A stretch of 64,000 nucleotides of DNA from positions 1 through 64,000 of the forward strand of contig JAPLFH010000049.1 of assembly GCA_026390815.1 (NCBI GenBank), in the 5' to 3' direction. Of this stretch, positions 1 through 64,000 are shown one piece after another. The position numbers were made by a program, and so were the translations under genes. Position 1 is the stretch's first letter; each line of letters opens with the position of its first letter. The notes beneath the pieces were generated by a model. It made no database searches. It was not told the origin of the DNA and saw nothing but the letters and a program-made list of their open reading frames with translations. The stretch comes from Ignavibacteriales bacterium (GTDB lineage Bacteria; Bacteroidota; Ignavibacteria; Ignavibacteriales; SURF-24).

Positions 1-727
1 GGAAGTTTCAAAATTTACCCGGAAAGATTTTGGGAAAGTCCTGTAAGTTTTGGAGAAACCCGCAACAAGTTATTACTAATCCAGAATAATTCTAGGAATG
101 TCCGGAAAGATTTTATGTAAGGTTTAAAAAAAATATTTACGCTTATGATGGAGGGTAGTGAAGATCAGGATCAAGAGTAGATATGTTTAAAAGAGACGAA
201 AATATAATTGTAACAATAAAAATAAAATCATAGATTGAAAAGAGATAATAACCAAATGAGTATATATCATAAGTGATTTTAATTTTTTTAGTGTTGACCG
301 TTTTCATGATCGTACCAGAAGCCCGCTTCAATAAGTAGTTGGGAAGGTTAGTTTGAGTAAGAGTACGGCAACATAGTAATATTTTAATTTTACTTCTTGC
401 AGTCCCTATTATTGGTTCACATAATAATTTTCAAAGGGAACTGTTTATAACAGAATGAATCATTTATATTTTACTTTACTAAATATATTTTGCCCAGAAG
501 GAGGAAGAGATGAGCTAACAGAAAGCCTTCCTAATGTTTATCTCTTTCTCAAATATTTATAAAAAGGATGCTATAAATTATATTATTCCTAGACTTGATA
601 TTTAACATAACAGAGCATGATCAAGATTCTTCCATAAAAACTGCGAAGGTGAGTGATTCAAATAATTCAACCCGGTAAGAGATTCTTTTTCAAATTCATT
701 TCTTTATATTTATTTGTAAAAAGAGAT
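1..727. other. Leading region without a supported gene
   Basis: No reading frame here has convincing coding character. The longest candidate, a minus-strand frame at 143-331, is isoleucine/phenylalanine rich, has no recognisable motif and no good ribosome site. A 13-base word (ccggaaagatttt) occurs twice, near 20 and 101. Around 507-555 there is an imperfect hairpin (ggaagagat opposite atctctttc), without a T-run. The stretch just before 734 presumably carries the promoter of the first operon, but I cannot point to it. The region could be the remains of a lost gene; nothing recognisable survives. Confidence 0.5.
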
Positions 728-733
728 ATGCTA

Positions 734-1084
734 ATGAAAAAATCTGTTTCGGAGACACGTAAATACCGGTTAGATATGAATGAGAAAATTCTAAACTCGG
801 GCTTCCGCGATTATAATAAATTCTTTGCTCTTGATAACAAAGCTTACTTAGCTGGCGCCCTACCAGCAAAGATGAAAGAGTTGATGGGACTTGTTGGCTC
901 GATGGTACTTAGGTGTAACGATTGCATTTTCTACCATATCGATAGATCGGTTCAGGAAGGTGCAACAAGAGAAGAATTGTACGAATCTTTTAACATTGCT
1001 CTAATTGTTGGCGGTTCCATTGTAATTCCACACCTCCGTTATGCAATGGAAGTTCTGGATGAATTATTATCTGAAAAAGAATAA
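734..1084 (+). CDS. Carboxymuconolactone decarboxylase-family (AhpD-like) protein
   Basis: Small alpha-helical protein of the CMD/AhpD family, about 116 residues from the preferred start. The family signature is visible as C-x2-C-x3-H (RCNDCIFYH), preceded by a helix containing MKELMGLVGSMVL and followed by the typical glycine-rich helix (IVGGSIVIPHL). In AhpD-type members the two cysteines form a redox disulfide used in peroxide defence; in others the role is unknown. The frame is open from a GTG at 653, but the ATG at 734 has a better placed AAGAGA and gives the usual family length; an ATG at 728 is also possible. It begins a four-gene plus-strand cluster, 14 bases before an amidohydrolase. 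Family assignment is firm; the substrate is not known. Confidence 0.8.
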   Translation: MKKSVSETRKYRLDMNEKILNSGFRDYNKFFALDNKAYLAGALPAKMKELMGLVGSMVLRCNDCIFYHIDRSVQEGATREELYESFNIALIVGGSIVIPHLRYAMEVLDELLSEKE

Positions 1085-1098
1085 AGAGAAAATTATAG

Positions 1099-2439
1099 AT
1101 GGAAAAAACACTTCTAATTCCAAAACAAATTGTTACTGCAAATCCTGAAAATGAAATTTTAAGAAACTTTGCGGTTGAGATTGATGGAAATGTGATTACA
1201 AGAATCGCGAGCCTTTCCGAAATAGATACAGGTAATTATGATGGATTAATACTTCATTATCCTTCATTAACATTAATACCCGGTTTTGTGCAAACTCATA
1301 TTCATCTTTGCCAAACACTTTTCCGTGGTTGTGCTGATGATCTGGAATTGCTTGATTGGCTTCAGAAAAAAATATTCCCGTTTGAGAATGCTCACGATGA
1401 AAATTCGCTTAGAATGTCGGCTAAGATCGGCATCAACGAATTAATAACCGGAGGAACTACAACAATTTTAGATATGGGAACCATCAATCACCAGGAAATA
1501 ATTTTTGAAGAATTGATTACTTCCGGTATACGCGCTATTGCCGGTAAATGTATGGTGGATATAAATGATCTCCTCCCGGAATTCAGAGAATCAACTGAAG
1601 ACTCGATTAGAACATCTTACGATTTAGCAAAACAATTTCATGATAAGGAGAATGGCAGAATAAAATACGGATTTGCGCCGCGCTTTGTTCTTTCCTGCAC
1701 AGAAAAACTTTTAAAGGAAACTGCTTTGATGGCAGAGGAATTTGTAGGAAGCATTTACCACACACACTCTTCAGAGAATAAAAGTGAAATAGAGGAAGTT
1801 AGAAGATTGCATTCAAAGGAAAATATAGAGTACTTTAATCATCTTGGAATTCTTAATAACTGGACTATACTTGCACATTGCGTTCACACAAGCGAAAATG
1901 AAATTGAAATATTAAAAAGAACCGATACTCGAATTGCTCATTGTCCATCTTCCAATCTTAAGTTGGGTTCTGGTATTGCTAACATTCCGCGATATATTAA
2001 GGAAGGGATAAAAGTTTCTCTTGGTGCGGATGGTGCTCCCTGCAATAATAATTTAAGTGCGTTTACAGAAATGCGGCTGGCAGCTTTAATCCAAAAACCT
2101 TTTCACTCACCAACAGTAATGAATGCACAGAATGTATTTCGACTGGCTACAATTGACGGAGCAAAAGCTCTTAATCTTGATAATGATATTGGCAGTATTG
2201 AAGTTGGGAAGAAAGCGGATTTGGTTATGTTAAATTTGGAATCACCAAATCTTTCTTTATCCGAAGAGGACAATTCAATTTATTCGAACATTGTTTATTC
2301 CTGCACTAAAGAATCCGTAAGAGAAGTTATAATTGATGGTGAATGGAATGTTAAATCAGGAAGATCATTATTATATGATGAAACCGAGTTGTATTTTGAA
2401 GGGCAACAGGAATTAAAAAATCTGCTTAAAAGAATTTAA
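1099..2439 (+). CDS. Amidohydrolase, MTA/SAH deaminase type
   Basis: Metal-dependent amidohydrolase of the chlorohydrolase/TrzA branch, most like 5-methylthioadenosine/S-adenosylhomocysteine deaminases. The metal ligands are visible in order: H-x-H in QTHIHL (about residue 67), the acid/histidine segment HTHSSEN (about 220), LAHCVH (about 255), and the aspartate of SLGADGAP (about 313). LFRGCADDLELLDWL after the H-x-H is typical of this branch. Length of 446 residues is normal. A purine-nucleoside or related deaminase acting in salvage of methylthio- or S-adenosyl compounds is the best guess; other aminohydrolases in the family (guanine, s-triazine) share all these motifs. It lies 12 bases ahead of rdgB, which also handles purine nucleotides. 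Confidence 0.8.
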   Translation: MEKTLLIPKQIVTANPENEILRNFAVEIDGNVITRIASLSEIDTGNYDGLILHYPSLTLIPGFVQTHIHLCQTLFRGCADDLELLDWLQKKIFPFENAHDENSLRMSAKIGINELITGGTTTILDMGTINHQEIIFEELITSGIRAIAGKCMVDINDLLPEFRESTEDSIRTSYDLAKQFHDKENGRIKYGFAPRFVLSCTEKLLKETALMAEEFVGSIYHTHSSENKSEIEEVRRLHSKENIEYFNHLGILNNWTILAHCVHTSENEIEILKRTDTRIAHCPSSNLKLGSGIANIPRYIKEGIKVSLGADGAPCNNNLSAFTEMRLAALIQKPFHSPTVMNAQNVFRLATIDGAKALNLDNDIGSIEVGKKADLVMLNLESPNLSLSEEDNSIYSNIVYSCTKESVREVIIDGEWNVKSGRSLLYDETELYFEGQQELKNLLKRI

Positions 2440-2451
2440 AGGAAAGCAATT

Positions 2452-3036
2452 TTGAAAGAATTAGTTTTTGCATCCAGCAATCCAGGAAAAATTATAGAAG
2501 TAAGAAAAATTTTTGATGGAGGTGATTTCCATATTATTTCTCTGCTCGATTTGAATGATGTTCCTGAAATTGTTGAAGATGGACTTACATTTGAAGAAAA
2601 TGCCAAAAAGAAAGCAACCATAATTTATGAAAAGTATATGCTGCCTACCATAGCAGATGATTCTGGATTGGTAGTAGAGCAGCTTAATGGAGCACCCGGA
2701 GTAATTTCTGCAAGGTATTCTTACGAAGGCTGCACCTACGATGAAAATAACAAGAAACTATTAAAAGAACTTTCTATGTTTTCACCTCCGCACAAAGCTA
2801 AATTTGTTTGTTGTGCGGTTTATATCGATGAAAAAAAATATTATTCAGCTCTTGGCGAAGTTAAGGGTATAATTATTAATGAAGCGAGAGGTAAATTGGG
2901 TTTTGGCTACGATCCAATTTTTTTACCGGATGGTTATGATAAAACTTTGGCAGAATTGAATCTGGACGAAAAGAATAAAATCAGCCACCGTGCAAAAGCA
3001 TTTAAAAAATTAAGCAAGTTGGTTTTTAATTTATAA
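2452..3036 (+). CDS. rdgB: XTP/dITP diphosphatase (non-canonical purine NTP pyrophosphatase)
   Basis: Ham1/RdgB house-cleaning enzyme that hydrolyses dITP, ITP and XTP to the monophosphate plus pyrophosphate, keeping deaminated purines out of DNA and RNA. All family motifs are present: SSNPGK at the N-terminus, FEENAKKKA, ADDSGL, GAPGVISARYS, GFGYDP and SHRAKAF near the C-terminus. Length of 194 residues is normal. The start is a TTG at 2452, since SSNPGK begins only eight residues later and no ATG precedes it. It sits 12 bases after the amidohydrolase and overlaps the next gene by one base (TAATG), so the cluster is probably co-transcribed. Confidence 0.95.
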   Translation: MKELVFASSNPGKIIEVRKIFDGGDFHIISLLDLNDVPEIVEDGLTFEENAKKKATIIYEKYMLPTIADDSGLVVEQLNGAPGVISARYSYEGCTYDENNKKLLKELSMFSPPHKAKFVCCAVYIDEKKYYSALGEVKGIIINEARGKLGFGYDPIFLPDGYDKTLAELNLDEKNKISHRAKAFKKLSKLVFNL

Positions 3037-3851
3037 TGAAATCGATAAAACTACAATTGAAGTTATTTCTGATATTTCTTTTATCAATACATTTTATTTC
3101 TTGCAGTAAAAAGTCCAACCCTGCTGATACTAATTTAAATAATCAAGATTCTGCTCTGCAATATTATCCAGGCAACGGCGGAAGTAAATTTAATTATGCG
3201 GTTGAAACGGTTACTCAAGCTGGTATATCTTTTATGGGTTCAAGAATGGTTTCCTTTACTGGCTTGCAAAAAGTTAACAATACGGAATACTTTGTTCAAT
3301 TAAATTCTACAAAACTCAGATTGGATACTGTGAAAACAAACGCATTTTTTAGACGAACTAATGCTGGCGTTTATTTTTTTCTTGATACCACTGGAGTTTA
3401 TAAATATTACCAGGCTACACCAGGTTCTTCAGCTTCTATGGACTTTGACAGAGAATTAATTGTTTATTCACGTTACCTGGATCAGAGCGCATCCTGGAAA
3501 GTGTACAAAATTGGATTGAACTTTACAGATTTGGCATCGTATAATATTATTGATTTGATAGCAAATTACCTTGTGCGTGAAGATATCAGTTTGAATTTAA
3601 CCAGCGGACAGGTAACTATGTCAGCTGAAAAAATAAAATATACACTCAACCTTCGTATTCCGGATAAAAACGATCCGGGTAAATTTAGCTTTAGTAGTTT
3701 TGCAGCTTTTATGTGGTTTGTTAAAGATATTGGCATTGTAAAGCTACAAGGAAATATGGCAGTAATTGAAGTACTAACCGGTAGTAGTACTAACCTGAGC
3801 GATACGAGTCAGACTATGACACAGAATTTAATTTCATACGAGATTAAATGA
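3036..3851 (+). CDS. Lipoprotein of unknown function
   Basis: Predicted lipoprotein of 271 residues. The first 24 residues form a signal peptide with a hydrophobic core and end in a lipobox-like FISC, so the mature protein would be attached through Cys24. The rest is a soluble, beta-strand-like sequence rich in Tyr, Asn, Ser and Thr without a motif I recognise. Its start codon overlaps the rdgB stop codon by one base, so it is likely translated by coupling. Its stop lies 15 bases from the end of the convergent ubiE gene, with no clear terminator between. Nothing indicates a specific function. Confidence 0.75.
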   Translation: MKSIKLQLKLFLIFLLSIHFISCSKKSNPADTNLNNQDSALQYYPGNGGSKFNYAVETVTQAGISFMGSRMVSFTGLQKVNNTEYFVQLNSTKLRLDTVKTNAFFRRTNAGVYFFLDTTGVYKYYQATPGSSASMDFDRELIVYSRYLDQSASWKVYKIGLNFTDLASYNIIDLIANYLVREDISLNLTSGQVTMSAEKIKYTLNLRIPDKNDPGKFSFSSFAAFMWFVKDIGIVKLQGNMAVIEVLTGSSTNLSDTSQTMTQNLISYEIK

Positions 3852-3866
3852 AAAAATTCTTTGCAA

Positions 3867-4553
3867 TCATTTCAATTTTGTAGCGATAACTACCTGTACA
3901 ATTCCAAATGTTAGTGGATGAACTTCAACAGTTTGGAATCCTGCACTTCTTAACAAATCCTGCAATTTTATCTTTTCATCAAATTCATTTACAGATTCCG
4001 GTAAATAAGTGTACGCCTCGTTGTCTTTGGAAATAATTCTTCCAATAAGAGGAAGGATTTTGTTGAAGTAAAACCGGTACAACACTTTAAATAATTTGTG
4101 TTTTGGTAATCGGAATTCTAAAATTGTTAATTTCCCATTTGGTTTTAGAATTTTCACAAAAGAATTGAAAGCTTTTGGAATGTCGTAGAAATTTCTAACT
4201 CCGAATGCTACAGTAATGTTAGTAAAAGATTTTTCCTTGAATGGAGGAAATTCAGCAACCATTTGAATTGAGTTACCTCTAATCCAATTAGCTTTTTTGT
4301 TGAATAATTTTAACATCTGAATTGAAAGATCGGCGCCAAATATATTTTTCACTCCAAGTTTTTTAGCTGTGATTGCAAAATCACCTGTACCGCAGGCAAC
4401 ATCCAGCAACACAGAATTGCTATTCAGCTTTGTAAGTTTTAGCGCTTTATTTCTCCAGTAAATGTCGGTACCAAAACTTAAAAGGTGATTCAGCAGATCA
4501 TAACGATGCGCAATCGTATCAAAAATTCTTTTAACCTGGTTTCTTTTTTCCAT
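3867..4553 (-). CDS. ubiE: Demethylmenaquinone methyltransferase
   Basis: Class I SAM-dependent methyltransferase of the UbiE/MenG family, catalysing the last C-methylation of menaquinone (and of ubiquinone where present). Visible signatures are AHRYDLLNHLLSFG near the N-terminus, the SAM-binding LDVACGTGDFA (about residue 51), the family segment AFGVRNF and the later LTILEFRLP. Length of 228 residues is normal. In this group of bacteria menaquinone is the expected quinone, so menG would be an equally fitting name. The gene is divergent from the small cysteine protein at 4630, with a 76-base shared upstream region. Confidence 0.93.
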   Translation of the reverse strand: MEKRNQVKRIFDTIAHRYDLLNHLLSFGTDIYWRNKALKLTKLNSNSVLLDVACGTGDFAITAKKLGVKNIFGADLSIQMLKLFNKKANWIRGNSIQMVAEFPPFKEKSFTNITVAFGVRNFYDIPKAFNSFVKILKPNGKLTILEFRLPKHKLFKVLYRFYFNKILPLIGRIISKDNEAYTYLPESVNEFDEKIKLQDLLRSAGFQTVEVHPLTFGIVQVVIATKLK

Positions 4554-4629
4554 TTTGATCTATAAAAATTGTGGTCTTGAAACTATGTTACTTAATAATT
4601 AATTTCGATTAAGAGATAAGGACAAACAA

Positions 4630-4956
4630 ATGAATAAATACAAGAAAGCTATCCGGGAAAATGTCTGCTCTGTCTGTGTTGATTCTTCAGATAGCGGAGA
4701 ATGTACACTAACAGAAATTGAAATCTGTGCAGTTGAAAAATTTCTACCGCAAATTGTAAAAGTTGTTCATTCCATTCAAAGCGATGATGTATTCGATTAT
4801 GTTGATCTGCTGCGTAAAAACGTTTGCGTTTATTGCCGTGCACAGGACGAGATAAATAATTGTTATTTACGAGAAGATGCAAATTGCTCACTTGATAGAT
4901 ACTTTCCACTTATTGTTGAAACAATACAGAAGGTTGATAAAACTATTTCCGTTTAG
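4630..4956 (+). CDS. Small duplicated four-cysteine protein, unknown function
   Basis: A 108-residue protein I do not recognise. It is an internal duplication: each half starts with R-x-N-V and carries four cysteines at exactly the same spacing, C-x2-C-x8-C-x7-C (residues about 13-33 and 61-81), then an aromatic/hydrophobic helix with (F/Y)-x-P-x-I-V. Eight cysteines in two sets suggest two metal sites (zinc or iron-sulfur) or a thiol-based cytoplasmic role; there is no signal peptide. The start at 4630 is supported by AAGG nine bases upstream. It is divergent from ubiE, and its 3 prime end overlaps the convergent PAP2 gene by 14 bases. Coding is supported by the conserved duplication itself. 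Confidence 0.75.
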   Translation: MNKYKKAIRENVCSVCVDSSDSGECTLTEIEICAVEKFLPQIVKVVHSIQSDDVFDYVDLLRKNVCVYCRAQDEINNCYLREDANCSLDRYFPLIVETIQKVDKTISV

Positions 4957-5896
4957 ATAAATAAAACTCCTGCTTAACCGTAAAGCGCTGCCAGTAATTG
5001 AAAATAAATTTTGCACTCCACATAGTTAAAACCATAAAAGCAAATCCGCCAACCAAATCAATAACATAATGATAACGTAAATAAACAGTAGCGATAATTA
5101 AGAGAATGCCGTTTGGAATTAAAAAATATTTTGATTTAACATTCAGCTTTGCAGAAAGATACATTATTATTAATGTCATCTGGGTGTGTCCACTCGGAAA
5201 AACGTCCCGCTGAACAATATCAACAGGATTAAGTGTACCAGTTGGGATCGATTCACCCATGTTCGTAATCTCTCTTAAGAAATTAGTAATGAGCAATCCT
5301 GGTAAGTCATTTCCTATTTTAGAAAAATCGTGAAGTGTAAATCGTGGACCAACTGCTGGTAATATAAAATATCCCAAATAGGAAAGAAAGAATCCGTACA
5401 CTATGCAGAACACGCTGTAATCCAATTCAATCCATTTATTTTTAAGCATCAGGTTAATACCAAGAATAAGCGGAAGGAAATAAAAAGTAGCGTAAACAAT
5501 TTGCAGCAATTCTGTAAAAAATGGATTTGCGATTTTAAACAACACTAGCGTTGGATCAACTCCAAAAATAAACCGGTCAATTGAAATCAAAACGGAGTCA
5601 TAATCAGTTGGTCTTATCGGTCTTAGCATTAAATATATTTCTTTGAAGATGAACAAAATGAGCGGGAATAAGTAAAAGTAGTGAAGATATTTCCATATTT
5701 TTTTCAATGAATGATTGTCATAATAGGCAACAATTAAAATAAAAATCATCACCATAAAATTAACTATTGCCAGATAGAACCACGGATGAATGGTTGAGCA
5801 GAAAACTATATTAACAAGTGATAGAAAGAGAAAAAAAATAGTGACTACAAAATCGATAGCATTGAGGTTTAGAAAAAGTGATTTAATCGATTTCAT
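4943..5896 (-). CDS. PAP2-superfamily membrane phosphatase/transferase
   Basis: Integral membrane protein of 317 residues with about six hydrophobic segments. The PAP2 active-site pattern is present in the inositol phosphorylceramide synthase-like form: PAVGPR (about residue 180), PSGHTQ (about 237), and RYHYVIDLVGG near the C-terminus, giving the Ser-Gly-His and the final His/Asp of the charge relay. Members dephosphorylate lipid phosphates or transfer phospho-head groups at the outer face of the membrane. The gene begins 47 bases after rsmA on the same strand and is probably co-transcribed with it. The substrate cannot be told; a phosphatidate, undecaprenyl pyrophosphate or sphingolipid-type reaction is possible. 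Confidence 0.82.
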   Translation of the reverse strand: MKSIKSLFLNLNAIDFVVTIFFLFLSLVNIVFCSTIHPWFYLAIVNFMVMIFILIVAYYDNHSLKKIWKYLHYFYLFPLILFIFKEIYLMLRPIRPTDYDSVLISIDRFIFGVDPTLVLFKIANPFFTELLQIVYATFYFLPLILGINLMLKNKWIELDYSVFCIVYGFFLSYLGYFILPAVGPRFTLHDFSKIGNDLPGLLITNFLREITNMGESIPTGTLNPVDIVQRDVFPSGHTQMTLIIMYLSAKLNVKSKYFLIPNGILLIIATVYLRYHYVIDLVGGFAFMVLTMWSAKFIFNYWQRFTVKQEFYLSKRK

Positions 5897-5943
5897 CAGG
5901 TGGTTAGTTCATTATACATTTTGTTGGTGGAATAATCATCTTA

Positions 5944-6747
5944 TCAATTGGTTTCTTCTTTTGTTAATGTTTTTTCCTGTACAAATTTTGTTAATACAAT
6001 AAAATCTTTTTGGTCCAATTGCTCAGCACGAAGTGACAAATCGATACCACTGTTTTCAAAATTTAGCTTACCAAATATACTATTATTTAAAGAATTCTTT
6101 AACGTTTTTCTCCTGTTCCCAAAGCAAGCCTTAACTACCTTTATAAATAACTTATCGAATTTAAAATCACTTAAACCAGGTTTAAAATAAATATGAACAA
6201 CAGCAGAAAAAATTTTCGGTTTTGGATAGAATACATTTGGCGATACCTTAAAACAAAATTTAATTTCAGAAAAATAGTTTAAAACTATACAAAAAATTCC
6301 ATAATCCTTGGTTCCTTTTTGTGCCGTCATTCTTTTTGCCACTTCGTATTGTACCATAAAGACAGCATCATTAATGATTGATGAGTTTTCTATCAATTTG
6401 AAAACTATGGGTGAAGTTAAATTGTATGGAATATTTCCGACAACGCGCAACTTCTGATTAGAATTATTATGGATGGAATGCAAATCCAGTTTAAGAAAAT
6501 CCTGATTGATTAAGTTTAACTCCGGGTACAATTCCTTAAGCTGCTCTATAACCCGGTTATCAATTTCAACTGCATAAAGATTTTTGTTTCTCCTATACAA
6601 TTCTTTAGTAAGAACACCTAACCCTGGACCAATTTCAATTATTGCCTCGTTATTTTGTGGAGATATTTCTTCCACAATTTTTGCAACAATGTTCTGATCA
6701 ACAAGGTAATTTTGTCCAAACTTCTTTAATGGTCTTACTCTTTCCAT
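5944..6747 (-). CDS. rsmA: 16S rRNA (adenine1518/1519-N6)-dimethyltransferase
   Basis: KsgA/RsmA, which dimethylates two adjacent adenosines in the 3 prime terminal helix of 16S rRNA during small-subunit assembly. Motifs seen: KKFGQNYLVD at the N-terminus, the SAM-binding IEIGPGLGVLT, and the catalytic NIPYN (VVGNIPYNLTSP). The C-terminal half contains FGNRRKTLKNSL, typical of the family. I place the start at the ATG at 6747; a TTG four codons upstream (6759) is in frame but less likely. The gene is divergent from the exported protein at 6898 and leads into the PAP2 gene. Confidence 0.95.
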   Translation of the reverse strand: MERVRPLKKFGQNYLVDQNIVAKIVEEISPQNNEAIIEIGPGLGVLTKELYRRNKNLYAVEIDNRVIEQLKELYPELNLINQDFLKLDLHSIHNNSNQKLRVVGNIPYNLTSPIVFKLIENSSIINDAVFMVQYEVAKRMTAQKGTKDYGIFCIVLNYFSEIKFCFKVSPNVFYPKPKIFSAVVHIYFKPGLSDFKFDKLFIKVVKACFGNRRKTLKNSLNNSIFGKLNFENSGIDLSLRAEQLDQKDFIVLTKFVQEKTLTKEETN

Positions 6748-6897
6748 ATTATTATTCAATTAAAGAAAATATCAATGTCAATGATATCTGTCTGATATTT
6801 TTGAGTTTTATTCTTTGGTTAAATTTAAAAATCTATATATATTCTAAAAGGAATATAACTATAATAAAATATTTTAAACAAAATAAAGGGAGCGCAT

Positions 6898-7290
6898 ATG
6901 AAAAATTATTTCTACTTATTCGTACTTTTTTTAATCTTTGTTGGCTTTCAACAAAAAGTAGTGGCTCAATCCTGTGACTTATTATACTTCTGCGTAAAAT
7001 ATGATGGAAAAGAAATTGATTGCAGCGACAGGTTTACTGCCGGTAAAATTACGGTTATGGCTAAATTAGCAAAAGAAATTTTCTTCACAAAAGTTATCGT
7101 TCAGCTTGATAAGTATAATCCGCGCGAAGGGAAGTTTGAGTATGTTAGAGAATATCCTTTCGATACAGAATCGACTATGACTTATATCTTTTTTAATGAA
7201 ATTGAATTCACTGATCGGGGATTTTACCGGGTCTTTTTACTCGATCCGGATAAAAATACAATTACCAGTGCATTAGTAGAAATAATTTAA
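6898..7290 (+). CDS. Small exported protein, unknown function
   Basis: A 130-residue protein with a clear signal peptide: Lys2, a Phe/Leu-rich core, and a likely signal peptidase I site after VVAQ near residue 24. The mature part is about 106 residues with three cysteines near the N-terminus (SCDLLYFC and IDCSD) and alternating hydrophobic pattern suggesting a beta-sandwich. No known motif is seen. A strong AAAGGGAG ribosome site at 6885-6892 supports the start. It is followed 52 bases later by the ROK kinase gene on the same strand, so co-transcription is possible. Export is well supported; no function can be proposed. Confidence 0.78.
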   Translation: MKNYFYLFVLFLIFVGFQQKVVAQSCDLLYFCVKYDGKEIDCSDRFTAGKITVMAKLAKEIFFTKVIVQLDKYNPREGKFEYVREYPFDTESTMTYIFFNEIEFTDRGFYRVFLLDPDKNTITSALVEII

Positions 7291-7342
7291 ATATTCATTC
7301 AGTTATCGTATTTTACTCCTGTAAATTTTCTGGAGAAAAAAA

Positions 7343-8329
7343 TTGGTTAAAAATTACATCATCAGTGTAGATTTTGGCGGAACAAAAATACTGGCTGCAT
7401 TGATCAATCCAAAAGGCAAGATCATTGCTAGATCAAAAACTGTAACGCAACCGGATAGCGGTAAAGCGGGAATGTTTAAAGCCCTTGTGTTGACAATTAA
7501 AAATGTTTTAGCAGAAGGTGAAGTTGAAGAAGGTAGTGTAAAAGCAATTTGTGTTGGAATTCCCGGTTCAGTAAATCCATATACTGGCATTATCGGATCA
7601 GCACCAAACTTAAAAATTTCCAATTTTAATTTTCGGGAAGTTCTTGCTAAACATTTTTCCATTCCCATTTTAATTGAAAATGATGTTAATCTTGGAGCGC
7701 TCGGTATTCTGCGGTATGAATTAAAGAAGGAAGGTACAAATGTTCTTGTAGTTTTTGTTGGAACCGGTATTGGCGGCGCTTTAATATTTGATAGAAAACT
7801 TTACAGGGGTACAAATTATTTTGCCGGAGAAATTGGTCATATGGTTATTCAGCCAAATGGACCGCTTTGTGGATGTGGAAAACATGGTTGCTTTGAAGCT
7901 CTGGCAAGCAGGCTTGCAATTGTTAGAGATATTAGAAAAGATTTGAAGAAAAAGAAACGAGGTGTTTTAAAACACTTTGCCATTGGTAACAAACCGATTA
8001 AGAGTAAAGCTCTTGCTCTTGCAATTAAAAAGTTGGATCCTATTGCAGTTAAAAACGTAACCAAGGCTTGTGTGATAATTGGACAAAACCTTGCAAGTAT
8101 CACCAACCTTTTGAATCTTGATATGATAGTTCTTGGTGGCGGAGTTATAGAAGCACTTGGAAAGTTTATGCTCCCCAAAATTAAAGCATCATTTAAGGAT
8201 TATGTTTTGAAAGATGCCGGCAGAGAAGTGCAAATAATTGCTACTGCGCTTGGTGATGATGCAGCACTTTATGGTGGACTTGCACTGGCTGACGAAATGG
8301 AAGAATTAACAAGGAAAAATAATAGTTAA
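7343..8329 (+). CDS. ROK-family sugar kinase (glucokinase-like)
   Basis: ROK family kinase, most likely a glucokinase or related hexose/N-acetylhexosamine kinase. Seen in order: the phosphate-1 motif DFGGTK at residues 9-14, the catalytic-aspartate segment ENDVN (about 112), the GTGIGGALI loop, GEIGH, and the ROK zinc site C-G-C-G-K-x-G-C (about 174-181). The absence of an N-terminal helix-turn-helix makes it an enzyme and not a ROK repressor. The start is a TTG at 7343, preceded by TGGAGA; the DFGGTK motif leaves no room for a later start. Its end is convergent with the large histidine kinase at 8364. Confidence 0.88.
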   Translation: MVKNYIISVDFGGTKILAALINPKGKIIARSKTVTQPDSGKAGMFKALVLTIKNVLAEGEVEEGSVKAICVGIPGSVNPYTGIIGSAPNLKISNFNFREVLAKHFSIPILIENDVNLGALGILRYELKKEGTNVLVVFVGTGIGGALIFDRKLYRGTNYFAGEIGHMVIQPNGPLCGCGKHGCFEALASRLAIVRDIRKDLKKKKRGVLKHFAIGNKPIKSKALALAIKKLDPIAVKNVTKACVIIGQNLASITNLLNLDMIVLGGGVIEALGKFMLPKIKASFKDYVLKDAGREVQIIATALGDDAALYGGLALADEMEELTRKNNS

Positions 8330-8363
8330 GAATAAGGTGAATTTGAAATTGTAAAGTGCAAAC

Positions 8364-11300
8364 TTATTTGCCCGGCAAGCTAAATGTAAATTTACTTCCT
8401 TCATTTTCTTTGCTTTCTACATGTATACTACCGTTATGTTTTTCCACAAATTCCTTACATAGTAGTAGACCTAAACCGGTGCTTTCCTCTCCTTCAGTTC
8501 CTATTCGTCCTACCTTTTCTTCCATCTTAAATAATTTATTACATAGGTCCAAAGACATTCCAATTCCACTGTCCGTTACTGATATTTCAACAGTATTGTT
8601 TTCTGTTTGATTTGATCGGACAACTATTTTACCACCTTGCTTTGTGAACTTAACGGCATTTGATAAAAGGTTTCGTAAAATAGTATTTAGCATTGCTTCA
8701 TCTGCATAAACTTTTTGATTCAACGGAATTTCAGATATTATATCAATCCCTTTTTGCTCTCCTCTTTTAATTATAAGATCAATATTCTGAGTAACTATTT
8801 CTGATAAAACAATTTCGACCGGATTAAAGCTTACCGCATCTTGCTGCATACGAGCCCATTCCAATAAATTTAACAAGAGTTTATAAAGGTTATTTGCTGA
8901 GTTATTCATTCCTTTAGTTAAATTAGATAATTCTGTAAGTGAAAATCGTGTTATGTCATCAGCCATTAATTGTGTTATTCCAATAAATCCCTGAAATGGA
9001 CTTCTCAAATCGTGAGCGATGATGGAGAAAAATTTATCTTTTGTAGCATTAAGTTCCTGAAGTTGATTGTTCTGCTGTTGAATAATTAATTCATTTTGCT
9101 TGCGTTCGGTAATATCTCGTTCTATAAACAAAATATTTTCTGGATTGCCATTTGAATCAAGCAAAACTGTAGAATTCACATCGATATAAAATCGGCTATT
9201 ATCTTTTTTTATAGCCAGATATTCTTTAAGCTTATTATCGTTTTCACCTGCAATCAGTTTGTGAATGTTATCAAGCAATATTTTGTGGTTAGAAGGATCA
9301 ATAAAATCAAGCACTGATTTTCCAATAAATTCCTCTTTTAGTTCGATGGAGTAGCCATACATTTCTGCTAATTTATCAGACATTAGCTGCATCTTTCCGT
9401 CCAGCGATATCATACCTATTCCATCAGGTGAAGCTGATATAATAGCTTCCAATTTTTGGTTACTTTTTTGCAAAGCCTCTTCTGCTATTTTGCGTTCGGT
9501 AATATCACGTTCAACATACAAGATGCTTTTGGGGTTGCCGGCGGAATCAAACAAAATCCTTGCATTTACATCAATATTGAACCTGCTATTATCATTTTTT
9601 ATTGCCAAATACTCAGTAAGTTTTTTGTCGTTTGTGCCGGAAAGTAACTTGCGGATATTGTCCTTTAACAAGTTGTGATCTGCTGGATCAATAAAATCAA
9701 ATATTGGTTTATCTATAAACTGATCTTTTTGCTCAAAAGAATAGCCATGCATTTTCACTAATTTTTCGGAGATAAGTTGTATCTTTCCATCCAAAGATGC
9801 CATTCCAATACCATCCGGTGAGACTGATATAATGGCTTCCCATTTTTGGTTGCTTTGTTGCAAAGCTTCTTCAGTCAGTTTACGTTCGGTGCTGTCACGT
9901 TCAACAAAAAGAATACTTAATGGATTTCCTTCGGAATCATTTAAAACTGTATAATTAATTTCAATATAAAATCGGGTATTATCTTTTTTAACAGCCAGAT
10001 ATTCTTTTATTTTATAGTCGCTTTCACCCGTAAGTAATTTGCTGATATTATCCTGCAACATTTTATGATTCGATGGATCGATAAAATCTAAAGCTGATTT
10101 TCCAATCAGTTCATTTTTATCTTCGATAGAATAACCATGCATTTTAAATAATTTATCAGAAAAAAATTGCATTTTTCCATCTATCGATATCATTCCTATA
10201 CCATCAGGTGAAGCAGATATAATAGCTTCCAATTTTTGGTTGCTTTGCTGCAAAGCTTCTTCGGCAAGTTTTCTTTCAGTAATGTCAGTTAAAAAGTTTA
10301 GAGTAGCTGGGGATCCTTCCCAATCGATCAACACTGCATTCATATAAACCCAACGGGTATTCCCTTCTTTGTTCAGCAATCGGAAAATGTAATAGCTGGG
10401 AACATATTCACCGCGTAATCTTTTCAGATGATTTTCGACTACCAGGGTACGATCGTCCGGATGGATAAACAGTTGAAAAGGTGTGGTTTCAATTTCCGTT
10501 TCTGAATAACCCGTCATGGTTCTGGTCATCGGATTAGTAAGCCGGACCATTCCCCCTTGTACTACAACTATTGCTTCATTTGCGCGATCAACAACCTGAT
10601 GATATTTTTGCTCGCTTTCCCTTTGCGCCTCTGCTGTTTGTTTATGCTCTACAATTTCTCTTGTTAGTATTTCATTTGTTTGTTTCAAATTATCGTTTGC
10701 TTCAGAAAGTTGTTTCGTTCGTTCAACAACCAACTCTTCCAGGAACTGATTTCGATCTACCAGTTCTTTCATAGGATAAATTTCTCCATCCCGAACCAGG
10801 TGGTAGGGAATGGATATACTACTGTGCGAAATTTTCCAACCATTAGTTTCCTTGCAAAAAATAAGCACCAGGCGCGCTATCTCCCGTGAAAGGATTTCGT
10901 CCTTTATTGGTAATTGAATTGTGAAGAAACTGGTAGCTACTGCAATTGTTTCTGATAATGATTGGATGGACAGATCCTTTAGTTCGATATGAATTGGATC
11001 CTTGACCTGGGCAAAGTCCTGGCGGGTAATTGCAATCCATTCTGCTTTATCTTTTACTAAAAAATCTCCACCCCCGGTAAAGCCGGAAAAGTTATCACTG
11101 AAATATGTTGTAAGGTTATCATCGCGTGAGGAATACATCTGCAGGTAATTATCAAACAGTTGCCGGATGTTTTGTTCGTCCTGCAACTTCATTGTGTCGT
11201 TTATGGAATCGCAAGAATGTTGGTACTTCGTAATGGAATTTTCAAGCTCAAATTTTAACTTTATTTGTTCTTTGATATCTTTTTCATATTTAGATTTCAG

Positions 11301-11372
11301 TATAGCATTCTCTTGTTTTAGTGTGTTTAATTCCAGTAAAAGTGCTTCTTTAGTTTTAGAACTCTTTTTCAT
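8364..11372 (-). CDS. Cytoplasmic multi-PAS sensor histidine kinase with SnoaL-like domain
   Basis: Hybrid-free histidine kinase of 1002 residues without membrane segments. Order: coiled coil (1-60), SnoaL/DUF4440-like cone domain (about 62-195), coiled coil, one PAS with PAC (about 255-375), three near-identical PAS/PAC repeats (about 368-757), HisKA with the phospho-accepting His787 in AHDLRSP, and HATPase_c with the N-box (NLLSNAVKF), G1 (DSGIGM) and G2 (TGLGLLLC). Each of the three repeats occupies exactly 390 bases. There is no receiver domain and no response regulator gene adjacent. It follows a paralogous kinase after 22 bases, and both begin with the same LNTLKQENA heptad segment. The signal is unknown; the SnoaL fold can bind small ligands. 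Confidence 0.9.
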   Translation of the reverse strand: MKKSSKTKEALLLELNTLKQENAILKSKYEKDIKEQIKLKFELENSITKYQHSCDSINDTMKLQDEQNIRQLFDNYLQMYSSRDDNLTTYFSDNFSGFTGGGDFLVKDKAEWIAITRQDFAQVKDPIHIELKDLSIQSLSETIAVATSFFTIQLPIKDEILSREIARLVLIFCKETNGWKISHSSISIPYHLVRDGEIYPMKELVDRNQFLEELVVERTKQLSEANDNLKQTNEILTREIVEHKQTAEAQRESEQKYHQVVDRANEAIVVVQGGMVRLTNPMTRTMTGYSETEIETTPFQLFIHPDDRTLVVENHLKRLRGEYVPSYYIFRLLNKEGNTRWVYMNAVLIDWEGSPATLNFLTDITERKLAEEALQQSNQKLEAIISASPDGIGMISIDGKMQFFSDKLFKMHGYSIEDKNELIGKSALDFIDPSNHKMLQDNISKLLTGESDYKIKEYLAVKKDNTRFYIEINYTVLNDSEGNPLSILFVERDSTERKLTEEALQQSNQKWEAIISVSPDGIGMASLDGKIQLISEKLVKMHGYSFEQKDQFIDKPIFDFIDPADHNLLKDNIRKLLSGTNDKKLTEYLAIKNDNSRFNIDVNARILFDSAGNPKSILYVERDITERKIAEEALQKSNQKLEAIISASPDGIGMISLDGKMQLMSDKLAEMYGYSIELKEEFIGKSVLDFIDPSNHKILLDNIHKLIAGENDNKLKEYLAIKKDNSRFYIDVNSTVLLDSNGNPENILFIERDITERKQNELIIQQQNNQLQELNATKDKFFSIIAHDLRSPFQGFIGITQLMADDITRFSLTELSNLTKGMNNSANNLYKLLLNLLEWARMQQDAVSFNPVEIVLSEIVTQNIDLIIKRGEQKGIDIISEIPLNQKVYADEAMLNTILRNLLSNAVKFTKQGGKIVVRSNQTENNTVEISVTDSGIGMSLDLCNKLFKMEEKVGRIGTEGEESTGLGLLLCKEFVEKHNGSIHVESKENEGSKFTFSLPGK
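9101..10270 (-). repeat. Three tandem 390-bp repeats encoding PAS/PAC domains
   Basis: The same junction word, related to tgcgttcggt (end of PAC, TERK), recurs at 9101, 9491, 9881 and, more diverged, 10271, giving a period of exactly 390 bases or 130 codons. The three units encode PAS/PAC modules sharing SPDGIGM, the FIDPxxH core and DxTERK ends. The exact period without indels suggests recent duplication or continuing homogenisation. Such direct repeats allow copy-number change by recombination without breaking the frame. Confidence 0.85.
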
Positions 11373-11394
11373 AATCTATTTACTTGTCATTCAA

Positions 11395-14300
11395 CTAAAT
11401 TGGTTTTTGAAGTGTAAAATAAAATGTACTGCCTAAATTTTCTTTACTCTCAACCCAAATCTTTCCATCATGTTTTTCTACAAATTCTTTGCACAGTAAT
11501 AAACCTAATCCAGTACTCAATTCACCTTCAGTACCTTTTGAACTTACCTGTTCACCAACTATAAAGAGTCTATTTAAATCTTTGTTTGATATTCCAATAC
11601 CAGTATCACTAACCGATATTTCTATGATTTCGTTTTCACTGTATTTGGCATTTACTGTTATTGTTCCATCTTTTTTTGTGAATTTTACCGCATTGGAAAT
11701 AAGATTTCTTAGAACCGTGTTAATCATTTTTTCATCAGCTAAAACATTTATAGAATCTTCAACTTGATTGATAATTTTTATCCCTTTTTGTTTAGCGCGC
11801 TCCATATTAGTAGAGATATTTTGAGAAGCCATTGCAGATAAGTTTTGTTTTTGTAAATTGAAATTCATTTTTCCCCGTTGCATTATAGCCCAGTCCAGTA
11901 AATTTTCCAACAATTTATAAAGATTAACGGCAGATTCATTTAAAGCACTACTAAATTCTGCAATTTCGGATATGGTAAAATCTTTGCTTTCAGTTGCCAT
12001 TATCTTAGTCATGTTTAAAAAACCATTGAATGGACTTTTTAAATCGTGAGCAATTATTGAAAAGAATTTATCTTTTTCGGCATTCGAGGTTTTTAATTCT
12101 TCAATGTATTTACTCATTTGCAATTCTGCAAGCTTCCTTTCTGTAATTTCTCTGCCCAAACCAACGATACCAATTATGTTTCCTTCATTATCTAGCAAAG
12201 GCACTTTAGATGTTAAATTCCATCTGGTTGCACCAGATACATCATCCATAGGTTCTTCCCGATTGATTAGAGGTTTACCGGATTTGATTACCGCTTGTTC
12301 GTCAGAGTGGAATTGTGATGCTAACTCGTAAGGTAAAAAGTCAAAGTCCGTTTTGCCAACAATTTCATCCGGATTTGTTATTCCCATACGAGTTACTAAT
12401 GCCTTATTACAAATAATAAACTTGCCATTTGTATCTTTTGCATAAATACGATCTGGAATATTTTCTATTAACGTATTAAGGAGATTTCGCTCTCTTGCCA
12501 ATCTTTCAACATAGTTCTTTCTCTCTGTTATATCTCTAAAAACACTAAGTACTACTTTTTTGCTTCCTTCAAATTCCATATAGGCGTTTGTCACTTCAAA
12601 CCAAACTTTTCGGTCATCCCATAAATGAAGCTCTCTTTCAAACTTAGGTTCAATTTTATTTTCCAAAAATCGAAGTTTAAAAGCCACCATTTTAGAATTC
12701 TTTTCATTGAGATCAGAAATTTCATTTATACTTTTATGAAACAAAACTGAAAGATGTGATCCTTCTAACTGGTCCCTTGTAAGTCCAATCATATTACAAA
12801 AAGCATCATTAACTAAAAGGATCTTACCATCCTGATCCATGATTCTCATTCCATCAAGAGAAACATTCCAAACTGTTCGGAACTGTTCATTATATTTTTG
12901 AATTTCTCTTTCTGCACGTTTCCGATCTGTTATATCACGTCCTATTCCGGCAATGCCAATAATATTTCCTTTTTCATCTTTCAAAGGTAGTTTAGAAGTG
13001 AGTAACCAGCGCTGATTACCATTCTCATCAATAACATATTCTTCTTTGTTAAGGACTGGTTTGCCAGATTGCATTACTAATTGATCGTCTGCTATGAATT
13101 TTTCTGCCAGTTCTTTTGGGTAAAACGCAAAGTCATCCTTACCCAAAACTTCGGTTTCTGATTTTGCTCCCAGATAATGTAAATCTGTTAGGTTGGCAAG
13201 TGTTTTACGGCAAGCAAGGTCTTTGGAATAAATTGAATCGGGAATATTATCAACTAGTGTACGTAATAGTAATCGTTCGTTTTGTAAAGCCTGCTCAGCC
13301 CGTTTTCTCTTAGTGATATCATGGAATGACCATACCCGCCCGATTGAGGAATCATTCATTATAAAAGGAGCTGAAAATCTTTCAAATATACGTCCGTCCT
13401 TAAAATGAAGTATATCCAAATCTTCATCAGGCGAATTGTAGAGTTGACGGATTTTAGAAATAAATTCTTCTGTGTCTACTAACTGGTCCATTATAAAATT
13501 CAATAAAATATTATCATCCCCGGAATCAATTATTGATTTAGGAATTTGCCAAAGTTCAGCAAATCTATTGTTGGTTTTGATAACCTTTCCTATACTATCA
13601 ACTGCAAGAATTCCATCAGCAGTTGATTCAAGAATAACATTCAATTTAACATCGCTTTCTCTAAGCGCTTCTTCGGCTTGTTTACGTTCAATAGCAAAAG
13701 CAATTTGACTACCCACCGATTCAAGAAATTGAAGATCACGTTGGTTGTATATATCTTCCTTTTCGTAGTGTTGAAGAACTAAAACACCGATAGTTCTGGA
13801 AGGAGTTTTTAATGGTACACCAATCCAGGATGGAGAATTTGTTCCAACTAATTCAACCTCATTTCTTTCTACAAGCTGGTCAAATAATTCTTGTGAAAGC
13901 AATAAAGGTTTACCTATGCTGAATACATGTGAGGTACAACTTTTACGCATCGCTATTGGTTCTGGGGTTGTATCGAATTTATCTACAAAAAAGGGAAAAC
14001 TAAAAAGTCCTGTGTTTTGTTCATGCAATGCAACAAAACAATTTTCCGCATATATTACTTTTTTTAGAGATTGGTGCATCAATTCAAGTAAATCATGCAG
14101 ATTGTTAGTAGTTGTAATTCCTTGTGTAATCTCATATAATACATTGCGTTCTTCTTCTGTCCGCTTACGTTCGGTGGCATCACGTACTATTGCCTGAATC
14201 ATTACATTGTCCTCAATGTAAATCCGGTTGAGACTCACCTCAGCGTCAAATGGTGTTCCATCCAATTTTATATGCTTCCAATCAAACGATTGAGGTATAC

Positions 14301-14658
14301 CGGAAAGAGCCGCATTTATTTTTTCAAGTGCTTTTTCTTTTGAATCTCTTCCATCTGGTTGGTTTGGAGGAGAGAACTCGTATGGTTTTCGATTTAGAAT
14401 ATCTTCTCTTCGGCATTGAAACAATTGTTCAGTTTTAAAATTACAGTCAATAAAAGAATCATCCTTCATTAGAAAGATAGCATCATTGGCGTTCTCAAAC
14501 AGGGCTCTAAATTTCCCTTCACTTCGTTGGATAAACTCTTCTACCCGCTTGCGTTCGGTTATATCATTTTCAAACGCGGTTTTTAAAGCAGCATTCTCTT
14601 GTTTAAGAGTATTCAATTCTTGTAAAAGTTCGTCTTTAGTTTTATTAATCTTTTTCAT
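11395..14658 (-). CDS. Cytoplasmic PAS/GAF multi-sensor histidine kinase
   Basis: Histidine kinase of 1087 residues, without membrane segments. Order: coiled coil (1-40), PAS1 (about 43-165), GAF (about 170-325, ending [14 protein letters not shown]), PAS2 (335-455), PAS3 (460-590), PAS4 (595-715), PAS5 (720-845), HisKA with His871 in AHDLKSP, and HATPase_c with [15 protein letters not shown] and [11 protein letters not shown]3 and PAS5 resemble each other ([16 protein letters not shown]), pointing to internal duplication. It is a paralogue of the downstream kinase at 8364-11372: similar start, similar catalytic core and similar junction sequence. The pair may respond to redox or small-molecule signals, but no cofactor-binding signature is evident. 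No response regulator lies nearby. Confidence 0.9.
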
Positions 14659-14681
14659 AGTCTATTTAGTCTTCTTGTATT

Positions 14682-14868
14682 TCATTTGATTTTTGACAAA
14701 GTAAAAAGCAATACGTTAATTACATTCTCTTTGTTTTCTATCCCTGTTTTCCATTGATGTTTTTTGATGAATTCTTAACAGAGTAATAAACAATTAGGAA
14801 TTCTTTCGCATGTTGTATTTTGGAACAACTGTTAAATTCTAAACTTACCAGGTTCGTCAAATTCATTG
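14682..14868 (-). pseudogene. Decayed C-terminal end of a third histidine kinase
   Basis: Read on the minus strand, this piece matches the last part of the HATPase domain of the two intact kinases. In one frame it reads CLLLC, then a TAA where the intact genes have a Lys codon, then EFIKKHQ, ENKENV and LLFTLSKI, ending at a TGA at 14682. The intact copies have [17 protein letters not shown] and FTL at the same spacing. Upstream homology continues with an indel to about 14868 (the segment matching the G-E-Q-V-S coding sequence). The remnant lies 23 bases before the start of the kinase at 14658, almost the same gap as between the two intact genes, and the junction sequences resemble each other. 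It is a dead end of a former three-gene tandem array. Confidence 0.8.
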
Positions 14869-15128
14869 CAACGCAATATAAAATTAAGTATGGGAAATAT
14901 AATTTTTTATTTCCTTGGGGGCTTTCCATTCAAGTTGAAAGCACCCATAAATTAGTCGCTATTTTATCGGGAAGATACCTTATTAAATGAGAAAAGAAAA
15001 GTGCAAACATTTAACATTAAATTGAAATATTTGGACGAAAACGTTTACTAACTTAGAAACGAAATTATTTTCTATTAAATAAACATCAAGTATTCTGCGG
15101 GATTAATAAAAAGTACAGGTAAGCCAAA
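14869..15128. other. AT-rich spacer upstream of the kinase array
   Basis: Between the kinase remnant and the end of the ABC-F gene I see no reading frame with coding character and no strong hairpin. It may carry the promoter of the kinase array, unless transcription enters from the ABC-F gene, which lies on the same strand. Confidence 0.4.
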
Positions 15129-17078
15129 TTACAATTGAAAAGTTTTTTCTATCTTTTCTAATTCTTCGGTTAGAACTGTCCATTTGTTCAAATAATTGTC
15201 CAGTTCTTTCTTGTTAACAACATACTCTGCATTCTTCTCTTTTGCTAATGCAGGATTGGAAAAAACTTCAGTTTCACCTAATTCCTTTTCCAACTTTGCT
15301 TTCTGTACTTCCAGCCGGGCAATTTCTTTTTCAATTATTTCAATTTCCTTAATTAAATGTTTGGTAGCAATATATTTTTGCTGCCGTTGTTCAGCTTCAA
15401 TTCTTTTTTGATCTTTACGATTACTTCCACTGCTTGCGGTTTTTTGATTTAATGCTTCGTTCTTTTCTTGTTCAGCAATTTCTTTTTTCTTCTCAAGGTA
15501 ATATTCAATACCGCCATGGAAAAGCTGGAAATAATTTCTTCTAATTTCAAGAACCTTATTAACAATCGGCTGTAAAAAATCAACATCGTGCGAAACTAAA
15601 ATCAGTGTTCCCTTAAAATCAACGAGCGCTTTTTGCAAAACTAATTTTGATGTATAATCCAGATGGTTAGTTGGTTCATCAAGAACAATCAGGTTTGCTT
15701 TTGTTAAAAGAATTTTTGCAAGTGCCACACGGCTTTTCTCTCCACCGGAAAGTACTTCAACTTTCTTAAAAACATCATCACCGGTAAACAGGAAAGAGCC
15801 AAGTATTGAACGAAGCTGCCCGATAGTTTTATTCTTGGCAATATCTTCCACCGACTGAATGATATCCAGCGAAGGATCTAAATTATCAGCAACTTCCTGT
15901 GCGTAGTATGATATAATTGCGTTATGCCCAACAATTTTTTTACCACCGTCAACTTCAATTTTTTCAGCAATAATTTTTGCCAGTGTTGTTTTACCAGCAC
16001 CATTCGGACCAACAAAAGCAATCTTATCACCCCTATCGATTTTAAAGTTGATTCCATCAAATACAATATTATCTTCAAAAGCTTTTTTTATTCCGATTAA
16101 TTCCATTGGAACAACACCGCTTGGTGGCGGCTCAGGAAATTTTAAATGGATTCCAGCTTCAGAATCGGGGAGCTCTATCAACTCAACTTTATCAAGCTGT
16201 TTTATTCTGCTTTGAACTTGTTTTGCTTTTGTGGATTTGTATCTGAATCTTTCTATAAATCTTTCTGTTTCTTTAATTTTTTTTTGCTGAACTACAAATT
16301 TATTTTCTAATTGCTCGTCTCTTTCAACTTTGAATTTAAGGTATGCATCATAATTTCCATTAAAGGAATTAACTTTATGAAGAAACATTTCGAGAGTTTT
16401 TTCTGTAACAGAATTTACAAAATGTCTGTCGTGAGAAATAATAACCAACGCACCTTCATAACCTTTCAGGTAAGAGATAAGCCATTCCAATGAGTCAAGA
16501 TCAAGGTGATTCGTCGGTTCATCAAGCAGAAGAATATTATGGTTTGAGAGAAGCAGTTTGGCAAGTGCAATTCTCATCTGCCAGCCTCCGGAAAATTCAT
16601 TAGTTAATTTCAAAAATTCTTTTTCGGTAAAGCCAAGACCAATTAAAACTTTTTCAATTTCAGAATCAATTCCATAAAAGCCAATTTCTTCCTTTCTATG
16701 ATGAATTGCTCCAAACTGGTAAATCAAATCATCGCGCTCTTCTTCCGTTATTGAAGTGTTCAGCAATTCAGTAATTTCATCTTCGCGCTTTTGTAAATCA
16801 TTTATAGAAACAAGCGATGATTTAACTTCTTCAAATAGTGGTTTACCGGTATGAGTTACAATTTCCTGTGGAAGGTACCCAATCGTAATTCCTTTTTGTT
16901 TTAATACTTTTCCTGTTTCAGGCTCCTGCGATCCAAAAATAATTTTAAGAAGTGTAGTTTTACCAGAACCATTGGCTCCTACCAACGCTAATTTATCTTT
17001 TGAGTTGATTTTGAGACTTACATCTTTGAAAAGATACTCGCCGGTAAATTGTACGGAGATGTTTATTAGATCGATCAT
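15129..17078 (-). CDS. ABC-F family ATPase (Uup/YheS-like)
   Basis: Soluble protein of 649 residues with two ABC ATPase domains and no membrane part, the ABC-F plan. Domain 1 has Walker A GANGSGKTT (about 35), signature FSGGWQMR and LLDEPTNHLD; domain 2 has GPNGAGKTT, LSGGEKSR and VLDEPTNHLD. The linker between them contains the charged ERFRYKSTKAKQVQSR segment that reaches the ribosome in this family. A lysine/glutamate-rich coiled coil of about 90 residues closes the protein, as in Uup and YheS. ABC-F proteins act on ribosomes (translation-factor roles, sometimes antibiotic protection) or in DNA branch handling (Uup). The precise subfamily cannot be fixed by eye; nothing suggests a resistance island. 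Confidence 0.9.
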   Translation of the reverse strand: MIDLINISVQFTGEYLFKDVSLKINSKDKLALVGANGSGKTTLLKIIFGSQEPETGKVLKQKGITIGYLPQEIVTHTGKPLFEEVKSSLVSINDLQKREDEITELLNTSITEEERDDLIYQFGAIHHRKEEIGFYGIDSEIEKVLIGLGFTEKEFLKLTNEFSGGWQMRIALAKLLLSNHNILLLDEPTNHLDLDSLEWLISYLKGYEGALVIISHDRHFVNSVTEKTLEMFLHKVNSFNGNYDAYLKFKVERDEQLENKFVVQQKKIKETERFIERFRYKSTKAKQVQSRIKQLDKVELIELPDSEAGIHLKFPEPPPSGVVPMELIGIKKAFEDNIVFDGINFKIDRGDKIAFVGPNGAGKTTLAKIIAEKIEVDGGKKIVGHNAIISYYAQEVADNLDPSLDIIQSVEDIAKNKTIGQLRSILGSFLFTGDDVFKKVEVLSGGEKSRVALAKILLTKANLIVLDEPTNHLDYTSKLVLQKALVDFKGTLILVSHDVDFLQPIVNKVLEIRRNYFQLFHGGIEYYLEKKKEIAEQEKNEALNQKTASSGSNRKDQKRIEAEQRQQKYIATKHLIKEIEIIEKEIARLEVQKAKLEKELGETEVFSNPALAKEKNAEYVVNKKELDNYLNKWTVLTEELEKIEKTFQL

Positions 17079-17224
17079 TTTTTTGCGGGTCAGAATTAGT
17101 AGTTTAGAAATACGGAAATATAGAATGCCGGAATAATTATGACCAGGTAATTAAAATCTATTGTCGTATTTCTTTGTTTTTTTATTAAAAACATCAGCTC
17201 ATCATTACTGCATTTTTTTAGAAA

Positions 17225-19453
17225 TTATTTTTTGATTATCGCAACTTTACCAACTCCAACATTATTTCCTTCTTTGTCGTATGCAACAATTAAATAAACT
17301 CCGCTGTTAACAAAATTTCCATTTATATCACGACAATCCCATGTTGCTATCCTGCCACCGGGAGATGAGAAGTTTGTAATTAATTTTCCGGTTATGGTTA
17401 GAATTTTTATATCAGTATCTCTAATTAATCCATCAATAGTTATGCTTGTAGATTTACCATCATCAAGTACAACAGGATTGGGTGAAACCAGAATGTCTGA
17501 AAAATTTTCTTTTGGATTGATTGATGGAGTAGTTAAGGATGCAAGCCCGTAATCTGTTCCAAAGTAAATTAAACCGGTGTTGTTATCGATAGCTATGCTT
17601 TTAATTATATCGTAAGGCAAAGGGCTATTAGATGAATTATAATTCGCTAAGATTTTAGTTCCATCAGATGAAACAACAAAAACTCCCTGCTGTGTTCCAA
17701 TCCATTTTTGGTTAAGCGCATCCACTGCAATTGCATTTACAACTTGAGTACGTAATAAATAAAGACTGGTTATTTTCTTTGGGTCGCGTGTATTGGAAAT
17801 TATGTTTATTCCAGCGCTTGTACCAATCCACATTTCACCTCTTCTATCAATTGCAAAAGAATTAATTGATTCGGAGTTTAGTCCGTTGGCTAAAGAAATA
17901 GATCCCCAGCCATCAACATCACTTGTGTACAGTGGTTTAGTATCATTAAAATAAAAAATTCTTTCCCCGGTTGAACTCTCGGAGTTACCAACAATCATCC
18001 ACTTAGTATCGGATTGATCAATCAGCAAACCGTATCCGTTCAAAATTTCGTTGGTTAGGATATTGGAATAAAATTGCCATGTGCTATCTGTTTTTAGAAC
18101 AGCTAAATGTTGTTTATTAGCAGATTTATAAGTAAGAATCCACAGATTACCGCGTGCATCATTTGCTAATCCTTGCACCACAACAAATTCCGGGTTATTC
18201 GATATGCCGAATAGATCAGTGTTAAATGCATTAAAAATCTGGAATTTATTATTTGAATATCTTGTAAAACCGTCTCCCCAGTTTAATGTATAGATTGTAT
18301 TATTTGGATCGACGTAAATTTTAATTATTGTATTGAAGTTAGCATTTGGAACATCATCTTTAGTGTAGTTTGTCCAGGTAGAGCCATCAAATTTATAAAA
18401 TCCTGTAGCAAATTCATTAGAACCACTACCAGACCAAAGATTCCCATTCTTATCTACGGCTAATCCAAAAAAGAAATTTGAACTTGGTCCATCCGGAGCA
18501 ATGTATTGATTAATACCAGACAGAGTAACTTTAGCCAAGCCATTTTTTGTTAGTCCATAAATTTGTTTATCTACAAGAACTATCCGCTGGCAAGTTGGTA
18601 TTGATGGAAAAGGTTGAGTAATAATTCCATTTGAATAAACATAAATTTTATCGTAAGAAAGGATAAATAAAGAATCATTACGAACTTCCATATCAGATAT
18701 TAAAGAATTGTTAAATGATGGCAGAAAAATTTTCCATGTTGTGTCTGTAAAAACAGCTAAACCTTTATCGGTTGAAACTATAATTGAATCCTTGTATTTA
18801 ACAAATTTGAAAGTTGAATTTGAAGGCAGACCTTTGCTGGTAGTATAGTTTTCCCAGGATTCTGGAGCCGATAAATTTGTAGCACCATCTTTTTGTTTGG
18901 CTATTCCGTTTTCAGTAGCAACAAAAAGTAGTTTATTTCTAAACGAGCTTTTTATTTTAGTATCGGATGTTATATTACCGAACTTCAGGAATGTATCAAA
19001 AAATGAAAATGTCTTTACGTCAATTAGAGATAAACCAAAATCCGTGGAAACATAAACTGTATCACCTTCAACCCGTAAGTCATTAATTTGTTTTTGTGTT
19101 TTGGAGGAGTTATATATTTCTAAAATTCGTTTTATAAAAGTATTAGTACCAGGATCATATATATCAATCATTCCATCCAAACTGCCGAACCAAATGTAGC
19201 CATTTTTGTCTACCGCAATAGTAGTTAACTGGTTGTTACCCAATCCTTTTGCTTTATTGAACTGAGAATAGGTGCTATTATTAAAATTGAAATAAAATGC
19301 TCCTCCACTTGTTGCAGCCCAAATTCCATCCGGAGTTATTAGAGCATCGCTTATTGATTTCATATTAGTAAAGTTTTTCCAATTGCCAAGCTGCTGTGCG
19401 GAGATTTGTAAACTGAGTAATGTACACAGTAAGGATAAGATTATTTTCTTCAT
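17225..19453 (-). CDS. Exported beta-propeller protein with C-terminal T9SS sorting-like domain
   Basis: 742-residue protein: signal peptide (1-19, cleaved after QISAQ), then a long array of two-component-regulator-propeller-type repeats with the words GIWAATSGG, DKNGYIWFGS, RGNLWILT and RGEMWIGTSAG, forming probably two propellers, and a final domain of about 85 residues (SPNPVVLDDGKS, then SGVYLIVAYDKEG and ending KVAIIKK) of the T9SS type-A sorting kind. This layout resembles PorZ, the T9SS surface-attachment component, more than a plain secreted enzyme, and the opening GNWKNFTNM and ALITPDGIWAATSGGAFYF fit that family as I remember it. PorZ is therefore possible, not proven. It stands alone between the ABC-F gene and a divergent glycosyltransferase. 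Confidence 0.8.
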   Translation of the reverse strand: MKKIILSLLCTLLSLQISAQQLGNWKNFTNMKSISDALITPDGIWAATSGGAFYFNFNNSTYSQFNKAKGLGNNQLTTIAVDKNGYIWFGSLDGMIDIYDPGTNTFIKRILEIYNSSKTQKQINDLRVEGDTVYVSTDFGLSLIDVKTFSFFDTFLKFGNITSDTKIKSSFRNKLLFVATENGIAKQKDGATNLSAPESWENYTTSKGLPSNSTFKFVKYKDSIIVSTDKGLAVFTDTTWKIFLPSFNNSLISDMEVRNDSLFILSYDKIYVYSNGIITQPFPSIPTCQRIVLVDKQIYGLTKNGLAKVTLSGINQYIAPDGPSSNFFFGLAVDKNGNLWSGSGSNEFATGFYKFDGSTWTNYTKDDVPNANFNTIIKIYVDPNNTIYTLNWGDGFTRYSNNKFQIFNAFNTDLFGISNNPEFVVVQGLANDARGNLWILTYKSANKQHLAVLKTDSTWQFYSNILTNEILNGYGLLIDQSDTKWMIVGNSESSTGERIFYFNDTKPLYTSDVDGWGSISLANGLNSESINSFAIDRRGEMWIGTSAGINIISNTRDPKKITSLYLLRTQVVNAIAVDALNQKWIGTQQGVFVVSSDGTKILANYNSSNSPLPYDIIKSIAIDNNTGLIYFGTDYGLASLTTPSINPKENFSDILVSPNPVVLDDGKSTSITIDGLIRDTDIKILTITGKLITNFSSPGGRIATWDCRDINGNFVNSGVYLIVAYDKEGNNVGVGKVAIIKK

Positions 19454-19529
19454 TTGACTATTGATCCTATAAAATTGTTATTGTAAAGATGTTTATAGGG
19501 TCTCCTTTAACGATTTGAGGATTTATTTA

Positions 19530-19546
19530 GCAGATTTCAAATCTGC
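19530..19546. repeat. 17-base perfect palindrome between divergent genes
   Basis: Arms gcagattt and aaatctgc flank a central C. It lies in the 217-base region between the divergent propeller gene and the membrane glycosyltransferase, followed by a short T-rich stretch. The same kind of palindrome is a common interspersed repeat in Bacteroidota-related genomes; alternatively it could be an operator. Only one copy is seen in this window. Confidence 0.5.
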
Positions 19547-19670
19547 CACTTTTTGTTTGTAAATATAACATTTTTAGTTAAAGGAGGAACTACCAATAAA
19601 AGTTTCCTTGTGGTTTGATTAACTTTTTCTCTTTATGTAGATTGTGCTTGAAAAATTTATATTTGTACAA

Positions 19671-21356
19671 ATGGAAAACCGGTTCAATTCTTACAGCAAA
19701 ATAATTTACAAGTATCGCTACCTGGTTATTGCAATTATAACACTTGCAAGCTGGGCACCCGTATTATTCGTTCCATTTATTAATGATGATTATCAAATCC
19801 TGGGTTATCATTTAAATAAAGGATTCATTTCTTTATTCCAACCATTCTGGCGGGCGGATATTTCTCAATATTATTGGCGACCGCTGGGAAATATTATTCA
19901 TCCATTAGTATTAATGATTGGTGGATTTAATCCAATCGCTTTCAGAATTACCAGTTTGCTAATTTATCTTTTCTGTGGCTTCATCATTTTAAAAGCATTG
20001 GATAAGATTGGATTTTCAAAATCGGTTTCTATGTTGGCGGTTTCAATTTTTATGGTGCTTCCATCTCACGAGCTTGAAGTAGCCTGGATTGCGGATGCAG
20101 GCGAATCATTGTTTACCTCCTTTCTGCTTCTTTCATTTATAAACTATTATGATGGATATGAAAATGAATCTAATAAAAAATTGCTCTTTTCAATTTTATT
20201 TTTTATAGCAGCGGTTCTAATTAAAGAAACTGCATTTGCTGGAATATTTATTCCAGTTATTGTTGTTGTGGCAAAGGGAGATTTTACCAAGAAGAAAATA
20301 TTCAGAACATCATCGCATGTTTTAGTTGCTTTCGCCGCAGTGATTTTTATTTTGGTGTATAGATTTGTTTTCATTGGCGGAACTCCGTTTAATTCAATTC
20401 ATTTCGCTAACTCTGGACCAATAAAATGGATTTTAAATTTATTAATCTACATACCGCTTTCATTTTTTCCACCGGAAGCTTTGGAAAGATTGTTGTATTT
20501 ATCGCATAATATATTCTGGATGTTTTTATTTGCCATTGCTTTTATTTCTCTAATCTATTTGTTAGTTAAATTGTTTTTAAAGTTTGATAAAAGGGAAAAA
20601 AGAATTGTATTTACCGGCGTTCTCTGGTTTACAATTTTTGTTATTCCAGCTTTACCAAATTTGATGCGCTGGTACATATTTGCTGCTTCATTTGGTTTTG
20701 TAATTATCATTGCAATAATCCTGGAACACTTGTTTTACAACAACCATAAACAAAAAATAATTTACATATTAATTTTATTCTTCATCCTAATTACTTCAGC
20801 ATATAATTTTAGTTTGATGATGCGGTGGGAAAAAGCTGGGGAAAAATTGGATAAAGCATTGGTTAGCCTTGATGAAATGAAGAATGAAATTAAATCTGAT
20901 ACCATTTTTGTTTGGGGCATTCCGGATAAATTAAACCGGGTTCCTATGATGAAGCTTGGAGTAAAAGAAACAGTCCAATGGGCGCTGGACACTAAAAAGA
21001 TTGAAGTATTGGCTCCATTAAGAGTTGAATTGATTAATGAAAATTCTAAGGTCAAGCTCGTTTCCTTTTCTGATTCCAGCTTGGTATTTGAAGTTGTAGG
21101 TGGAAGATTCTTGCGAGAGGGAAGTGAATCCAGATCAATAATACAGGAAGATGTTTCGTCATTCAATTATGAAGGAAACAAGTATAGAATAGAAACTAAA
21201 ATCGATAAATCAAAAAATGTTCTTTCCAGTGTAGAAATCATTTTGAACAAAAAAATAGTAACCGGCAAAGATCAGTTTTATTTTGATGGGGAAAAATTTA
21301 TTAATATTGGAAGACATATTAAAACTATTAAAAAGCAAAATCCTGGTGAAATTTAA
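19671..21356 (+). CDS. Multi-spanning GT-C type glycosyltransferase-like protein
   Basis: Membrane protein of about 561 residues with roughly ten hydrophobic segments in the first 390 residues, then a soluble C-terminal domain of about 170. After the first helix comes FINDDYQIL, a DD-containing first loop as in GT-C (PMT/ArnT/GT39-like) glycosyltransferases that use lipid-linked sugar donors, and WRPLGN follows. This suggests sugar transfer onto a protein or lipid at the outer face of the inner membrane; donor and acceptor are unknown. The start is uncertain: GTG at 19644 or ATG at 19671; neither has a clear ribosome site. It ends by overlapping the convergent family-2 glycosyltransferase by four bases. 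Confidence 0.7.
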   Translation: MENRFNSYSKIIYKYRYLVIAIITLASWAPVLFVPFINDDYQILGYHLNKGFISLFQPFWRADISQYYWRPLGNIIHPLVLMIGGFNPIAFRITSLLIYLFCGFIILKALDKIGFSKSVSMLAVSIFMVLPSHELEVAWIADAGESLFTSFLLLSFINYYDGYENESNKKLLFSILFFIAAVLIKETAFAGIFIPVIVVVAKGDFTKKKIFRTSSHVLVAFAAVIFILVYRFVFIGGTPFNSIHFANSGPIKWILNLLIYIPLSFFPPEALERLLYLSHNIFWMFLFAIAFISLIYLLVKLFLKFDKREKRIVFTGVLWFTIFVIPALPNLMRWYIFAASFGFVIIIAIILEHLFYNNHKQKIIYILILFFILITSAYNFSLMMRWEKAGEKLDKALVSLDEMKNEIKSDTIFVWGIPDKLNRVPMMKLGVKETVQWALDTKKIEVLAPLRVELINENSKVKLVSFSDSSLVFEVVGGRFLREGSESRSIIQEDVSSFNYEGNKYRIETKIDKSKNVLSSVEIILNKKIVTGKDQFYFDGEKFINIGRHIKTIKKQNPGEI

Positions 21357-22174
21357 TTATTAAAACTATCCAAATTAAACTTCAAAACTTCCCGTGCATA
21401 GTAAACGGATTTAATCATTTTTTTAAGATTTATAATTCTCAAAGCCTTGTTTAGAAGATCAATATATGGTTCGTCTTTATATTTTTGCAGCAAATACTTT
21501 GTAGCAAGAGAAACATTTTTTTTTGTTAAAGATACATGTTTTGTGTTGCCTTCTAAGTAATAATTAACAAGCGGTTCATCAATACCTTTAGCTTTCCAAT
21601 GTTTTAATATGCGAATGTACAGATCATAATCCTGAAAACATGGTAATTGCTCATCGAATCCTTTTTCTTCAATAAGAATGAGGCGCCGGATCATAACTGA
21701 TGAAGTGATTCCGATAAAATTATCTTTCATAATTGATCTGAAGTGATTATTGTCTGGTGCAGTTTTGAATGAAAATTTTTTGCTCAGACCAAAAATTAAA
21801 AGTCCTTTTCTAATTGTGCGTCTTCCTGTATAACAAATTCCTACTAACGGATTCGACTCCAAACTATCAACTTGTTTTTGAAGTTTTTCCGGAAGCCATT
21901 CATCATCGTCATCAAGAAAAGCAATGTATTCACCTAAAGCGAACGATATCCCTTTGTTGCGGGCAACCGCTCCACCAGATTGTTTTTCTAAACGAAAATA
22001 TTTCAGTCGTTTATCTTTTAACTTTTCAATTATTTCCTGGGTTTGATCGGAAGATGAATCATCAACAACAATAATTTCCAAGTTAGTTAAAGATTGTTTT
22101 AAAACACTCTGGATGGCTCTTTCAAGCAAAGCACATCTGTTTCTTGTAGGTATAACAACGCTTACGATTGGCAA
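21353..22174 (-). CDS. Family 2 glycosyltransferase
   Basis: GT-A fold inverting glycosyltransferase of 273 residues. Visible: the N-terminal VVIPTRNRCALLERAI, the IVVDDSSSD nucleotide-binding segment, GGAVARNKG, and the metal-binding AFLDDDDEW (about residue 91). Further on, CFQDYDLYIRIL fits the acceptor-side ED-x-D-like motif. A basic C-terminus replaces any membrane anchor. These enzymes add sugars to surface polysaccharide, lipopolysaccharide or glycolipid. The only other sugar-transfer gene nearby is the convergent GT-C-like gene, so this is not a full polysaccharide locus. It follows ribH on the same strand after 84 bases. Confidence 0.88.
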   Translation of the reverse strand: MPIVSVVIPTRNRCALLERAIQSVLKQSLTNLEIIVVDDSSSDQTQEIIEKLKDKRLKYFRLEKQSGGAVARNKGISFALGEYIAFLDDDDEWLPEKLQKQVDSLESNPLVGICYTGRRTIRKGLLIFGLSKKFSFKTAPDNNHFRSIMKDNFIGITSSVMIRRLILIEEKGFDEQLPCFQDYDLYIRILKHWKAKGIDEPLVNYYLEGNTKHVSLTKKNVSLATKYLLQKYKDEPYIDLLNKALRIINLKKMIKSVYYAREVLKFNLDSFNN

Positions 22175-22258
22175 TTATTTTTCATTCATTAAATTGATTT
22201 GATAAATAAAATTTTCAACCGAATTATGGATCAGTAAAATCAAATATCTTATTTGCTA

Positions 22259-22738
22259 CTATTTGTTCTTAGTACCAATTTCTGTCATCAAATCTGCCAT
22301 TTCAATTGCGCTTATTGCAGCATCCCAGCCTTTGTTGCCGGATTTGGTTCCTGCTCGTTCAATGGCTTGTTCAATAGAATCTGTAGTTAATACACCAAAC
22401 GTAACCGGCACACCATACTTTAAGGAAGTCTGTGCAATTCCTTTTGTCACTTCGGAAGCGATGTATTCAAAATGAGGTGTAGCGCCGCGTATTACAGCAC
22501 CCAAACAAATTACAGCGTTATATTTTTTTGTTCCGGCAAGTTTATCTGCAGCAAGTGGAATTTCAAATGAGCCGGGGACTTTGATAACATCAACACTGTT
22601 TAAATCGGCATGGTGCCTGTTTAAGCAATCGATTGCTCCGTCTAAAAGTTTTTGACTAATAAGATCATTAAACCGGCTTACAACAATTGCAAATTTATAA
22701 TTTTTGGCTGAGAGTTTTCCTTCAATTACGTTGTACAT
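22259..22738 (-). CDS. ribH: 6,7-dimethyl-8-ribityllumazine synthase
   Basis: Catalyses condensation of 5-amino-6-ribitylaminouracil with dihydroxybutanone phosphate, the penultimate step of riboflavin synthesis. Motifs: IVVSRFN at the N-terminus, [24 protein letters not shown] with the catalytic histidine, and FGVLTTDS. Length of 159 residues from the chosen start is normal. The frame extends six codons further up, but AAAGGAG at 22744-22750 directs initiation at 22738. No other rib gene lies in the window and I see no FMN riboswitch upstream; the gene appears to be carried by the crp-PHP transcript. Confidence 0.96.
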
Positions 22739-22743
22739 TTTTT

Positions 22744-22750
22744 CTCCTTT
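22744..22750 (-). promoter_or_regulatory. ribH: Ribosome binding site deciding the ribH start
   Basis: On the minus strand AAAGGAG ends five bases before the ATG at 22738. It overlaps the stop codon of the upstream PHP gene (22749-22751), which suggests translational coupling and rules out the longer frame start at 22756. Confidence 0.75.
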
Positions 22751-23579
22751 ATGCACTATTCTTTGTTAGCATTTTTTTCATAGCTTCCAGGTCAGAAAAA
22801 GGAATTGTGAATTTACCAAAGTTATCTTCATCACCCCGTTTACCACCATGGAAATCTGAACCACCGGAGGCAAGAAGACAATACTCATTCACTATTCCCC
22901 GGTAAAATTTTATCTGAGAAGGGTTATGAGATGGATGGAGAACTTCAATTCCATCCAATCCAAAATTAATTAAACTTGTTAGTATTCGTTCCTGTATAAA
23001 TCCTGGATGAGCGATAAAAGATAACCCATCAGCATCATTAATTAATTTTAAAGCGCTTTGAGGTGAAACGTGTATCTTCCTTTCGAAAGCGGGACAATTG
23101 TTTCCAATATATCTATCAAAAGCATCATAAAAACTATTAACATAACCAGCTTCCAATAAAGCATTTGCAATATGTGGTCTTCCTACTGCGCTATTCATTG
23201 CTATAGACATAACGTGATCAAAAGAAAGCGCTACACCAATGTTATTTAATTTCTTTACAATGCGCTGGGCACGGTTATAACGTTCCTGTCTGAAAAAGCT
23301 TAAGTATTTCTGAAATTCTTCATTTTCAATATTAATAAAATAACCGAGTAAATGAACTTCTTTATCTTCAAGGTCTGTGCTTATTTCAACACCAGAGATA
23401 ACTTCAACACCTATCTGTTTTCCAATTTCTGTTGCTTCTGCAATTGCGCTCAAATTATCGTGGTCTGTTATACTTATTATATCAAGCCCTAATTGTTTGG
23501 CTTTATAAACTATTTCCGATGGTGTATAAAATCCATCAGAACATTTAGTGTGTACGTGCAGATCTACTTTTAGTTCCAT
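22749..23579 (-). CDS. PHP-domain phosphoesterase (RNase AM / nucleoside bisphosphatase type)
   Basis: PHP metal-dependent phosphoesterase, about 276 residues. The N-terminal [11 protein letters not shown] carries the first metal-binding histidines, SITDHDN the second group, GVEIS a glutamate ligand, and near the C-terminus [10 protein letters not shown] completes the trinuclear site; the insert [15 protein letters not shown] is typical of the YciV/TrpH branch, which removes 5 prime nucleotides or dephosphorylates 3,5-nucleoside bisphosphates. The frame runs up to 23627, overlapping the crp end by 29 bases; I prefer the ATG at 23579 because DLHVHT follows directly. Lying between crp and ribH with short gaps, it is likely in one operon with them. 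Confidence 0.87.
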
Positions 23580-23598
23580 AAAAGGTAACGGTAAAATA

Positions 23599-24288
23599 TT
23601 AACCGTAATTCTCCTTGAATTTTTCATAATTCAATATTCGTAATTTCGATCCATCTAACTCAAGTAAACCTTTCTTGGCAAATGAATGTAGAGTTCTAGA
23701 AATTGTTTCTCTTGAAGTTCCAGCCATATTTGCTAAATCTTGTTGTAAAGGTAGTTTTTCAATTTCCACAATACCATGTTTAATCTTACCAACATCATCA
23801 GCAACCTGCAAAATTACAGTAGCAACTTTTCCTTCAGCATCTTTTAAAGATAGAGCTTTTATTTTCATATCAGCGGCTCTAAGTCTTGCTGTTAATTCCT
23901 GCAACAGTGCAATTGATACTTCAGGATGAGTTTTTAAAAGATCAATAAAATCATTCCTTTGAATGATAAAAAGTTCAGATTCTTCTGTTGCAGTAACAGT
24001 TGCCGATCTGTTTAAGCCATCAAGTATTGCCATTTCTCCAAAAAAGTCAGATTCTGATAAAATAGTTAAAATTACTTCTCTACCATCTGTGCTGGTTCTT
24101 GCTACTTTTACTTTTCCTTTTGTAATAACAAATAAAGCAGAACCAACCTCTTCTTCCAATAAAATTACAGTTTCTTTTGGGTAAATTTTCTTTTTACCTA
24201 ATCCGGCAATTTTTTCAAGTGTCTCTTTGTCAAGATCAGCAAAAATTGGAACATTCACTAAGAATTCCGCTAAACTTAAAGCTAGCAT
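23599..24288 (-). CDS. Crp/Fnr-family transcription regulator
   Basis: 229 residues: cyclic-nucleotide-binding-like domain (about 8-125) with the phosphate-binding cassette-like FFGEMAILDGLNRSATVTA, a dimer helix (about 130-155), and a C-terminal winged helix with the recognition helix TSRETISRTLHSF (about 190-202), which matches the Crp/Fnr consensus. The cassette keeps Gly-Glu and Arg-Ser-Ala, so nucleotide binding is possible. No Fnr-type cysteine cluster is seen at the N-terminus, so it is not an oxygen-sensing Fnr. It is the first gene of a probable crp-PHP-ribH operon and is divergent from gap, whose upstream region holds a long inverted repeat. Confidence 0.9.
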   Translation of the reverse strand: MLALSLAEFLVNVPIFADLDKETLEKIAGLGKKKIYPKETVILLEEEVGSALFVITKGKVKVARTSTDGREVILTILSESDFFGEMAILDGLNRSATVTATEESELFIIQRNDFIDLLKTHPEVSIALLQELTARLRAADMKIKALSLKDAEGKVATVILQVADDVGKIKHGIVEIEKLPLQQDLANMAGTSRETISRTLHSFAKKGLLELDGSKLRILNYEKFKENYG

Positions 24289-24490
24289 TTCAACCCTCTT
24301 ATATTTTGAATGTAAATTATTTCTAATATCATAAAATTTTTTTTAATAAGGTAAAGATTTTGCGAAAATTTAATTTTCTCCAGTGCTAATATAATTATTT
24401 TTAATAAAAATGCTAATAAAAAGGTTTTAGAGTACGTGCACACTTAAATTAAACAATCAAATTTGGATTGAAGTGCAATAATGAAAAGTT

Positions 24491-25680
<1,190 letters not shown>

Positions 25681-25700
25681 TTTATAGATGATTTACCAGA

Positions 25701-25743
25701 AGACGCAGTTTCCACTTTCTTAGTTGGGCTGCGTCTTTTTTTT
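25701..25743 (+). terminator. Intrinsic terminator between gap and pgk
   Basis: A perfect 8-base stem, agacgcag (25701-25708) with ctgcgtct (25729-25736), is followed by a run of T to 25743. It ends only 38 bases before the pgk start codon, so pgk needs either read-through or a very close promoter. Confidence 0.85.
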
Positions 25744-25781
25744 AGTTAAAACATTTAGAGAAATTAATTCCTGGAGGAAAA

Positions 25782-26981
25782 ATGAACAAACTTTCGATTG
25801 ATAAAATTGAACTTAAAGGTAAAAGAGTTTTGGTAAGAGTAGATTTTAATGTTCCTTTAGATGAAAACTTGAAGATTACTGATGATATTAGAATTACATC
25901 TTCACTTCCTACAATAAAAAAGATCATCTCGGAAGGTGGAAAAGCAATTTTAATGAGTCATCTCGGAAGACCAAAGGGTGGTCCTAATCCTAAATACAGT
26001 TTAAAACCAACAGCAATTAGATTATCTGAATTACTTGGTGTGGAAGTTAAAATGGCTCCTGACTGCATTGGCGATCAGGTGAAAGCGATTGTAAATTTGT
26101 TGAAAGATGGTGATGTTCTAATTTTAGAAAATGTAAGATTCCATCCTGAAGAAGAAAAAAATGATCCGGAGTTTGCAAAGAAGTTAGCTGAATTGGGAGA
26201 TGTTTACATTAATGATGCATTTGGCAGTGCCCACCGTGCTCACGCTTCAACAGAAGGTGTAACTAAATACATTAAAGTATGCGCAGCAGGATATTTGATG
26301 CAGAAAGAATTGGATTATCTTGGTAAAGCTATCTCTGAACCAGAAAGACCATATGTAGCAATCCTTGGTGGTGCAAAAATTTCCGGTAAGATTGATGTTA
26401 TTCAAAATCTTTTTCCAAAAGTTGATACTTTGATTATTGGTGGTGGAATGGCGTATACTTTCTATAAAGCAATGGGATATGAAATTGGGCATTCTCTTCT
26501 TGAAGCAGAAAAAATTGATTTGGCAAAAGAAATTTTAGAAAAAGCAAAAACCGCCAAAGTAAATTTCTTGTTGCCTGTTGATGTTGTTGTTGCTGCGGAA
26601 TTTAAAAACGATTCTCCTTCTTCTGTAGTTGATATTAAAAATATTCCTGCTGATCAACAAGGATTAGACATTGGTCCAAAATCAATTGAACTTTTTAGCA
26701 AAGAAGTTCTAAAAGCAAAAACTGTTATTTGGAATGGTCCGATGGGTGTTTTTGAATTTGATAATTTTGCAAAAGGAACAGATGCAATTGCTAAGGCTTT
26801 AGTTGAAGCTACATCAAAAGGAGCTACCACCATAATTGGTGGTGGTGATTCTGCTGCAGCTATTAAAAAAGCTGGTTTGGAAGATAAAGTTTCTCACGTA
26901 TCAACCGGTGGTGGTGCTTCGTTAGAATTTTTAGAAGGAAAAATTCTTCCTGGAGTTGAAGCTCTTAATAATGCGGATTGA
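25782..26981 (+). CDS. pgk: Phosphoglycerate kinase
   Basis: Transfers phosphate from 1,3-bisphosphoglycerate to ADP, the first ATP-forming step of glycolysis. Signatures: [13 protein letters not shown] at the N-terminus, [22 protein letters not shown], the nucleotide-site [16 protein letters not shown] and the final GGGDSAAA. Length of 399 residues is standard for bacterial enzymes. A strong GGAGG at 25772-25776 supports the ATG. Its pairing with gap is a common glycolytic arrangement, here interrupted by an intrinsic terminator. A 14-base inverted repeat follows the gene. Confidence 0.97.
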
Positions 26982-26990
26982 TGAGTGCGG

Positions 26991-27031
26991 ATTGCGGATT
27001 GAAAAGTAATTTAAAAATTTCAATCCGCAAT
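26991..27031. repeat. 14-base inverted repeat after pgk, related to a second copy near 41915
   Basis: attgcggattgaaa (26991-27004) and tttcaatccgcaat (27018-27031) form a perfect 14-base stem with a 13-base loop. It has no T-run and may act as an mRNA 3 prime end. The right arm and the following bases (27021-27040) match 41915-41934 in 19 of 20 positions, so this belongs to a dispersed intergenic repeat. Confidence 0.7.
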
Positions 27032-27115
27032 CTGAAATCAGCATTCCGAAATAGTAAGATGAATCTTTTTTAGTCTTAAGATGTTTAACATATAAAAGAA
27101 TATAAAGGTAGATTA

Positions 27116-28066
27116 ATGTATAATGAGCGAGATTATTATCGTCCGACAGGTTTAGGTGGGTTCAGTGTGTTTCCTCCGGTAATTAAAAATCTTTTAATAA
27201 TTAATGCAATAGTTTATTTGATAAACAATCTCATACTTGCAAACCTAAGTGTTAGCGGCATTCCTGCTGAAGTAATAATTACCCGCTACTTTGCACTCAT
27301 TCCTATTTCCGGATTACCTATTGGGTACAATCCACTTACCGGAGAAGTGCTTACTGCATTATTCTATCCCTGGCAATTAGTTACTTATCAATTTCTTCAT
27401 GCTAATTTCTCTCATATTCTTTTTAATATGATCGCACTCTGGATGTTCGGAATGGAAATAGAAAATTTGTGGGGTTCTAAAAAGTTTTTAATTTATTATC
27501 TGCTTTGTGGAATTGGTGGTGCAATTGTTCAATTACTTGTTCAACTTATAACTGGTTCAGGTATGGCGCAAACTGTAGGTGCTTCAGGAGCAATATTTGG
27601 AGTTATGATTGCCTTTGCCATGATGTTTCCTGATAGATACATTTATATTTACTTCCTCATTCCTGTAAAAGCAAAATACCTAATTGCAATTCTTGTTGTG
27701 TTTGAATTTATGTCTGCCGGGCAGCCAAGTCTTGTTGCCCATGTTGTTCATTTGGGTGGTGCAGTTGTTGGATTTCTGTTTATCTTATTCGATAAAAATA
27801 ATCAGTTTAGTTTTGGTAAGATGATGAATTCATTTAAAAAATCTACTTACGGTTCACCAAAATCAAACGGGTTCAGGAAAAGATTTTCGCCTAACGCTAA
27901 AGTGGAAGACGCTGATTTTTATGAAATCAACGGTCAGAAAAAAGAAAACATTCATGTTACTCAGGAAGAAATTGATAAAATTTTGGATAAGATTAGCCAG
28001 AGTGGTTACCAGAATTTAACTGAACACGAAAAGAAAATTCTTTTTGAGGCAAGCAAAAAATCCTGA
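27116..28066 (+). CDS. Rhomboid-family intramembrane serine protease
   Basis: Integral membrane protease of 316 residues that cleaves transmembrane substrates. About six hydrophobic segments occupy residues 20-225. The catalytic dyad is visible: Ser157 in GASGAIFG and His212 in HVVHLGG; the first loop carries HANFSHILFNM, the conserved H-x-x-x-H-x-x-x-N pattern. The C-terminal 90 residues are soluble, basic and then acidic (VTQEEIDKILDKISQSGYQNL), a tail frequently seen in FCB-group rhomboids. Substrate unknown. Its stop overlaps the start of the downstream lipoprotein by one base. Confidence 0.92.
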   Translation: MYNERDYYRPTGLGGFSVFPPVIKNLLIINAIVYLINNLILANLSVSGIPAEVIITRYFALIPISGLPIGYNPLTGEVLTALFYPWQLVTYQFLHANFSHILFNMIALWMFGMEIENLWGSKKFLIYYLLCGIGGAIVQLLVQLITGSGMAQTVGASGAIFGVMIAFAMMFPDRYIYIYFLIPVKAKYLIAILVVFEFMSAGQPSLVAHVVHLGGAVVGFLFILFDKNNQFSFGKMMNSFKKSTYGSPKSNGFRKRFSPNAKVEDADFYEINGQKKENIHVTQEEIDKILDKISQSGYQNLTEHEKKILFEASKKS

Positions 28067-28380
28067 TGAAGAGCTTAATTTCTATTTTACTATTTTCATC
28101 TTTTTTATTTCTTACCTGCTCTGATGAAAAAGTAATTATGGATGAAGAAAAATTTGCATCGATTTATGTAGACCTGTTAATAAATCAAGAAAAGAACAGG
28201 GGAGATACTTCTAAAGTAAAATTAGAGCAGAACAAAATTTTTACGAAATATCAAGTGAACAGGAAACAGTATGAAGCTACACTTGAGTATTATCATAAAG
28301 ATCCTGAACGCTGGAGAGATTTTTTTGTAAAAGTGAATAATTATTACAACAGGATTGATAAAGGATCTAAATCAAAGTAG
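28066..28380 (+). CDS. DUF4296-like lipoprotein
   Basis: A 104-residue lipoprotein: signal peptide with core SILLFSSFLFL and lipobox LTC (Cys18). The mature helical part, with EEKFASIYVDLLI, KIFTKYQVNRKQYEATLEYY and a following W-RDFF, resembles DUF4296 small lipoproteins of the Bacteroidota, whose role is unknown. Translation is probably coupled to the rhomboid gene by the TGATG overlap. The 3 prime end overlaps convergent recQ by 14 bases. Domain name given from memory of the pattern. Confidence 0.72.
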   Translation: MKSLISILLFSSFLFLTCSDEKVIMDEEKFASIYVDLLINQEKNRGDTSKVKLEQNKIFTKYQVNRKQYEATLEYYHKDPERWRDFFVKVNNYYNRIDKGSKSK

Positions 28381-30955
28381 CTTTATTTTTTGCCAGGACA
28401 ATCCGTATTTGCGGGTAGCCTATATCTTCCGGAAAACGACTTTTCAAATCTTTGAGATCAACAAATCCTTTCTTTAATTCCAAATTGATAGATTCAATAA
28501 TATTTTTGCTGAACAAATTCTGAATATCTGTTTGTGGAAAATATTCTAAAATGGTTTCTATCTGCATTGATACAACTGCTTCAGAAAGTTTACGCAAAGA
28601 TGCAATTGCCGCAAGATTGTATCCTTTAATAACCAGATTATAAGTTTCGGAAATGTTTGAAGGTATTTTTTCTTCTTGCTTATTGTTTCCGCCTTTTTCA
28701 TCCAGGTGTTCTTTAACCAATTCAAGAAAATCATTTCCAACTTTATTAAACATTCTATGGTTAAATCCTTTTATACTCAAAATCTGTTGTGTGGATGTTG
28801 GTTTAACTTCCGCTACATTTCTTAAAATTTCATCTGGGCAAATCAAATAATTTGTTTGCAAAAACTTTTCGGCTGCCTTATTTCGTACTTCTTTCAATTT
28901 GTTAAATAATTCAAGATTTTCCTCATAATCAAAAATATTTTCTTCCTTAGGCAATAATTGTATTCCAATTTTATCCAAGAGTTCTTTGCCTTTATTTCCA
29001 ATGGTTATCTTTTTGCCAACAACATTTTTAATAATTATTCTTTTTGAAACTAATTCTTCCAGCACATTTTTCAATTCATCTTCAGAATAATTAATGCAGC
29101 TTCCGTAAGTGGAATATTCTTTCCCTATCATTCCAAGTAAAATATTTAGTAATCTTTTTTCCTGAATTTCTCCCTTAGCTTCAGCAATTGTTCGTATGAA
29201 AATTTCTGAAAGATATTCCAAATCACCCTTGGGAAAACTTATTTTTTCTGCGCAATTATCGCACTTGTTGCAACGATATTCTTTTTCTGCTTCTCCAAAA
29301 TAATTGATGATAAATTTCATTCTGCAATCATTGGAATAGACAAACTCTGTAACTGAATCAAGTTTTTTTAATGCATGTTCATAACCTTTAATTACTTTGT
29401 TGTAATCAAGGTTTAGGAATCTATCACTTACTCTTGGACTGTTCAATCGAACGCTTCTATTCAGAATTGGTTTCGAGTAATCAATTATTCCGGAGTTATA
29501 AAGTTGTGAAAGAATATCATCCAGGTATTCTTCGGATGTTTCAAACTTATGCGCAAGATTTGTTAATGAAATTTGTGCTTTTGAATTTAATATTGTGCTG
29601 CCATACTCCCGGATTAATAAAAGGATTACATCTTTTACTAAAAAATTCTCTGTTGTTTTTAAAAATTGTTTTAACTTGCTTTGATCGAGATTAAACTGAA
29701 TCGTGTATTTTTTCTCCAGTTCCGAGACAGATTTAACATAACCCGCTTCTTCAAGAATTTTAATTGATGATTCAAGCAATCCTTTAGAAATATTTTTTTT
29801 AAGATACTGGGAAATGTATTCCTGTTTAACCGGAATTTCTTCTTCGCTTTTATTTCCAACTGCAATTTTACCAAAATCGCATATTGCATTATAAATTTCT
29901 TTAACAATTTCTTTGGTTGGATTTGAACTTGAGATAAAATAATTATGAATATCTTTATCTCTCTCTTCGTATAACAGGTAAGCGTAAGATTCAAAACCAT
30001 CTCTTCCAGCTCTTCCAATTTCCTGGTAGTAATTTTCTATGGAAGCTGGCATGTTGTAATGAATAACAAGCCGGATGTCTTTCTTGTCAATCCCCATCCC
30101 AAATGCTGTAGTAGCAACAATAATTTTTATTTTATCTTCAAGAAAAAATTCCTGGATATGCTTTCTCTCTTCGGGTGCTAATCCCGCATGATAATAGGCG
30201 GCTTCCAAACCATACAGATTTAAAAACTCAGTTACCTCTTCTGTCCTTTTCCTGGAAGAAGCATAAATAATAGCCGGCGTTCCATGTTGATTAATTATCT
30301 CTATACACTTTTCTCTTTTCTTTTTTATCCTTATAACTTTTACTGTAAGATTTTCTCGTTCAAAACCTTTTATAAAAATCTTGGGATTTATAAGAGCAAG
30401 TTGGGCAGCTATATCATCTATAACTTCCGGAGTTGCAGTTGCAGTAAAAGCGGAAATTGTTTTTATACCAATAAAATCCGCAAACTCTTTTATTTTTCTG
30501 TAGCTTGGTCTAAAATTATGTCCCCATTCGCTTATACAATGAGCTTCATCTATAAATAGAAATGATGGAGAAAGATTTTTTATTCTTTCTGCGAATGATA
30601 AATTTTCCAATCGTTCCGGTGCAAGGTACAGCAATTTAATTTCTTTACGATTGATGCTGTTAAAAACTTCCTCGGCTTCTCTAAATCCCATGGTGCTATT
30701 AATGAACCCCGCCAGTTTTTCATTTTTGTTAAGTGAATCAACCTGATCTTTCATTAAAGCGATAAGCGGAGAGACCACGATTGAAACATTTTCTGTCATA
30801 ATTGCTGGTATTTGGTAGCACAAAGATTTGCCGCCTCCAGTTGGAAGAATTACAATACAGTTTTTTCCCACCAGGATGTCATCAATAATTTCTTCCTGAC
30901 CAAATCGAAAAACTTCGTGACCAAAATATTTTTTTAGCGCTTCTTTAGGTGTCAT
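28367..30955 (-). CDS. recQ: ATP-dependent DNA helicase RecQ
   Basis: Superfamily 2 3 prime-5 prime DNA helicase for recombination repair and fork processing. Helicase core (1-345): Walker A PTGGGKSLCYQIP, box DEAH, and the arginine finger QEIGRAGRDG. About 200 residues of winged-helix-like sequence follow, then the zinc site CR...YRCNKCDNC (about 540-565), placed later than in E. coli RecQ but as in many FCB-group enzymes. A HRDC domain (about 675-750, IKGFNHRMFNKVG) and a C-terminal HTH_40-like helical domain (765-855) end the 862-residue protein. Divergent from the ABC exporter genes at 31048. Confidence 0.93.
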   Translation of the reverse strand: MTPKEALKKYFGHEVFRFGQEEIIDDILVGKNCIVILPTGGGKSLCYQIPAIMTENVSIVVSPLIALMKDQVDSLNKNEKLAGFINSTMGFREAEEVFNSINRKEIKLLYLAPERLENLSFAERIKNLSPSFLFIDEAHCISEWGHNFRPSYRKIKEFADFIGIKTISAFTATATPEVIDDIAAQLALINPKIFIKGFERENLTVKVIRIKKKREKCIEIINQHGTPAIIYASSRKRTEEVTEFLNLYGLEAAYYHAGLAPEERKHIQEFFLEDKIKIIVATTAFGMGIDKKDIRLVIHYNMPASIENYYQEIGRAGRDGFESYAYLLYEERDKDIHNYFISSSNPTKEIVKEIYNAICDFGKIAVGNKSEEEIPVKQEYISQYLKKNISKGLLESSIKILEEAGYVKSVSELEKKYTIQFNLDQSKLKQFLKTTENFLVKDVILLLIREYGSTILNSKAQISLTNLAHKFETSEEYLDDILSQLYNSGIIDYSKPILNRSVRLNSPRVSDRFLNLDYNKVIKGYEHALKKLDSVTEFVYSNDCRMKFIINYFGEAEKEYRCNKCDNCAEKISFPKGDLEYLSEIFIRTIAEAKGEIQEKRLLNILLGMIGKEYSTYGSCINYSEDELKNVLEELVSKRIIIKNVVGKKITIGNKGKELLDKIGIQLLPKEENIFDYEENLELFNKLKEVRNKAAEKFLQTNYLICPDEILRNVAEVKPTSTQQILSIKGFNHRMFNKVGNDFLELVKEHLDEKGGNNKQEEKIPSNISETYNLVIKGYNLAAIASLRKLSEAVVSMQIETILEYFPQTDIQNLFSKNIIESINLELKKGFVDLKDLKSRFPEDIGYPQIRIVLAKNKATLI

Positions 30956-31047
30956 TTGTCGTAAAATTTCAACCGATTCTTTCTATTTTTTACTTATATT
31001 TACCCAGTAAAAATTAAATCTTATTCGCTTATTAACCAAGTTAATTT

Positions 31048-31986
31048 ATGATTACAGTTCAGACCGATAATCTTACCAAAATTTATTACTCCAGTTTTAA
31101 AAGAAAAAATGTACAGGCGCTTTCCAGTCTAAACTTAACAGTTGATTCTGGTATGATCTTCGGATTTTTAGGACCGAATGGCGCTGGAAAAACTACTTTA
31201 GTAAAAATTTTGCTGGGAATTACTCATCCAACATCAGGATCGGCAAAAATTTTAGGTGAGGATATTAAGAATTACAAAGTAAAAAAGAGAATTGGTTATC
31301 TACCTGAAAATCACCGCTACCCTTTTTATCTAACAGGCGAAGGTGTTTTAAAATTCTTTGGAAAGCTAAGTGGAGTTGATGACAAAAATTTGAATAAGAA
31401 GGTAGATCAATTACTGGATTTAGTTAATCTTGGAAAGTGGAAAAAAACTAAAATTAAAAATTATTCAAAAGGAATGATGCAAAGGCTGGGATTGGCTCAA
31501 GCTGTTATAAATGATCCCGAATTGATTTTTCTTGATGAACCAACGGATGGAGTTGATCCGATTGGACGAAAAGAAATCCGTGATTTGCTTCTTGATTTGA
31601 AGAGCCAGGGAAAAACAATTTTTCTTAACAGCCATTTACTTTCAGAAGTTGAATTAATTACGGATCGGGTTGCAATATTAAACAAAGGAATTCTTCTTAG
31701 AGAAGGAACAGTTAAAGAACTAACCGAGAAAAAGGAAGAATATCAATTTTCAATTGATGGAGAAAATCGGGAATCAGATTTACAAAAATATTCATCTGAA
31801 TTTTCCTTTTCTAATTTTAAGGATGGATCGTTTGTAGTAAAAGTTGGAAACATAAATGAGCTGAATGTTTTTATTGATTACCTTCGCAGGGATGGTAAAA
31901 GTATTAAAGCAGTAATTCCTCAAAAAGAAACTCTTGAAGAAATGTTTATTGCTCTTATTAACGAAACAGAAGGAAAGAAAAAGTGA
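31048..31986 (+). CDS. ABC transporter ATP-binding protein
   Basis: ATPase subunit of an ABC-2 type exporter. Walker A GPNGAGKTT (about residue 46), Q-loop region RIGYLPENHRYPFYLTG, signature YSKGMMQRLGLAQA, Walker B LIFLDEPTDGVD and the H-loop NSHLLSEVE. The C-terminal 80 residues are the usual extension of the CcmA/NatA/GldA-like ATPases. The gene overlaps its permease partner by four bases (GTGA). The cargo is unknown; polypeptides, lipids, drugs or ions are all carried by this class. Confidence 0.92.
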   Translation: MITVQTDNLTKIYYSSFKRKNVQALSSLNLTVDSGMIFGFLGPNGAGKTTLVKILLGITHPTSGSAKILGEDIKNYKVKKRIGYLPENHRYPFYLTGEGVLKFFGKLSGVDDKNLNKKVDQLLDLVNLGKWKKTKIKNYSKGMMQRLGLAQAVINDPELIFLDEPTDGVDPIGRKEIRDLLLDLKSQGKTIFLNSHLLSEVELITDRVAILNKGILLREGTVKELTEKKEEYQFSIDGENRESDLQKYSSEFSFSNFKDGSFVVKVGNINELNVFIDYLRRDGKSIKAVIPQKETLEEMFIALINETEGKKK

Positions 31987-32801
31987 GGAACATTTATCAA
32001 ATAACAATTTTCACTTTAAGAGAAGCATTAGCCAGAAAAATTTTTATAATTTTTTCTATCGTATCCACATTAGTTCTTATTGGCTTTGCAATTGGCTTTG
32101 CAATGTTTGATTTACAATCATTTATGAATATTAGAATTGGTAAGGGAAACGAGCAGCAGCTTTTAAGTCAAGTTGTTGGTATGGTCAGATCAGTAATCAT
32201 TGGACCATTATTCGGTGGTGGATTGTTTTTATCAATCTTTTCTACAGCGGGAATAATTTCGGCTCTCTTCGAAAAAGGAAACATCGACCTGTTTTTATCT
32301 AAACCAATTTCCCGTGCACAGCTTTTACTTGGCAAATATTTTGGTGGAATCCTGATTGTCTTTTTAAATATTGCATATGTTATTATTGGAATCTGGTTTT
32401 TAGTCGGACTAAAATTTTCCAACTGGGACCCGGCTTTTTTGTACTCAATTCTTACAATAACCTTTGCCTTTGCCGTTATTTATTCCTTAATAATTTTTGC
32501 TGCTGTACTTACAAAAAGTTCTGTACTTTCAATGGTTTCTTCATATGTTATATTTTTTATTCTCAGTCCTCTACTAATGGGTAGAGAGTTCTTTTTTGAA
32601 ATAACGCATAGTACATTTTTAAAATCCGTTTTAGACTTTATGTACTATATCATTCCTCTAACTTCGCCTTTGGGAACGATATCCACTTTTCTGGCAATAA
32701 ATGGGACAATTAATTCATATGAACCAATCATAATTTCATTCGTTCAGCTTATTCTCATTCTTGCTGCAAGCATTACTGTTTTTAATAAAAAGGATTATTA
32801 A
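31983..32801 (+). CDS. ABC-2 type transporter permease
   Basis: Membrane subunit paired with the preceding ATPase. It is 272 residues with about six hydrophobic segments; after the first comes a short soluble loop with IGKGNEQQLLSQVVGMVRSV, then ISALFEKGNIDLFLSKPISRAQLLLGKY, the typical cytoplasmic coupling stretch of NosY-like permeases. The GTG start at 31983 is chosen because it overlaps the ATPase stop codon and directly precedes the charged start of the first helix. Function follows the ATPase. Confidence 0.88.
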   Translation: MRNIYQITIFTLREALARKIFIIFSIVSTLVLIGFAIGFAMFDLQSFMNIRIGKGNEQQLLSQVVGMVRSVIIGPLFGGGLFLSIFSTAGIISALFEKGNIDLFLSKPISRAQLLLGKYFGGILIVFLNIAYVIIGIWFLVGLKFSNWDPAFLYSILTITFAFAVIYSLIIFAAVLTKSSVLSMVSSYVIFFILSPLLMGREFFFEITHSTFLKSVLDFMYYIIPLTSPLGTISTFLAINGTINSYEPIIISFVQLILILAASITVFNKKDY

Positions 32802-32906
32802 TGATTCAATTCTAACACTTAAACAAAATTTATTTGCTGGAATAGTATTTGTCATTTTTAATAGATTTAAAAAAGTAATTAAGAAATATTTCATTTTAGG
32901 AATTAT

Positions 32907-33842
32907 ATGAGTGAACAAAAATTAAAACTTGAAGACTTACTCAGCTCGTTTACGGCTTCTGACGAAAAAGATGAAAGAATTGATTCTGTTGCAATTATTG
33001 GCGCAGGAGTGATGGGGCAGGGGATTGCACAAACAATTTCTGCTGCAAGCATTGATGTTATGATTGTTGAGAAGGATGAATTACATTTAGCGTTAGCACA
33101 GCAAAAAATTGCTGAATCAATGGATAGAGAAATTAGCCGCTGGGCTATGACCAAGAGTGAAAAAAAATCCATTCTAAGCAGGATTAAATGGACAAACAAT
33201 TTAGTTGACATTAAAGAATGCGATTTGATAATTGAGGCGGTAGATGAAGACTTTGGTCTTAAGAAAATGATTTTTCAGCAGCTTGATGAATTAGCCAAAC
33301 CAGATACCATTATTGTTTCTAACACTTCAACTCTTAGCCTTACAAAAATTGCGGAATCTACTAAAAGAGCAGATAGGATTATTGGAATGCACTTCCTTAA
33401 TCCAGTTCCCAAAGTACCTCTTGTAGAAGTTATAAGAGCATTCGAAACCTCAGAAGATACTCTTAAAAAAGGAAAAGCCTTTGCAATCCGTATTGGTAAA
33501 ACTCCAGTTGAAGTTTATGAATATCCCGGCTTTGTAACAACACGTGCAATTGTTCCATTGTTAAACGAAGCAATGCACATTTTAATGGAAGGTGTGGCAA
33601 CTGCTGATGGTATTGATACAGCAATGAAACTTGGATATAACTTTCCAATGGGACCACTTGAAATGGCAGATAGTATGGGACTTGATGAAGTGTTAGCTTG
33701 GATGGAATCTTTATGGCAGACTTTGGGTGAACCCCGTTATCGACCATGTCCTTTGTTGCGTAAATTAGTTCGCGAGAAAAAACTCGGTAAAAAAACAGGT
33801 GAAGGCTTTTATAAATATAACGGCGATAAGAAAATTTTATAG
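32907..33842 (+). CDS. 3-hydroxyacyl-CoA dehydrogenase (3-hydroxybutyryl-CoA type)
   Basis: Interconverts 3-hydroxyacyl-CoA and 3-ketoacyl-CoA with NAD(P). Rossmann motif AIIGAGVMGQGIAQ starts at about residue 29, after an N-terminal extension of some 28 polar residues; later SNTSTLSL, the catalytic-histidine segment IGMHFLNPVPKVPLVEV, PGFVTTRA and MGPLEMADSMGLD are typical. 311 residues. The single-domain form without an enoyl-CoA hydratase part points to butyrate-type or fermentative acyl-CoA metabolism, or polyhydroxyalkanoate turnover. It lies 14 bases before acetate kinase. Confidence 0.92.
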   Translation: MSEQKLKLEDLLSSFTASDEKDERIDSVAIIGAGVMGQGIAQTISAASIDVMIVEKDELHLALAQQKIAESMDREISRWAMTKSEKKSILSRIKWTNNLVDIKECDLIIEAVDEDFGLKKMIFQQLDELAKPDTIIVSNTSTLSLTKIAESTKRADRIIGMHFLNPVPKVPLVEVIRAFETSEDTLKKGKAFAIRIGKTPVEVYEYPGFVTTRAIVPLLNEAMHILMEGVATADGIDTAMKLGYNFPMGPLEMADSMGLDEVLAWMESLWQTLGEPRYRPCPLLRKLVREKKLGKKTGEGFYKYNGDKKIL

Positions 33843-33856
33843 GAGTAAATTCTTAG

Positions 33857-35074
33857 ATGAAAGTTTTAGTATTAAACAGCGGCAGCTCATCAATTAAATA
33901 CCAATTTTTCGATACAGAAACAAAAGAAGCATTAGCAAAAGGAATTGTTGAAAGAATTGGTATGAGCAGCGCGGTTCTTACTCACGCTCCGCTTGGAAAA
34001 GAAAAAATTAAAATCGTTGGCGAAATTTTAGACCACTCAATTGCAATTGAATATGTGATTGCTGTTTTGCTTAGCAAAAACCATGGTGTAATAAAAGATA
34101 AAAGTGAAATTGATGCAGTTGGTCATAGAGTTGTGCACGGTGGCGAAACATTTTCTGGTTCAGTTTTAATCACCCCGCAGGTGATGAAAGCCTTAATTGA
34201 TAATATTGAATTAGCGCCTTTACACAATCCGCCTAACATAAAAGGAATTGAAGCGTGCAAGAAACATTTACCGGATACACCACAATGCGGTGTCTTCGAT
34301 ACTGCATTTCATATAAAAATGCCACCGCACGCATTTCTATATGGAATACCTTATGAACTTTATAAAAAATATAAAATCCGGCGTTATGGTTTTCATGGAA
34401 CATCACATAGATTTGTATCTGCAAGAGCAGCCGTTTTGATGAACAAACCGATTGAGCAAACTAAAATTATTACTGCTCACTTAGGCAATGGATGCAGCAT
34501 GGCTGCGGTACTTGGCGGTCTATCCGTTGATACTTCTATGGGCTTTACTCCGCTTGAAGGTTTGATGATGGGAACACGCGGTGGAGATATGGATCCTTCT
34601 GTTATTCTTTACATTATGGCAAAGGAAGAATTAACACTTCAGGAAGCAAACACACTTCTTAACAAACATAGCGGTTTGGTTGGTATTAGTGGTGAGAGCA
34701 GCGATATGCGGGAAATTGAAACCGCTGTATCTGAAGGAAATAAACGAGCTAAATATGCTTTTGATGTTTTTGTTTACAGGATTAAAAAATACATTGGAGC
34801 TTACACGGCAGCTATGGGCGGGCTTGATGCATTAGTATTTACTGGTGGAATTGGTGAGAACTCTGAATTAGTTAGAAAAGAAGTTTGTAAGAATCTTGAT
34901 TGTGCCGGAATAGAATTAGATGTTGAGTTAAACGACAGCAAACCAGCGGGAGAAGTTCTTTTATCAAAACCGACTGGCAAAGTTAAAGTATATAAAATTC
35001 CAACAAACGAAGAATTAGTAATTGCTTTGGACACTGAAGAGATAGTTAGAGAGCAGATGATGGAGATTAAATAA
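33857..35074 (+). CDS. ackA: Acetate kinase
   Basis: Converts acetyl phosphate and ADP to acetate and ATP. All signatures are present: VLNSGSSSIKYQ at the start, GHRVVHGGE, the catalytic DTAFH, HGTSHRFV, TAHLGNGCS, DTSMGFTPLEGLMMGTRGGDMDP and GGIGENS near the end. 405 residues, normal length. No phosphotransacetylase gene is adjacent; instead it pairs with a hydroxyacyl-CoA dehydrogenase 14 bases upstream. Butyrate kinase is less likely because the acetate-kinase motifs are intact. A terminator follows. Confidence 0.96.
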   Translation: MKVLVLNSGSSSIKYQFFDTETKEALAKGIVERIGMSSAVLTHAPLGKEKIKIVGEILDHSIAIEYVIAVLLSKNHGVIKDKSEIDAVGHRVVHGGETFSGSVLITPQVMKALIDNIELAPLHNPPNIKGIEACKKHLPDTPQCGVFDTAFHIKMPPHAFLYGIPYELYKKYKIRRYGFHGTSHRFVSARAAVLMNKPIEQTKIITAHLGNGCSMAAVLGGLSVDTSMGFTPLEGLMMGTRGGDMDPSVILYIMAKEELTLQEANTLLNKHSGLVGISGESSDMREIETAVSEGNKRAKYAFDVFVYRIKKYIGAYTAAMGGLDALVFTGGIGENSELVRKEVCKNLDCAGIELDVELNDSKPAGEVLLSKPTGKVKVYKIPTNEELVIALDTEEIVREQMMEIK

Positions 35075-35122
35075 GGCAAAGTTAAAAGTCTAATGTAAGA
35101 AAAGGATAGTTCCATTTTTTAG

Positions 35123-35156
35123 ATGCGGTACAATAAAATTTGTACCGCATTTTTTA
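35123..35156 (+). terminator. Intrinsic terminator after ackA
   Basis: Perfect 11-base stem, atgcggtacaa (35123-35133) with ttgtaccgcat (35140-35150), six-base loop, then T to 35156. It ends the hydroxyacyl-CoA dehydrogenase-ackA transcript. Confidence 0.9.
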
Positions 35157-35224
35157 TATCCAATGTTTCAATTCCAAATTGAATAAACCTGGAAAAAATA
35201 GTTGTAAATGTTAAAATCTATTTC

Positions 35225-36067
35225 CTACGGTAACATAATATCCTTCAATGTAAATGGGATTTTCTTTATGGCTTGTGAAGTCATAATATTCAATTGGATT
35301 TGTGCATTTTTCGGCATTGCCTTTTCAAAATCATAAACTTGTATATCCTCCGAATTCATCGAACCCTGCGAAGAAATTTCTTTACCTTTCTGATCTAGAA
35401 ATTCTACATTAATGATCATTGCATCCGGATCTTTAAGCTGAAGAATAATGCTGTTCTGTCCTGGTTCTGACATACCACCAAATAATCCAGCAAGCGCTTT
35501 AACCATCTGTCCCATTACATCAGCAGTATCTGTTGCTTGCTCCTGCTTTTTTTTAAGCTGCTCATATTGTGTGGTTGTAAGAATAGATAGTTCAATGTTA
35601 GATGCTTTTAATCCAGGATTGGAAATTGGTTTGCCGGATTGTGAAGTAAAATTTTTAATTGTAACAATTGCATTTGGGTCATTCTTTGGAATATACAATT
35701 CAACTTCACCAGCAATTTCTTTTATAGTCATTGCCTTACGTGATGGATTTTTCAATTTAAGAGTTAAATCGGCTCTATCCGGTGAATCCTTGTCGAGGTC
35801 TGAAAAATTTAACGTCCTTTCTTCCTCCTTAACTAAATCTCTATCCATTTCATCAACTGCTTTTAATATTGTACAACGCATGCTTTTTGCATTCTCCAGA
35901 ACATCACCAAAAATTTTTAGATCTACCTCTAATCCCGCAAAAAATTCACCGGTAGTTCTTGAATCTTTTACATCTCCGACACTTATTTTAATATCTTGTG
36001 CATTCAAGTTCATAAAAGTTATTAAAAGCATCAGCAAAATTTTAACAGTAATCCGTTTTAGTTTCAT
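35225..36067 (-). CDS. Exported protein, unknown function
   Basis: 280-residue protein with a signal peptide (basic MKLKR, hydrophobic LLMLLITFMNL, cleavage near NAQ). I recognise no domain. The first and last thirds look like beta-sandwich segments containing many charged and aliphatic strands; the middle (about 170-200) has a Gln/Lys-rich helix KKKQEQATDTAD followed by a Gly/Met-rich stretch LAGLFGGMSEPG. The open frame starts at 36079, but GAGGTGG just upstream of the ATG at 36067 fixes the start. It may be a periplasmic or outer-surface protein. It follows the TSUP gene on the same strand with a gap of about 134 bases. Confidence 0.72.
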   Translation of the reverse strand: MKLKRITVKILLMLLITFMNLNAQDIKISVGDVKDSRTTGEFFAGLEVDLKIFGDVLENAKSMRCTILKAVDEMDRDLVKEEERTLNFSDLDKDSPDRADLTLKLKNPSRKAMTIKEIAGEVELYIPKNDPNAIVTIKNFTSQSGKPISNPGLKASNIELSILTTTQYEQLKKKQEQATDTADVMGQMVKALAGLFGGMSEPGQNSIILQLKDPDAMIINVEFLDQKGKEISSQGSMNSEDIQVYDFEKAMPKNAQIQLNIMTSQAIKKIPFTLKDIMLP

Positions 36068-36201
36068 TGTCCACCTCAAGTTTTATTATTTAGTGTCTAA
36101 TCTGTTTCAATTGAAAAAGAAATTCGTTAATTGTTTTAATGAATTTAGTTATAACTTAGATAAAATAAGAATTGCAATCAAGAATGAGCATCATAATTAT
36201 A

Positions 36202-36960
36202 TTAAAAGAACCGGCTGTAAATCAACTTTAATGTTGTTAGCAGAACAATTGTAATAAAAACAGGACGTATGAACTTTGCTCCTTTCTTAATCACCAATCC
36301 GGAACCTATCCGTGCTCCTATTATTTGACCAGTAGCCATGGATAATCCAGCAAGCAGAAATATATTTCCACTAATTGCAAAAATGATTAATGAAACTATA
36401 TTGCTTGTAAAGTTCATTACCTTTGTATAGCCGGTTGCTTTTGTTAAATTAAATCCCAAACCAACAACAAAAGCTATTGCCCAGAAAGAACCAACACCCG
36501 GTCCAAAGAAACCATCATAAAATCCAAACATCAATCCAAAAATCAAGTAAAAGATTTTTTCATTTAATCGCTTATGTTTATCAATTTCACCAAGGTTGGG
36601 CGTTATAAATGTATAAATGATAATGCAGACTAAAAGTACGGGAATAAAATCATTTAGAAAATCTTTATGAATAAGTTGGACGCTTATTGTTCCTGCAACT
36701 GTACCAATAAGCGTAAAAATAATTCCTTGAACGCAATCTCTTAAATCAACTTGTCCATGTTTGATGTAATAGAATGAAGCTGTAAAACTTCCAAAGCTTG
36801 ATTGAAATTTATTAGTTCCAAGTGCAACGTGCGGTGGGAATCCTAATCCAAGTAATGCAGGCAGAGTGATTAAACCACCTCCGCCAGCAATGGAATCTAT
36901 TGTTCCGGCAGCAAGTCCGGCGAGAAAAAGTATTGGATGAATCCAGATTGAATCAAGCAT
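36202..36960 (-). CDS. TSUP-family (TauE/SafE) membrane transporter
   Basis: 252-residue protein with about seven to eight hydrophobic segments. The two half-repeats each carry the family's loop: GTIDSIAGGGGLITLPALL near the N-terminus and GFYDGFFGPGVGSFWAI in the second half. TSUP proteins export or import sulfur-containing organic anions such as sulfite, sulfoacetate and thiosulfate; the substrate cannot be read here. It starts 12 bases after dacB and is probably in the same transcript, though no functional link to cell-wall enzymes is evident. Confidence 0.9.
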   Translation of the reverse strand: MLDSIWIHPILFLAGLAAGTIDSIAGGGGLITLPALLGLGFPPHVALGTNKFQSSFGSFTASFYYIKHGQVDLRDCVQGIIFTLIGTVAGTISVQLIHKDFLNDFIPVLLVCIIIYTFITPNLGEIDKHKRLNEKIFYLIFGLMFGFYDGFFGPGVGSFWAIAFVVGLGFNLTKATGYTKVMNFTSNIVSLIIFAISGNIFLLAGLSMATGQIIGARIGSGLVIKKGAKFIRPVFITIVLLTTLKLIYSRFF

Positions 36961-36972
36961 TGGTTAATTAAT

Positions 36973-38442
36973 CTAAGGAAGTTTAGCCAATTCAATCATC
37001 AGTTTAAGATGTATTCCATCAACATCTTTTGATGTTCCATTATAATTATTGGAAATAAAAGAAAAAGCAATCAGCCTTCCGCTTTGCGATTTTATATAGC
37101 CCGAATGACTTCTTACATTTTGAATCAATCCATCTTTTATTCTTGCATTTTTAGCGATGGGTGTTTCAGCACCATAATTTTTAAAATATCCAAAGTCATC
37201 ATTATCGCCAGCTACACCCAGCGAGTTGTAGAACGAGTTGAAGTATGTTTGCTTTGTATTGAAAGTTAATAGTTTTACAAATGCTTTTGTTGTTATTGAA
37301 TTAGTTCTCGACAATCCAGATCCATCAGAAAAATTTACCCCTTCTGTCGGGATTCCGTTTTCTTTTAGGAAATTAAAATTAATTTCTGTTCCTTTTTCAA
37401 AACTTCCAGTACCCGATTTAACTTTTGCGATAGTTTTTAGAAGCTGTTCAGTGTAAAGATTATTACTTCGTTTATTAATTACATAAACAATATCCCTTAA
37501 TGGCGGAGAAAAAGTTGAAATAATTTTTTTGATTTCATCATATTTAATTTGTGCTTCAAGTTTATGTGCCGGCTTAGAAACTTTAATTTTATTTTCTTCA
37601 AGTTTCTTGGTTAAGTATTGCGCGGCAAAAAGTGGTGGATCTGGAATTGAACCTTTGATTGAAAACTCGTCAACTTCTGCTGGAATTGTTCCTCTTAAGG
37701 TGGCATTATACTGTTCCGGCGCGCAGTAAATATATCCATTATCTCCAGAACCTTTCTTACCTGTTTTCATAAAATTATCAAAATGTAATCCGGGAATTTC
37801 TGGCTCGGTTCTTAAAACTTTTGCTACTCCGCCAATTTCCTTTGCAGGCTTAAAGAAGAGATAATAAAGATTATTGTTGATACATAAGGCGCTGGTTCCT
37901 GCTCCGTAATAATTTCCAATATCTACCCAAAACCAATTGTCAGGAAGAGGTATATGATCGAATAGAAAATCATCCGCTATTACAGAACCAGAAATTTTTT
38001 TAATCCCTTTTTGAATAATTGATTGAACCCAGCTTTTCATTAGTTCATCCAAAGATAAAGAACCTTTTACCATGTCTGAGCCAAGAGTTGGGTCTCCACT
38101 TCCAACAATAAAAATATTCCCATTCAAAATTCCATTTGTGTTGATCGTACCATCATAATAAAGTTTTGTCTCGTATTTAAAATCTTCGCCAAGATAATTT
38201 AGTGCAGCGGATGTAGTTACAAGCTTAAGACAGGAAGCAGGAGCCAAGGCTTCCTCACTATGTAAATCAATTATCTTTTCCTGGTGGTCTGTGTATTCAG
38301 CGTAAACACTCCATTGCCCGTTTCTGAAATTTGGAGAAACGATGTTTTCCTGAATTAGCTTATTTATTTCTTCAAATTTTTGAGGATATAAGAATGATGA
38401 AGAAATAACAAGTGATAGTAAGATGAATAATTTTGTTTTCAT
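36973..38442 (-). CDS. dacB: D-alanyl-D-alanine carboxypeptidase/endopeptidase (PBP4, S13)
   Basis: Penicillin-binding protein of the S13 family; trims D-Ala from peptidoglycan stem peptides and cleaves crosslinks. Signal peptide (1-20), SxxK as Ser70-Cys-Leu-Lys73, the SxN triad in KRSNNLYTEQ, and a third motif region SHSGYI in place of the classical KTG-x-L, a His-Ser-Gly form that S13 members of this phylum seem to share. A large insert between SxxK and SxN is typical of PBP4. 489 residues. It follows the GH20 hexosaminidase gene by 95 bases on the same strand, consistent with cell-wall turnover. Confidence 0.9.
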   Translation of the reverse strand: MKTKLFILLSLVISSSFLYPQKFEEINKLIQENIVSPNFRNGQWSVYAEYTDHQEKIIDLHSEEALAPASCLKLVTTSAALNYLGEDFKYETKLYYDGTINTNGILNGNIFIVGSGDPTLGSDMVKGSLSLDELMKSWVQSIIQKGIKKISGSVIADDFLFDHIPLPDNWFWVDIGNYYGAGTSALCINNNLYYLFFKPAKEIGGVAKVLRTEPEIPGLHFDNFMKTGKKGSGDNGYIYCAPEQYNATLRGTIPAEVDEFSIKGSIPDPPLFAAQYLTKKLEENKIKVSKPAHKLEAQIKYDEIKKIISTFSPPLRDIVYVINKRSNNLYTEQLLKTIAKVKSGTGSFEKGTEINFNFLKENGIPTEGVNFSDGSGLSRTNSITTKAFVKLLTFNTKQTYFNSFYNSLGVAGDNDDFGYFKNYGAETPIAKNARIKDGLIQNVRSHSGYIKSQSGRLIAFSFISNNYNGTSKDVDGIHLKLMIELAKLP

Positions 38443-38537
38443 ATCTCTAAGAGTTCTTAATAGCGAACAAGGAATAATGAATCTCTAAGTTCTTCACTCA
38501 ATTTTCAAAATTCCTTGTTTACTAATTTCAATTAATT

Positions 38538-40607
38538 TTACTTTTCAACGGCGTTAATTAGTTTTTCAATGGCTGAAGTAACCATCAGTTCAACTTGCCC
38601 AAATGGTTGCTTTGCCACTTCAAGTAGCTTAAGATTTTTAGAATTCCAATCGCCGCCTACTTTTTTATTTGAAAGAATACTTTCAACTGCTTCCAATCCT
38701 GTCTGAGAAACTTTTGAAAGATTGACTGACATCGGTTCAATTTCCTTTAGCACTGGAGATAGTTTTATAAGTTGTGTTAATTTATCTTGATTGGATTTCC
38801 AGAGATTTAACCAGTGTTTAATTTCTTCAGCATACTTTACATTTTTTGTTGCTAAAAAAGCATCAACTGTTTTTTTAAATTTTCGTGCAACATTGGATTC
38901 AGGTTGAGATGCATCCACCACCCGCGTGTATGGTGATTGCTGTGTGTACTTTACTCCTTGTGAATGACGAGTATAAATTTTTACAGGTTCAACTACATCC
39001 ACTAATGTTTTTAAGGGTGAAGTATCATTATTATTTGTCAGCCTCCGCAGCATCATCTCCTGGTTTTTAAAATGGTTTAATCCCAGGTCCTCAAGTTGAA
39101 AACTGATCACGTCAAGTCGGCGATACATATCTTCAACATCTTTAATGTTTTCCGGAGACCAAAGTCTTTCTGCTATTGCTGCTGTGCGGGGCCAAATTCT
39201 TGAATCAACATTTTCCGGTGTTACAAGCTCTGCCCACTGGGTTACTTCTCCACCAAGAATTTTTTTCTTTTCTTCATCGCTTAGTTTAGAGCCGGAAGGA
39301 ATTGGATCATTCAGGTAATGAAATTCCGCAGGCTGAATCAGATCAATGTAATAACCGTTTGAAAGAATTCCCATATAACCTTTTTTTGCCGATTCAATTA
39401 ACGCTTCAGTTCCTCTCCACGATTGAATGACAATGTTTGTTGGCATTTGAGGGTGAAGAATTTCATCCCAGCCGATCATCTTCTTGCCATTCTTCGTTAA
39501 GATTTTCAGAATTCTATTATTAAAGTATGCTTGAAGTGAATGGTTATCCGGAATATTATTTTTCTTCATAAACTCCTGGATGGATTTATTTTCTTTCCAC
39601 TGCTTGCCATTATTTTCATCACCGCCTATATGAAAATATTCATCAGGAAAAAGCGCTGCCATTTCGCCAAAAAATTTATCAAAGAATTCATATGTTGGTT
39701 CAATCGTTGGATTAAATGTTGGATCAAATACTCCCCAGTTCCTTTCAATTTTATACGGACCTGGCGCGCCTGACTGTCCGGCAGGCAGGCTTGCCAATTC
39801 CGGGAAAGCAAGAAACCATGCTGTTGAATGCCCGGGTACATCAAACTCAGGGATAACTCTTATTCCTCTATCGGCAGCATATTTAATTATGTCTTTAATT
39901 TGTTCCTGCGTAAAATAATTTCCATCGGAACAAAGTTTTTGAATTTGAGGATACACTTTGCTTTCAACTCTTACTCCCTGGTCATCACTTAAATGCCAGT
40001 GGAAAACATTTAACTTAAGTGCAGCAAGTCCATCCAGATTTCTTTTAATTACATCAACCGGCATAAAGTGGCGGCTTACATCAATCATCAATCCACGCCA
40101 AGGGAATCGCGGAGCATCTTCTATTTGAACAGATGGAAACCAGTAACCTTTTTCATCAGAGCTTAAAAGTTGAGTAAGAGTTTCCAATCCGCGTAAAGCT
40201 CCCAGATCAGTTTCTGAAGTCAGCTCAACTTTTGATGAAGTTACTTTTAAACTATAAGATTCATCTTCATTAAGTTTTATTTTACCAGAACGATTACAAG
40301 TGATTATCATTTGGCAAGTATCGCTGTTGCTTTGTTTGGTAATAAAATCCTGTGGAAAGAATAATCCGGTTCTTCCGGATAACCTTCTCAATACTCTTGT
40401 TGCATATTGGTAGATTCTTTCATCAGGATTTCCTTTTATAGCGATGGAAAAATTATTTTGGAGTATAAATTTTCCATCAAGCATAGTAATTTTTGCCGGT
40501 ACAGGCATCAGATTTAATTTTAATTTGTCTTGTTGTGGAATAATTATGGAAGTAAAAAGTAAAGTGAAGAGAAAAATTTTGATTGTAAAATTTAATCGTT
40601 TCATCAT
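38538..40607 (-). CDS. Beta-N-acetylhexosaminidase, GH20
   Basis: Secreted exo-glycosidase removing terminal GlcNAc or GalNAc by substrate-assisted catalysis. Signal peptide (about 1-25), GH20b non-catalytic domain (about 35-165), then the catalytic barrel with WHLSDDQG and the catalytic pair Asp330-Glu331 in HIGGDEN; WRGTEALIESAKKGY and GGEVTQWAELV follow. The C-terminal 130 residues are helical and not catalytic. 689 residues. Unusual: residues 274-283 (LPAGQSGAPG) come from a short palindromic repeat inserted in frame in a loop of the barrel. Likely acts on cell-wall amino sugars or chitin-like glycans. Confidence 0.93.
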   Translation of the reverse strand: MMKRLNFTIKIFLFTLLFTSIIIPQQDKLKLNLMPVPAKITMLDGKFILQNNFSIAIKGNPDERIYQYATRVLRRLSGRTGLFFPQDFITKQSNSDTCQMIITCNRSGKIKLNEDESYSLKVTSSKVELTSETDLGALRGLETLTQLLSSDEKGYWFPSVQIEDAPRFPWRGLMIDVSRHFMPVDVIKRNLDGLAALKLNVFHWHLSDDQGVRVESKVYPQIQKLCSDGNYFTQEQIKDIIKYAADRGIRVIPEFDVPGHSTAWFLAFPELASLPAGQSGAPGPYKIERNWGVFDPTFNPTIEPTYEFFDKFFGEMAALFPDEYFHIGGDENNGKQWKENKSIQEFMKKNNIPDNHSLQAYFNNRILKILTKNGKKMIGWDEILHPQMPTNIVIQSWRGTEALIESAKKGYMGILSNGYYIDLIQPAEFHYLNDPIPSGSKLSDEEKKKILGGEVTQWAELVTPENVDSRIWPRTAAIAERLWSPENIKDVEDMYRRLDVISFQLEDLGLNHFKNQEMMLRRLTNNNDTSPLKTLVDVVEPVKIYTRHSQGVKYTQQSPYTRVVDASQPESNVARKFKKTVDAFLATKNVKYAEEIKHWLNLWKSNQDKLTQLIKLSPVLKEIEPMSVNLSKVSQTGLEAVESILSNKKVGGDWNSKNLKLLEVAKQPFGQVELMVTSAIEKLINAVEK
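39769..39789. repeat. Palindromic repeat inside the GH20 coding sequence
   Basis: A 21-base imperfect palindrome, cctg-a-ctg-t-ccggcaggcagg, lies in frame and adds about nine residues (LPAGQSGAP) between ELAS and GPYK of the enzyme. Sequences of this kind, giving LPAG-type peptides, are known to me as small interspersed palindromes that insert into genes in Bacteroidota and candidate phyla; family identity is from memory. Locally GC-rich against an AT-rich gene. Confidence 0.7.
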
Positions 40608-40919
40608 TCCTCTGGTGTTTGTTTAATAAAGATTCTTTTCTGGTTCAAATATATAAAATGAAGTTGTAAAGAGAAATTTTATTTTGAGAAAACGGGAATG
40701 GGAAAAGGGGAATGGGACCTGGGGAACGGGACGAGGGAAAGGGGAAAGGAAAAGGGAACGGGACGAGGGAACGAGGAAAGGGAAAACAGAACTTATAGAA
40801 ATTCCTGACATTCATTTATTTTAGTATTTGACATTTCAGTTACTCCAAACAATTATTTCCTATCTATTTTAAATTTTGTATTATTAGGTAAATAAAAATT
40901 ATTTCCGGAGATAAGATAA
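40608..40919. repeat. Intergenic region with purine-only tract
   Basis: The 312 bases between the divergent GH20 and SDR genes contain, at about 40685-40795, a stretch of more than 100 bases that is almost wholly purine on the plus strand and built from variants of gggaa, gggaacgggacg and gaggaaaggg. There is no gene. The rest is AT-rich and must carry promoters for both sides. The tract could form triplex or other non-B structure, or be a decayed short-repeat array. Confidence 0.75.
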
Positions 40920-41711
40920 ATGGATTTTCAAATAAAAGGGAAAACGGCTTTAGTTACTGCATCAAGCCTGGGAATTGGACGTGCGGTTGCTGAATTGCTG
41001 ATCCAGGAAGGGTGCCAGGTTGCTATTTGCGCCAGGGATAAGGAAAAATTAATTAGTACTGCGTTAGAAATTAAAAAGCAATATGATGTTGAACCTATCT
41101 GGTTAGTATGCGATATTAATGATGAAAAGGATATAAATAAAACATTTGATGTCGTACAGAAAAATTTTGGATCTATAGACATTCTTGTTAACAATTGTGG
41201 TGGTCCAGCACCCGGGCATTTTGATGATTTACTTGATGAAAATTGGCAATCAGCATTTGAACAGGTACTGTTAAGCGCTGTCCGCTTTACCCGGAAAGCA
41301 CTGCCCGGTATGAAAGAAAAAAGATGGGGCAGAATTATTAATATCACATCGCTTTCTGTAAAGCAGCCTGTTGAGAACTTAATGCTTTCCAATTCTCTGC
41401 GGGCAGGAATAATTGGCTTTGCAAAAACTCTAAGCAACGAAGTTGGTAAGTATAATATAACTGTAAATAATATTGCTCCCGGATATACTCTTACAAATCG
41501 TTTGTATGAATTAGCAAAGAACAAAGCAAAAATTGGTGGAGAATCGCACGAGCATATTATTGCGGAAATGTCTAAAGAAGTGCCGCTCGGTAGATTAGCC
41601 CGTCCTGACGAAATTGCTGCCGCCGTTGTATTTTTAGCATCAGAACAAGCAGCTTACATTACAGGAACGACTATTCAGGTTGATGGTGGAATAATTAAAG
41701 GAAGTTATTGA
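40920..41711 (+). CDS. SDR-family protein with altered catalytic residues
   Basis: 263-residue short-chain dehydrogenase/reductase-like protein. The Rossmann start is TASSLGIGRA (the classical TGxxxGIG with Gly replaced by Ala), NNCGG replaces NNAG, and catalytic Ser is kept in NITSLS. At the catalytic position YxxxK the protein has Ser157-Asn-Ser-Leu-Arg161, so both the Tyr and the Lys are missing. C-terminal PLGRLARPDEIAAAVVFLAS and QVDGG are classical. It may be an oxidoreductase with a changed mechanism or a non-enzymatic relative of FabG. It stands alone between repeat-bearing intergenic regions. Confidence 0.85.
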   Translation: MDFQIKGKTALVTASSLGIGRAVAELLIQEGCQVAICARDKEKLISTALEIKKQYDVEPIWLVCDINDEKDINKTFDVVQKNFGSIDILVNNCGGPAPGHFDDLLDENWQSAFEQVLLSAVRFTRKALPGMKEKRWGRIINITSLSVKQPVENLMLSNSLRAGIIGFAKTLSNEVGKYNITVNNIAPGYTLTNRLYELAKNKAKIGGESHEHIIAEMSKEVPLGRLARPDEIAAAVVFLASEQAAYITGTTIQVDGGIIKGSY

Positions 41712-41963
41712 GTTTAGAGTGAAGAGTGAAGAATGTAGAGTGAAGAGTGCAGAGTGAAGAACGTAGAATAATGAATCGGAGAAAGGGGGAATCGGCGAAG
41801 CGGAGAATGAAAAAAAGAGAATGGGAGAAACTGTGTACTGAAGATCATGATCGGAGATCGCCGATTCTCCGTTTCTCCGATTCTCCGATTCTTGGTTCTG
41901 TAATTAATAATCGGCAATCCGCATTCTGAAATCAAATTTTTCCTTAAAGTAGAGGACGCAAAA
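41712..41963. repeat. Intergenic micro-repeat island
   Basis: The 252 bases hold several short-word arrays: gagtgaagagtgaagaat units (41715-41765), then gaatcggagaaa (41773-41784), matched by its perfect inverse at 41872-41883, with more copies of ctccgattctccg near 41862-41892. A 20-base element at 41915-41934 matches 27021-27040 in 19 positions. No gene is supported; small frames on both strands here are artefacts of the repeats. Confidence 0.8.
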
Positions 41964-43520
41964 ATGATAAAACAAATTGAACTATCCGTATTACCCAGAG
42001 AAGCATTCGACCTGGAGACTTTGAAAATTCTTGCCGCTCAAAAATTAAAATTAAATCCACAAGAAATTAATGCAGTTTTGCCAAGAAGAAGATCAATCCA
42101 TGCACGAAGAAGTCAACCCGTTTACAAAATTATTGCTGATGTTTTTATAAACGAAAAACCTTCAGAAGAACTTCCAAAAATTATTTACAATCCAGTTAAC
42201 AAGAACAAGAAAGTTATTATAGTTGGATTTGGACCCGGAGGAATGTTTGCTGCTCTTAGGCTGATTGAACTTGGAATCCAGCCAGTTGTAATTGAACGAG
42301 GTAAAGATGTTCGAACAAGACGAAGAGATTTAAAAGCTATCCAGCAAATGGGAATTGTTAATCCGGATTCCAATTACTGCTTTGGAGAAGGCGGCGCTGG
42401 AACTTACAGTGATGGTAAACTTTATACACGTTCCACTAAACGAGGCGACATCAGAAAAATTTTAAACCTGCTTGTTCAGTTTGGGGCAAGTGAAGATATT
42501 TTAATTGATGCTCATCCGCATATCGGTTCAAACAAACTTCCGCAAATTGTTCAAAGAATCAGGGAAACAATAATTCAAAGCGGAGGCGAAATTCATTTTA
42601 ACTCGCGGGTTTCTGATTTCATCCTGAAAGAAAAAAAACTGATTGGTGTTGTTGTAAATGATGAACAGGAATTTTTTGGTGATGCCGTTATCCTGGCAAC
42701 AGGACATTCTGCTCGTGATATTTTTTATCTTCTACACAAACGAAATATTAAAATTGAAGCTAAGCCTTTTGCAATTGGAGTGCGGATAGAGCATCCCCAA
42801 AGTTTGATTGATGAAATCCAGTATCATTCATCTAAGCGGGATGAATTTTTACCAGCAGCAAATTATAGTTTGGCTTGCCAGGTAGGGGAGCATGGAGTTT
42901 TTTCATTCTGTATGTGTCCCGGTGGAATAATTGTTCCAGCCTCAACAGCTCCGGATGAATTAGTTCTAAATGGCATGTCAGTTTCAAGAAGAGATTCTCA
43001 GTTTGCAAATTCCGGTTTGGTGGTTACAGTTGATGAAAAAGATTGGATGAAGTATAAACAGTCTGGCCCATTTGCAGGATTGGAATTTCAGAAAGAAGTT
43101 GAACGGATTGCATTTGAAGCTGGTGGAAGAAATCAACAAGCACCGGCACAAAGAATAACTGATTTTGTCGCGGGAAAAATTTCTGCTACTCTTCCCAAAA
43201 CTTCATATATCCCCGGCATCGTTTCTTCTCCGCTGCATCAGATTTTACCACAGGTAATTTCTAAGAATTTAATGAAGGCAATGTTAATATTCAGCAAAAA
43301 GATGAGAGGATATTATACAGAAGAAGCACAAATTCTTGCAGCAGAAACAAGAACAAGTTCGCCGGTTAGAATTCCACGCGATAAAGAAACTTTTATGCAT
43401 GTTGAAGTTGAAGGATTATTTCCTTGCGGCGAAGGTGCTGGCTACGCTGGTGGAATTGTATCTTCAGCAATTGATGGTGAGAATTGTGCAAACGCCGCAG
43501 CAAGGTTGGTTGTAAATTGA
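41964..43520 (+). CDS. FAD-dependent dehydrogenase, COG2509-like
   Basis: 518-residue flavoprotein. An N-terminal domain of about 80 residues (LPRRRSIHARRS, typical of this family) precedes the FAD-binding VIIVGFGPGGMFAALRL (about residue 75), then VVIERG and the family segment CFGEGGAGTYSDGKLYTR; a second nucleotide-related stretch VILATGHSARD and a C-terminal CGEGAGYAGGIVSSAIDGE close the fold. This corresponds to the uncharacterised COG2509 dehydrogenases, whose substrate is unknown. No partner is adjacent: the SDR upstream is separated by a repeat island and a lipoprotein follows on the other strand. Confidence 0.88.
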   Translation: MIKQIELSVLPREAFDLETLKILAAQKLKLNPQEINAVLPRRRSIHARRSQPVYKIIADVFINEKPSEELPKIIYNPVNKNKKVIIVGFGPGGMFAALRLIELGIQPVVIERGKDVRTRRRDLKAIQQMGIVNPDSNYCFGEGGAGTYSDGKLYTRSTKRGDIRKILNLLVQFGASEDILIDAHPHIGSNKLPQIVQRIRETIIQSGGEIHFNSRVSDFILKEKKLIGVVVNDEQEFFGDAVILATGHSARDIFYLLHKRNIKIEAKPFAIGVRIEHPQSLIDEIQYHSSKRDEFLPAANYSLACQVGEHGVFSFCMCPGGIIVPASTAPDELVLNGMSVSRRDSQFANSGLVVTVDEKDWMKYKQSGPFAGLEFQKEVERIAFEAGGRNQQAPAQRITDFVAGKISATLPKTSYIPGIVSSPLHQILPQVISKNLMKAMLIFSKKMRGYYTEEAQILAAETRTSSPVRIPRDKETFMHVEVEGLFPCGEGAGYAGGIVSSAIDGENCANAAARLVVN

Positions 43521-43649
43521 ATGACTGAAAATTACTGGCTGTCACGAAACGCTAAGTGAAAGAATTATTATTGATTGTGTTCAAATAATGTAAATCATTC
43601 GCGGTTTAAACTGTGACTGTAAATAAAAATTATTTCATTTTTTTTACGA

Positions 43650-44072
43650 TTACTTCATAAGAATAATCTTTTGACAATAAGTTGTATCAATGTTTGAATA
43701 CTTTATAAAATATAGACCATTTTCTACATCAAGTGTTTTAAATTTTAGTTCATATTTTCCACTTCGCAAAAAATTATTAAAAAGCATACAAGAATCTTTT
43801 TTATCCGCGGAAATAAGGCTTATTAATATTGAATCATCATTTTTTAGATAAATATAATAATGGTGGTTTGAGAATTCAATCGTTTCTTTAAATCCATTAA
43901 ATTTTTCTTTTGGCCATTGTGAATTATAATTAACTGAATCCTTATTTAAGGAGATAATTTTCAACTCTGCTTTAGCTGATTTAATATACGGATTAGATGA
44001 ACAGGAATATAGAAAATATAATAAACAAACAGAAACTATTATTCCTATTCTTATCCTTTTTTCCATATCCAT
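43650..44072 (-). CDS. Small lipoprotein, unknown function
   Basis: 140-residue protein: positively charged start (MDMEKRIR), hydrophobic core and a lipobox-like LYSC at Cys24. The mature part is about 117 residues, mostly beta-strand-like, ending SGKYELKFKTL...GLYFIKY...KIILMK. That ending resembles the last strands of T9SS type-A sorting domains, but the size and lipobox make it a lipoprotein. A start at the second Met (44066) is equally possible. No family recognised. Confidence 0.65.
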   Translation of the reverse strand: MDMEKRIRIGIIVSVCLLYFLYSCSSNPYIKSAKAELKIISLNKDSVNYNSQWPKEKFNGFKETIEFSNHHYYIYLKNDDSILISLISADKKDSCMLFNNFLRSGKYELKFKTLDVENGLYFIKYSNIDTTYCQKIILMK

Positions 44073-44338
44073 TTTTATTTTATATTGTCTAACATACCAT
44101 AAAAGTAATTTATATCTTTCTCTAGGTGATAGATGTGAGTGTAAATGTATATCAACCTTTTTGTTTTATTCTATAAAGATTTCTCCTCATTACACCCCTT
44201 ATCTATTAACTTGGTCTTCAAGTAATTTCGGATTGAATTCCCACTGACCACTTTTCAAGTCTCATTAATAATTCTGCTGGCAAGTTAGTTTAAATCTATT
44301 TTACTTTCAACCACTTTGAAAAAATAATTAGAATAGTT
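44073..44338. other. Spacer without a gene
   Basis: 266 AT-rich bases between two minus-strand genes. I see no coding frame, no hairpin with a T-run and no repeat; a promoter for the lipoprotein is to be expected here. Confidence 0.4.
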
Positions 44339-44572
44339 TTATTCAGAATAATGAGAAGTATAATTATCGAGTAAATTCCTAATTACCTTTTGATATTGGC
44401 TTCCATGTTTTCGAGCTATTCCCTTAAAAAACTCGATACTTGATTTGCTCAAATTCAGTGTTACTTTTACAGTATTTTCTTTGAATACTAATTCTTCAGG
44501 CTTAGGTAAAAAGTCTTTTACCACTTCTACCTCTCCGATTTTTTCATCGCTGTATTTTATTTTCTTTTTCAT
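44339..44572 (-). CDS. Ribbon-helix-helix protein (CopG/BrnA-like)
   Basis: 77-residue protein from the preferred ATG at 44572 (the frame runs on to 44608). The C-terminal half KVTLNLSKSSIEFFKGIARKHG, QYQKVIRNLLDNY has the strand-helix-helix pattern of CopG/BrnA-type DNA-binding antitoxins. No BrnT-like or other toxin gene is next to it: upstream is tyrA after 32 bases. It may be an orphan antitoxin or a small regulator. The preceding 32 bases are a run of caattcc/caattt words. Confidence 0.7.
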   Translation of the reverse strand: MKKKIKYSDEKIGEVEVVKDFLPKPEELVFKENTVKVTLNLSKSSIEFFKGIARKHGSQYQKVIRNLLDNYTSHYSE

Positions 44573-44604
44573 ATACATATTTCCCAATTCCCAATTTCTA
44601 ATTC

Positions 44605-45678
44605 TCAATTGGTAGTAAATCCTATTCCTTTTAAAATTTCTTTTGCCTGGCTTGCGTCTTTTTCTGATTCGAATGCCACGCGGAATGTTCCGCCGGTTCC
44701 TTCGCGGATTTTTAGAAGTTCTATATCTTTTATGTTAATATTACTATTAAACAGCGCAGTAGAAATTTTACTAATTATTCCGGGCACATCATTTACAAAA
44801 ACATAAACATCGTGCAGTGGGTACATAAATCCTTTTGTGTCCTTGGGAATTCCATCACGTTTTGTTGCAGCAGAAACGAACATTGCTTTCAGTTCGTCAA
44901 TTGAATCTTCCAGCAGGTAATTTTTTATTTCTTCCAATTCGTTTTGAAGAGATGTTAGAGCTGAAAGGATTTCTTTACCATTTAGTTTCAGCACCGAGTC
45001 CCAGATTTGGAAATCGCTTGAAGCTATGCGGGTCATATCACGGAATCCGCCGGCGGCAAAATCGAGGTTATTAATTTTATTATTTCCTTTAGCTGCTGTG
45101 TTTACAAGCGAAACAGCCAAAAGCTGTGGAAGATGACTAACGTTTGCTACAACTTTATCATGCAGGTAAGGATCAAGGAAAATTATTCTTGCACCAAGCA
45201 TTTTAATTAACTTGGCTAAGTCGTCCGTTCTTCCATTCGCTTTCTGTACATCAGATAGAATATAAACAGCATTCTCAAATAGCAATGGATCAGAATTTTC
45301 GTAACCGCCTTTTTCCTTACCGGTCATTGGGTGCCCGCCGATGTAAATTCCTTTACTGGATATTCCTTTCCACTTTTCCTCGAACACTCCTTTTATGCCG
45401 CATACATCAGTAAGAATAGAATTTTCTTTTAAGATTGGCGATAGTTTTTCAAATGATTGAAGAGCAGGCTCAAGCGGCAGGCACATAAAAATAATATCAT
45501 CATCAGCGGCATCCTCAATGGAATTTAATGCCGCGTCAATCATTCCTTCGGTTATTGCTCTGGCTGTAACTTCTGGTTTATCGAAAGCATGTATGCGGAT
45601 TAAAGAGTTACTTTTCTTTAATCCTTTGGCAATAGAACCGCCTATTAAACCAAGTCCGATGATAGAAATATTTTTCAT
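44605..45678 (-). CDS. tyrA: Prephenate dehydrogenase
   Basis: Oxidative decarboxylation of prephenate to 4-hydroxyphenylpyruvate in tyrosine synthesis. NAD-binding IIGLGLIGGSIAKGLK at the N-terminus, the GGHPMTGKEKGG segment, HLPQLLAVSLVNT helix, and AAGGFRDMTRIASSD are typical. The last 75 residues form an ACT domain (VYVFVNDVPGIISKISTAL), pointing to feedback control by an aromatic amino acid. The frame runs to 45699; Met at 45678 directly precedes the Rossmann strand and is preferred. Length 357. It is downstream of aroF, on the same strand, with a 446-base repeat-rich gap. Confidence 0.93.
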   Translation of the reverse strand: MKNISIIGLGLIGGSIAKGLKKSNSLIRIHAFDKPEVTARAITEGMIDAALNSIEDAADDDIIFMCLPLEPALQSFEKLSPILKENSILTDVCGIKGVFEEKWKGISSKGIYIGGHPMTGKEKGGYENSDPLLFENAVYILSDVQKANGRTDDLAKLIKMLGARIIFLDPYLHDKVVANVSHLPQLLAVSLVNTAAKGNNKINNLDFAAGGFRDMTRIASSDFQIWDSVLKLNGKEILSALTSLQNELEEIKNYLLEDSIDELKAMFVSAATKRDGIPKDTKGFMYPLHDVYVFVNDVPGIISKISTALFNSNINIKDIELLKIREGTGGTFRVAFESEKDASQAKEILKGIGFTTN

Positions 45679-45749
45679 TAAATATTTTCCAGGAATCAAA
45701 TTATTCTAAATACTAAACCAGCATAGTTGGAAACAAACATTTAAGAATT

Positions 45750-45813
45750 GGCGAAACGGCGAATCGGCGAAACGGTGAATTGGCGAAACGGTGAATTGGC
45801 GAAACGGCGATCT
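45750..45813. repeat. Four tandem 16-base repeats
   Basis: Four direct units of 16 bases (consensus ggcgaaacggtgaatt) occupy 45750-45765, 45766-45781, 45782-45797 and 45798-45813, followed by ctccgattctc words like those at 41862-41892. Located between aroF and tyrA. Locally much richer in GC than the surroundings. Confidence 0.88.
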
Positions 45814-45910
45814 CCGATTCTCCCACTCTCCGATTCTGCATTTTTAAGAATATACATTTCACACATATTTTGCCAAATTGCTCCTGCCTTATGAGTTTGT
45901 TGCAGTACTT

Positions 45911-45993
45911 GTCATTCTGAATGAAGCAAAGCGAAATGAAGAATCTATATGCTAATAATGGCACTTACTCTTATCTGGGCGTTAGATTCTTCG
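45911..45993. repeat. Interspersed repeat of the tgtcattctga type
   Basis: Begins tgtcattctga and contains gaagaatcta (45939-45948), repeated inverted as tagattcttc (45984-45993) with a 35-base spacer. Elements with this opening and the gaagaatct/agattcttc arms are widespread in Bacteroidota genomes; the identification is from memory of that pattern. No transposase frame inside; probably a non-autonomous element. Confidence 0.65.
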
Positions 45994-46060
45994 TCCACTA
46001 TAACATATCCGAGTTCAGCAACAGACTCAGTAGACAGACATGATTTAAAAACTAAATGTT

Positions 46061-46114
46061 TAATCTTACTCTTGCTCTTAATCTTACTCTTGCACTTAAT
46101 CTTAATCTTCCTCT
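46061..46114. repeat. Three tandem 18-base repeats beside the aroF stop
   Basis: Units of 18 bases (taatcttactcttgctct and variants) at 46061-46078, 46079-46096 and 46097-46114, themselves built of six-base words ending tct. The array ends 10 bases from the aroF stop codon. Confidence 0.85.
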
Positions 46115-46124
46115 TTTTCCAAAA

Positions 46125-47138
46125 CTATATCTTTCTTCCAATTGCAGAAGCAATGGCTTTGATTTCTTTCATCATTTTAGTGTACTGTTCTGGCAATAAT
46201 GCCTGCGGTCCATCTGAAAGAGCTTTGTCCGGATCGTGATGAATTTCCACAATAATTGCATCAGCTCCGGCAGCAACTGCAGCACGAGCCATCGGAATCA
46301 CCTGGTCCCTGTATCCTGTTGCGTGAGATGGATCTGCAACAACTGGGAGGTGGCTTTTTTTATGCACGACTGGTACGGCTGATAAATCAAATGTGTTGCG
46401 AGTGTAAGTCTCAAACGTTCTGATTCCTCTTTCGCATAGCATTACATTTTTGTTGCCTTTGGATAAAATGTATTCAGCTGACATCATCCATTCTTCAATT
46501 GTTGCAGCTAATCCACGTTTTAACATAACAGGTTTGCTTGCTTTTCCAAGTTCACTTAACAGCGGATAGTTTTGCATGTTACGTGCGCCTACCTGAAAGA
46601 TATCCGTGTAATGTTCAACAAGGTCAATCTGTTCAATTTGCATAACTTCAGTAATTACCAGTAGATCATTTTTGTCCGCAGCAATACGCATCATTTTAAG
46701 TCCGGCTTCACCTAATCCCTGGAATGAATACGGAGAACTTCTCGGTTTGAAAGCACCGCCGCGTAAAATTTTCCCCCCTTCTTTTGCAACTATTTCAGCC
46801 AATAAATTAATCTGATATTCATTTTCTACTGAGCAAGGTCCCGCCATTACAATTATTTCGTTACCACCGATTTCAACATCTTTTATTTTTATTGTTGTAT
46901 TGTCTTTTTTAAAACTTCTGCTTGCAAGTTTGAATGGTTCAGTAATTCTGTGAACTTCTTTTACTCCATCAAGAACTTCAACCATGCGTGTATCAAAATC
47001 GGGTTTTACTCCAATTGCTCCGAGCACAATCGATTCAATACCTGTGGATTTATGAACATCGAATCCATAGCTCTCAAGATGTTTTATTATATCTTCAATT
47101 TGCTGTTCAGAAGCATTTTTTTCTAAAACTACAACCAC
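46125..47138 (-). CDS. aroF: 3-deoxy-7-phosphoheptulonate synthase (DAHP synthase)
   Basis: First step of the shikimate pathway: phosphoenolpyruvate plus erythrose-4-phosphate to DAHP. N-terminal ferredoxin-like regulatory domain (1-70, VVVLEKNAS...LGAIGV) marks the type I-beta enzyme. The barrel shows VMAGPCSVE, RGGAFKPRSSPYSFQGLG, QVGARNMQN, LKRGL, LCERGIRTFE and DPSHATGYRD. Length 337. The N-terminal domain usually carries feedback control by an aromatic amino acid. It pairs with tyrA on the same strand; the gene symbol is by function only. Confidence 0.95.
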   Translation of the reverse strand: MVVVLEKNASEQQIEDIIKHLESYGFDVHKSTGIESIVLGAIGVKPDFDTRMVEVLDGVKEVHRITEPFKLASRSFKKDNTTIKIKDVEIGGNEIIVMAGPCSVENEYQINLLAEIVAKEGGKILRGGAFKPRSSPYSFQGLGEAGLKMMRIAADKNDLLVITEVMQIEQIDLVEHYTDIFQVGARNMQNYPLLSELGKASKPVMLKRGLAATIEEWMMSAEYILSKGNKNVMLCERGIRTFETYTRNTFDLSAVPVVHKKSHLPVVADPSHATGYRDQVIPMARAAVAAGADAIIVEIHHDPDKALSDGPQALLPEQYTKMMKEIKAIASAIGRKI

Positions 47139-47257
47139 GGAATAACCTCATTATTTATTTAAAACTTACTTTTCGATTTTTAATTGTTGCATTGTTGTTA
47201 AATTGTTTTTGAAACTTATACCAATTTAACATTTTATCAATTAAACAATTATTCAAT

Positions 47258-47872
47258 TTATTCATGAAATTTCTTTTCACCGGCATCTATTGCCAGAGCG
47301 ATATAATCTTCTTTAGTTGGAATAGCGCAGCTAAAAAGACTGCAGTATGCACAAAACGGGTTATGTGCTAAGTTAAAATCAATTGTATAAACATAATTTG
47401 CATCATCATTTTTTTCAAAACTAATATATCTTCCTACACCATAAGTTTCTTTGTTGGTCGTTTTGTCAGTAAACCAAATGGTGAAATATACCAGTCCATC
47501 TGTAGTTGTACCTTTATAAACATTAATTTTATAATTCTTCGATTTATAATTTATATTCACATAACCAAATTTTAATACTTTTCGATAATCTCCTTTGGTC
47601 CCATAAATTTTTAAAGTATCCTTTTGTTGATATTCGAATAGCCTACTCTTAAAAACAAATTCTGGGTCAACGTCAAAATATTTTAAAGGTTCTAAATGCG
47701 CTTTTGGATCCAGGTTAAATGGAGAATCCGGGTCATTCTTCAATTTATAATCTTTTTCCATCCGAATCTTTTCAATTTTATTAATGTATTCTCTTTCCTC
47801 AGTTGAATATTTTTTTCCGCAGGAAGTGAAAAACAAAATTGAAATACAAAATAAAATGATAAATTTTTTCAT
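47258..47872 (-). CDS. DUF1684-like lipoprotein
   Basis: 204-residue lipoprotein with signal peptide and lipobox FTSC (Cys18). The DUF1684 pattern is visible: RMEKDYKLKNDPDSPF, LKYFDVDP, GRYISFEKND, DFNLAHNPFCAY and CAIPTKEDYIALAIDAGE near the end. The function of the family is unknown; many FCB-group genomes have it. It follows mutS on the same strand after 39 bases, but a functional link is not indicated. Confidence 0.88.
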   Translation of the reverse strand: MKKFIILFCISILFFTSCGKKYSTEEREYINKIEKIRMEKDYKLKNDPDSPFNLDPKAHLEPLKYFDVDPEFVFKSRLFEYQQKDTLKIYGTKGDYRKVLKFGYVNINYKSKNYKINVYKGTTTDGLVYFTIWFTDKTTNKETYGVGRYISFEKNDDANYVYTIDFNLAHNPFCAYCSLFSCAIPTKEDYIALAIDAGEKKFHE

Positions 47873-47911
47873 TTGTTTGGCGATCCCATCTTTTAATAAT
47901 ATAACAAAAAA

Positions 47912-50518
47912 CTAATTCTTCTCAACTTTTTTCTTAAGCTCGCTTAGCTTGTTTAATGCTTGCAATGGCGTAAGATTATCCAATTCCATATCAGAAATTT
48001 CTTTTCTTATTGAATCATCTTTTATCTCAAAAAGACTAAACTGAGTTTCATCATGAGTTTTAAATTTTGCAAGCTTAGCTTTTTTTATTTCATACGGAGT
48101 TAATTCCTTTCCTTCAAGATTTTCCAAAATCTGTTTTGCCCTGGAAGTTACAAACATCGGCAGCCCAGCCATTTGTGCAACCTGTATTCCGTAGCTATGG
48201 TCCGCACCACCGGCCGAAACCTTATGAAGGAAAATGACTTTATCGCCGTATTCTTTCACTTCAACTTTAAAATTTTTGATGCGCGGAAAAATTGTTGCCA
48301 TCTCATTCAATTCATGGTAGTGCGTTGCGAACAATGTTTTAGCCGCTACAGCAATGTTTTCGTGAAGGTACTCTGTAATTGCCCATGCAATAGAAATTCC
48401 ATCAAACGTGCTTGTGCCTCTGCCAATTTCATCAAGGAGGATCAGGCTTTTATTTGTAGCATTGTTCAATATGTTTGCTGCTTCCTGCATCTCAACAAGA
48501 AAAGTACTTTCACCGGCAGTAATGTTATCGCTTGCTCCTACACGTGTAAAAATTTTATCTACTAAACCAATCCGCGCAGATTTTGCCGGAACGAATGAGC
48601 CGATTTGAGCAAGTAAAACAATCAACCCAACCTGGCGGATATAAACAGACTTGCCTGCCATATTTGGTCCGGTAAGAAGAATTATTTGTGTATCCTCATT
48701 AACAAGAGAGCAATTGTTAGGATTAAACTTTTCGCCGGGTTTAAGTATTCTTTCAACAACCGGATGCCTTCCATCGATGATTTCAATTTCATCCGATTCA
48801 TTTAATTCCGGTTTTACGTAATTATATTGTTCGGCGCTTTCTGCTAAGGAGATGTAGCAATCAAGCATCGCAATTAACCTTGCATTCTGTTGAATGGCTT
48901 CAGCTTCGGCAGCAACTTCTAACCGGATTTCATTAAATAACTGATACTCAAGATCGGCGATCTTTTCTTCTGCATTTAAAATTTTATCTTCGTAATTCTT
49001 TAGCTCAGGAGTTATATATCTTTCTCCATTAACAAGAGTTTGCTTGCGGATGTAATTTTCAGGAATCTTGTCTTTGTTTGCATTGCTGATTTCAATGTAA
49101 TAACCAAATACTTTGTTAAAGCTAACTTTAAGTGATGAGATATTTGTTCTTTCTCTTTCTGTCTTTTGCAAATTTGCTATCCAGCTTTTTGCATTGCCAG
49201 ACAAGTCGCGCAGCTCATCAAGCTCAGGACTGAATCCATAACTTATTACTCCGCCGTCTGAAAGACTGAGTGGTGGAGAATCGACAACTGCTTTATCAAT
49301 TCTATCAACTAATTTTTCTATCGGTTGAAGTTTTTGATTTAGATTTACTAAAACTTGTGAGTTAAATTCAGAAAGCAACTCTTTAATTACCGGAATTTTC
49401 TTTAGTGATGTTTTAACTGCAACAATCTCGCGTGGATTTGCTTTAGCTGTGCAGACCTTGGAAATCAATCTTTCCAGATCACCAATTTCTTTTAACTCAT
49501 TTATAATTTTGTAACGAATAGGTTTGTTATTAAAAAATTCTTCTACACATTCCTGGCGTTTAAGAATTGGCTGGAGTTTTCTAAGCGGGGCACTTATCCA
49601 ATTCTTTAGCATCCTGCCGCCCATTGCGGTTTCTGTTTTATCAAGAATTGAAATTAGTGAGCCTTCTCTGCTGCCATCCTGCATAGAAAAAATTATTTCC
49701 AGATTTCTTTTGGTGGAAAAATCAAGCAGCATATAATCAGAAGGATTGTATTTTCCAATCTTATTTATGTGAGAGAGATTTACTTTTTGGGTTTCCTGCA
49801 AGTAGTTTAGAACAATTCCCGCCGCAACGGTTCCGCTGTAAAGATTATCAATTCCAAATCCTTTCAGGTTAACTGTTTTGAAATGAGCTGTCAGAATATC
49901 GTTGCTGAAATCTATATTGAAAACCCAGTCATCAACTTTTGTAAGACGCAGCTTTAAATTTATCTTTTGCAGGATGGAAGAAATCAGATCCTTATCCTTT
50001 TTTTGATAAAGAATTTCTGAGGGAGCAATCAATTCTACCTGCTGACTTATTTCGTTTACTGGAACTTCGTAGGCAAAAAACTCTCCGGTAGAAATATCGC
50101 AGAAAGATATTCCGGCAATTTCATCGTTAATGCAAAAAGCAAATACATAATTATTTTTTTTATGATCTAAAAGTTTATCGGAAAAAGCAACACCTGGTGT
50201 TACAACTTCAATAACTTCCCGTTTAACAATTCCTTTGGCAAACTTTGGATTTTCCATCTGCTCGCAAACGGCAACACGATAACCGGACCTTACCAATTTT
50301 GGTAAATAGGTATCAATCGCGTGGAACGGGAAGCCGGCAAGTGGTACATCACCTGCTGAACCATTTGCTCGCCTGGTTAAAGTAATCCCCAGCACCTTAG
50401 AAGCAGTCTTAGCATCCTCTTCAAAGGTTTCAAAGAAATCACCCACACGGAAAAGAAGGATTGTATCCGGATGATTTTCCTTAATTTTATGGTACTGAGC
50501 CATTAATGGGGTTGACAT
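47912..50518 (-). CDS. mutS: DNA mismatch repair protein MutS
   Basis: Recognises mismatches and small loops in newly made DNA. 868 residues. Mismatch-binding domain with GDFFETFEEDA (Phe-x-Glu motif kept), connector, lever/clamp, and ATPase with LTGPNMAGKSVYIRQ, DEIGRGTSTFDG and THYHEL. Near the C-terminus QFSLF fits a sliding-clamp-binding motif. No ribosome site is evident at 50518; a later Met (residue 6) is possible. The HEPN gene ends 10 bases upstream, so mutS may be carried on the MNT-HEPN transcript or start from a promoter inside it. Confidence 0.97.
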   Translation of the reverse strand: MSTPLMAQYHKIKENHPDTILLFRVGDFFETFEEDAKTASKVLGITLTRRANGSAGDVPLAGFPFHAIDTYLPKLVRSGYRVAVCEQMENPKFAKGIVKREVIEVVTPGVAFSDKLLDHKKNNYVFAFCINDEIAGISFCDISTGEFFAYEVPVNEISQQVELIAPSEILYQKKDKDLISSILQKINLKLRLTKVDDWVFNIDFSNDILTAHFKTVNLKGFGIDNLYSGTVAAGIVLNYLQETQKVNLSHINKIGKYNPSDYMLLDFSTKRNLEIIFSMQDGSREGSLISILDKTETAMGGRMLKNWISAPLRKLQPILKRQECVEEFFNNKPIRYKIINELKEIGDLERLISKVCTAKANPREIVAVKTSLKKIPVIKELLSEFNSQVLVNLNQKLQPIEKLVDRIDKAVVDSPPLSLSDGGVISYGFSPELDELRDLSGNAKSWIANLQKTERERTNISSLKVSFNKVFGYYIEISNANKDKIPENYIRKQTLVNGERYITPELKNYEDKILNAEEKIADLEYQLFNEIRLEVAAEAEAIQQNARLIAMLDCYISLAESAEQYNYVKPELNESDEIEIIDGRHPVVERILKPGEKFNPNNCSLVNEDTQIILLTGPNMAGKSVYIRQVGLIVLLAQIGSFVPAKSARIGLVDKIFTRVGASDNITAGESTFLVEMQEAANILNNATNKSLILLDEIGRGTSTFDGISIAWAITEYLHENIAVAAKTLFATHYHELNEMATIFPRIKNFKVEVKEYGDKVIFLHKVSAGGADHSYGIQVAQMAGLPMFVTSRAKQILENLEGKELTPYEIKKAKLAKFKTHDETQFSLFEIKDDSIRKEISDMELDNLTPLQALNKLSELKKKVEKN

Positions 50519-50528
50519 AGAAGGATTT

Positions 50529-50921
50529 TTAAGTTTCTAAAAATAATTTTTCAAGAGTATTAATAAAAATAATCATATTATCAAAATTAGCTTGTACATC
50601 TTCTATTTTTAATTTGATAAAGTCATTATAATCACTATCAGTTCTGTATACAAATTGATTTTTGTAAATCTCGCCTATCTCTTGCGAAAGTTTTCCGGTT
50701 TTAATATAATTTTTATTAAACCATCCTAAAAGCTGATGATGTTTTGAAGTAGAAAATCCGTCTTTACTTGCAAGGGCAGAAACAATATAGAAGATCGCAT
50801 AATAAATCCGATTCTGTGCAGCGAATAGTTTATTATTCTCCATCAGCAGTTTTGCTTCTTCTACGGTTTCTTTTGATCTGCCAACTCTGTACTTTATAAA
50901 ATCCCCTTTACTATACTCCAT
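50529..50921 (-). CDS. HEPN-domain protein (putative toxin)
   Basis: 130 residues from the preferred ATG at 50921, which has GAAGGA upstream and overlaps the MNT gene by 11 bases. The helical HEPN pattern SKETVEEAKLLMENN, QNRIYYAIFYIVSAL, KHHQLLGWFNKNYIKTG fits PF05168-type HEPN proteins, often ribonucleases. The usual RNase His after the Arg is Tyr here (RIYYAIFY), so activity is uncertain. In MNT-HEPN pairs the nucleotidyltransferase usually neutralises the HEPN toxin by AMPylation. The longer frame to 51005 is unlikely. Confidence 0.8.
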   Translation of the reverse strand: MEYSKGDFIKYRVGRSKETVEEAKLLMENNKLFAAQNRIYYAIFYIVSALASKDGFSTSKHHQLLGWFNKNYIKTGKLSQEIGEIYKNQFVYRTDSDYNDFIKLKIEDVQANFDNMIIFINTLEKLFLET

Positions 50922-51234
50922 AAAACAGTCCTTCTTTTTTAACATTATGTGTAAATGGAGTATAAATATTTTCAATATCGTCGGCTGAATAAACTCTGCA
51001 ATCAATAATTATATCATTTTCCAGTTCATAGCTATAAAGCAAATGTACTATCTCTTCTTTTAATTTACGGTCAACTTCTCTATTAAATACAAACATTAGA
51101 TCGTAATCCGAATCTTCTTGGTTGTCCTTGCGTCTTCTTGATCCATAATAATAAATGCCCTTAAAATCGTTGTGCTTTTGCGAAAGCAAATATTTTAATT
51201 CGTTGATAATATAATTGATCTTTTCATTATTCAT
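50911..51234 (-). CDS. MNT-type nucleotidyltransferase (putative antitoxin)
   Basis: 107-residue minimal nucleotidyltransferase: YYYGSRRRKDNQEDSDYDLMFVF carries the Gly-Ser and the D-x-D metal ligands, with a third acidic residue likely in IIIDCRV. Such MntA-like proteins AMPylate a Tyr of the partner HEPN protein. The two genes overlap by 11 bases and are cotranscribed. The pair is directly upstream of mutS. Other roles for stand-alone nucleotidyltransferases exist, but the HEPN partner makes antitoxin the best reading. Confidence 0.85.
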   Translation of the reverse strand: MNNEKINYIINELKYLLSQKHNDFKGIYYYGSRRRKDNQEDSDYDLMFVFNREVDRKLKEEIVHLLYSYELENDIIIDCRVYSADDIENIYTPFTHNVKKEGLFYGV

Positions 51235-51477
51235 TATAAGACGGACAAATGATATGCTAATTTAACAGATTTCCAGTTAAAAATATACCTGAATGCTGGT
51301 TTAATATCAATTTACGATCATAATGTTTTGGAGTAGATTGGAAAAAGAAAGCAACCATACAAACCAGAATAACAAGCTTGTATAGTTGCATTTTTTAATG
51401 ATTTGATAACTCTTTTTTAAAATGATTATTATATTTTTCTATATAATCCTTAAATTGAATGAATAGTTAGTTAATAA

Positions 51478-52752
51478 TTACAACTTTATAAACTCAACTC
51501 TTCTGTTCAGCGATTTATTAGCAGCAGTATCATTTTGTGCAATTGGTTCGCCTTCTCCTTTTCCATCTGTTTCTATTCTTGCTGCATCAATACTAAAATC
51601 TTTTACCAAGACATTCTTTACAGAAGCGGCACGGCGTTTAGATAAATCCAGATTTGATTTATCCTCACCATCAGAATCCGTATGACCAACAATTTTAATT
51701 TTTACGGTTGGATTTTCTTGTAGAATAGTTGCAATCCCTTTAATGGTGCCGTACGATTCGGTTTTCACTACATCTTTATTTACATCAAAATAAATTCCAT
51801 AGCTAACCAATTTGCCTTCTGTAAGGAGTTTGCTTCGCATATCGGGTGATGCATCGGTAATTCTGAAATTTGATATGTATGAACCGCAGGAAGCACCTCT
51901 TGATAATCTGAAACAAAGTCGATTAAGTTTAGTTTCATCATAAATATTTGTGGGCATATCCAAAACTTTTGCTTCTTTGTAATAAATCCTGAATCTTCGG
52001 TTTTGTACCCAGATAATAACGTGATTAACTTTTTCCGGTTCGACTGGATTCAACGTTGACGATCCTGTAATATTACTACTTTCACCTGTTTTGTATCCTA
52101 ATGTGTTCCAACCTCCTTTTTCAATGGAGATAATTATGCCGCCATTCCCAGGATGAGGGTTATTATCCATTTCCTTATGCTTATCTTCTCCATACAATAT
52201 AAGTCCAGCAGCAATACGTCCTCCAGTTTTTTTAGGAACAATATCAAATTCAATGATGAAATTTTTTGGAAAATCAATATTTTTTAATAGAAAATAATTC
52301 CCATCTCCACTATTCAGATTGAACCAATTCCCCGGGGCTATGCTCAATGTATTAATCTCACCAGGAGCATTTGCAGTCCACAAAGCTGGGAAATCGCCAA
52401 CGGCATCCTGGCTGAAATCATCAAAGAGGATTATCTTTTCGCCAGGTACAAAATCATATTTTGACGAACTTGTAAACTGAATATTATTTTCGGTTTCTTT
52501 GCCAGAACTCTTTTGTTCTTCAGCTACCTGTTTTTTATTTTTATCTTCCTGTTGCGTCATGTCTTTCTTCTTATCATCCCCCTTTATACCTTTTTCAACC
52601 TTATTTAGCGTTGTGTCAATTCCCTGGTCAATATTTTTATTAACACGTTTTTCAACTTCTTTTTTAATTTTTTTACTAATGTCAAATTGTCCGTAGACGT
52701 TGTTAACACCAATAATTAAGACGATAATTGAAAAGCAAAATAAGTTTTTCAT
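51478..52752 (-). CDS. OmpA-family outer-membrane/peptidoglycan-binding protein
   Basis: About 424 residues from Met at 52752 (frame open to 52794). Signal peptide (NNVYGQ cleavage), a very Lys/Glu/Gln-rich helical stretch (residues about 20-85), a lectin-like beta domain (about 95-300; FDDFSQDAVGDFPALW, NFIIEFDIVPKK), and a C-terminal OmpA domain (about 320-424) with YGIYFDVNKDVVKTES, VGHTDSDGE, LDLSKRRAASVKNVL and LNRRVEF. The OmpA domain binds diaminopimelate of peptidoglycan. The middle domain resembles concanavalin-like domains seen in other OmpA fusions of this phylum. Confidence 0.88.
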   Translation of the reverse strand: MKNLFCFSIIVLIIGVNNVYGQFDISKKIKKEVEKRVNKNIDQGIDTTLNKVEKGIKGDDKKKDMTQQEDKNKKQVAEEQKSSGKETENNIQFTSSSKYDFVPGEKIILFDDFSQDAVGDFPALWTANAPGEINTLSIAPGNWFNLNSGDGNYFLLKNIDFPKNFIIEFDIVPKKTGGRIAAGLILYGEDKHKEMDNNPHPGNGGIIISIEKGGWNTLGYKTGESSNITGSSTLNPVEPEKVNHVIIWVQNRRFRIYYKEAKVLDMPTNIYDETKLNRLCFRLSRGASCGSYISNFRITDASPDMRSKLLTEGKLVSYGIYFDVNKDVVKTESYGTIKGIATILQENPTVKIKIVGHTDSDGEDKSNLDLSKRRAASVKNVLVKDFSIDAARIETDGKGEGEPIAQNDTAANKSLNRRVEFIKL

Positions 52753-53089
52753 AAAACTTTCCCGTTGGTTGTTTATTGAAAATATACGACGCAAATATAT
52801 GAGAAACTTTTCTCAAAATCGAAATCTAAATCACAACTTATAATTGCATGCGTTAAATTATTATTTTAATCGAAATAGATTTAAAAAATACTTCATAAAA
52901 ATTTTTACTTGTTATTGTATTGTTTTTTTTAAGTTTCACCGATAAAATCGGCTCATTTACCTATTTCCCGCTGGTAATTATTTGTTTTTTAATTATTTTT
53001 TAACGTTTCTTTTCATGGAGAATATTTAGTTTTAATCGTAGTTTAAGCAATAGATTTAGATAGCATTTAAAATTTGTTAATGAGGTAAA
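52753..53089. other. Divergent promoter region, no gene
   Basis: 337 bases between the OmpA-like gene and the efflux operon, very AT-rich with several T-runs. A five-base stem gagaa/ttctc with a four-base loop lies at 52801-52814. No coding frame is supported; promoters for both sides must lie here but I cannot assign them. Confidence 0.45.
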
Positions 53090-54286
53090 ATGGAAACAAA
53101 GAATGCAGACTTATCTTCTTTAAAGATCAATCGCTCATCAAATGAAAATTATGAATCATCCGGTGGATCGAAAAAATTATTGAAATCAATTGTGTATTTA
53201 TTAGCTGCACTTATACTAATTATTGCGGGGTATTTCGGTTATAATTCTTTGTTTAGCTCTACTATCGAAGTTAAATTAACAACAGTGGTATTTAGATCTC
53301 CCTCGGAATCAAATGCTGTACTTACAGCAAGTGGGTATGTAGTTGCACAAAGGAAAGCAGCGGTTGCTTCTAAAGGTACTGGAAGATTAGTTTATCTTGG
53401 TGTTGTTGAAGGTGATAAAGTAAGAAAAGATCAAATAATTGCCAGGTTAGAAGATAACGATATTAAAGCGCAGCTTGAACAGGCACGGGCTAATTTAAGA
53501 GTAACCGAAGCTGACTTGAAAGATTCTGAAAGAAATTTTAACAGACAAAAAGAATTGCTTAAAGCAAATGCTTCAACCCAGCAAGAACTTGATGCAGCAG
53601 AATCTCGTTACCTTAGAGTTCTTGCAACAATTGAAGTTGCAAAAGCACAGGTTACAGCAGCGGAGGTTGCGTTAGAAAACATGCTAATCCGTGCACCATT
53701 TGACGGAACTGTTTTAACTAAGAATGCTGATGTTGGTGAAATTGTTGCTCCTTTTGCAGCAAGTGCCTCATCCAAAGCGGCTGTAGTTTTGTTGGCTGAT
53801 ATGAGTTCACTTCAAGTTGAAGCTGATGTTTCCGAATCCAATATTGAAAGGATAAAATTAAACCAAAACTGCGAAATTGTACTTGATGCTTATCCCGATA
53901 AACACTATCCGGGTTTTGTGGCTAAAGTTGTTCCAACAGCTGATAGATCTAAGGCAACTGTTATGGTTAAAATTGGATTTAGGGATTACGACAACCGTGT
54001 TCTTCCGGAAATGAGTGCGAAAGTTTTATTCCTTAATGCTGCTGACAAGAAAATAAATGTTGAAGAGAAATCCGTATTGGTTGTTCCGTCAACTTCAGTG
54101 GTAAATATCGATGGAAGAACTTTTGTTTATGTAGTAAGAAATGATATGATTGAAGAATTGACAATTTCAACTGGAAGAAATTTTGGCGGATTTACTGAAA
54201 TAAAATCTGGACTAAACCAGGGAGATCGTATTGTAGAATCAATTCCGGAAAAGCTTAAAGCTGGAGTAAAAGTAAAAGTGAATTAG
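53090..54286 (+). CDS. Efflux periplasmic adaptor subunit (HlyD/MacA type)
   Basis: 398-residue membrane-fusion protein: N-terminal cytoplasmic tail of about 30 residues, one membrane helix (31-50), then the lipoyl/barrel-sandwich halves (SGYVVAQRKAAVASKGTGRLVYLGVVEGDKVRKDQIIARLED), an alpha-hairpin of about 80 residues rich in Gln/Ala/Glu, and the beta-barrel and membrane-proximal domains. It links an inner-membrane transporter to an outer-membrane channel. With the following ATPase and two permeases it forms a MacAB-like system, though here the ATPase and permeases are separate genes. No outer-membrane TolC gene lies nearby. Confidence 0.92.
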   Translation: METKNADLSSLKINRSSNENYESSGGSKKLLKSIVYLLAALILIIAGYFGYNSLFSSTIEVKLTTVVFRSPSESNAVLTASGYVVAQRKAAVASKGTGRLVYLGVVEGDKVRKDQIIARLEDNDIKAQLEQARANLRVTEADLKDSERNFNRQKELLKANASTQQELDAAESRYLRVLATIEVAKAQVTAAEVALENMLIRAPFDGTVLTKNADVGEIVAPFAASASSKAAVVLLADMSSLQVEADVSESNIERIKLNQNCEIVLDAYPDKHYPGFVAKVVPTADRSKATVMVKIGFRDYDNRVLPEMSAKVLFLNAADKKINVEEKSVLVVPSTSVVNIDGRTFVYVVRNDMIEELTISTGRNFGGFTEIKSGLNQGDRIVESIPEKLKAGVKVKVN

Positions 54287-54433
54287 ATGTTTTATGGTTG
54301 AAGGATGATGGTTGATGGAGTTCTTTGCGTTTGACATCTGACTTTTGACGTTTGACTTTTTGCTTTTATCATTCTACTTTAAATAAAAATAGGTTCATAA
54401 TAATATTTAGATAATAGAATTATTGGAGACTAA
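54287..54433. repeat. Spacer with ttgac word repeats
   Basis: Between the adaptor and the ATPase a stretch near 54296-54365 is built of gatggttgaagg/gatggttgatgg and of (c/t)tttgac words (four copies in about 35 bases). No gene is supported. A closely related word, gatggttgatgg, recurs at 57616-57628 after the operon. Confidence 0.55.
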
Positions 54434-55105
54434 ATGGCAGAAATAATTAATGTTAACAATGTTTTTAAATCTTACTGGAGAGATAGTTTTGAAATTCCAG
54501 TACTTAATGATATTACTTTTGGTGTGGAAGAAGGAGAATTTCTTGCTCTGATGGGTCCTTCGGGTTCCGGCAAAACAACACTTTTAAATCTAATTGGCGG
54601 AATAGATAAACCTACTAAAGGAAATGTTATAATTAACAACACCAACATTGCCAGTCTTGGAGAATCAGCTCTTGCTAAATGGAGAGCAAATAATATTGGA
54701 TTCGTTTTCCAGTTTTATAATTTGCTACCTGTACTAACTGCCTATGAAAACGTTGAGCTGCCATTGCTGCTAACAAAATTATCAAAAGCAGAAAGAAGAA
54801 AACATGTTGAATCTGCATTGGATATAGTTGGATTAGCTGATCGAATGAAACACTATCCTAAACAACTATCTGGCGGGCAGGAACAGCGTGTAGCAATAGC
54901 CCGGGCTATTGTAACTGATCCGCTGATTCTTATTGCAGATGAACCAACTGGCGATCTTGATAAGATTTCTGCGGTAGAAATTTTAATGCTGCTTGAGCGA
55001 TTGAATAAAGAATTTAAGAAAACAATTGTAATGGTAACACACGATCCCCGCGCCGCAGAAAAAGCGCATCTAATTCGTCATCTTGATAAAGGCGATTTGG
55101 TTTAG
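54434..55105 (+). CDS. ABC transporter ATP-binding protein (MacB/LolD type)
   Basis: 223-residue ATPase of the MacB/LolD group, without its own membrane domain. Walker A GPSGSGKTTLLNL, FQFYNLLPVLTAYENVELPLLL, signature LSGGQEQRVAIARA, Walker B LIADEPTGDLD and H-loop THDPRAA. These ATPases drive mechanotransmission by FtsX-like permeases, which here are the next two genes (the first after eight bases). Its substrate follows the permeases: small drugs, peptides or lipoproteins. Confidence 0.94.
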   Translation: MAEIINVNNVFKSYWRDSFEIPVLNDITFGVEEGEFLALMGPSGSGKTTLLNLIGGIDKPTKGNVIINNTNIASLGESALAKWRANNIGFVFQFYNLLPVLTAYENVELPLLLTKLSKAERRKHVESALDIVGLADRMKHYPKQLSGGQEQRVAIARAIVTDPLILIADEPTGDLDKISAVEILMLLERLNKEFKKTIVMVTHDPRAAEKAHLIRHLDKGDLV

Positions 55106-55113
55106 GAGAAATT

Positions 55114-56274
55114 ATGAAAATATTTAAATTGATTTTTAAAAATGCACAACGTCATAAGCTTCGTACTCTCTTAACAATCCTTGGAATAGCCATTGCAGTT
55201 ATTGCATTTGGATTATTAAGAACTGTAGTTACAGCCTGGAATGTAGGTGTAGAAGCTTCTTCTGCCAACAGGATGATTACTCGTCAGGCAGTTTCGTTCA
55301 TCTTCCCGTTACCTTATGCTTATCTGGATAAAATAAAACAAGTACCTGGGATTGAAACGGTATCTTATGCTAATTGGTTTGGCGGAGTTTACAAGGATAA
55401 AAACCAGTTCTTTGCCCGTATGGCTGTTGATGCTGAAACGATGTTTGAAGTGTACCCTGAATTCCTTTTATCCAAACAGGAATTGGAAACATTTAAGAAG
55501 GAAAGAAACTCTTGTATAGTTGGGCGCGATATTGCAAAGCAGTATAATTTTAAAATCGGTTCTATAATAACGCTTGAAGGCGACATATTCCCCGGCAGAT
55601 GGGATTTTGTAGTTAGAGGAATTTATCAGCCGCGTGATAAAACTACCGATGCAACTCAAATGTTTTTTCACTGGCAGTATATTGATGAAAGGATGAAACA
55701 AGAATCACCTGCAAGAGCCGGTGATGTTGGATGGTATATTCTTAAAATAAAAGATCCTTCTCAGTCCGGAAGAATTTCCAACGAGATTGATGCTCTTTTC
55801 AAAAATTCCACTGCTGAAACTAAAACTGAAACTGAAAGAGCATTTGCACAGGGATTTATGGGTGCAGTCAGTTCAATTATTACTGCAATGAATGTTATGT
55901 CATTTGTAATTATTGGAATTATAATGCTGGTACTTGGCAACACAATGATAATGGCTGCACGAGAAAGAACAAGAGAATATGCGGTATTTAAAACTTTGGG
56001 ATTTAACGCCAAGCATATTATCGGATTAATTCTTGGTGAGTCACTTTTAATTTCAGCTCTTGGCGGCGGTGTTGGATTATTATTTACTTTTCCAATAATC
56101 ACTGGTTTCGAAGCTAATATACCAAAAGGATTTTTTCCGGTTTTTCAGATTGAACCAATTACTGTCATCCTTGCTGGTTCATCTGCTTTATTGATTGGAA
56201 TTCTTGCTTCAATATTCCCAATTCAAAGAGCACTTACAACAAAAATTGTTGATGGATTCCGGCACGTTGGATAA
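55114..56274 (+). CDS. FtsX/MacB-type ABC permease 1
   Basis: 386-residue permease: one N-terminal membrane helix (about 17-38), a large periplasmic domain (about 45-270) and three C-terminal helices (about 275-380), the FtsX/MacB plan. AARERTREYAVFKTLGFNAKHIIGLIL is the typical coupling loop. Paired with the next permease (389 residues), with which it shares the topology but little sequence, it may form a heterodimer. Located eight bases after the ATPase gene. Confidence 0.9.
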   Translation: MKIFKLIFKNAQRHKLRTLLTILGIAIAVIAFGLLRTVVTAWNVGVEASSANRMITRQAVSFIFPLPYAYLDKIKQVPGIETVSYANWFGGVYKDKNQFFARMAVDAETMFEVYPEFLLSKQELETFKKERNSCIVGRDIAKQYNFKIGSIITLEGDIFPGRWDFVVRGIYQPRDKTTDATQMFFHWQYIDERMKQESPARAGDVGWYILKIKDPSQSGRISNEIDALFKNSTAETKTETERAFAQGFMGAVSSIITAMNVMSFVIIGIIMLVLGNTMIMAARERTREYAVFKTLGFNAKHIIGLILGESLLISALGGGVGLLFTFPIITGFEANIPKGFFPVFQIEPITVILAGSSALLIGILASIFPIQRALTTKIVDGFRHVG

Positions 56275-56436
56275 AACTTGAAGTACGAAATTCTAAACAC
56301 TAAATAGGAAAAATTATAAAGTTTAGTTTTGAGATTTTATTTTGACATTTGCAATTGTTTAGGATTTAGTGATTAGAATTTAGGATTTAACAAAATGAAT
56401 AAAGAGAAATAAGATTTTGAAAAATTTGGAGCTTGA
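56275..56436. repeat. Spacer with taggattta words
   Basis: The 162 bases between the two permeases contain several variants of ttaggattta and gattagaattta (56359-56390) and look like degenerate short repeats. No gene or hairpin with a T-run is seen. Confidence 0.45.
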
Positions 56437-57606
56437 ATGAAGATTCCTTTAAAATATTCAATTCGTAATTTTAAAACTCGTAAGCTTACAACTGGAATTA
56501 CGGTTGTTGGTATTATGCTGGTAGTTTTTGTTTTCGCAGCTGTTTTAATGATGGCTTACGGTATTCAAAAAACTTTGATTGCGACTGGAGCTAAGGACAA
56601 TGTGATTGTAACACGTAAAGCTTCTAATGGAGAAATAAGTAGCATAATTGAAGGTGAAACGCAGAATGTAATACGAACGTTGCCGCATATTGCAAAATCG
56701 CCAGATGGAAAGCAGATTATTTCTGCTGAGCCGGTTGTTGTTATCAACTTAGATAAATTTAAAGGCGGGTTAAGCAACATTACTGTTCGCGGAGTTTCGG
56801 AACCAGTTACACTTCTTCGTCCAAATGTTAAACTAATTGATGGCAGGATGTTTAAGTTTGGTGTTAAGGAATTGATTGTGGGTGAATCAATCTCCAAGCG
56901 ATTTAAAGGTGCACAGATAGGAAGCCAGGTTCGATTTGCAGGAGATCAGTGGACTGTAGTTGGTATTTTTTCTTCAGATGGAAGCGGGTTCGATTCAGAA
57001 ATTTGGGGCGATGCTCTTCAACTCCTTAGCTCCTTTAACCGTGGTAGTGCTGTCTCCACACTAACTTTAAAATTAGACAAAGAAGAAAATTTTGAAAACT
57101 TTAGAAGCGCTTTTATAGCTGATAGAAGACTTCAGCAATTTGAACCAAAGGTTGAACGAAAATTTTTTGAAGAACAATCTGAATTTATGGCAACATTCAT
57201 AAGAATTCTGGGAATTTTCATTACCATAATTTTTAGCTTTGGTTCAATCATTGGAGCAATGATTACAATGTATGCTTCGGTAGCAAACAGAACCGTAGAA
57301 ATTGGTACGCTCCGCTCTTTAGGTTTCAAAAGAAGAAGCATACTTGCAGCCTTCCTAATGGAATCATTTGCCATTGCTCTACTTGGTGGAGTATTGGGAT
57401 TAATTTTAGCATCGTTGCTACAATTCTTCTCAATATCCACACTTAATTTTCAATCATTTTCCGAATTGGAATTTAAATTTGCGCTTTCGCCATCTATTAT
57501 AATTTCATCCTTGATCTTTTCAATCTTTATGGGATTTCTTGGCGGCTTCCTGCCGTCTGTTCGTGCAGCAAGAATGAATATTGTAAATGCTTTACGCGAA
57601 GGATAA
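56437..57606 (+). CDS. FtsX/MacB-type ABC permease 2
   Basis: 389 residues, with the same topology as the preceding permease: N-terminal helix, periplasmic domain of about 230 residues (with EPVVVINLDKFKGGLSNITVRG and VGESISKRFKG typical of MacB_PCD) and three C-terminal helices. The coupling loop SVANRTVEIGTLRSLGFKRRSILAAFL is intact. It completes the efflux operon; a terminator follows. Confidence 0.91.
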   Translation: MKIPLKYSIRNFKTRKLTTGITVVGIMLVVFVFAAVLMMAYGIQKTLIATGAKDNVIVTRKASNGEISSIIEGETQNVIRTLPHIAKSPDGKQIISAEPVVVINLDKFKGGLSNITVRGVSEPVTLLRPNVKLIDGRMFKFGVKELIVGESISKRFKGAQIGSQVRFAGDQWTVVGIFSSDGSGFDSEIWGDALQLLSSFNRGSAVSTLTLKLDKEENFENFRSAFIADRRLQQFEPKVERKFFEEQSEFMATFIRILGIFITIIFSFGSIIGAMITMYASVANRTVEIGTLRSLGFKRRSILAAFLMESFAIALLGGVLGLILASLLQFFSISTLNFQSFSELEFKFALSPSIIISSLIFSIFMGFLGGFLPSVRAARMNIVNALREG

Positions 57607-57638
57607 CGAAATGTATGATGGTTGATGGAATTTTTATT

Positions 57639-57666
57639 GCCCCGACTTTTTTTGCCGGGGTTTTTT
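57639..57666 (+). terminator. Intrinsic terminator after the efflux operon
   Basis: Five GC pairs, ccccg (57640-57644) with cggg g (57656-57660), a loop of actttttttgc and a downstream run of six T (57661-57666). Marks the end of the efflux operon. Confidence 0.8.
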
Positions 57667-57862
57667 ATATCTGGTAAATCTTTTCTTATGCTAAAAAATG
57701 CCCACAATTATTAGAATCTTTTTTTCACACTTAATGATTTCATCTCCTCTGATTCTGATCCTTTATAGATACTTTAGGGTAAATTTGCTAAGTTAGTAAC
57801 GATCAAAAGATGATATTAACAGTTTAACTCAATGTTCCAAGAACTAAACTTCCAGGTATAAA

Positions 57863-60800
57863 ATGCCGAATAAAAAAAAATCTTTCCCTCCAATTGTTAT
57901 TCTTGATGAAAGCAATTCAAATGATTATCAACCAGTTTATGAATTTCATATTTCCCGGTATTCAAGAAAGAAATATGATTTTGCTGAATTGTTGTTTTCT
58001 ACTAATGGCAATGTAGTTTTCGCTAACTTTCAGGCAGCAAGACAATTTGCTTTTAAGCTGAATGAAAAGAGGGAACCTGGAAATATGGTTAGAGTAGGGC
58101 AGGTTAATGCTATGGGATTGTTAGATGAAATTTATCATTATGTTTTACGCCAGTATGAAATACAGGTTAACCCGGATGTTTTTAAACGGGCAATAAATTA
58201 TGTTAATAAGAATCTTGGCGAAGAGAAAGTAAAGAATGCATTACTAAGTTTCATTGAGTTATTTCCGTCTGTAAATGTTTATAATGGCAAGGAGCATCCG
58301 GTTGATTACCTTTCCGGTAATACAAATGAAAAATCGAACTACGAAATTACCCTGGAAGAAATGATCCTGCTTTATTTTGCCAACTTTAATCCGGCTAATA
58401 ATCTTTTAAAAGAATTGTTTGATGATTCTCAGCTTCAGGTTCAAACAGTTTATAATGAGCTAATTGTTAATCTTGATAAATTTTTTCAGAATGAAAAACC
58501 ATTTGGACCAGAAAATCAATTTATTTTTGATCTGCTAAAAACTCCCATATTAAAGAATCCAGAAAGTTTAGAAGAACAATTAAAGTTTGTTGCTGAGCGC
58601 TGGGCTATAATACTCGATGAGAAATTTTTAAAAAAGATTTTATCCGGAATGGATTTAATTAAGGAAGATAAACGGTTCGATATGTTTGGCGGTGGTGGTG
58701 CCCCCACTGTTGTTCCAAAATATAAAGGTAAAGTAGATGAAAGTGATATTCTTGGTTTAGGTAAAAGTGGATTTAAGTATGGAGACACTAGTCATCTTTC
58801 TTATCTTGAACCGGAAAGGTTTACTCCGGATATCCACTGGATGCCGCAGGTGGTTCTGCTTGCAAAGAATGTTTATGTCTGGCTCGATCAGCTTTCTAAA
58901 AAATATGAAAGATTGATCGCAAGACTTGATCAAATTCCTGATGCTGAACTTGATATTATTGCACAGTGGAATTTTACCGGGTTGTGGCTTATTGGTTTGT
59001 GGGAAAGAAGCAAAGCTTCACAAAAAATAAAACAGATAATGGGAAATCAGGATGCAGTTCCATCTGCATATTCGCTTTATGATTATGTAATTGCAAATGA
59101 TCTTGGCGGTGAAGATGCGTTCCGTGATTTAGATAAACGTTGCAGGCAGCATGGAATAAGGCTTGCAAGCGATATGGTTCCTAATCATATGGGAATTTTT
59201 TCTAAATGGATTATCGAGCGCCCACACTATTTTGTACAATCACCTTATCCTCCTTTCCCAAATTATAAATTTACAAGTCACGATTTATCGGATGATCCAA
59301 ACGTTCAACTTAGAATTGAAGATGGTTATTGGAACCGGACAGATGCAGCGGTTGTTTTTCAGCGGATTGATAACCGAAGCGGTGAAGTGAGTTACATTTA
59401 TCATGGTAACGATGGAACGAATATGCCATGGAATGATACTGCTCAGCTTGATATGCTTAAAGCGGAAGTACGTGAAGCAGTTATCCAAACAATCTTTCAT
59501 GTGGCACGCAAAACTCAAATCATCCGCTTTGATGCTGCAATGACTCTTGCAAAAATCCACTTTCAACGTTTATGGTATCCACAGCCCGGGACTGGCGGCG
59601 ATATTCCTTCCCGAGCTGATCACGCATTAACCAGGGACGAATTCGATTCATTCTTTCCAAAAGAATTCTGGCGAGAAGTTGTTGATCGTATTAATGATGA
59701 AATGCCAGACACACTTCTACTCGCTGAAGCTTTCTGGTTGATGGAAGGATACTTCGTCCGCACGCTGGGAATGCACCGTGTTTACAACAGTGCTTTTATG
59801 CATATGATGATGAAGGAAGAAAACGCCAAATACCGCGATGTAATTTCTAACACACTGGAATTCAATCCGGAAATTCTTAAACGCTATGTAAGTTTTATGA
59901 GCAATCCAGATGAGGAAACCGCAATAAAACAATTTGGTACGGATGATAAATATTTTGGTGTTGCTACATTGTTAGTAACTCTGCCGGGACTTCCGATGTT
60001 TGGACACGGACAGATTGAAGGTTATACCGAAAAGTATGGAATGGAATATCGCCGGGCTTATTATAATGAACATCCAAACGATTGGCTTGTGAACAGGCAT
60101 AAACGCGAAATCTTTCCGTTGATGAGAAAACGGTATATCTTCAGTCAGGTTACTGATTTTTGGTTCTATGATTTCTTCGATCAGAATGGAAATGTAAATG
60201 AAAACGTATTTGCTTATTCAAACAGGTATGGTAACGATAGGGCTTTAGTTATCTACAATAATAAATTTGATGAAACAAAAGGATGGATAAAAAACTCTAC
60301 CGGTAAAGCTGTGGGAACAGGAGTTGGAGATGAGAAGAGAATTGAATATACCAACCTTGCGAGCGCTTTAAGTGTAAATCCCGCTGATAATTTCTATTAC
60401 ATTTTCAAAGAGCATATTTCGGAACTTGAGTTTATCCGCTCTGGAAAAGAGATTACTGAAAACGGTTTTTATTTCGAGCTTCAGGCGTTTAAGTACCAGG
60501 TGTTTATGGAATTTAGGGAAGTGTATGATTCCACCGGTGAATATGAAAATTTAAAAAATCAGCTTGGTGGAAATGGAATTCCAAACATTGAACAGTTAAA
60601 ACTGGAAATAAAACTTCAACCAATCCATGATGCTTATGCAAATATTTTTGATAAAGTCTTATTCGATTCCATCGATGCATATCTTAGAGAAGAGAGAATT
60701 GAAGATTTTAGCGGCAAGGAAAAATTTGTTACCAACCGTTATCAATATTTTCTTGGACAAATTAAAGGATGGTACAATCTGAAAATTGATTCGCTACAAT

Positions 60801-61555
60801 TAACCGATGAATTCAGAAAAGGTGTTTATTCAATAAAAGATTTAAATGATTTGTTAGAGAAAGAAGATTTTGAAATTGAGGAAAGTGAAGTTTTATCCGC
60901 AGAATTCCGTAAATCAATTTTAATAAGCCGTACTTCAAACTATCATCAAAACCTGCTCCTTTATTTGGTTTGGCTTTCAATAAACTATCTTGGAAAATTG
61001 TTTGATGAAAAAGAGTACGGAATAAAAAGTCTGGAGATAGCGGATGACCTGCTGTTGTATTATCCAATCCGTGATATTCTGCACCGGCTAGGGAGAAGTG
61101 AATTTGAAATAGATAAAGAAATAACTTTGCTTAAGCTGTTAACAAAATTTAATGCCGAAATAATAAATGTAAGCGAAATGCATTTTGATTTGATAAACAA
61201 AGCTAAAGCATTCCTGCCGGACACAACCGCTACTAAACGATTAAGCAATAAAGAAACAATAATTCTAACTGAGCTACTGAATGATTTTGATGTTCGTGAT
61301 TTTCTTGGAGTAAACAAGCACGAAGGAATTTGGTATTACAGCAAAGAAAATTTTGAGGAATTGTTAGATTGGCTTTTAACGCTGGAAGCAGTTAGCTACA
61401 TTGAAAAGGTAAAAGACAAAACTGTTGATAACAAAGAACTAATTAACTTTCTGAAAGATATTTTCCATCTGAACAAAACTCTTAAGGAAATCTCTTTGCA
61501 GAGCGGCTACAAGCTTGAGGATTTGAAAGACAATATAAGCAAGGCAGCAAGTTAA
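57863..61555 (+). CDS. Large GH13-type alpha-amylase family protein
   Basis: 1230 residues, no signal peptide. The catalytic (beta/alpha)8 barrel lies in the middle: region I DMVPNH (Asp437, His442), region II IRFDAAM with nucleophile Asp557, region III LLAEAFW with acid/base Glu622, and region IV SNPDEET with Asp683. In region IV the usual His before the Asp is Pro (NPD, not NHD). About 310 N-terminal and 500 C-terminal residues are mostly helical and do not match a domain I can name. Likely an intracellular alpha-glucan hydrolase or transferase. It stands alone, after the efflux operon terminator; no glycogen genes are adjacent. Confidence 0.88.
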   Translation: MPNKKKSFPPIVILDESNSNDYQPVYEFHISRYSRKKYDFAELLFSTNGNVVFANFQAARQFAFKLNEKREPGNMVRVGQVNAMGLLDEIYHYVLRQYEIQVNPDVFKRAINYVNKNLGEEKVKNALLSFIELFPSVNVYNGKEHPVDYLSGNTNEKSNYEITLEEMILLYFANFNPANNLLKELFDDSQLQVQTVYNELIVNLDKFFQNEKPFGPENQFIFDLLKTPILKNPESLEEQLKFVAERWAIILDEKFLKKILSGMDLIKEDKRFDMFGGGGAPTVVPKYKGKVDESDILGLGKSGFKYGDTSHLSYLEPERFTPDIHWMPQVVLLAKNVYVWLDQLSKKYERLIARLDQIPDAELDIIAQWNFTGLWLIGLWERSKASQKIKQIMGNQDAVPSAYSLYDYVIANDLGGEDAFRDLDKRCRQHGIRLASDMVPNHMGIFSKWIIERPHYFVQSPYPPFPNYKFTSHDLSDDPNVQLRIEDGYWNRTDAAVVFQRIDNRSGEVSYIYHGNDGTNMPWNDTAQLDMLKAEVREAVIQTIFHVARKTQIIRFDAAMTLAKIHFQRLWYPQPGTGGDIPSRADHALTRDEFDSFFPKEFWREVVDRINDEMPDTLLLAEAFWLMEGYFVRTLGMHRVYNSAFMHMMMKEENAKYRDVISNTLEFNPEILKRYVSFMSNPDEETAIKQFGTDDKYFGVATLLVTLPGLPMFGHGQIEGYTEKYGMEYRRAYYNEHPNDWLVNRHKREIFPLMRKRYIFSQVTDFWFYDFFDQNGNVNENVFAYSNRYGNDRALVIYNNKFDETKGWIKNSTGKAVGTGVGDEKRIEYTNLASALSVNPADNFYYIFKEHISELEFIRSGKEITENGFYFELQAFKYQVFMEFREVYDSTGEYENLKNQLGGNGIPNIEQLKLEIKLQPIHDAYANIFDKVLFDSIDAYLREERIEDFSGKEKFVTNRYQYFLGQIKGWYNLKIDSLQLTDEFRKGVYSIKDLNDLLEKEDFEIEESEVLSAEFRKSILISRTSNYHQNLLLYLVWLSINYLGKLFDEKEYGIKSLEIADDLLLYYPIRDILHRLGRSEFEIDKEITLLKLLTKFNAEIINVSEMHFDLINKAKAFLPDTTATKRLSNKETIILTELLNDFDVRDFLGVNKHEGIWYYSKENFEELLDWLLTLEAVSYIEKVKDKTVDNKELINFLKDIFHLNKTLKEISLQSGYKLEDLKDNISKAAS

Positions 61556-61615
61556 ATTTTAGTGTCAGGCATTTTGGTTAAAATCTAAAAATGTTTTTAT
61601 AAAACAGGGGTTACT

Positions 61616-63625
61616 ATGAAAAGAATATTTGTATTTATAATTTTTGTAAACATTGTTAGCATTACAAATGCACAATGGTTTTGGCAAAACCCATTACCAC
61701 AAGGAAATGAACTTTACAGTATAAAATTTATTTCGTCAACAGTTGGCTGGACTGTTGGTGAGGTTGGCACAATTCTCAGAACCACAGACAGTGGAACGAC
61801 TTGGGCTTTACAATCAAGCGGAACCACAGAAACTTTGCATGATGTCTCCTTTACCGATGCGAATAATGGGACGGCTGTAGGTTGGGCAGGTACAATTATT
61901 AGAACCACAAACGGCGGCACGACCTGGCAAGCACAATCAAGCGGGACTGCAAACTATTTTTATGGTGTATCCTTTACGGATACAAATAATGGGACGGCTG
62001 TAGGTTTTGGTTGGAATGGAACAGCTTGGGTCGGTATAATTCTAAGAACGACAGATGGAGGAACAACATGGACTTCACAAACAATTGAAACAAAAAACGT
62101 TTTGAATGATATCTCTTTTACCGATGCAAATAATGGAACGGCTGTTGGTGATGGAGGCATAATCCTCAGAACAACTAACGGTGGAACAACATGGCAAACA
62201 CAAACAAGCGGTACAGCAGAAGATTTGATTGACGTATCCTTTACTGATGCAAATAACGGTACAGCTATTAGCCGTAGCACAATCCACAGAACAACAGATG
62301 GAGGAACAACATGGAAAGTTCAATCAAGCGGAACAACTTTGAGTTTGCATGCCGTCTCTTTTTCCGACTCAAACTACGGAACAGTTGTTGGCGATTACGG
62401 TACAATTTTTAGAACTACCAACGGGGGAACAACTTGGTTGTCACAATCAAGCGGAATAGGTATGTATTTTTTGGGTGTTTCCTTTACCGATGCAAATAAC
62501 GGAACGGCGGTAGGTGGTTCTGGTACTATTCTCAGAACAACAGACGGCGGAACAACTTGGACTTTACAAACAGTCGGAACCACAAAAACTTTGTATGATG
62601 TCTCCTTTACCGATGCGAATAATGGGACGGCTGTTGGTACTGGTACTATTCTCAGAACAACAAATGGCGGAACAACCTGGGCTTTACAATCAAGCGGAGC
62701 AACAAACTATTTGAGCGGTGTCTCTTTTACCGATGCAAATAATGGAATGGCTGTTGGTGGTTCTGGTACTATTCTCAGAACAACAAATGGCGGAACAACC
62801 TGGACTTCACAATCAAGCGGAACAACAGAATGGTTGAATAGTGTCTCTTTTACTGATGCAAATAATGGGACGGCTGTTGGTGATGGCAGTACAATACTCA
62901 GAACGACAGATGGAGGAACAACCTGGACTTCACAATCAAGCGGGACAACTGCATGGTTAAATGGTGTTTTCTTTACCGATGTAAATAATGGGACTGCTGT
63001 TGGTGCAAGAGGTACAATACTTAGAACAACAAACGGTGGAATTACTTGGCAGGCACAATCAAGCGGATCAATAGGCATGTTATATAGCGTATCATTTACA
63101 GATATGAATAATGGAACAGCTGTTGGTAGTAATGGCGAATGGACTTTATTTCCGCCGACAATCCTTAGAACAACAAACGGTGGAAAAAGCTGGCAAGCGC
63201 AACCAAGTGGAACAAGTGACGCTTTGTATGGTGTTTGTTTTATTGATGCAAACAACGGTACTGCTGTTGGAGGGGGTGGCCAAATCCTAAGAACCACAAA
63301 CGGAGGTGTTACTTTTATTACAGAAGATAATAACAACACTAAACCGCAAGAATTTTTGCTACAACAAAATTATCCAAATCCGTTTAACCCGAGTACAAAA
63401 ATAAAATACACAGCCCCACCCAACCTCCCCCAAGGGGTGGCTTTAGTTACACTAAAAGTATTTGATCTTTTAGGTAGAGAAGTTGAAACATTAGTTAATG
63501 AAGAAAAACCAGCAGGAAATTATGAAGTGGAATTTGTTGGTAATAATATTGCAAGCGGTATTTATTTTTATCAATTAAAAACAGATAATTTTATCCAAAC
63601 TAAAAAGATGATTTTGTTAAGATAG
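61616..63625 (+). CDS. T9SS-exported protein with 13 Ycf48/BNR-like repeats
   Basis: 669 residues: signal peptide (1-19, cleaved after TNA), then 13 repeats of about 41-48 residues with the core SFTDANNGTAVG, GTILRTT(N/D)GGTTW, QSSGTT, covering about 25-580; they predict one or two photosystem-assembly Ycf48-type propellers. The last 85 residues are a T9SS type-A sorting domain: NYPNPFNPSTKIKY, LKVFDLLGREVETLVNE, SGIYFYQL and KKMILLR. Within this domain APPNLPQGVA comes from a palindromic repeat. Adhesive or surface structural role is likely; no catalytic motif. Confidence 0.92.
   Translation: MKRIFVFIIFVNIVSITNAQWFWQNPLPQGNELYSIKFISSTVGWTVGEVGTILRTTDSGTTWALQSSGTTETLHDVSFTDANNGTAVGWAGTIIRTTNGGTTWQAQSSGTANYFYGVSFTDTNNGTAVGFGWNGTAWVGIILRTTDGGTTWTSQTIETKNVLNDISFTDANNGTAVGDGGIILRTTNGGTTWQTQTSGTAEDLIDVSFTDANNGTAISRSTIHRTTDGGTTWKVQSSGTTLSLHAVSFSDSNYGTVVGDYGTIFRTTNGGTTWLSQSSGIGMYFLGVSFTDANNGTAVGGSGTILRTTDGGTTWTLQTVGTTKTLYDVSFTDANNGTAVGTGTILRTTNGGTTWALQSSGATNYLSGVSFTDANNGMAVGGSGTILRTTNGGTTWTSQSSGTTEWLNSVSFTDANNGTAVGDGSTILRTTDGGTTWTSQSSGTTAWLNGVFFTDVNNGTAVGARGTILRTTNGGITWQAQSSGSIGMLYSVSFTDMNNGTAVGSNGEWTLFPPTILRTTNGGKSWQAQPSGTSDALYGVCFIDANNGTAVGGGGQILRTTNGGVTFITEDNNNTKPQEFLLQQNYPNPFNPSTKIKYTAPPNLPQGVALVTLKVFDLLGREVETLVNEEKPAGNYEVEFVGNNIASGIYFYQLKTDNFIQTKKMILLR
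63412..63442. repeat. Palindromic repeat inside the T9SS sorting domain coding sequence
   Basis: About 31 GC-rich bases, beginning agccccaccc and ending aggggtggct, form an eight-pair stem (agcc and accc with gggt and ggct, with a two-base bulge) and add about ten residues (APPNLPQGVA) between KIKYT and LVTLKVFD, where other sorting domains are continuous. It resembles dispersed cccc...gggg palindromes that insert in frame. Confidence 0.7.
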
Positions 63626-63687
63626 AATTTTTTCTCGGCTGTCAAGGAACGCCATTATACCACAAAAAGGAAATATTCTGGTGTTGA

Positions 63688-63727
63688 TATATTGTGCTAA
63701 ATATTGTACGTTTATCTGCACAATATA
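63688..63727. promoter_or_regulatory. Inverted repeat ahead of the Phd-type gene, candidate operator
   Basis: tatattgtgc (63688-63697) is repeated inverted as gcacaatata (63718-63727), a perfect 10-base match with a 20-base spacer that contains a further half-site-like tattgtac. It lies 15 bases before the start codon of a Phd/YefM-like antitoxin, where autoregulatory operators of such systems are normally found. Confidence 0.6.
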
Positions 63728-63742
63728 AAATTTGGAGTATTT

Positions 63743-64000
63743 ATGTACAGAATACAATTAGATAAAGATATTCAACCTCTTTCTGAGTTTCGTTCAAAAG
63801 TTGCTTTTTATTTTGACAAAGTTAAAAAAACTAAGAGACCATTAATTATTACTCAAAATGGCAAGAGTGCCGCAATATTGTTGGATGTTTCTGAATATGA
63901 AGCAATGATTGATAAAATTGAAGTTTTGGAAGACATCAAATTAGCCGAAGGACAAATTAATAATGGTCTGCAAATCTCTCATCTGGCAGTTAAGAAAAGA
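63743..64000 (+). CDS. Phd/YefM-family antitoxin, cut by the window end
   Basis: The first 86 codons of an open frame running off the window. It starts MYRIQLDKDIQPLSEFRSKV and continues RPLIITQNGKSAAILLDVSEYEAMIDKI, the classical Phd/YefM pattern. These proteins bind their own promoter and neutralise a toxin, usually RelE/ParE- or Doc-type, encoded just downstream. The toxin would lie outside the window. A ggag six bases ahead supports the start; the operator-like palindrome just upstream fits autoregulation. Confidence 0.85.
   Translation, partial: MYRIQLDKDIQPLSEFRSKVAFYFDKVKKTKRPLIITQNGKSAAILLDVSEYEAMIDKIEVLEDIKLAEGQINNGLQISHLAVKKR

Follow-up and report, generated by a model that had tools for sequence, protein, structure and literature searches.

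In myxobacteria, histidine kinases expand by duplication and then diverge, with input domains being gained, lost and shuffled, and few two-component genes have relocated within a genome (PMC4603909). We describe here a kinase locus of an Ignavibacteriales bacterium (assembly GCA_026390815.1), found in the stretch of 64,000 nucleotides of contig JAPLFH010000049.1 that was analysed and that we call the window. The locus resembles the myxobacterial expansion (PMC4603909) in kinase duplication and divergence, in the shuffling of input domains and in complex foci with several kinase genes. It departs from it in that the joints are visible here, through a broken 3' end and a junction that recurs five times, and in that orthologues of one kinase and relatives of the other lie at different loci. 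We regard the locus as a clear and well-preserved instance of ordinary lineage-specific kinase expansion, a process that is already established (PMC4603909).

The kinase block and its surroundings consist of the following features, in window coordinates:

8353..8363, plus strand: left copy of an 11-bp direct repeat, AAAGTGCAAAC, flanking the block (weak, P ~0.02)
8364..11372, minus strand: K1, soluble histidine kinase of 1002 aa with SnoaL_3, four PAS and HisKA/HATPase_c domains
11373..11394, minus strand: spacer of 22 nt between K2 and K1, like the spacers of the C7 array and unlike the sequence upstream of K1 orthologues
11395..14658, minus strand: K2, soluble histidine kinase of 1087 aa with PAS/GAF, several PAS and HisKA/HATPase_c domains
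14659..14681, minus strand: spacer of 23 nt between the remnant and K2, of the same family as the C7 junction spacers
14682..14791, minus strand: decayed, truncated kinase 3' end (LLLC, stop, EF...FTLSKIK, stop), homologous to kinase tails, the nearest being those of K781 and KB in the C7 array
14792..15128, no strand: non-coding stretch reaching the ABC-F stop codon, with neither kinase similarity nor a second copy in the genome
14998..15008, plus strand: right copy of the 11-bp direct repeat, AAAGTGCAAAC (weak, P ~0.02)

The head-to-tail kinase pair reported in the preliminary description is present as two open minus-strand frames, K2 followed by K1 after a gap of 22 bp. A Pfam scan finds PAS and GAF domains in K2, SnoaL_3 and PAS domains in K1 and a HisKA plus HATPase_c core in both, with scores of 28.6 and 28.8 bits for PF00512 (curated cut-off 26.9) and of 88 and 86 bits for PF02518 (curated cut-off 26.4). 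The AHDL motif with the phospho-acceptor histidine, the N box and the G boxes are intact in the core alignment of both proteins, and Pfam predicts no receiver domain in either. By these domain and motif criteria K1 and K2 are predicted to be soluble PAS histidine kinases; they look like working cytoplasmic sensor kinases and are probably co-transcribed. In domain make-up and core motifs they are like the multi-domain PAS/GAF soluble histidine kinases (PF00512 plus PF02518) of Ignavibacteria and Bacteroidales, the groups that hold the nearest relatives of their cores, and unlike those kinases K1 bears an N-terminal SnoaL_3 domain. None of the ORFs in the block encodes a transposase, and an Rfam scan of positions 8300-15300 gave 0 matches. 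Elsewhere in the window, between genes for a ubiE-like methyltransferase and a PAP2-like membrane protein, a Cys-rich ORF of 108 aa (4630-4956, plus strand) has two halves that look related by eye (VCSVCVDS.../VCVYCRAQ...).

Upstream of K2 stands a piece of a further kinase end. Read in the frame of kinase ends, it gives LLLC, a stop and EFIKKHQWKTGIENKENVINVLLFTLSKIK followed by a terminal TGA (14684-14682), 23 bases before the K2 ATG. We estimated the significance of its similarity to kinase tails from 500 dinucleotide-preserving shuffles (Gumbel p) under a stricter scoring, since +5/-4 scoring over-extended alignments across the AT-rich upstream stretch. The remnant scores 90 against the K781 tail (shuffle maximum 42, p ~2e-11) and 82 against the KB tail (shuffle maximum 42, p ~4e-11). 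Aligned with the neighbouring kinase ends, as had been proposed, it scores 66 against the K2 tail (shuffle maximum 50, p ~6e-7). A tblastn search with the stop included returns an E value of 1.5e-8. The earlier claim of a broken third kinase end with an in-frame TAA in the LLLC-EF region is therefore confirmed, for the homology as well as for the stop. Its extent is smaller than the 187 nt (14682-14868) first proposed: 110 nt (14682-14791) hold up, and in 14792-14868 similarity is undetectable. The indel that had been noted corresponds to small ones, a 2-nt change close to the remnant's 5' end and, in some pairings, a compensated +1/-1. Homology begins abruptly 107-110 nt from the ends of all kinase tails, and the 329 nt from 15128 to 14800 match the terminal 1.5 kb of each tested kinase at chance level (p 0.29-0.88). 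A 63-aa ORF lying over the remnant (14738-14929) was considered and rejected; it is in another frame and unlike a kinase.

The remnant is 75 % identical to the tail of K781, 71 % to KB, 68 % to K2 and 65 % to both KA and K1, a ranking that rests on 110 nt. Split by codon position (1, 2 and 3), it matches K781 at 23/37, 30/38 and 21/38 sites, compared with 32/37, 35/38 and 26/38 for KB. Because identity is higher at the second than at the third position, the remnant was coding for part of its history. Its homology, in-frame TAA and missing upstream part identify it as a kinase pseudogene fragment. When we surveyed 79 genome loci plus others for orphan tails, 4 of 252 tails were flagged, at least one of which is a tail reading through its own stop; truncated kinase tails are therefore rare.

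The nearest tails belong to an array on contig C7 of the same genome, which holds KA (1319 aa), a metallophosphoesterase, KB (1422 aa), a PAS-only protein (1035 aa), a KaiC-like ATPase, a hybrid kinase, K781 and another hybrid kinase (933 aa). A tree built from 75 kinase cores places K2 with KA, KB and K781 in a clade confined to this genome (support 100/99), with K2 as sister to KA plus KB; K1 falls outside. The K2 core is 75-80 % identical to the C7 kinases at the amino acid level versus 53 % to K1, and its best match outside its own genome reaches about 61 %; at third codon positions, K2 and the C7 genes are only 62-64 % identical. Residues 323-715 and 839-1087 of K2 follow KB or KA at about 72-93 % identity per 60-residue window and residues 61-322 and 716-838 do not. 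Because only the former stretches match, K2 is a mosaic relative of KB and KA. The family relatives contain no close counterpart of either the block or the C7 array, and no close homologue of the C7 KaiC-like gene was found in the six nearest relatives, which makes it impossible to place the C7 array by synteny.

The PAS kinase set of this genome is strongly expanded. A query with K1 finds 102 matching stretches in the 4.5-Mb genome, with more clusters on C3, C13, C18, C31, C54 and C55. Two genes for KaiC-like double ATPases (C7:245781-247502 and C18:6881-8584), 68 % identical to each other, both lie in kinase-rich stretches, and the one on C7 overlaps the end of the PAS-only gene, which has the kinase leader.

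K1 has a different background. Its SnoaL_3 domain lies at the N-terminus (window 10773-11192, minus strand) and recurs, at 69-83 % identity, in kinases from five further genomes of the order; kinases with an N-terminal SnoaL_3 domain occur in 6 of the 59 genomes searched. This is an unusual input domain, and it is better conserved than the remaining K1 sequence. Full-length orthologues of K1 in G002, G003, G004 and G040 have the same leader and no kinase gene just upstream; they stand in other neighbourhoods, without ABC-F or ROK, and the sequence upstream of them is unrelated to the K1 spacer found here. K1 is an old gene whose orthologues are solitary at other loci in the relatives.

The block lies between convergent ABC-F and ROK genes, which in four family relatives stand tail to tail with gaps of 20, 47, 123 and 123 bp. 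ROK adjoins ABC-F in 14 of 19 order relatives (all four family members included, none of the 14 congeneric), and the kinase copies at the site, for which two, three or more had been envisaged, number 0 in every one of them; the remaining 5 have no ROK gene within the flank examined. Because the site is kinase-free in these 14 genomes, we interpret the block as a derived insertion in the lineage of this genome. The 11-bp repeat around it was spotted post hoc and has a P of ~0.02 by simulation; it may be an insertion scar and is too weak to carry weight.

These results bear on the expansion in place by unequal crossing-over that the preliminary description had put forward. That claim is not supported, as K2 groups with the C7 kinases, K1 lies outside their clade and has solitary orthologues in relatives, and the site itself holds no kinase in those relatives in which ABC-F and ROK adjoin; a local tandem duplication of K1 and K2 is unsupported because the two neighbours are not each other's nearest relatives. 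From the accompanying proposal of a duplication followed by the death of a third copy, the dead kinase 3' end is supported and the local origin is not, the remnant being nearer to the C7 tails than to K1 or K2.

The suggestion that the repeated unit included the intergenic bases was borne out. A junction made of a kinase tail, a spacer of about 23 nt and the initial ~40 nt of the following gene (ATG AAA AA...) occurs five times: before K2 and K1 here, and before KB, the PAS gene and the 933-aa kinase on C7 (positions 238385, 242677 and 253909). Within the genome, DNA comprising the remnant and the leader matches only these three C7 places and the K2/K1 junction. Another truncated tail, EIVGSTFYFTMPIVN followed by a stop (C7:238313-238362, ~49 nt, best p 9e-8), stands directly between the metallophosphoesterase gene and KB. 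The K1 spacer agrees with the array spacers at 12-14 of its 22 positions, where the background averages ~7. Since it resembles these spacers and not the sequence upstream of K1 orthologues, the array is probably the source of the junction before K1, though not of the K1 body.

Across the start codon, the KB|PAS and K781|K933 joints share a patch that is identical at 86 of 88 nt, compared with a mean of 71.6 and a maximum of 83 for 88-nt windows in the cores of the same comparison. The patch exceeds all core windows and therefore supports recombination at the joint. Alternatively, the likeness of the junctions could reflect cis-regulatory constraint rather than recombination. We attach a low probability to the more general idea that the junction is a shared crossover point, at which a single genome exchanges kinases with different input domains while the 5' leader stays constant.

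We lean towards a model in which an array fragment, K2 together with the tail that it carried, was placed before K1. The fragment of a C7-like array would have begun with the terminal ~110 nt of a kinase, followed by the spacer, K2 and the downstream junction, and would have been copied in front of the old solitary K1, arriving as one piece. The crossover would most simply have taken place in the 5' leader common to all these genes. The tail at the edge of the fragment would have lost its kinase coding and then decayed. The homologies, the empty site in relatives, the clade membership of K2 and the recurrence of the junction support this model; against it, no K2-K1 source pair is left on C7. 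Because of this missing pair, and because K2 is so little like the C7 genes at third positions, the copying event appears to be old and its ends untraceable.

One alternative is that three kinases once stood in the ABC-F/ROK site and that a deletion left the last 110 nt of the third, which then decayed. The position, frame and usual spacer length of the tail fit such a loss in place, as does its codon pattern relative to K781 (30/38 at position 2, 21/38 at position 3), and we consider it possible but doubtful: the 329 nt further upstream hold no kinase trace, relatives have no kinase at the site, K1 and K2 did not arise from one another by recent duplication, and the truncated tail before KB would need a separate repeat of the same death. 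Horizontal transfer of the entire block from a different species would account for the lack of a close counterpart of the block and the C7 array in family relatives. It is nevertheless extremely improbable given that the K2 core resembles kinases of its own genome much more than any found elsewhere (75-80 % versus ~61 %) and that K1 has orthologues in the family.

Another explanation concerns why the end of a dead gene is still recognisable, namely that selection has kept it because it holds the promoter or the translation-initiation region of the gene that follows. In its final 25 nt the remnant is identical to two C7 tails at 22 of 25 positions, compared with 18-23 of 40 in the preceding 40 nt, the truncated tail before KB keeps just the same end (20/25), and the first 40 nt of the gene are alike at 38 positions (95 %) between K2 and two C7 genes. 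We nonetheless judge selection on the tail to be unlikely, as the Bacteroidetes-type promoter box TANNTTTG was not found in the tail and junction stretches searched, the solitary K1 orthologues lack such a tail, and recent gene conversion yields the same pattern. Selection of this kind is compatible with the copying of an array fragment, which we continue to favour.

Under the array-fragment model, the locus would offer a base-level view of how a repertoire of sensor kinases grows, with fragments of arrays being copied and the joints remaining readable as kinase tails without an owner. If the junction is indeed a crossover point, this would explain why kinases with unlike input domains have the same start and the same spacing.

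Follow-up and report, generated by a model that had tools for sequence, protein, structure and literature searches.

A palindrome of exactly 21 bp has been inserted, in frame, into a hexosaminidase gene of an Ignavibacteriales bacterium, and it belongs to a family that is found at unrelated sites in many bacterial genomes, including inside itself. That one word should be inserted within and between genes across so many bacterial groups suggests, as far as can be judged from sequence, an extremely small and little-known mobile element. We propose a dispersed family of 21-bp hairpins that insert exactly and with no detectable target-site duplication, that are copied in trans and that are subject to selection on the reading frame; taken as a whole, this explanation seems to us quite probable.

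The window, that is, the whole stretch of 64,000 nucleotides that was analysed, carries at 38538-40607 on the minus strand an intact gene of 689 residues for a GH20 beta-N-acetylhexosaminidase, recognized by a Pfam profile match (GH20, PF00728, E=2.4e-97) and by a sequence match in the PDB (6yhh, E=6.1e-207). Inside this gene, at 39769-39789, lies the GC-rich imperfect palindrome that an earlier note on this DNA had pointed out, and it is indeed in frame there: its (+)-strand reading is CCTGACTGTCCGGCAGGCAGG, while the coding (minus) strand reads CCTGCCTGCCGGACAGTCAGG and is translated as LPAGQSG (residues 274-280). A search of 59 related genomes for homologues yielded 30 loci, the thirtieth row being the gene itself. 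In each of the other 29 (tblastn alignments L046-L074) there is one gap of exactly 7 residues, ELAS-------APGPYK, placed two residues later in two rows and shifted in a few distant ones, so that none of the homologues shares the insertion. Since the relatives read ELAS-APGPYK, the APG that follows the insertion is ancestral and the added residues are seven. The earlier note had counted ten (LPAGQSGAPG, 274-283) and had supposed that ELAS and GPYK would join; the in-frame insertion and its ELAS border stand, but its length is reduced to seven residues and the relatives join ELAS to APGPYK, not directly to GPYK.

The same result is obtained at the DNA level, where the gene minus the 21 bp reads GAATTGGCAAGCGCGCCAGGTCCGTAT and the closest relative reads GAACTTGCAAGCGCTCCTGGGCCATAT. 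The codons on either side agree with those of the five relatives checked as DNA, and joining positions 39768 and 39790 (minus strand) restores the ancestral junction of GCAAG with CGCGCC; the placement is ambiguous by one base, with a C on both sides. In the solved relative 6yhh the loop at the insertion site has a greater natural length, and this loop therefore tolerates changes of length. The best explanation that we can offer is that the palindrome was inserted in its own lineage, after the split from the sequenced relatives.

Within the window, 39769-39789 is the sole match to the 17-base core at up to 3 mismatches, with 0.02 expected by chance, and an Rfam search of the window gave no match. 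Searching the whole genome (4.52 Mb in 59 contigs) revealed that other copies do exist, at 10 distinct places counted at up to 3 mismatches, with none for the reversed-pattern control. Copies are in frame in an adaptor-like protein, at the end of a histidine kinase, in a lipoprotein, in a methylase-like protein and in methionine synthase, all names that come from reading the translations and not from family searches. A second copy of this genome, in the efflux-adaptor-like gene, is again a clean 7-residue insertion: of the 18 relatives aligned, 16 show a gap of exactly 7 residues and the remaining 2 have gaps of other net size. For the copy in the histidine kinase (L010), local paralogues were sought as empty sites, and their alignments are too distant for this purpose. 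Two copies, L011 58-78 and L013 1501-1521, have a common left flank and a common variant word; the latter sits right at the lipobox of a lipoprotein-like gene, between the serine of the signal peptide and the cysteine.

Concerning the other genomes, copies are present in 2 of the 5 genomes of the family sample, and near copies in 43 of the 395 genomes of the phylum sample, where the reversed control gave 1 hit in total. A relative assembled as a single contig (G024) has 77 matching rows, 18 of them exact, some places being counted on both strands. The species-level genome collection has at least 117 stretches with an exact copy. Among the matches listed, Bacteroidota are the commonest by record title, and Patescibacteria groups, Omnitrophota, Nitrospirota, Dehalococcoidia, Elusimicrobia, Thermodesulfobacteriota and others also appear; the sources of the exact copies among these matches are mostly metagenome assemblies, with some named isolate genomes. 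The 21-mer is also found in 43 stretches of viral contigs, where some of the matches in GC-rich DNA may be due to chance. One viral contig of 28.8 kb, IMGVR_UViG_3300038551_000082 (L230, L234, L242, L261), is crowded with copies, some inside others, and is a possible carrier between hosts. The GC skew of G024, computed over 20 sampled stretches in search of a replication-strand bias, was too noisy and located no origin. One of these stretches, at the start of contig C1 (L381 1-8000), has 60% GC, against 27-37% in the 19 others of this AT-rich genome.

The size of the unit is fixed by self-nested copies: L234 and L242, which come from a single viral contig, contain three otherwise perfect copies that are each split by a further perfect one, at position 8, 13 and 15 respectively. 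A clean difference of 21 bp is not seen for all copies: two of them, when compared with sister species, fall within longer indels, of about 213 bp and about 128 bp. The precise insertions dispersed at unrelated places, together with the copies within copies, lend support to the suggestion in the earlier note that the palindrome may be mobile and may tolerate coding sequence.

To describe the insertion sites we considered 123 of them with unlike flanks. Direct repeats of 2-6 bp showed no excess over shuffles at these sites, and a target-site duplication of the MITE type is therefore lacking in this size range. The base at -1 is G in 55, A in 42, C in 21 and T in 5 sites (97 purines), and that at +1 is C in 65, T in 38, G in 16 and A in 4 (103 pyrimidines). 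Identical single flanking bases (k=1) were counted 37 times against 21 expected, and because of this modest excess a duplication of 1 bp is possible. Flank repeats of 7 bp were found at 3 sites, with 0.05 expected, and agree with insertion in 7-bp tandem arrays, which indeed hold copies in L121, L166 and L208. Hairpins scoring at least 6 hold 10 of the 101 genomic sites, against 1.9 in shuffles, and the other 91 are outside strong hairpins. The copy of L164 is in the exact middle of a host hairpin. The centre of a cruciform was tried as a general target and rejected, the positions being asymmetric on average and about a tenth of the sites lying in hairpins. The window has further repeats of its own: an inverted repeat with 42-nt arms and GCGGATTG units at 26963-27059 (the unit in which the L121 copy is inserted), arrays of CGGCGAAACGG/CTCCGATTC type units with inverted copies at 41749-41899 and 45721-45837, and an intergenic GGGAA-rich stretch of low complexity at 40688-40790.

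As a single strand, CCTGACTGTCCGGCAGGCAGG folds as ((((.(((.....))).)))), a hairpin of 7 pairs with one mismatch, and the consensus of the family has an 8-pair fold with a hairpin z of about -4. We compared the covariation under nested, crossing and short-hairpin pairing models and found two double changes for each. Several subtypes recur, all of 21 bp, among them CCTGCCTTGCCGGCAGGCAGG, CCTGCCCGTCCGGCAGGCGGG and CCTGCCTGTTCGGCAGACAGG, and in CCTGCCCGTCCGGCAGGCGGG the change is coordinated and compatible with crossing pairs only. This last subtype recurs exactly in many genomes. A related word of crossed type, CCTG CCCG TTCCG CAGG CGGG, is in frame in a gene of the own genome (L033 1497-1520, contig C6). 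Outside the 21-mer family, crossed 4-base words have a weak excess in the loci.

Open frames of at least 180 residues cover 93 of the 148 sites from the species and viral collections (64 genomic and 29 viral), with the caution that in GC-rich DNA such a frame is not always a gene. One phase, which reads xLPxGQAG or close variants, is used by 31 of the 64 genomic copies (p=4e-9 against 1/6). Of the other genomic copies, 14 use one of the two remaining frames in that orientation and 19 are read in the opposite one, and consequently the bias is one of frame and not of orientation. We read this bias as selection on the peptide. It is weaker in viral contigs, with 8 of 29 copies in that phase. When copies of other genomes were compared with solved structures, UvrA and RadA each had exactly 7 extra residues, and TrpRS and MetRS, compared with their PDB relatives, had net 9 and 5 extra residues, not 7.

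Which enzyme might move such a unit can be evaluated for two candidates. The 21-mer resembles REPs in its hairpin and in its size (REPs are short hairpin repeats of 20-40 bp), and it could be a REP or REPIN whose hairpin a RAYT (Y1/HUH) transposase cuts and pastes as single-stranded DNA. Y1 genes (PF01797) are present in 48 of the 52 genomes examined, and 4 of the 20 stretches picked around Y1 genes also carry the 21-mer. However, three RAYT loci of copy-positive genomes have their own, different, AT-rich palindromes alongside the gene, and the presence of RAYT does not track that of the 21-mer: a RAYT relative occurs in 203 of the 395 genomes against 43 with the 21-mer, the copy-positive genome G224 has zero Y1 genes, and the mean Y1 count is 4.3 in copy-positive and 2.9 in copy-negative genomes (p=0.08). 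For these reasons RAYT was rejected as the mobiliser. Moreover, unlike REPs, the 21-mer has no GTAG/CGTC tag beside it, with flank frequencies near background beyond +-1 base; in the few genomes considered, the RAYT genes are not accompanied by repeats that match it, and it is often in open frames (the 93 of 148 sites above), whereas REPs are mostly extragenic. A RAYT origin seems to us unlikely. A subgroup of RAYT genes with nearly perfect AT-rich palindromes of their own, of AAAAGCCCAACTTCTT type, alongside (L304 1989-2031 and 2618-2650; L308 4709-4741 and 5318-5352; L314 2472-2505) is probably a new REP/RAYT pair.

The second candidate is a DUF559 (Vsr-like) nuclease, by or with whose genes, themselves inside genes between palindromic repeats, the 21-mer might spread. 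DUF559 genes are on average more numerous in the 25 copy-positive genomes (3.24) than in the 27 negative ones (1.30; p=0.001, uncorrected for kinship), and 21-mers adjoin DUF559 in L012, in L162 (one on each side) and in L173. On the other hand, the copy-positive genomes G012 and G289 are without a DUF559 match, a match is found in only four species-collection loci of the set scanned, and the adjacent 21-mers are explicable by insertion into other palindromes that flank DUF559. We judge this candidate slightly less probable than the previous one. DUF559 domains were seen in frame within methionine synthase (before a ATVKGDVHDIGKN stretch) and within HsdR-like type I restriction proteins (L012 1-2985; L295, L297, L300, L301; L296, L298), gene names being taken from translations, and are bordered by PSPxEGE and LGEGxGGA peptides resembling translated palindromic repeats.

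A conserved functional DNA motif (a terminator, an uptake site or a binding site), produced by point mutations under selection and not by insertion, could also give one word of hairpin shape in unrelated organisms, but this reading is contradicted by the empty sites, with exact presence or absence of 21 bp in genes, and it also has against it the self-nesting, the low copy number and the position within reading frames, so that we regard it as very improbable. Even less credible is a chance insertion of a GC-rich word accompanied by chance matches, or an assembly or adaptor artefact, which might account for part of the copies seen in GC-rich viral DNA but is contradicted by the reversed-pattern controls (no match in the own genome, a single hit over the 395 phylum genomes) and faces the many copies in a single-contig genome, the copies in named isolates and the recurring subtypes.

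The nearest kinds to the 21-mer are the small dispersed repeats of cyanobacteria and, secondly, the Rickettsia palindromic elements (RPE). The Nostoc repeats SDR1-8, reportedly described by Elhai et al. (2008, Genome Res. 18:1484), are said to be 21-27 nt long, hairpin-forming and dispersed, to be inserted in tandem heptamers, in other small elements and in their own copies, and to be without coding capacity; they are not known to have a mobiliser. With this description the 21-mer shares the length, the dispersed hairpin, the self-insertion and the insertion in 7-bp arrays. Judged by the description, it differs from the SDRs in its sequence, in its spread and in its place within genes: the SDRs are reportedly confined to one cyanobacterial group, while the 21-mer, a different word, spans Bacteroidota, Patescibacteria, Omnitrophota, Nitrospirota and others, and it often lies in open frames, where one reading frame is favoured. 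The GC clusters of yeast mitochondria are likewise short, GC-rich and palindromic, and are scattered through AT-rich DNA, in some cases within genes; they are longer than the 21-mer and belong to an organelle. RPEs are palindromic and interrupt, without a change of frame, metabolic genes that are unrelated to one another (PMC10969869, PMC3733652). The 21-mer is likewise a palindrome inserted in frame in unrelated genes, but it is 21 bp long and widespread, while RPEs are of about 150 bp and described from Rickettsia. In the open-access literature, six words of 13-16 bases from the 21-mer, the peptides LPAGQAG and LPTGQAG and four variants of them were not found, and topic searches there returned no description of it; the shorter word GGCAGGCAGG does occur in 106 papers, with no study of bacterial repeats, by title, among the matches listed.

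Returning to the hairpin family proposed at the outset, the element codes for nothing, which is why we think it would be copied in trans by an enzyme, or by a process of replication, that works on the single strand in its folded form; an enzyme encoded outside the element is the most likely agent. Joining would take place at a preferred purine-pyrimidine step and sometimes in exposed hairpin loops or tandem repeats. Many insertions in genes keep the frame open because 21 bp are seven codons and stop-free frames are available. Selection would then retain mostly the xLP(A/T/I)GQAG readings, a short polar peptide, where extra residues are tolerated, as in the GH20 loop. The copies would be nearly neutral parasites, and we attribute no function to the peptide.

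More tentatively, and with some doubt, the 21-bp hairpin may be a genuine mobile element, one of the smallest on record and common to many phyla, which a widespread and unrecognised cell enzyme would copy in trans to purine-pyrimidine steps without target duplication, steadily adding LPxGQAG to housekeeping proteins. For annotators, the peptide LPAGQAG/LPTGQAG can serve as a marker of 21-bp insertions. If the hairpin is mobile, a gene-free element of 21 bp over many phyla would lower the size limit for mobile DNA, the question of which enzyme copies so short a hairpin would become testable, and essential proteins would naturally be supplied with in-frame insertions of seven residues.
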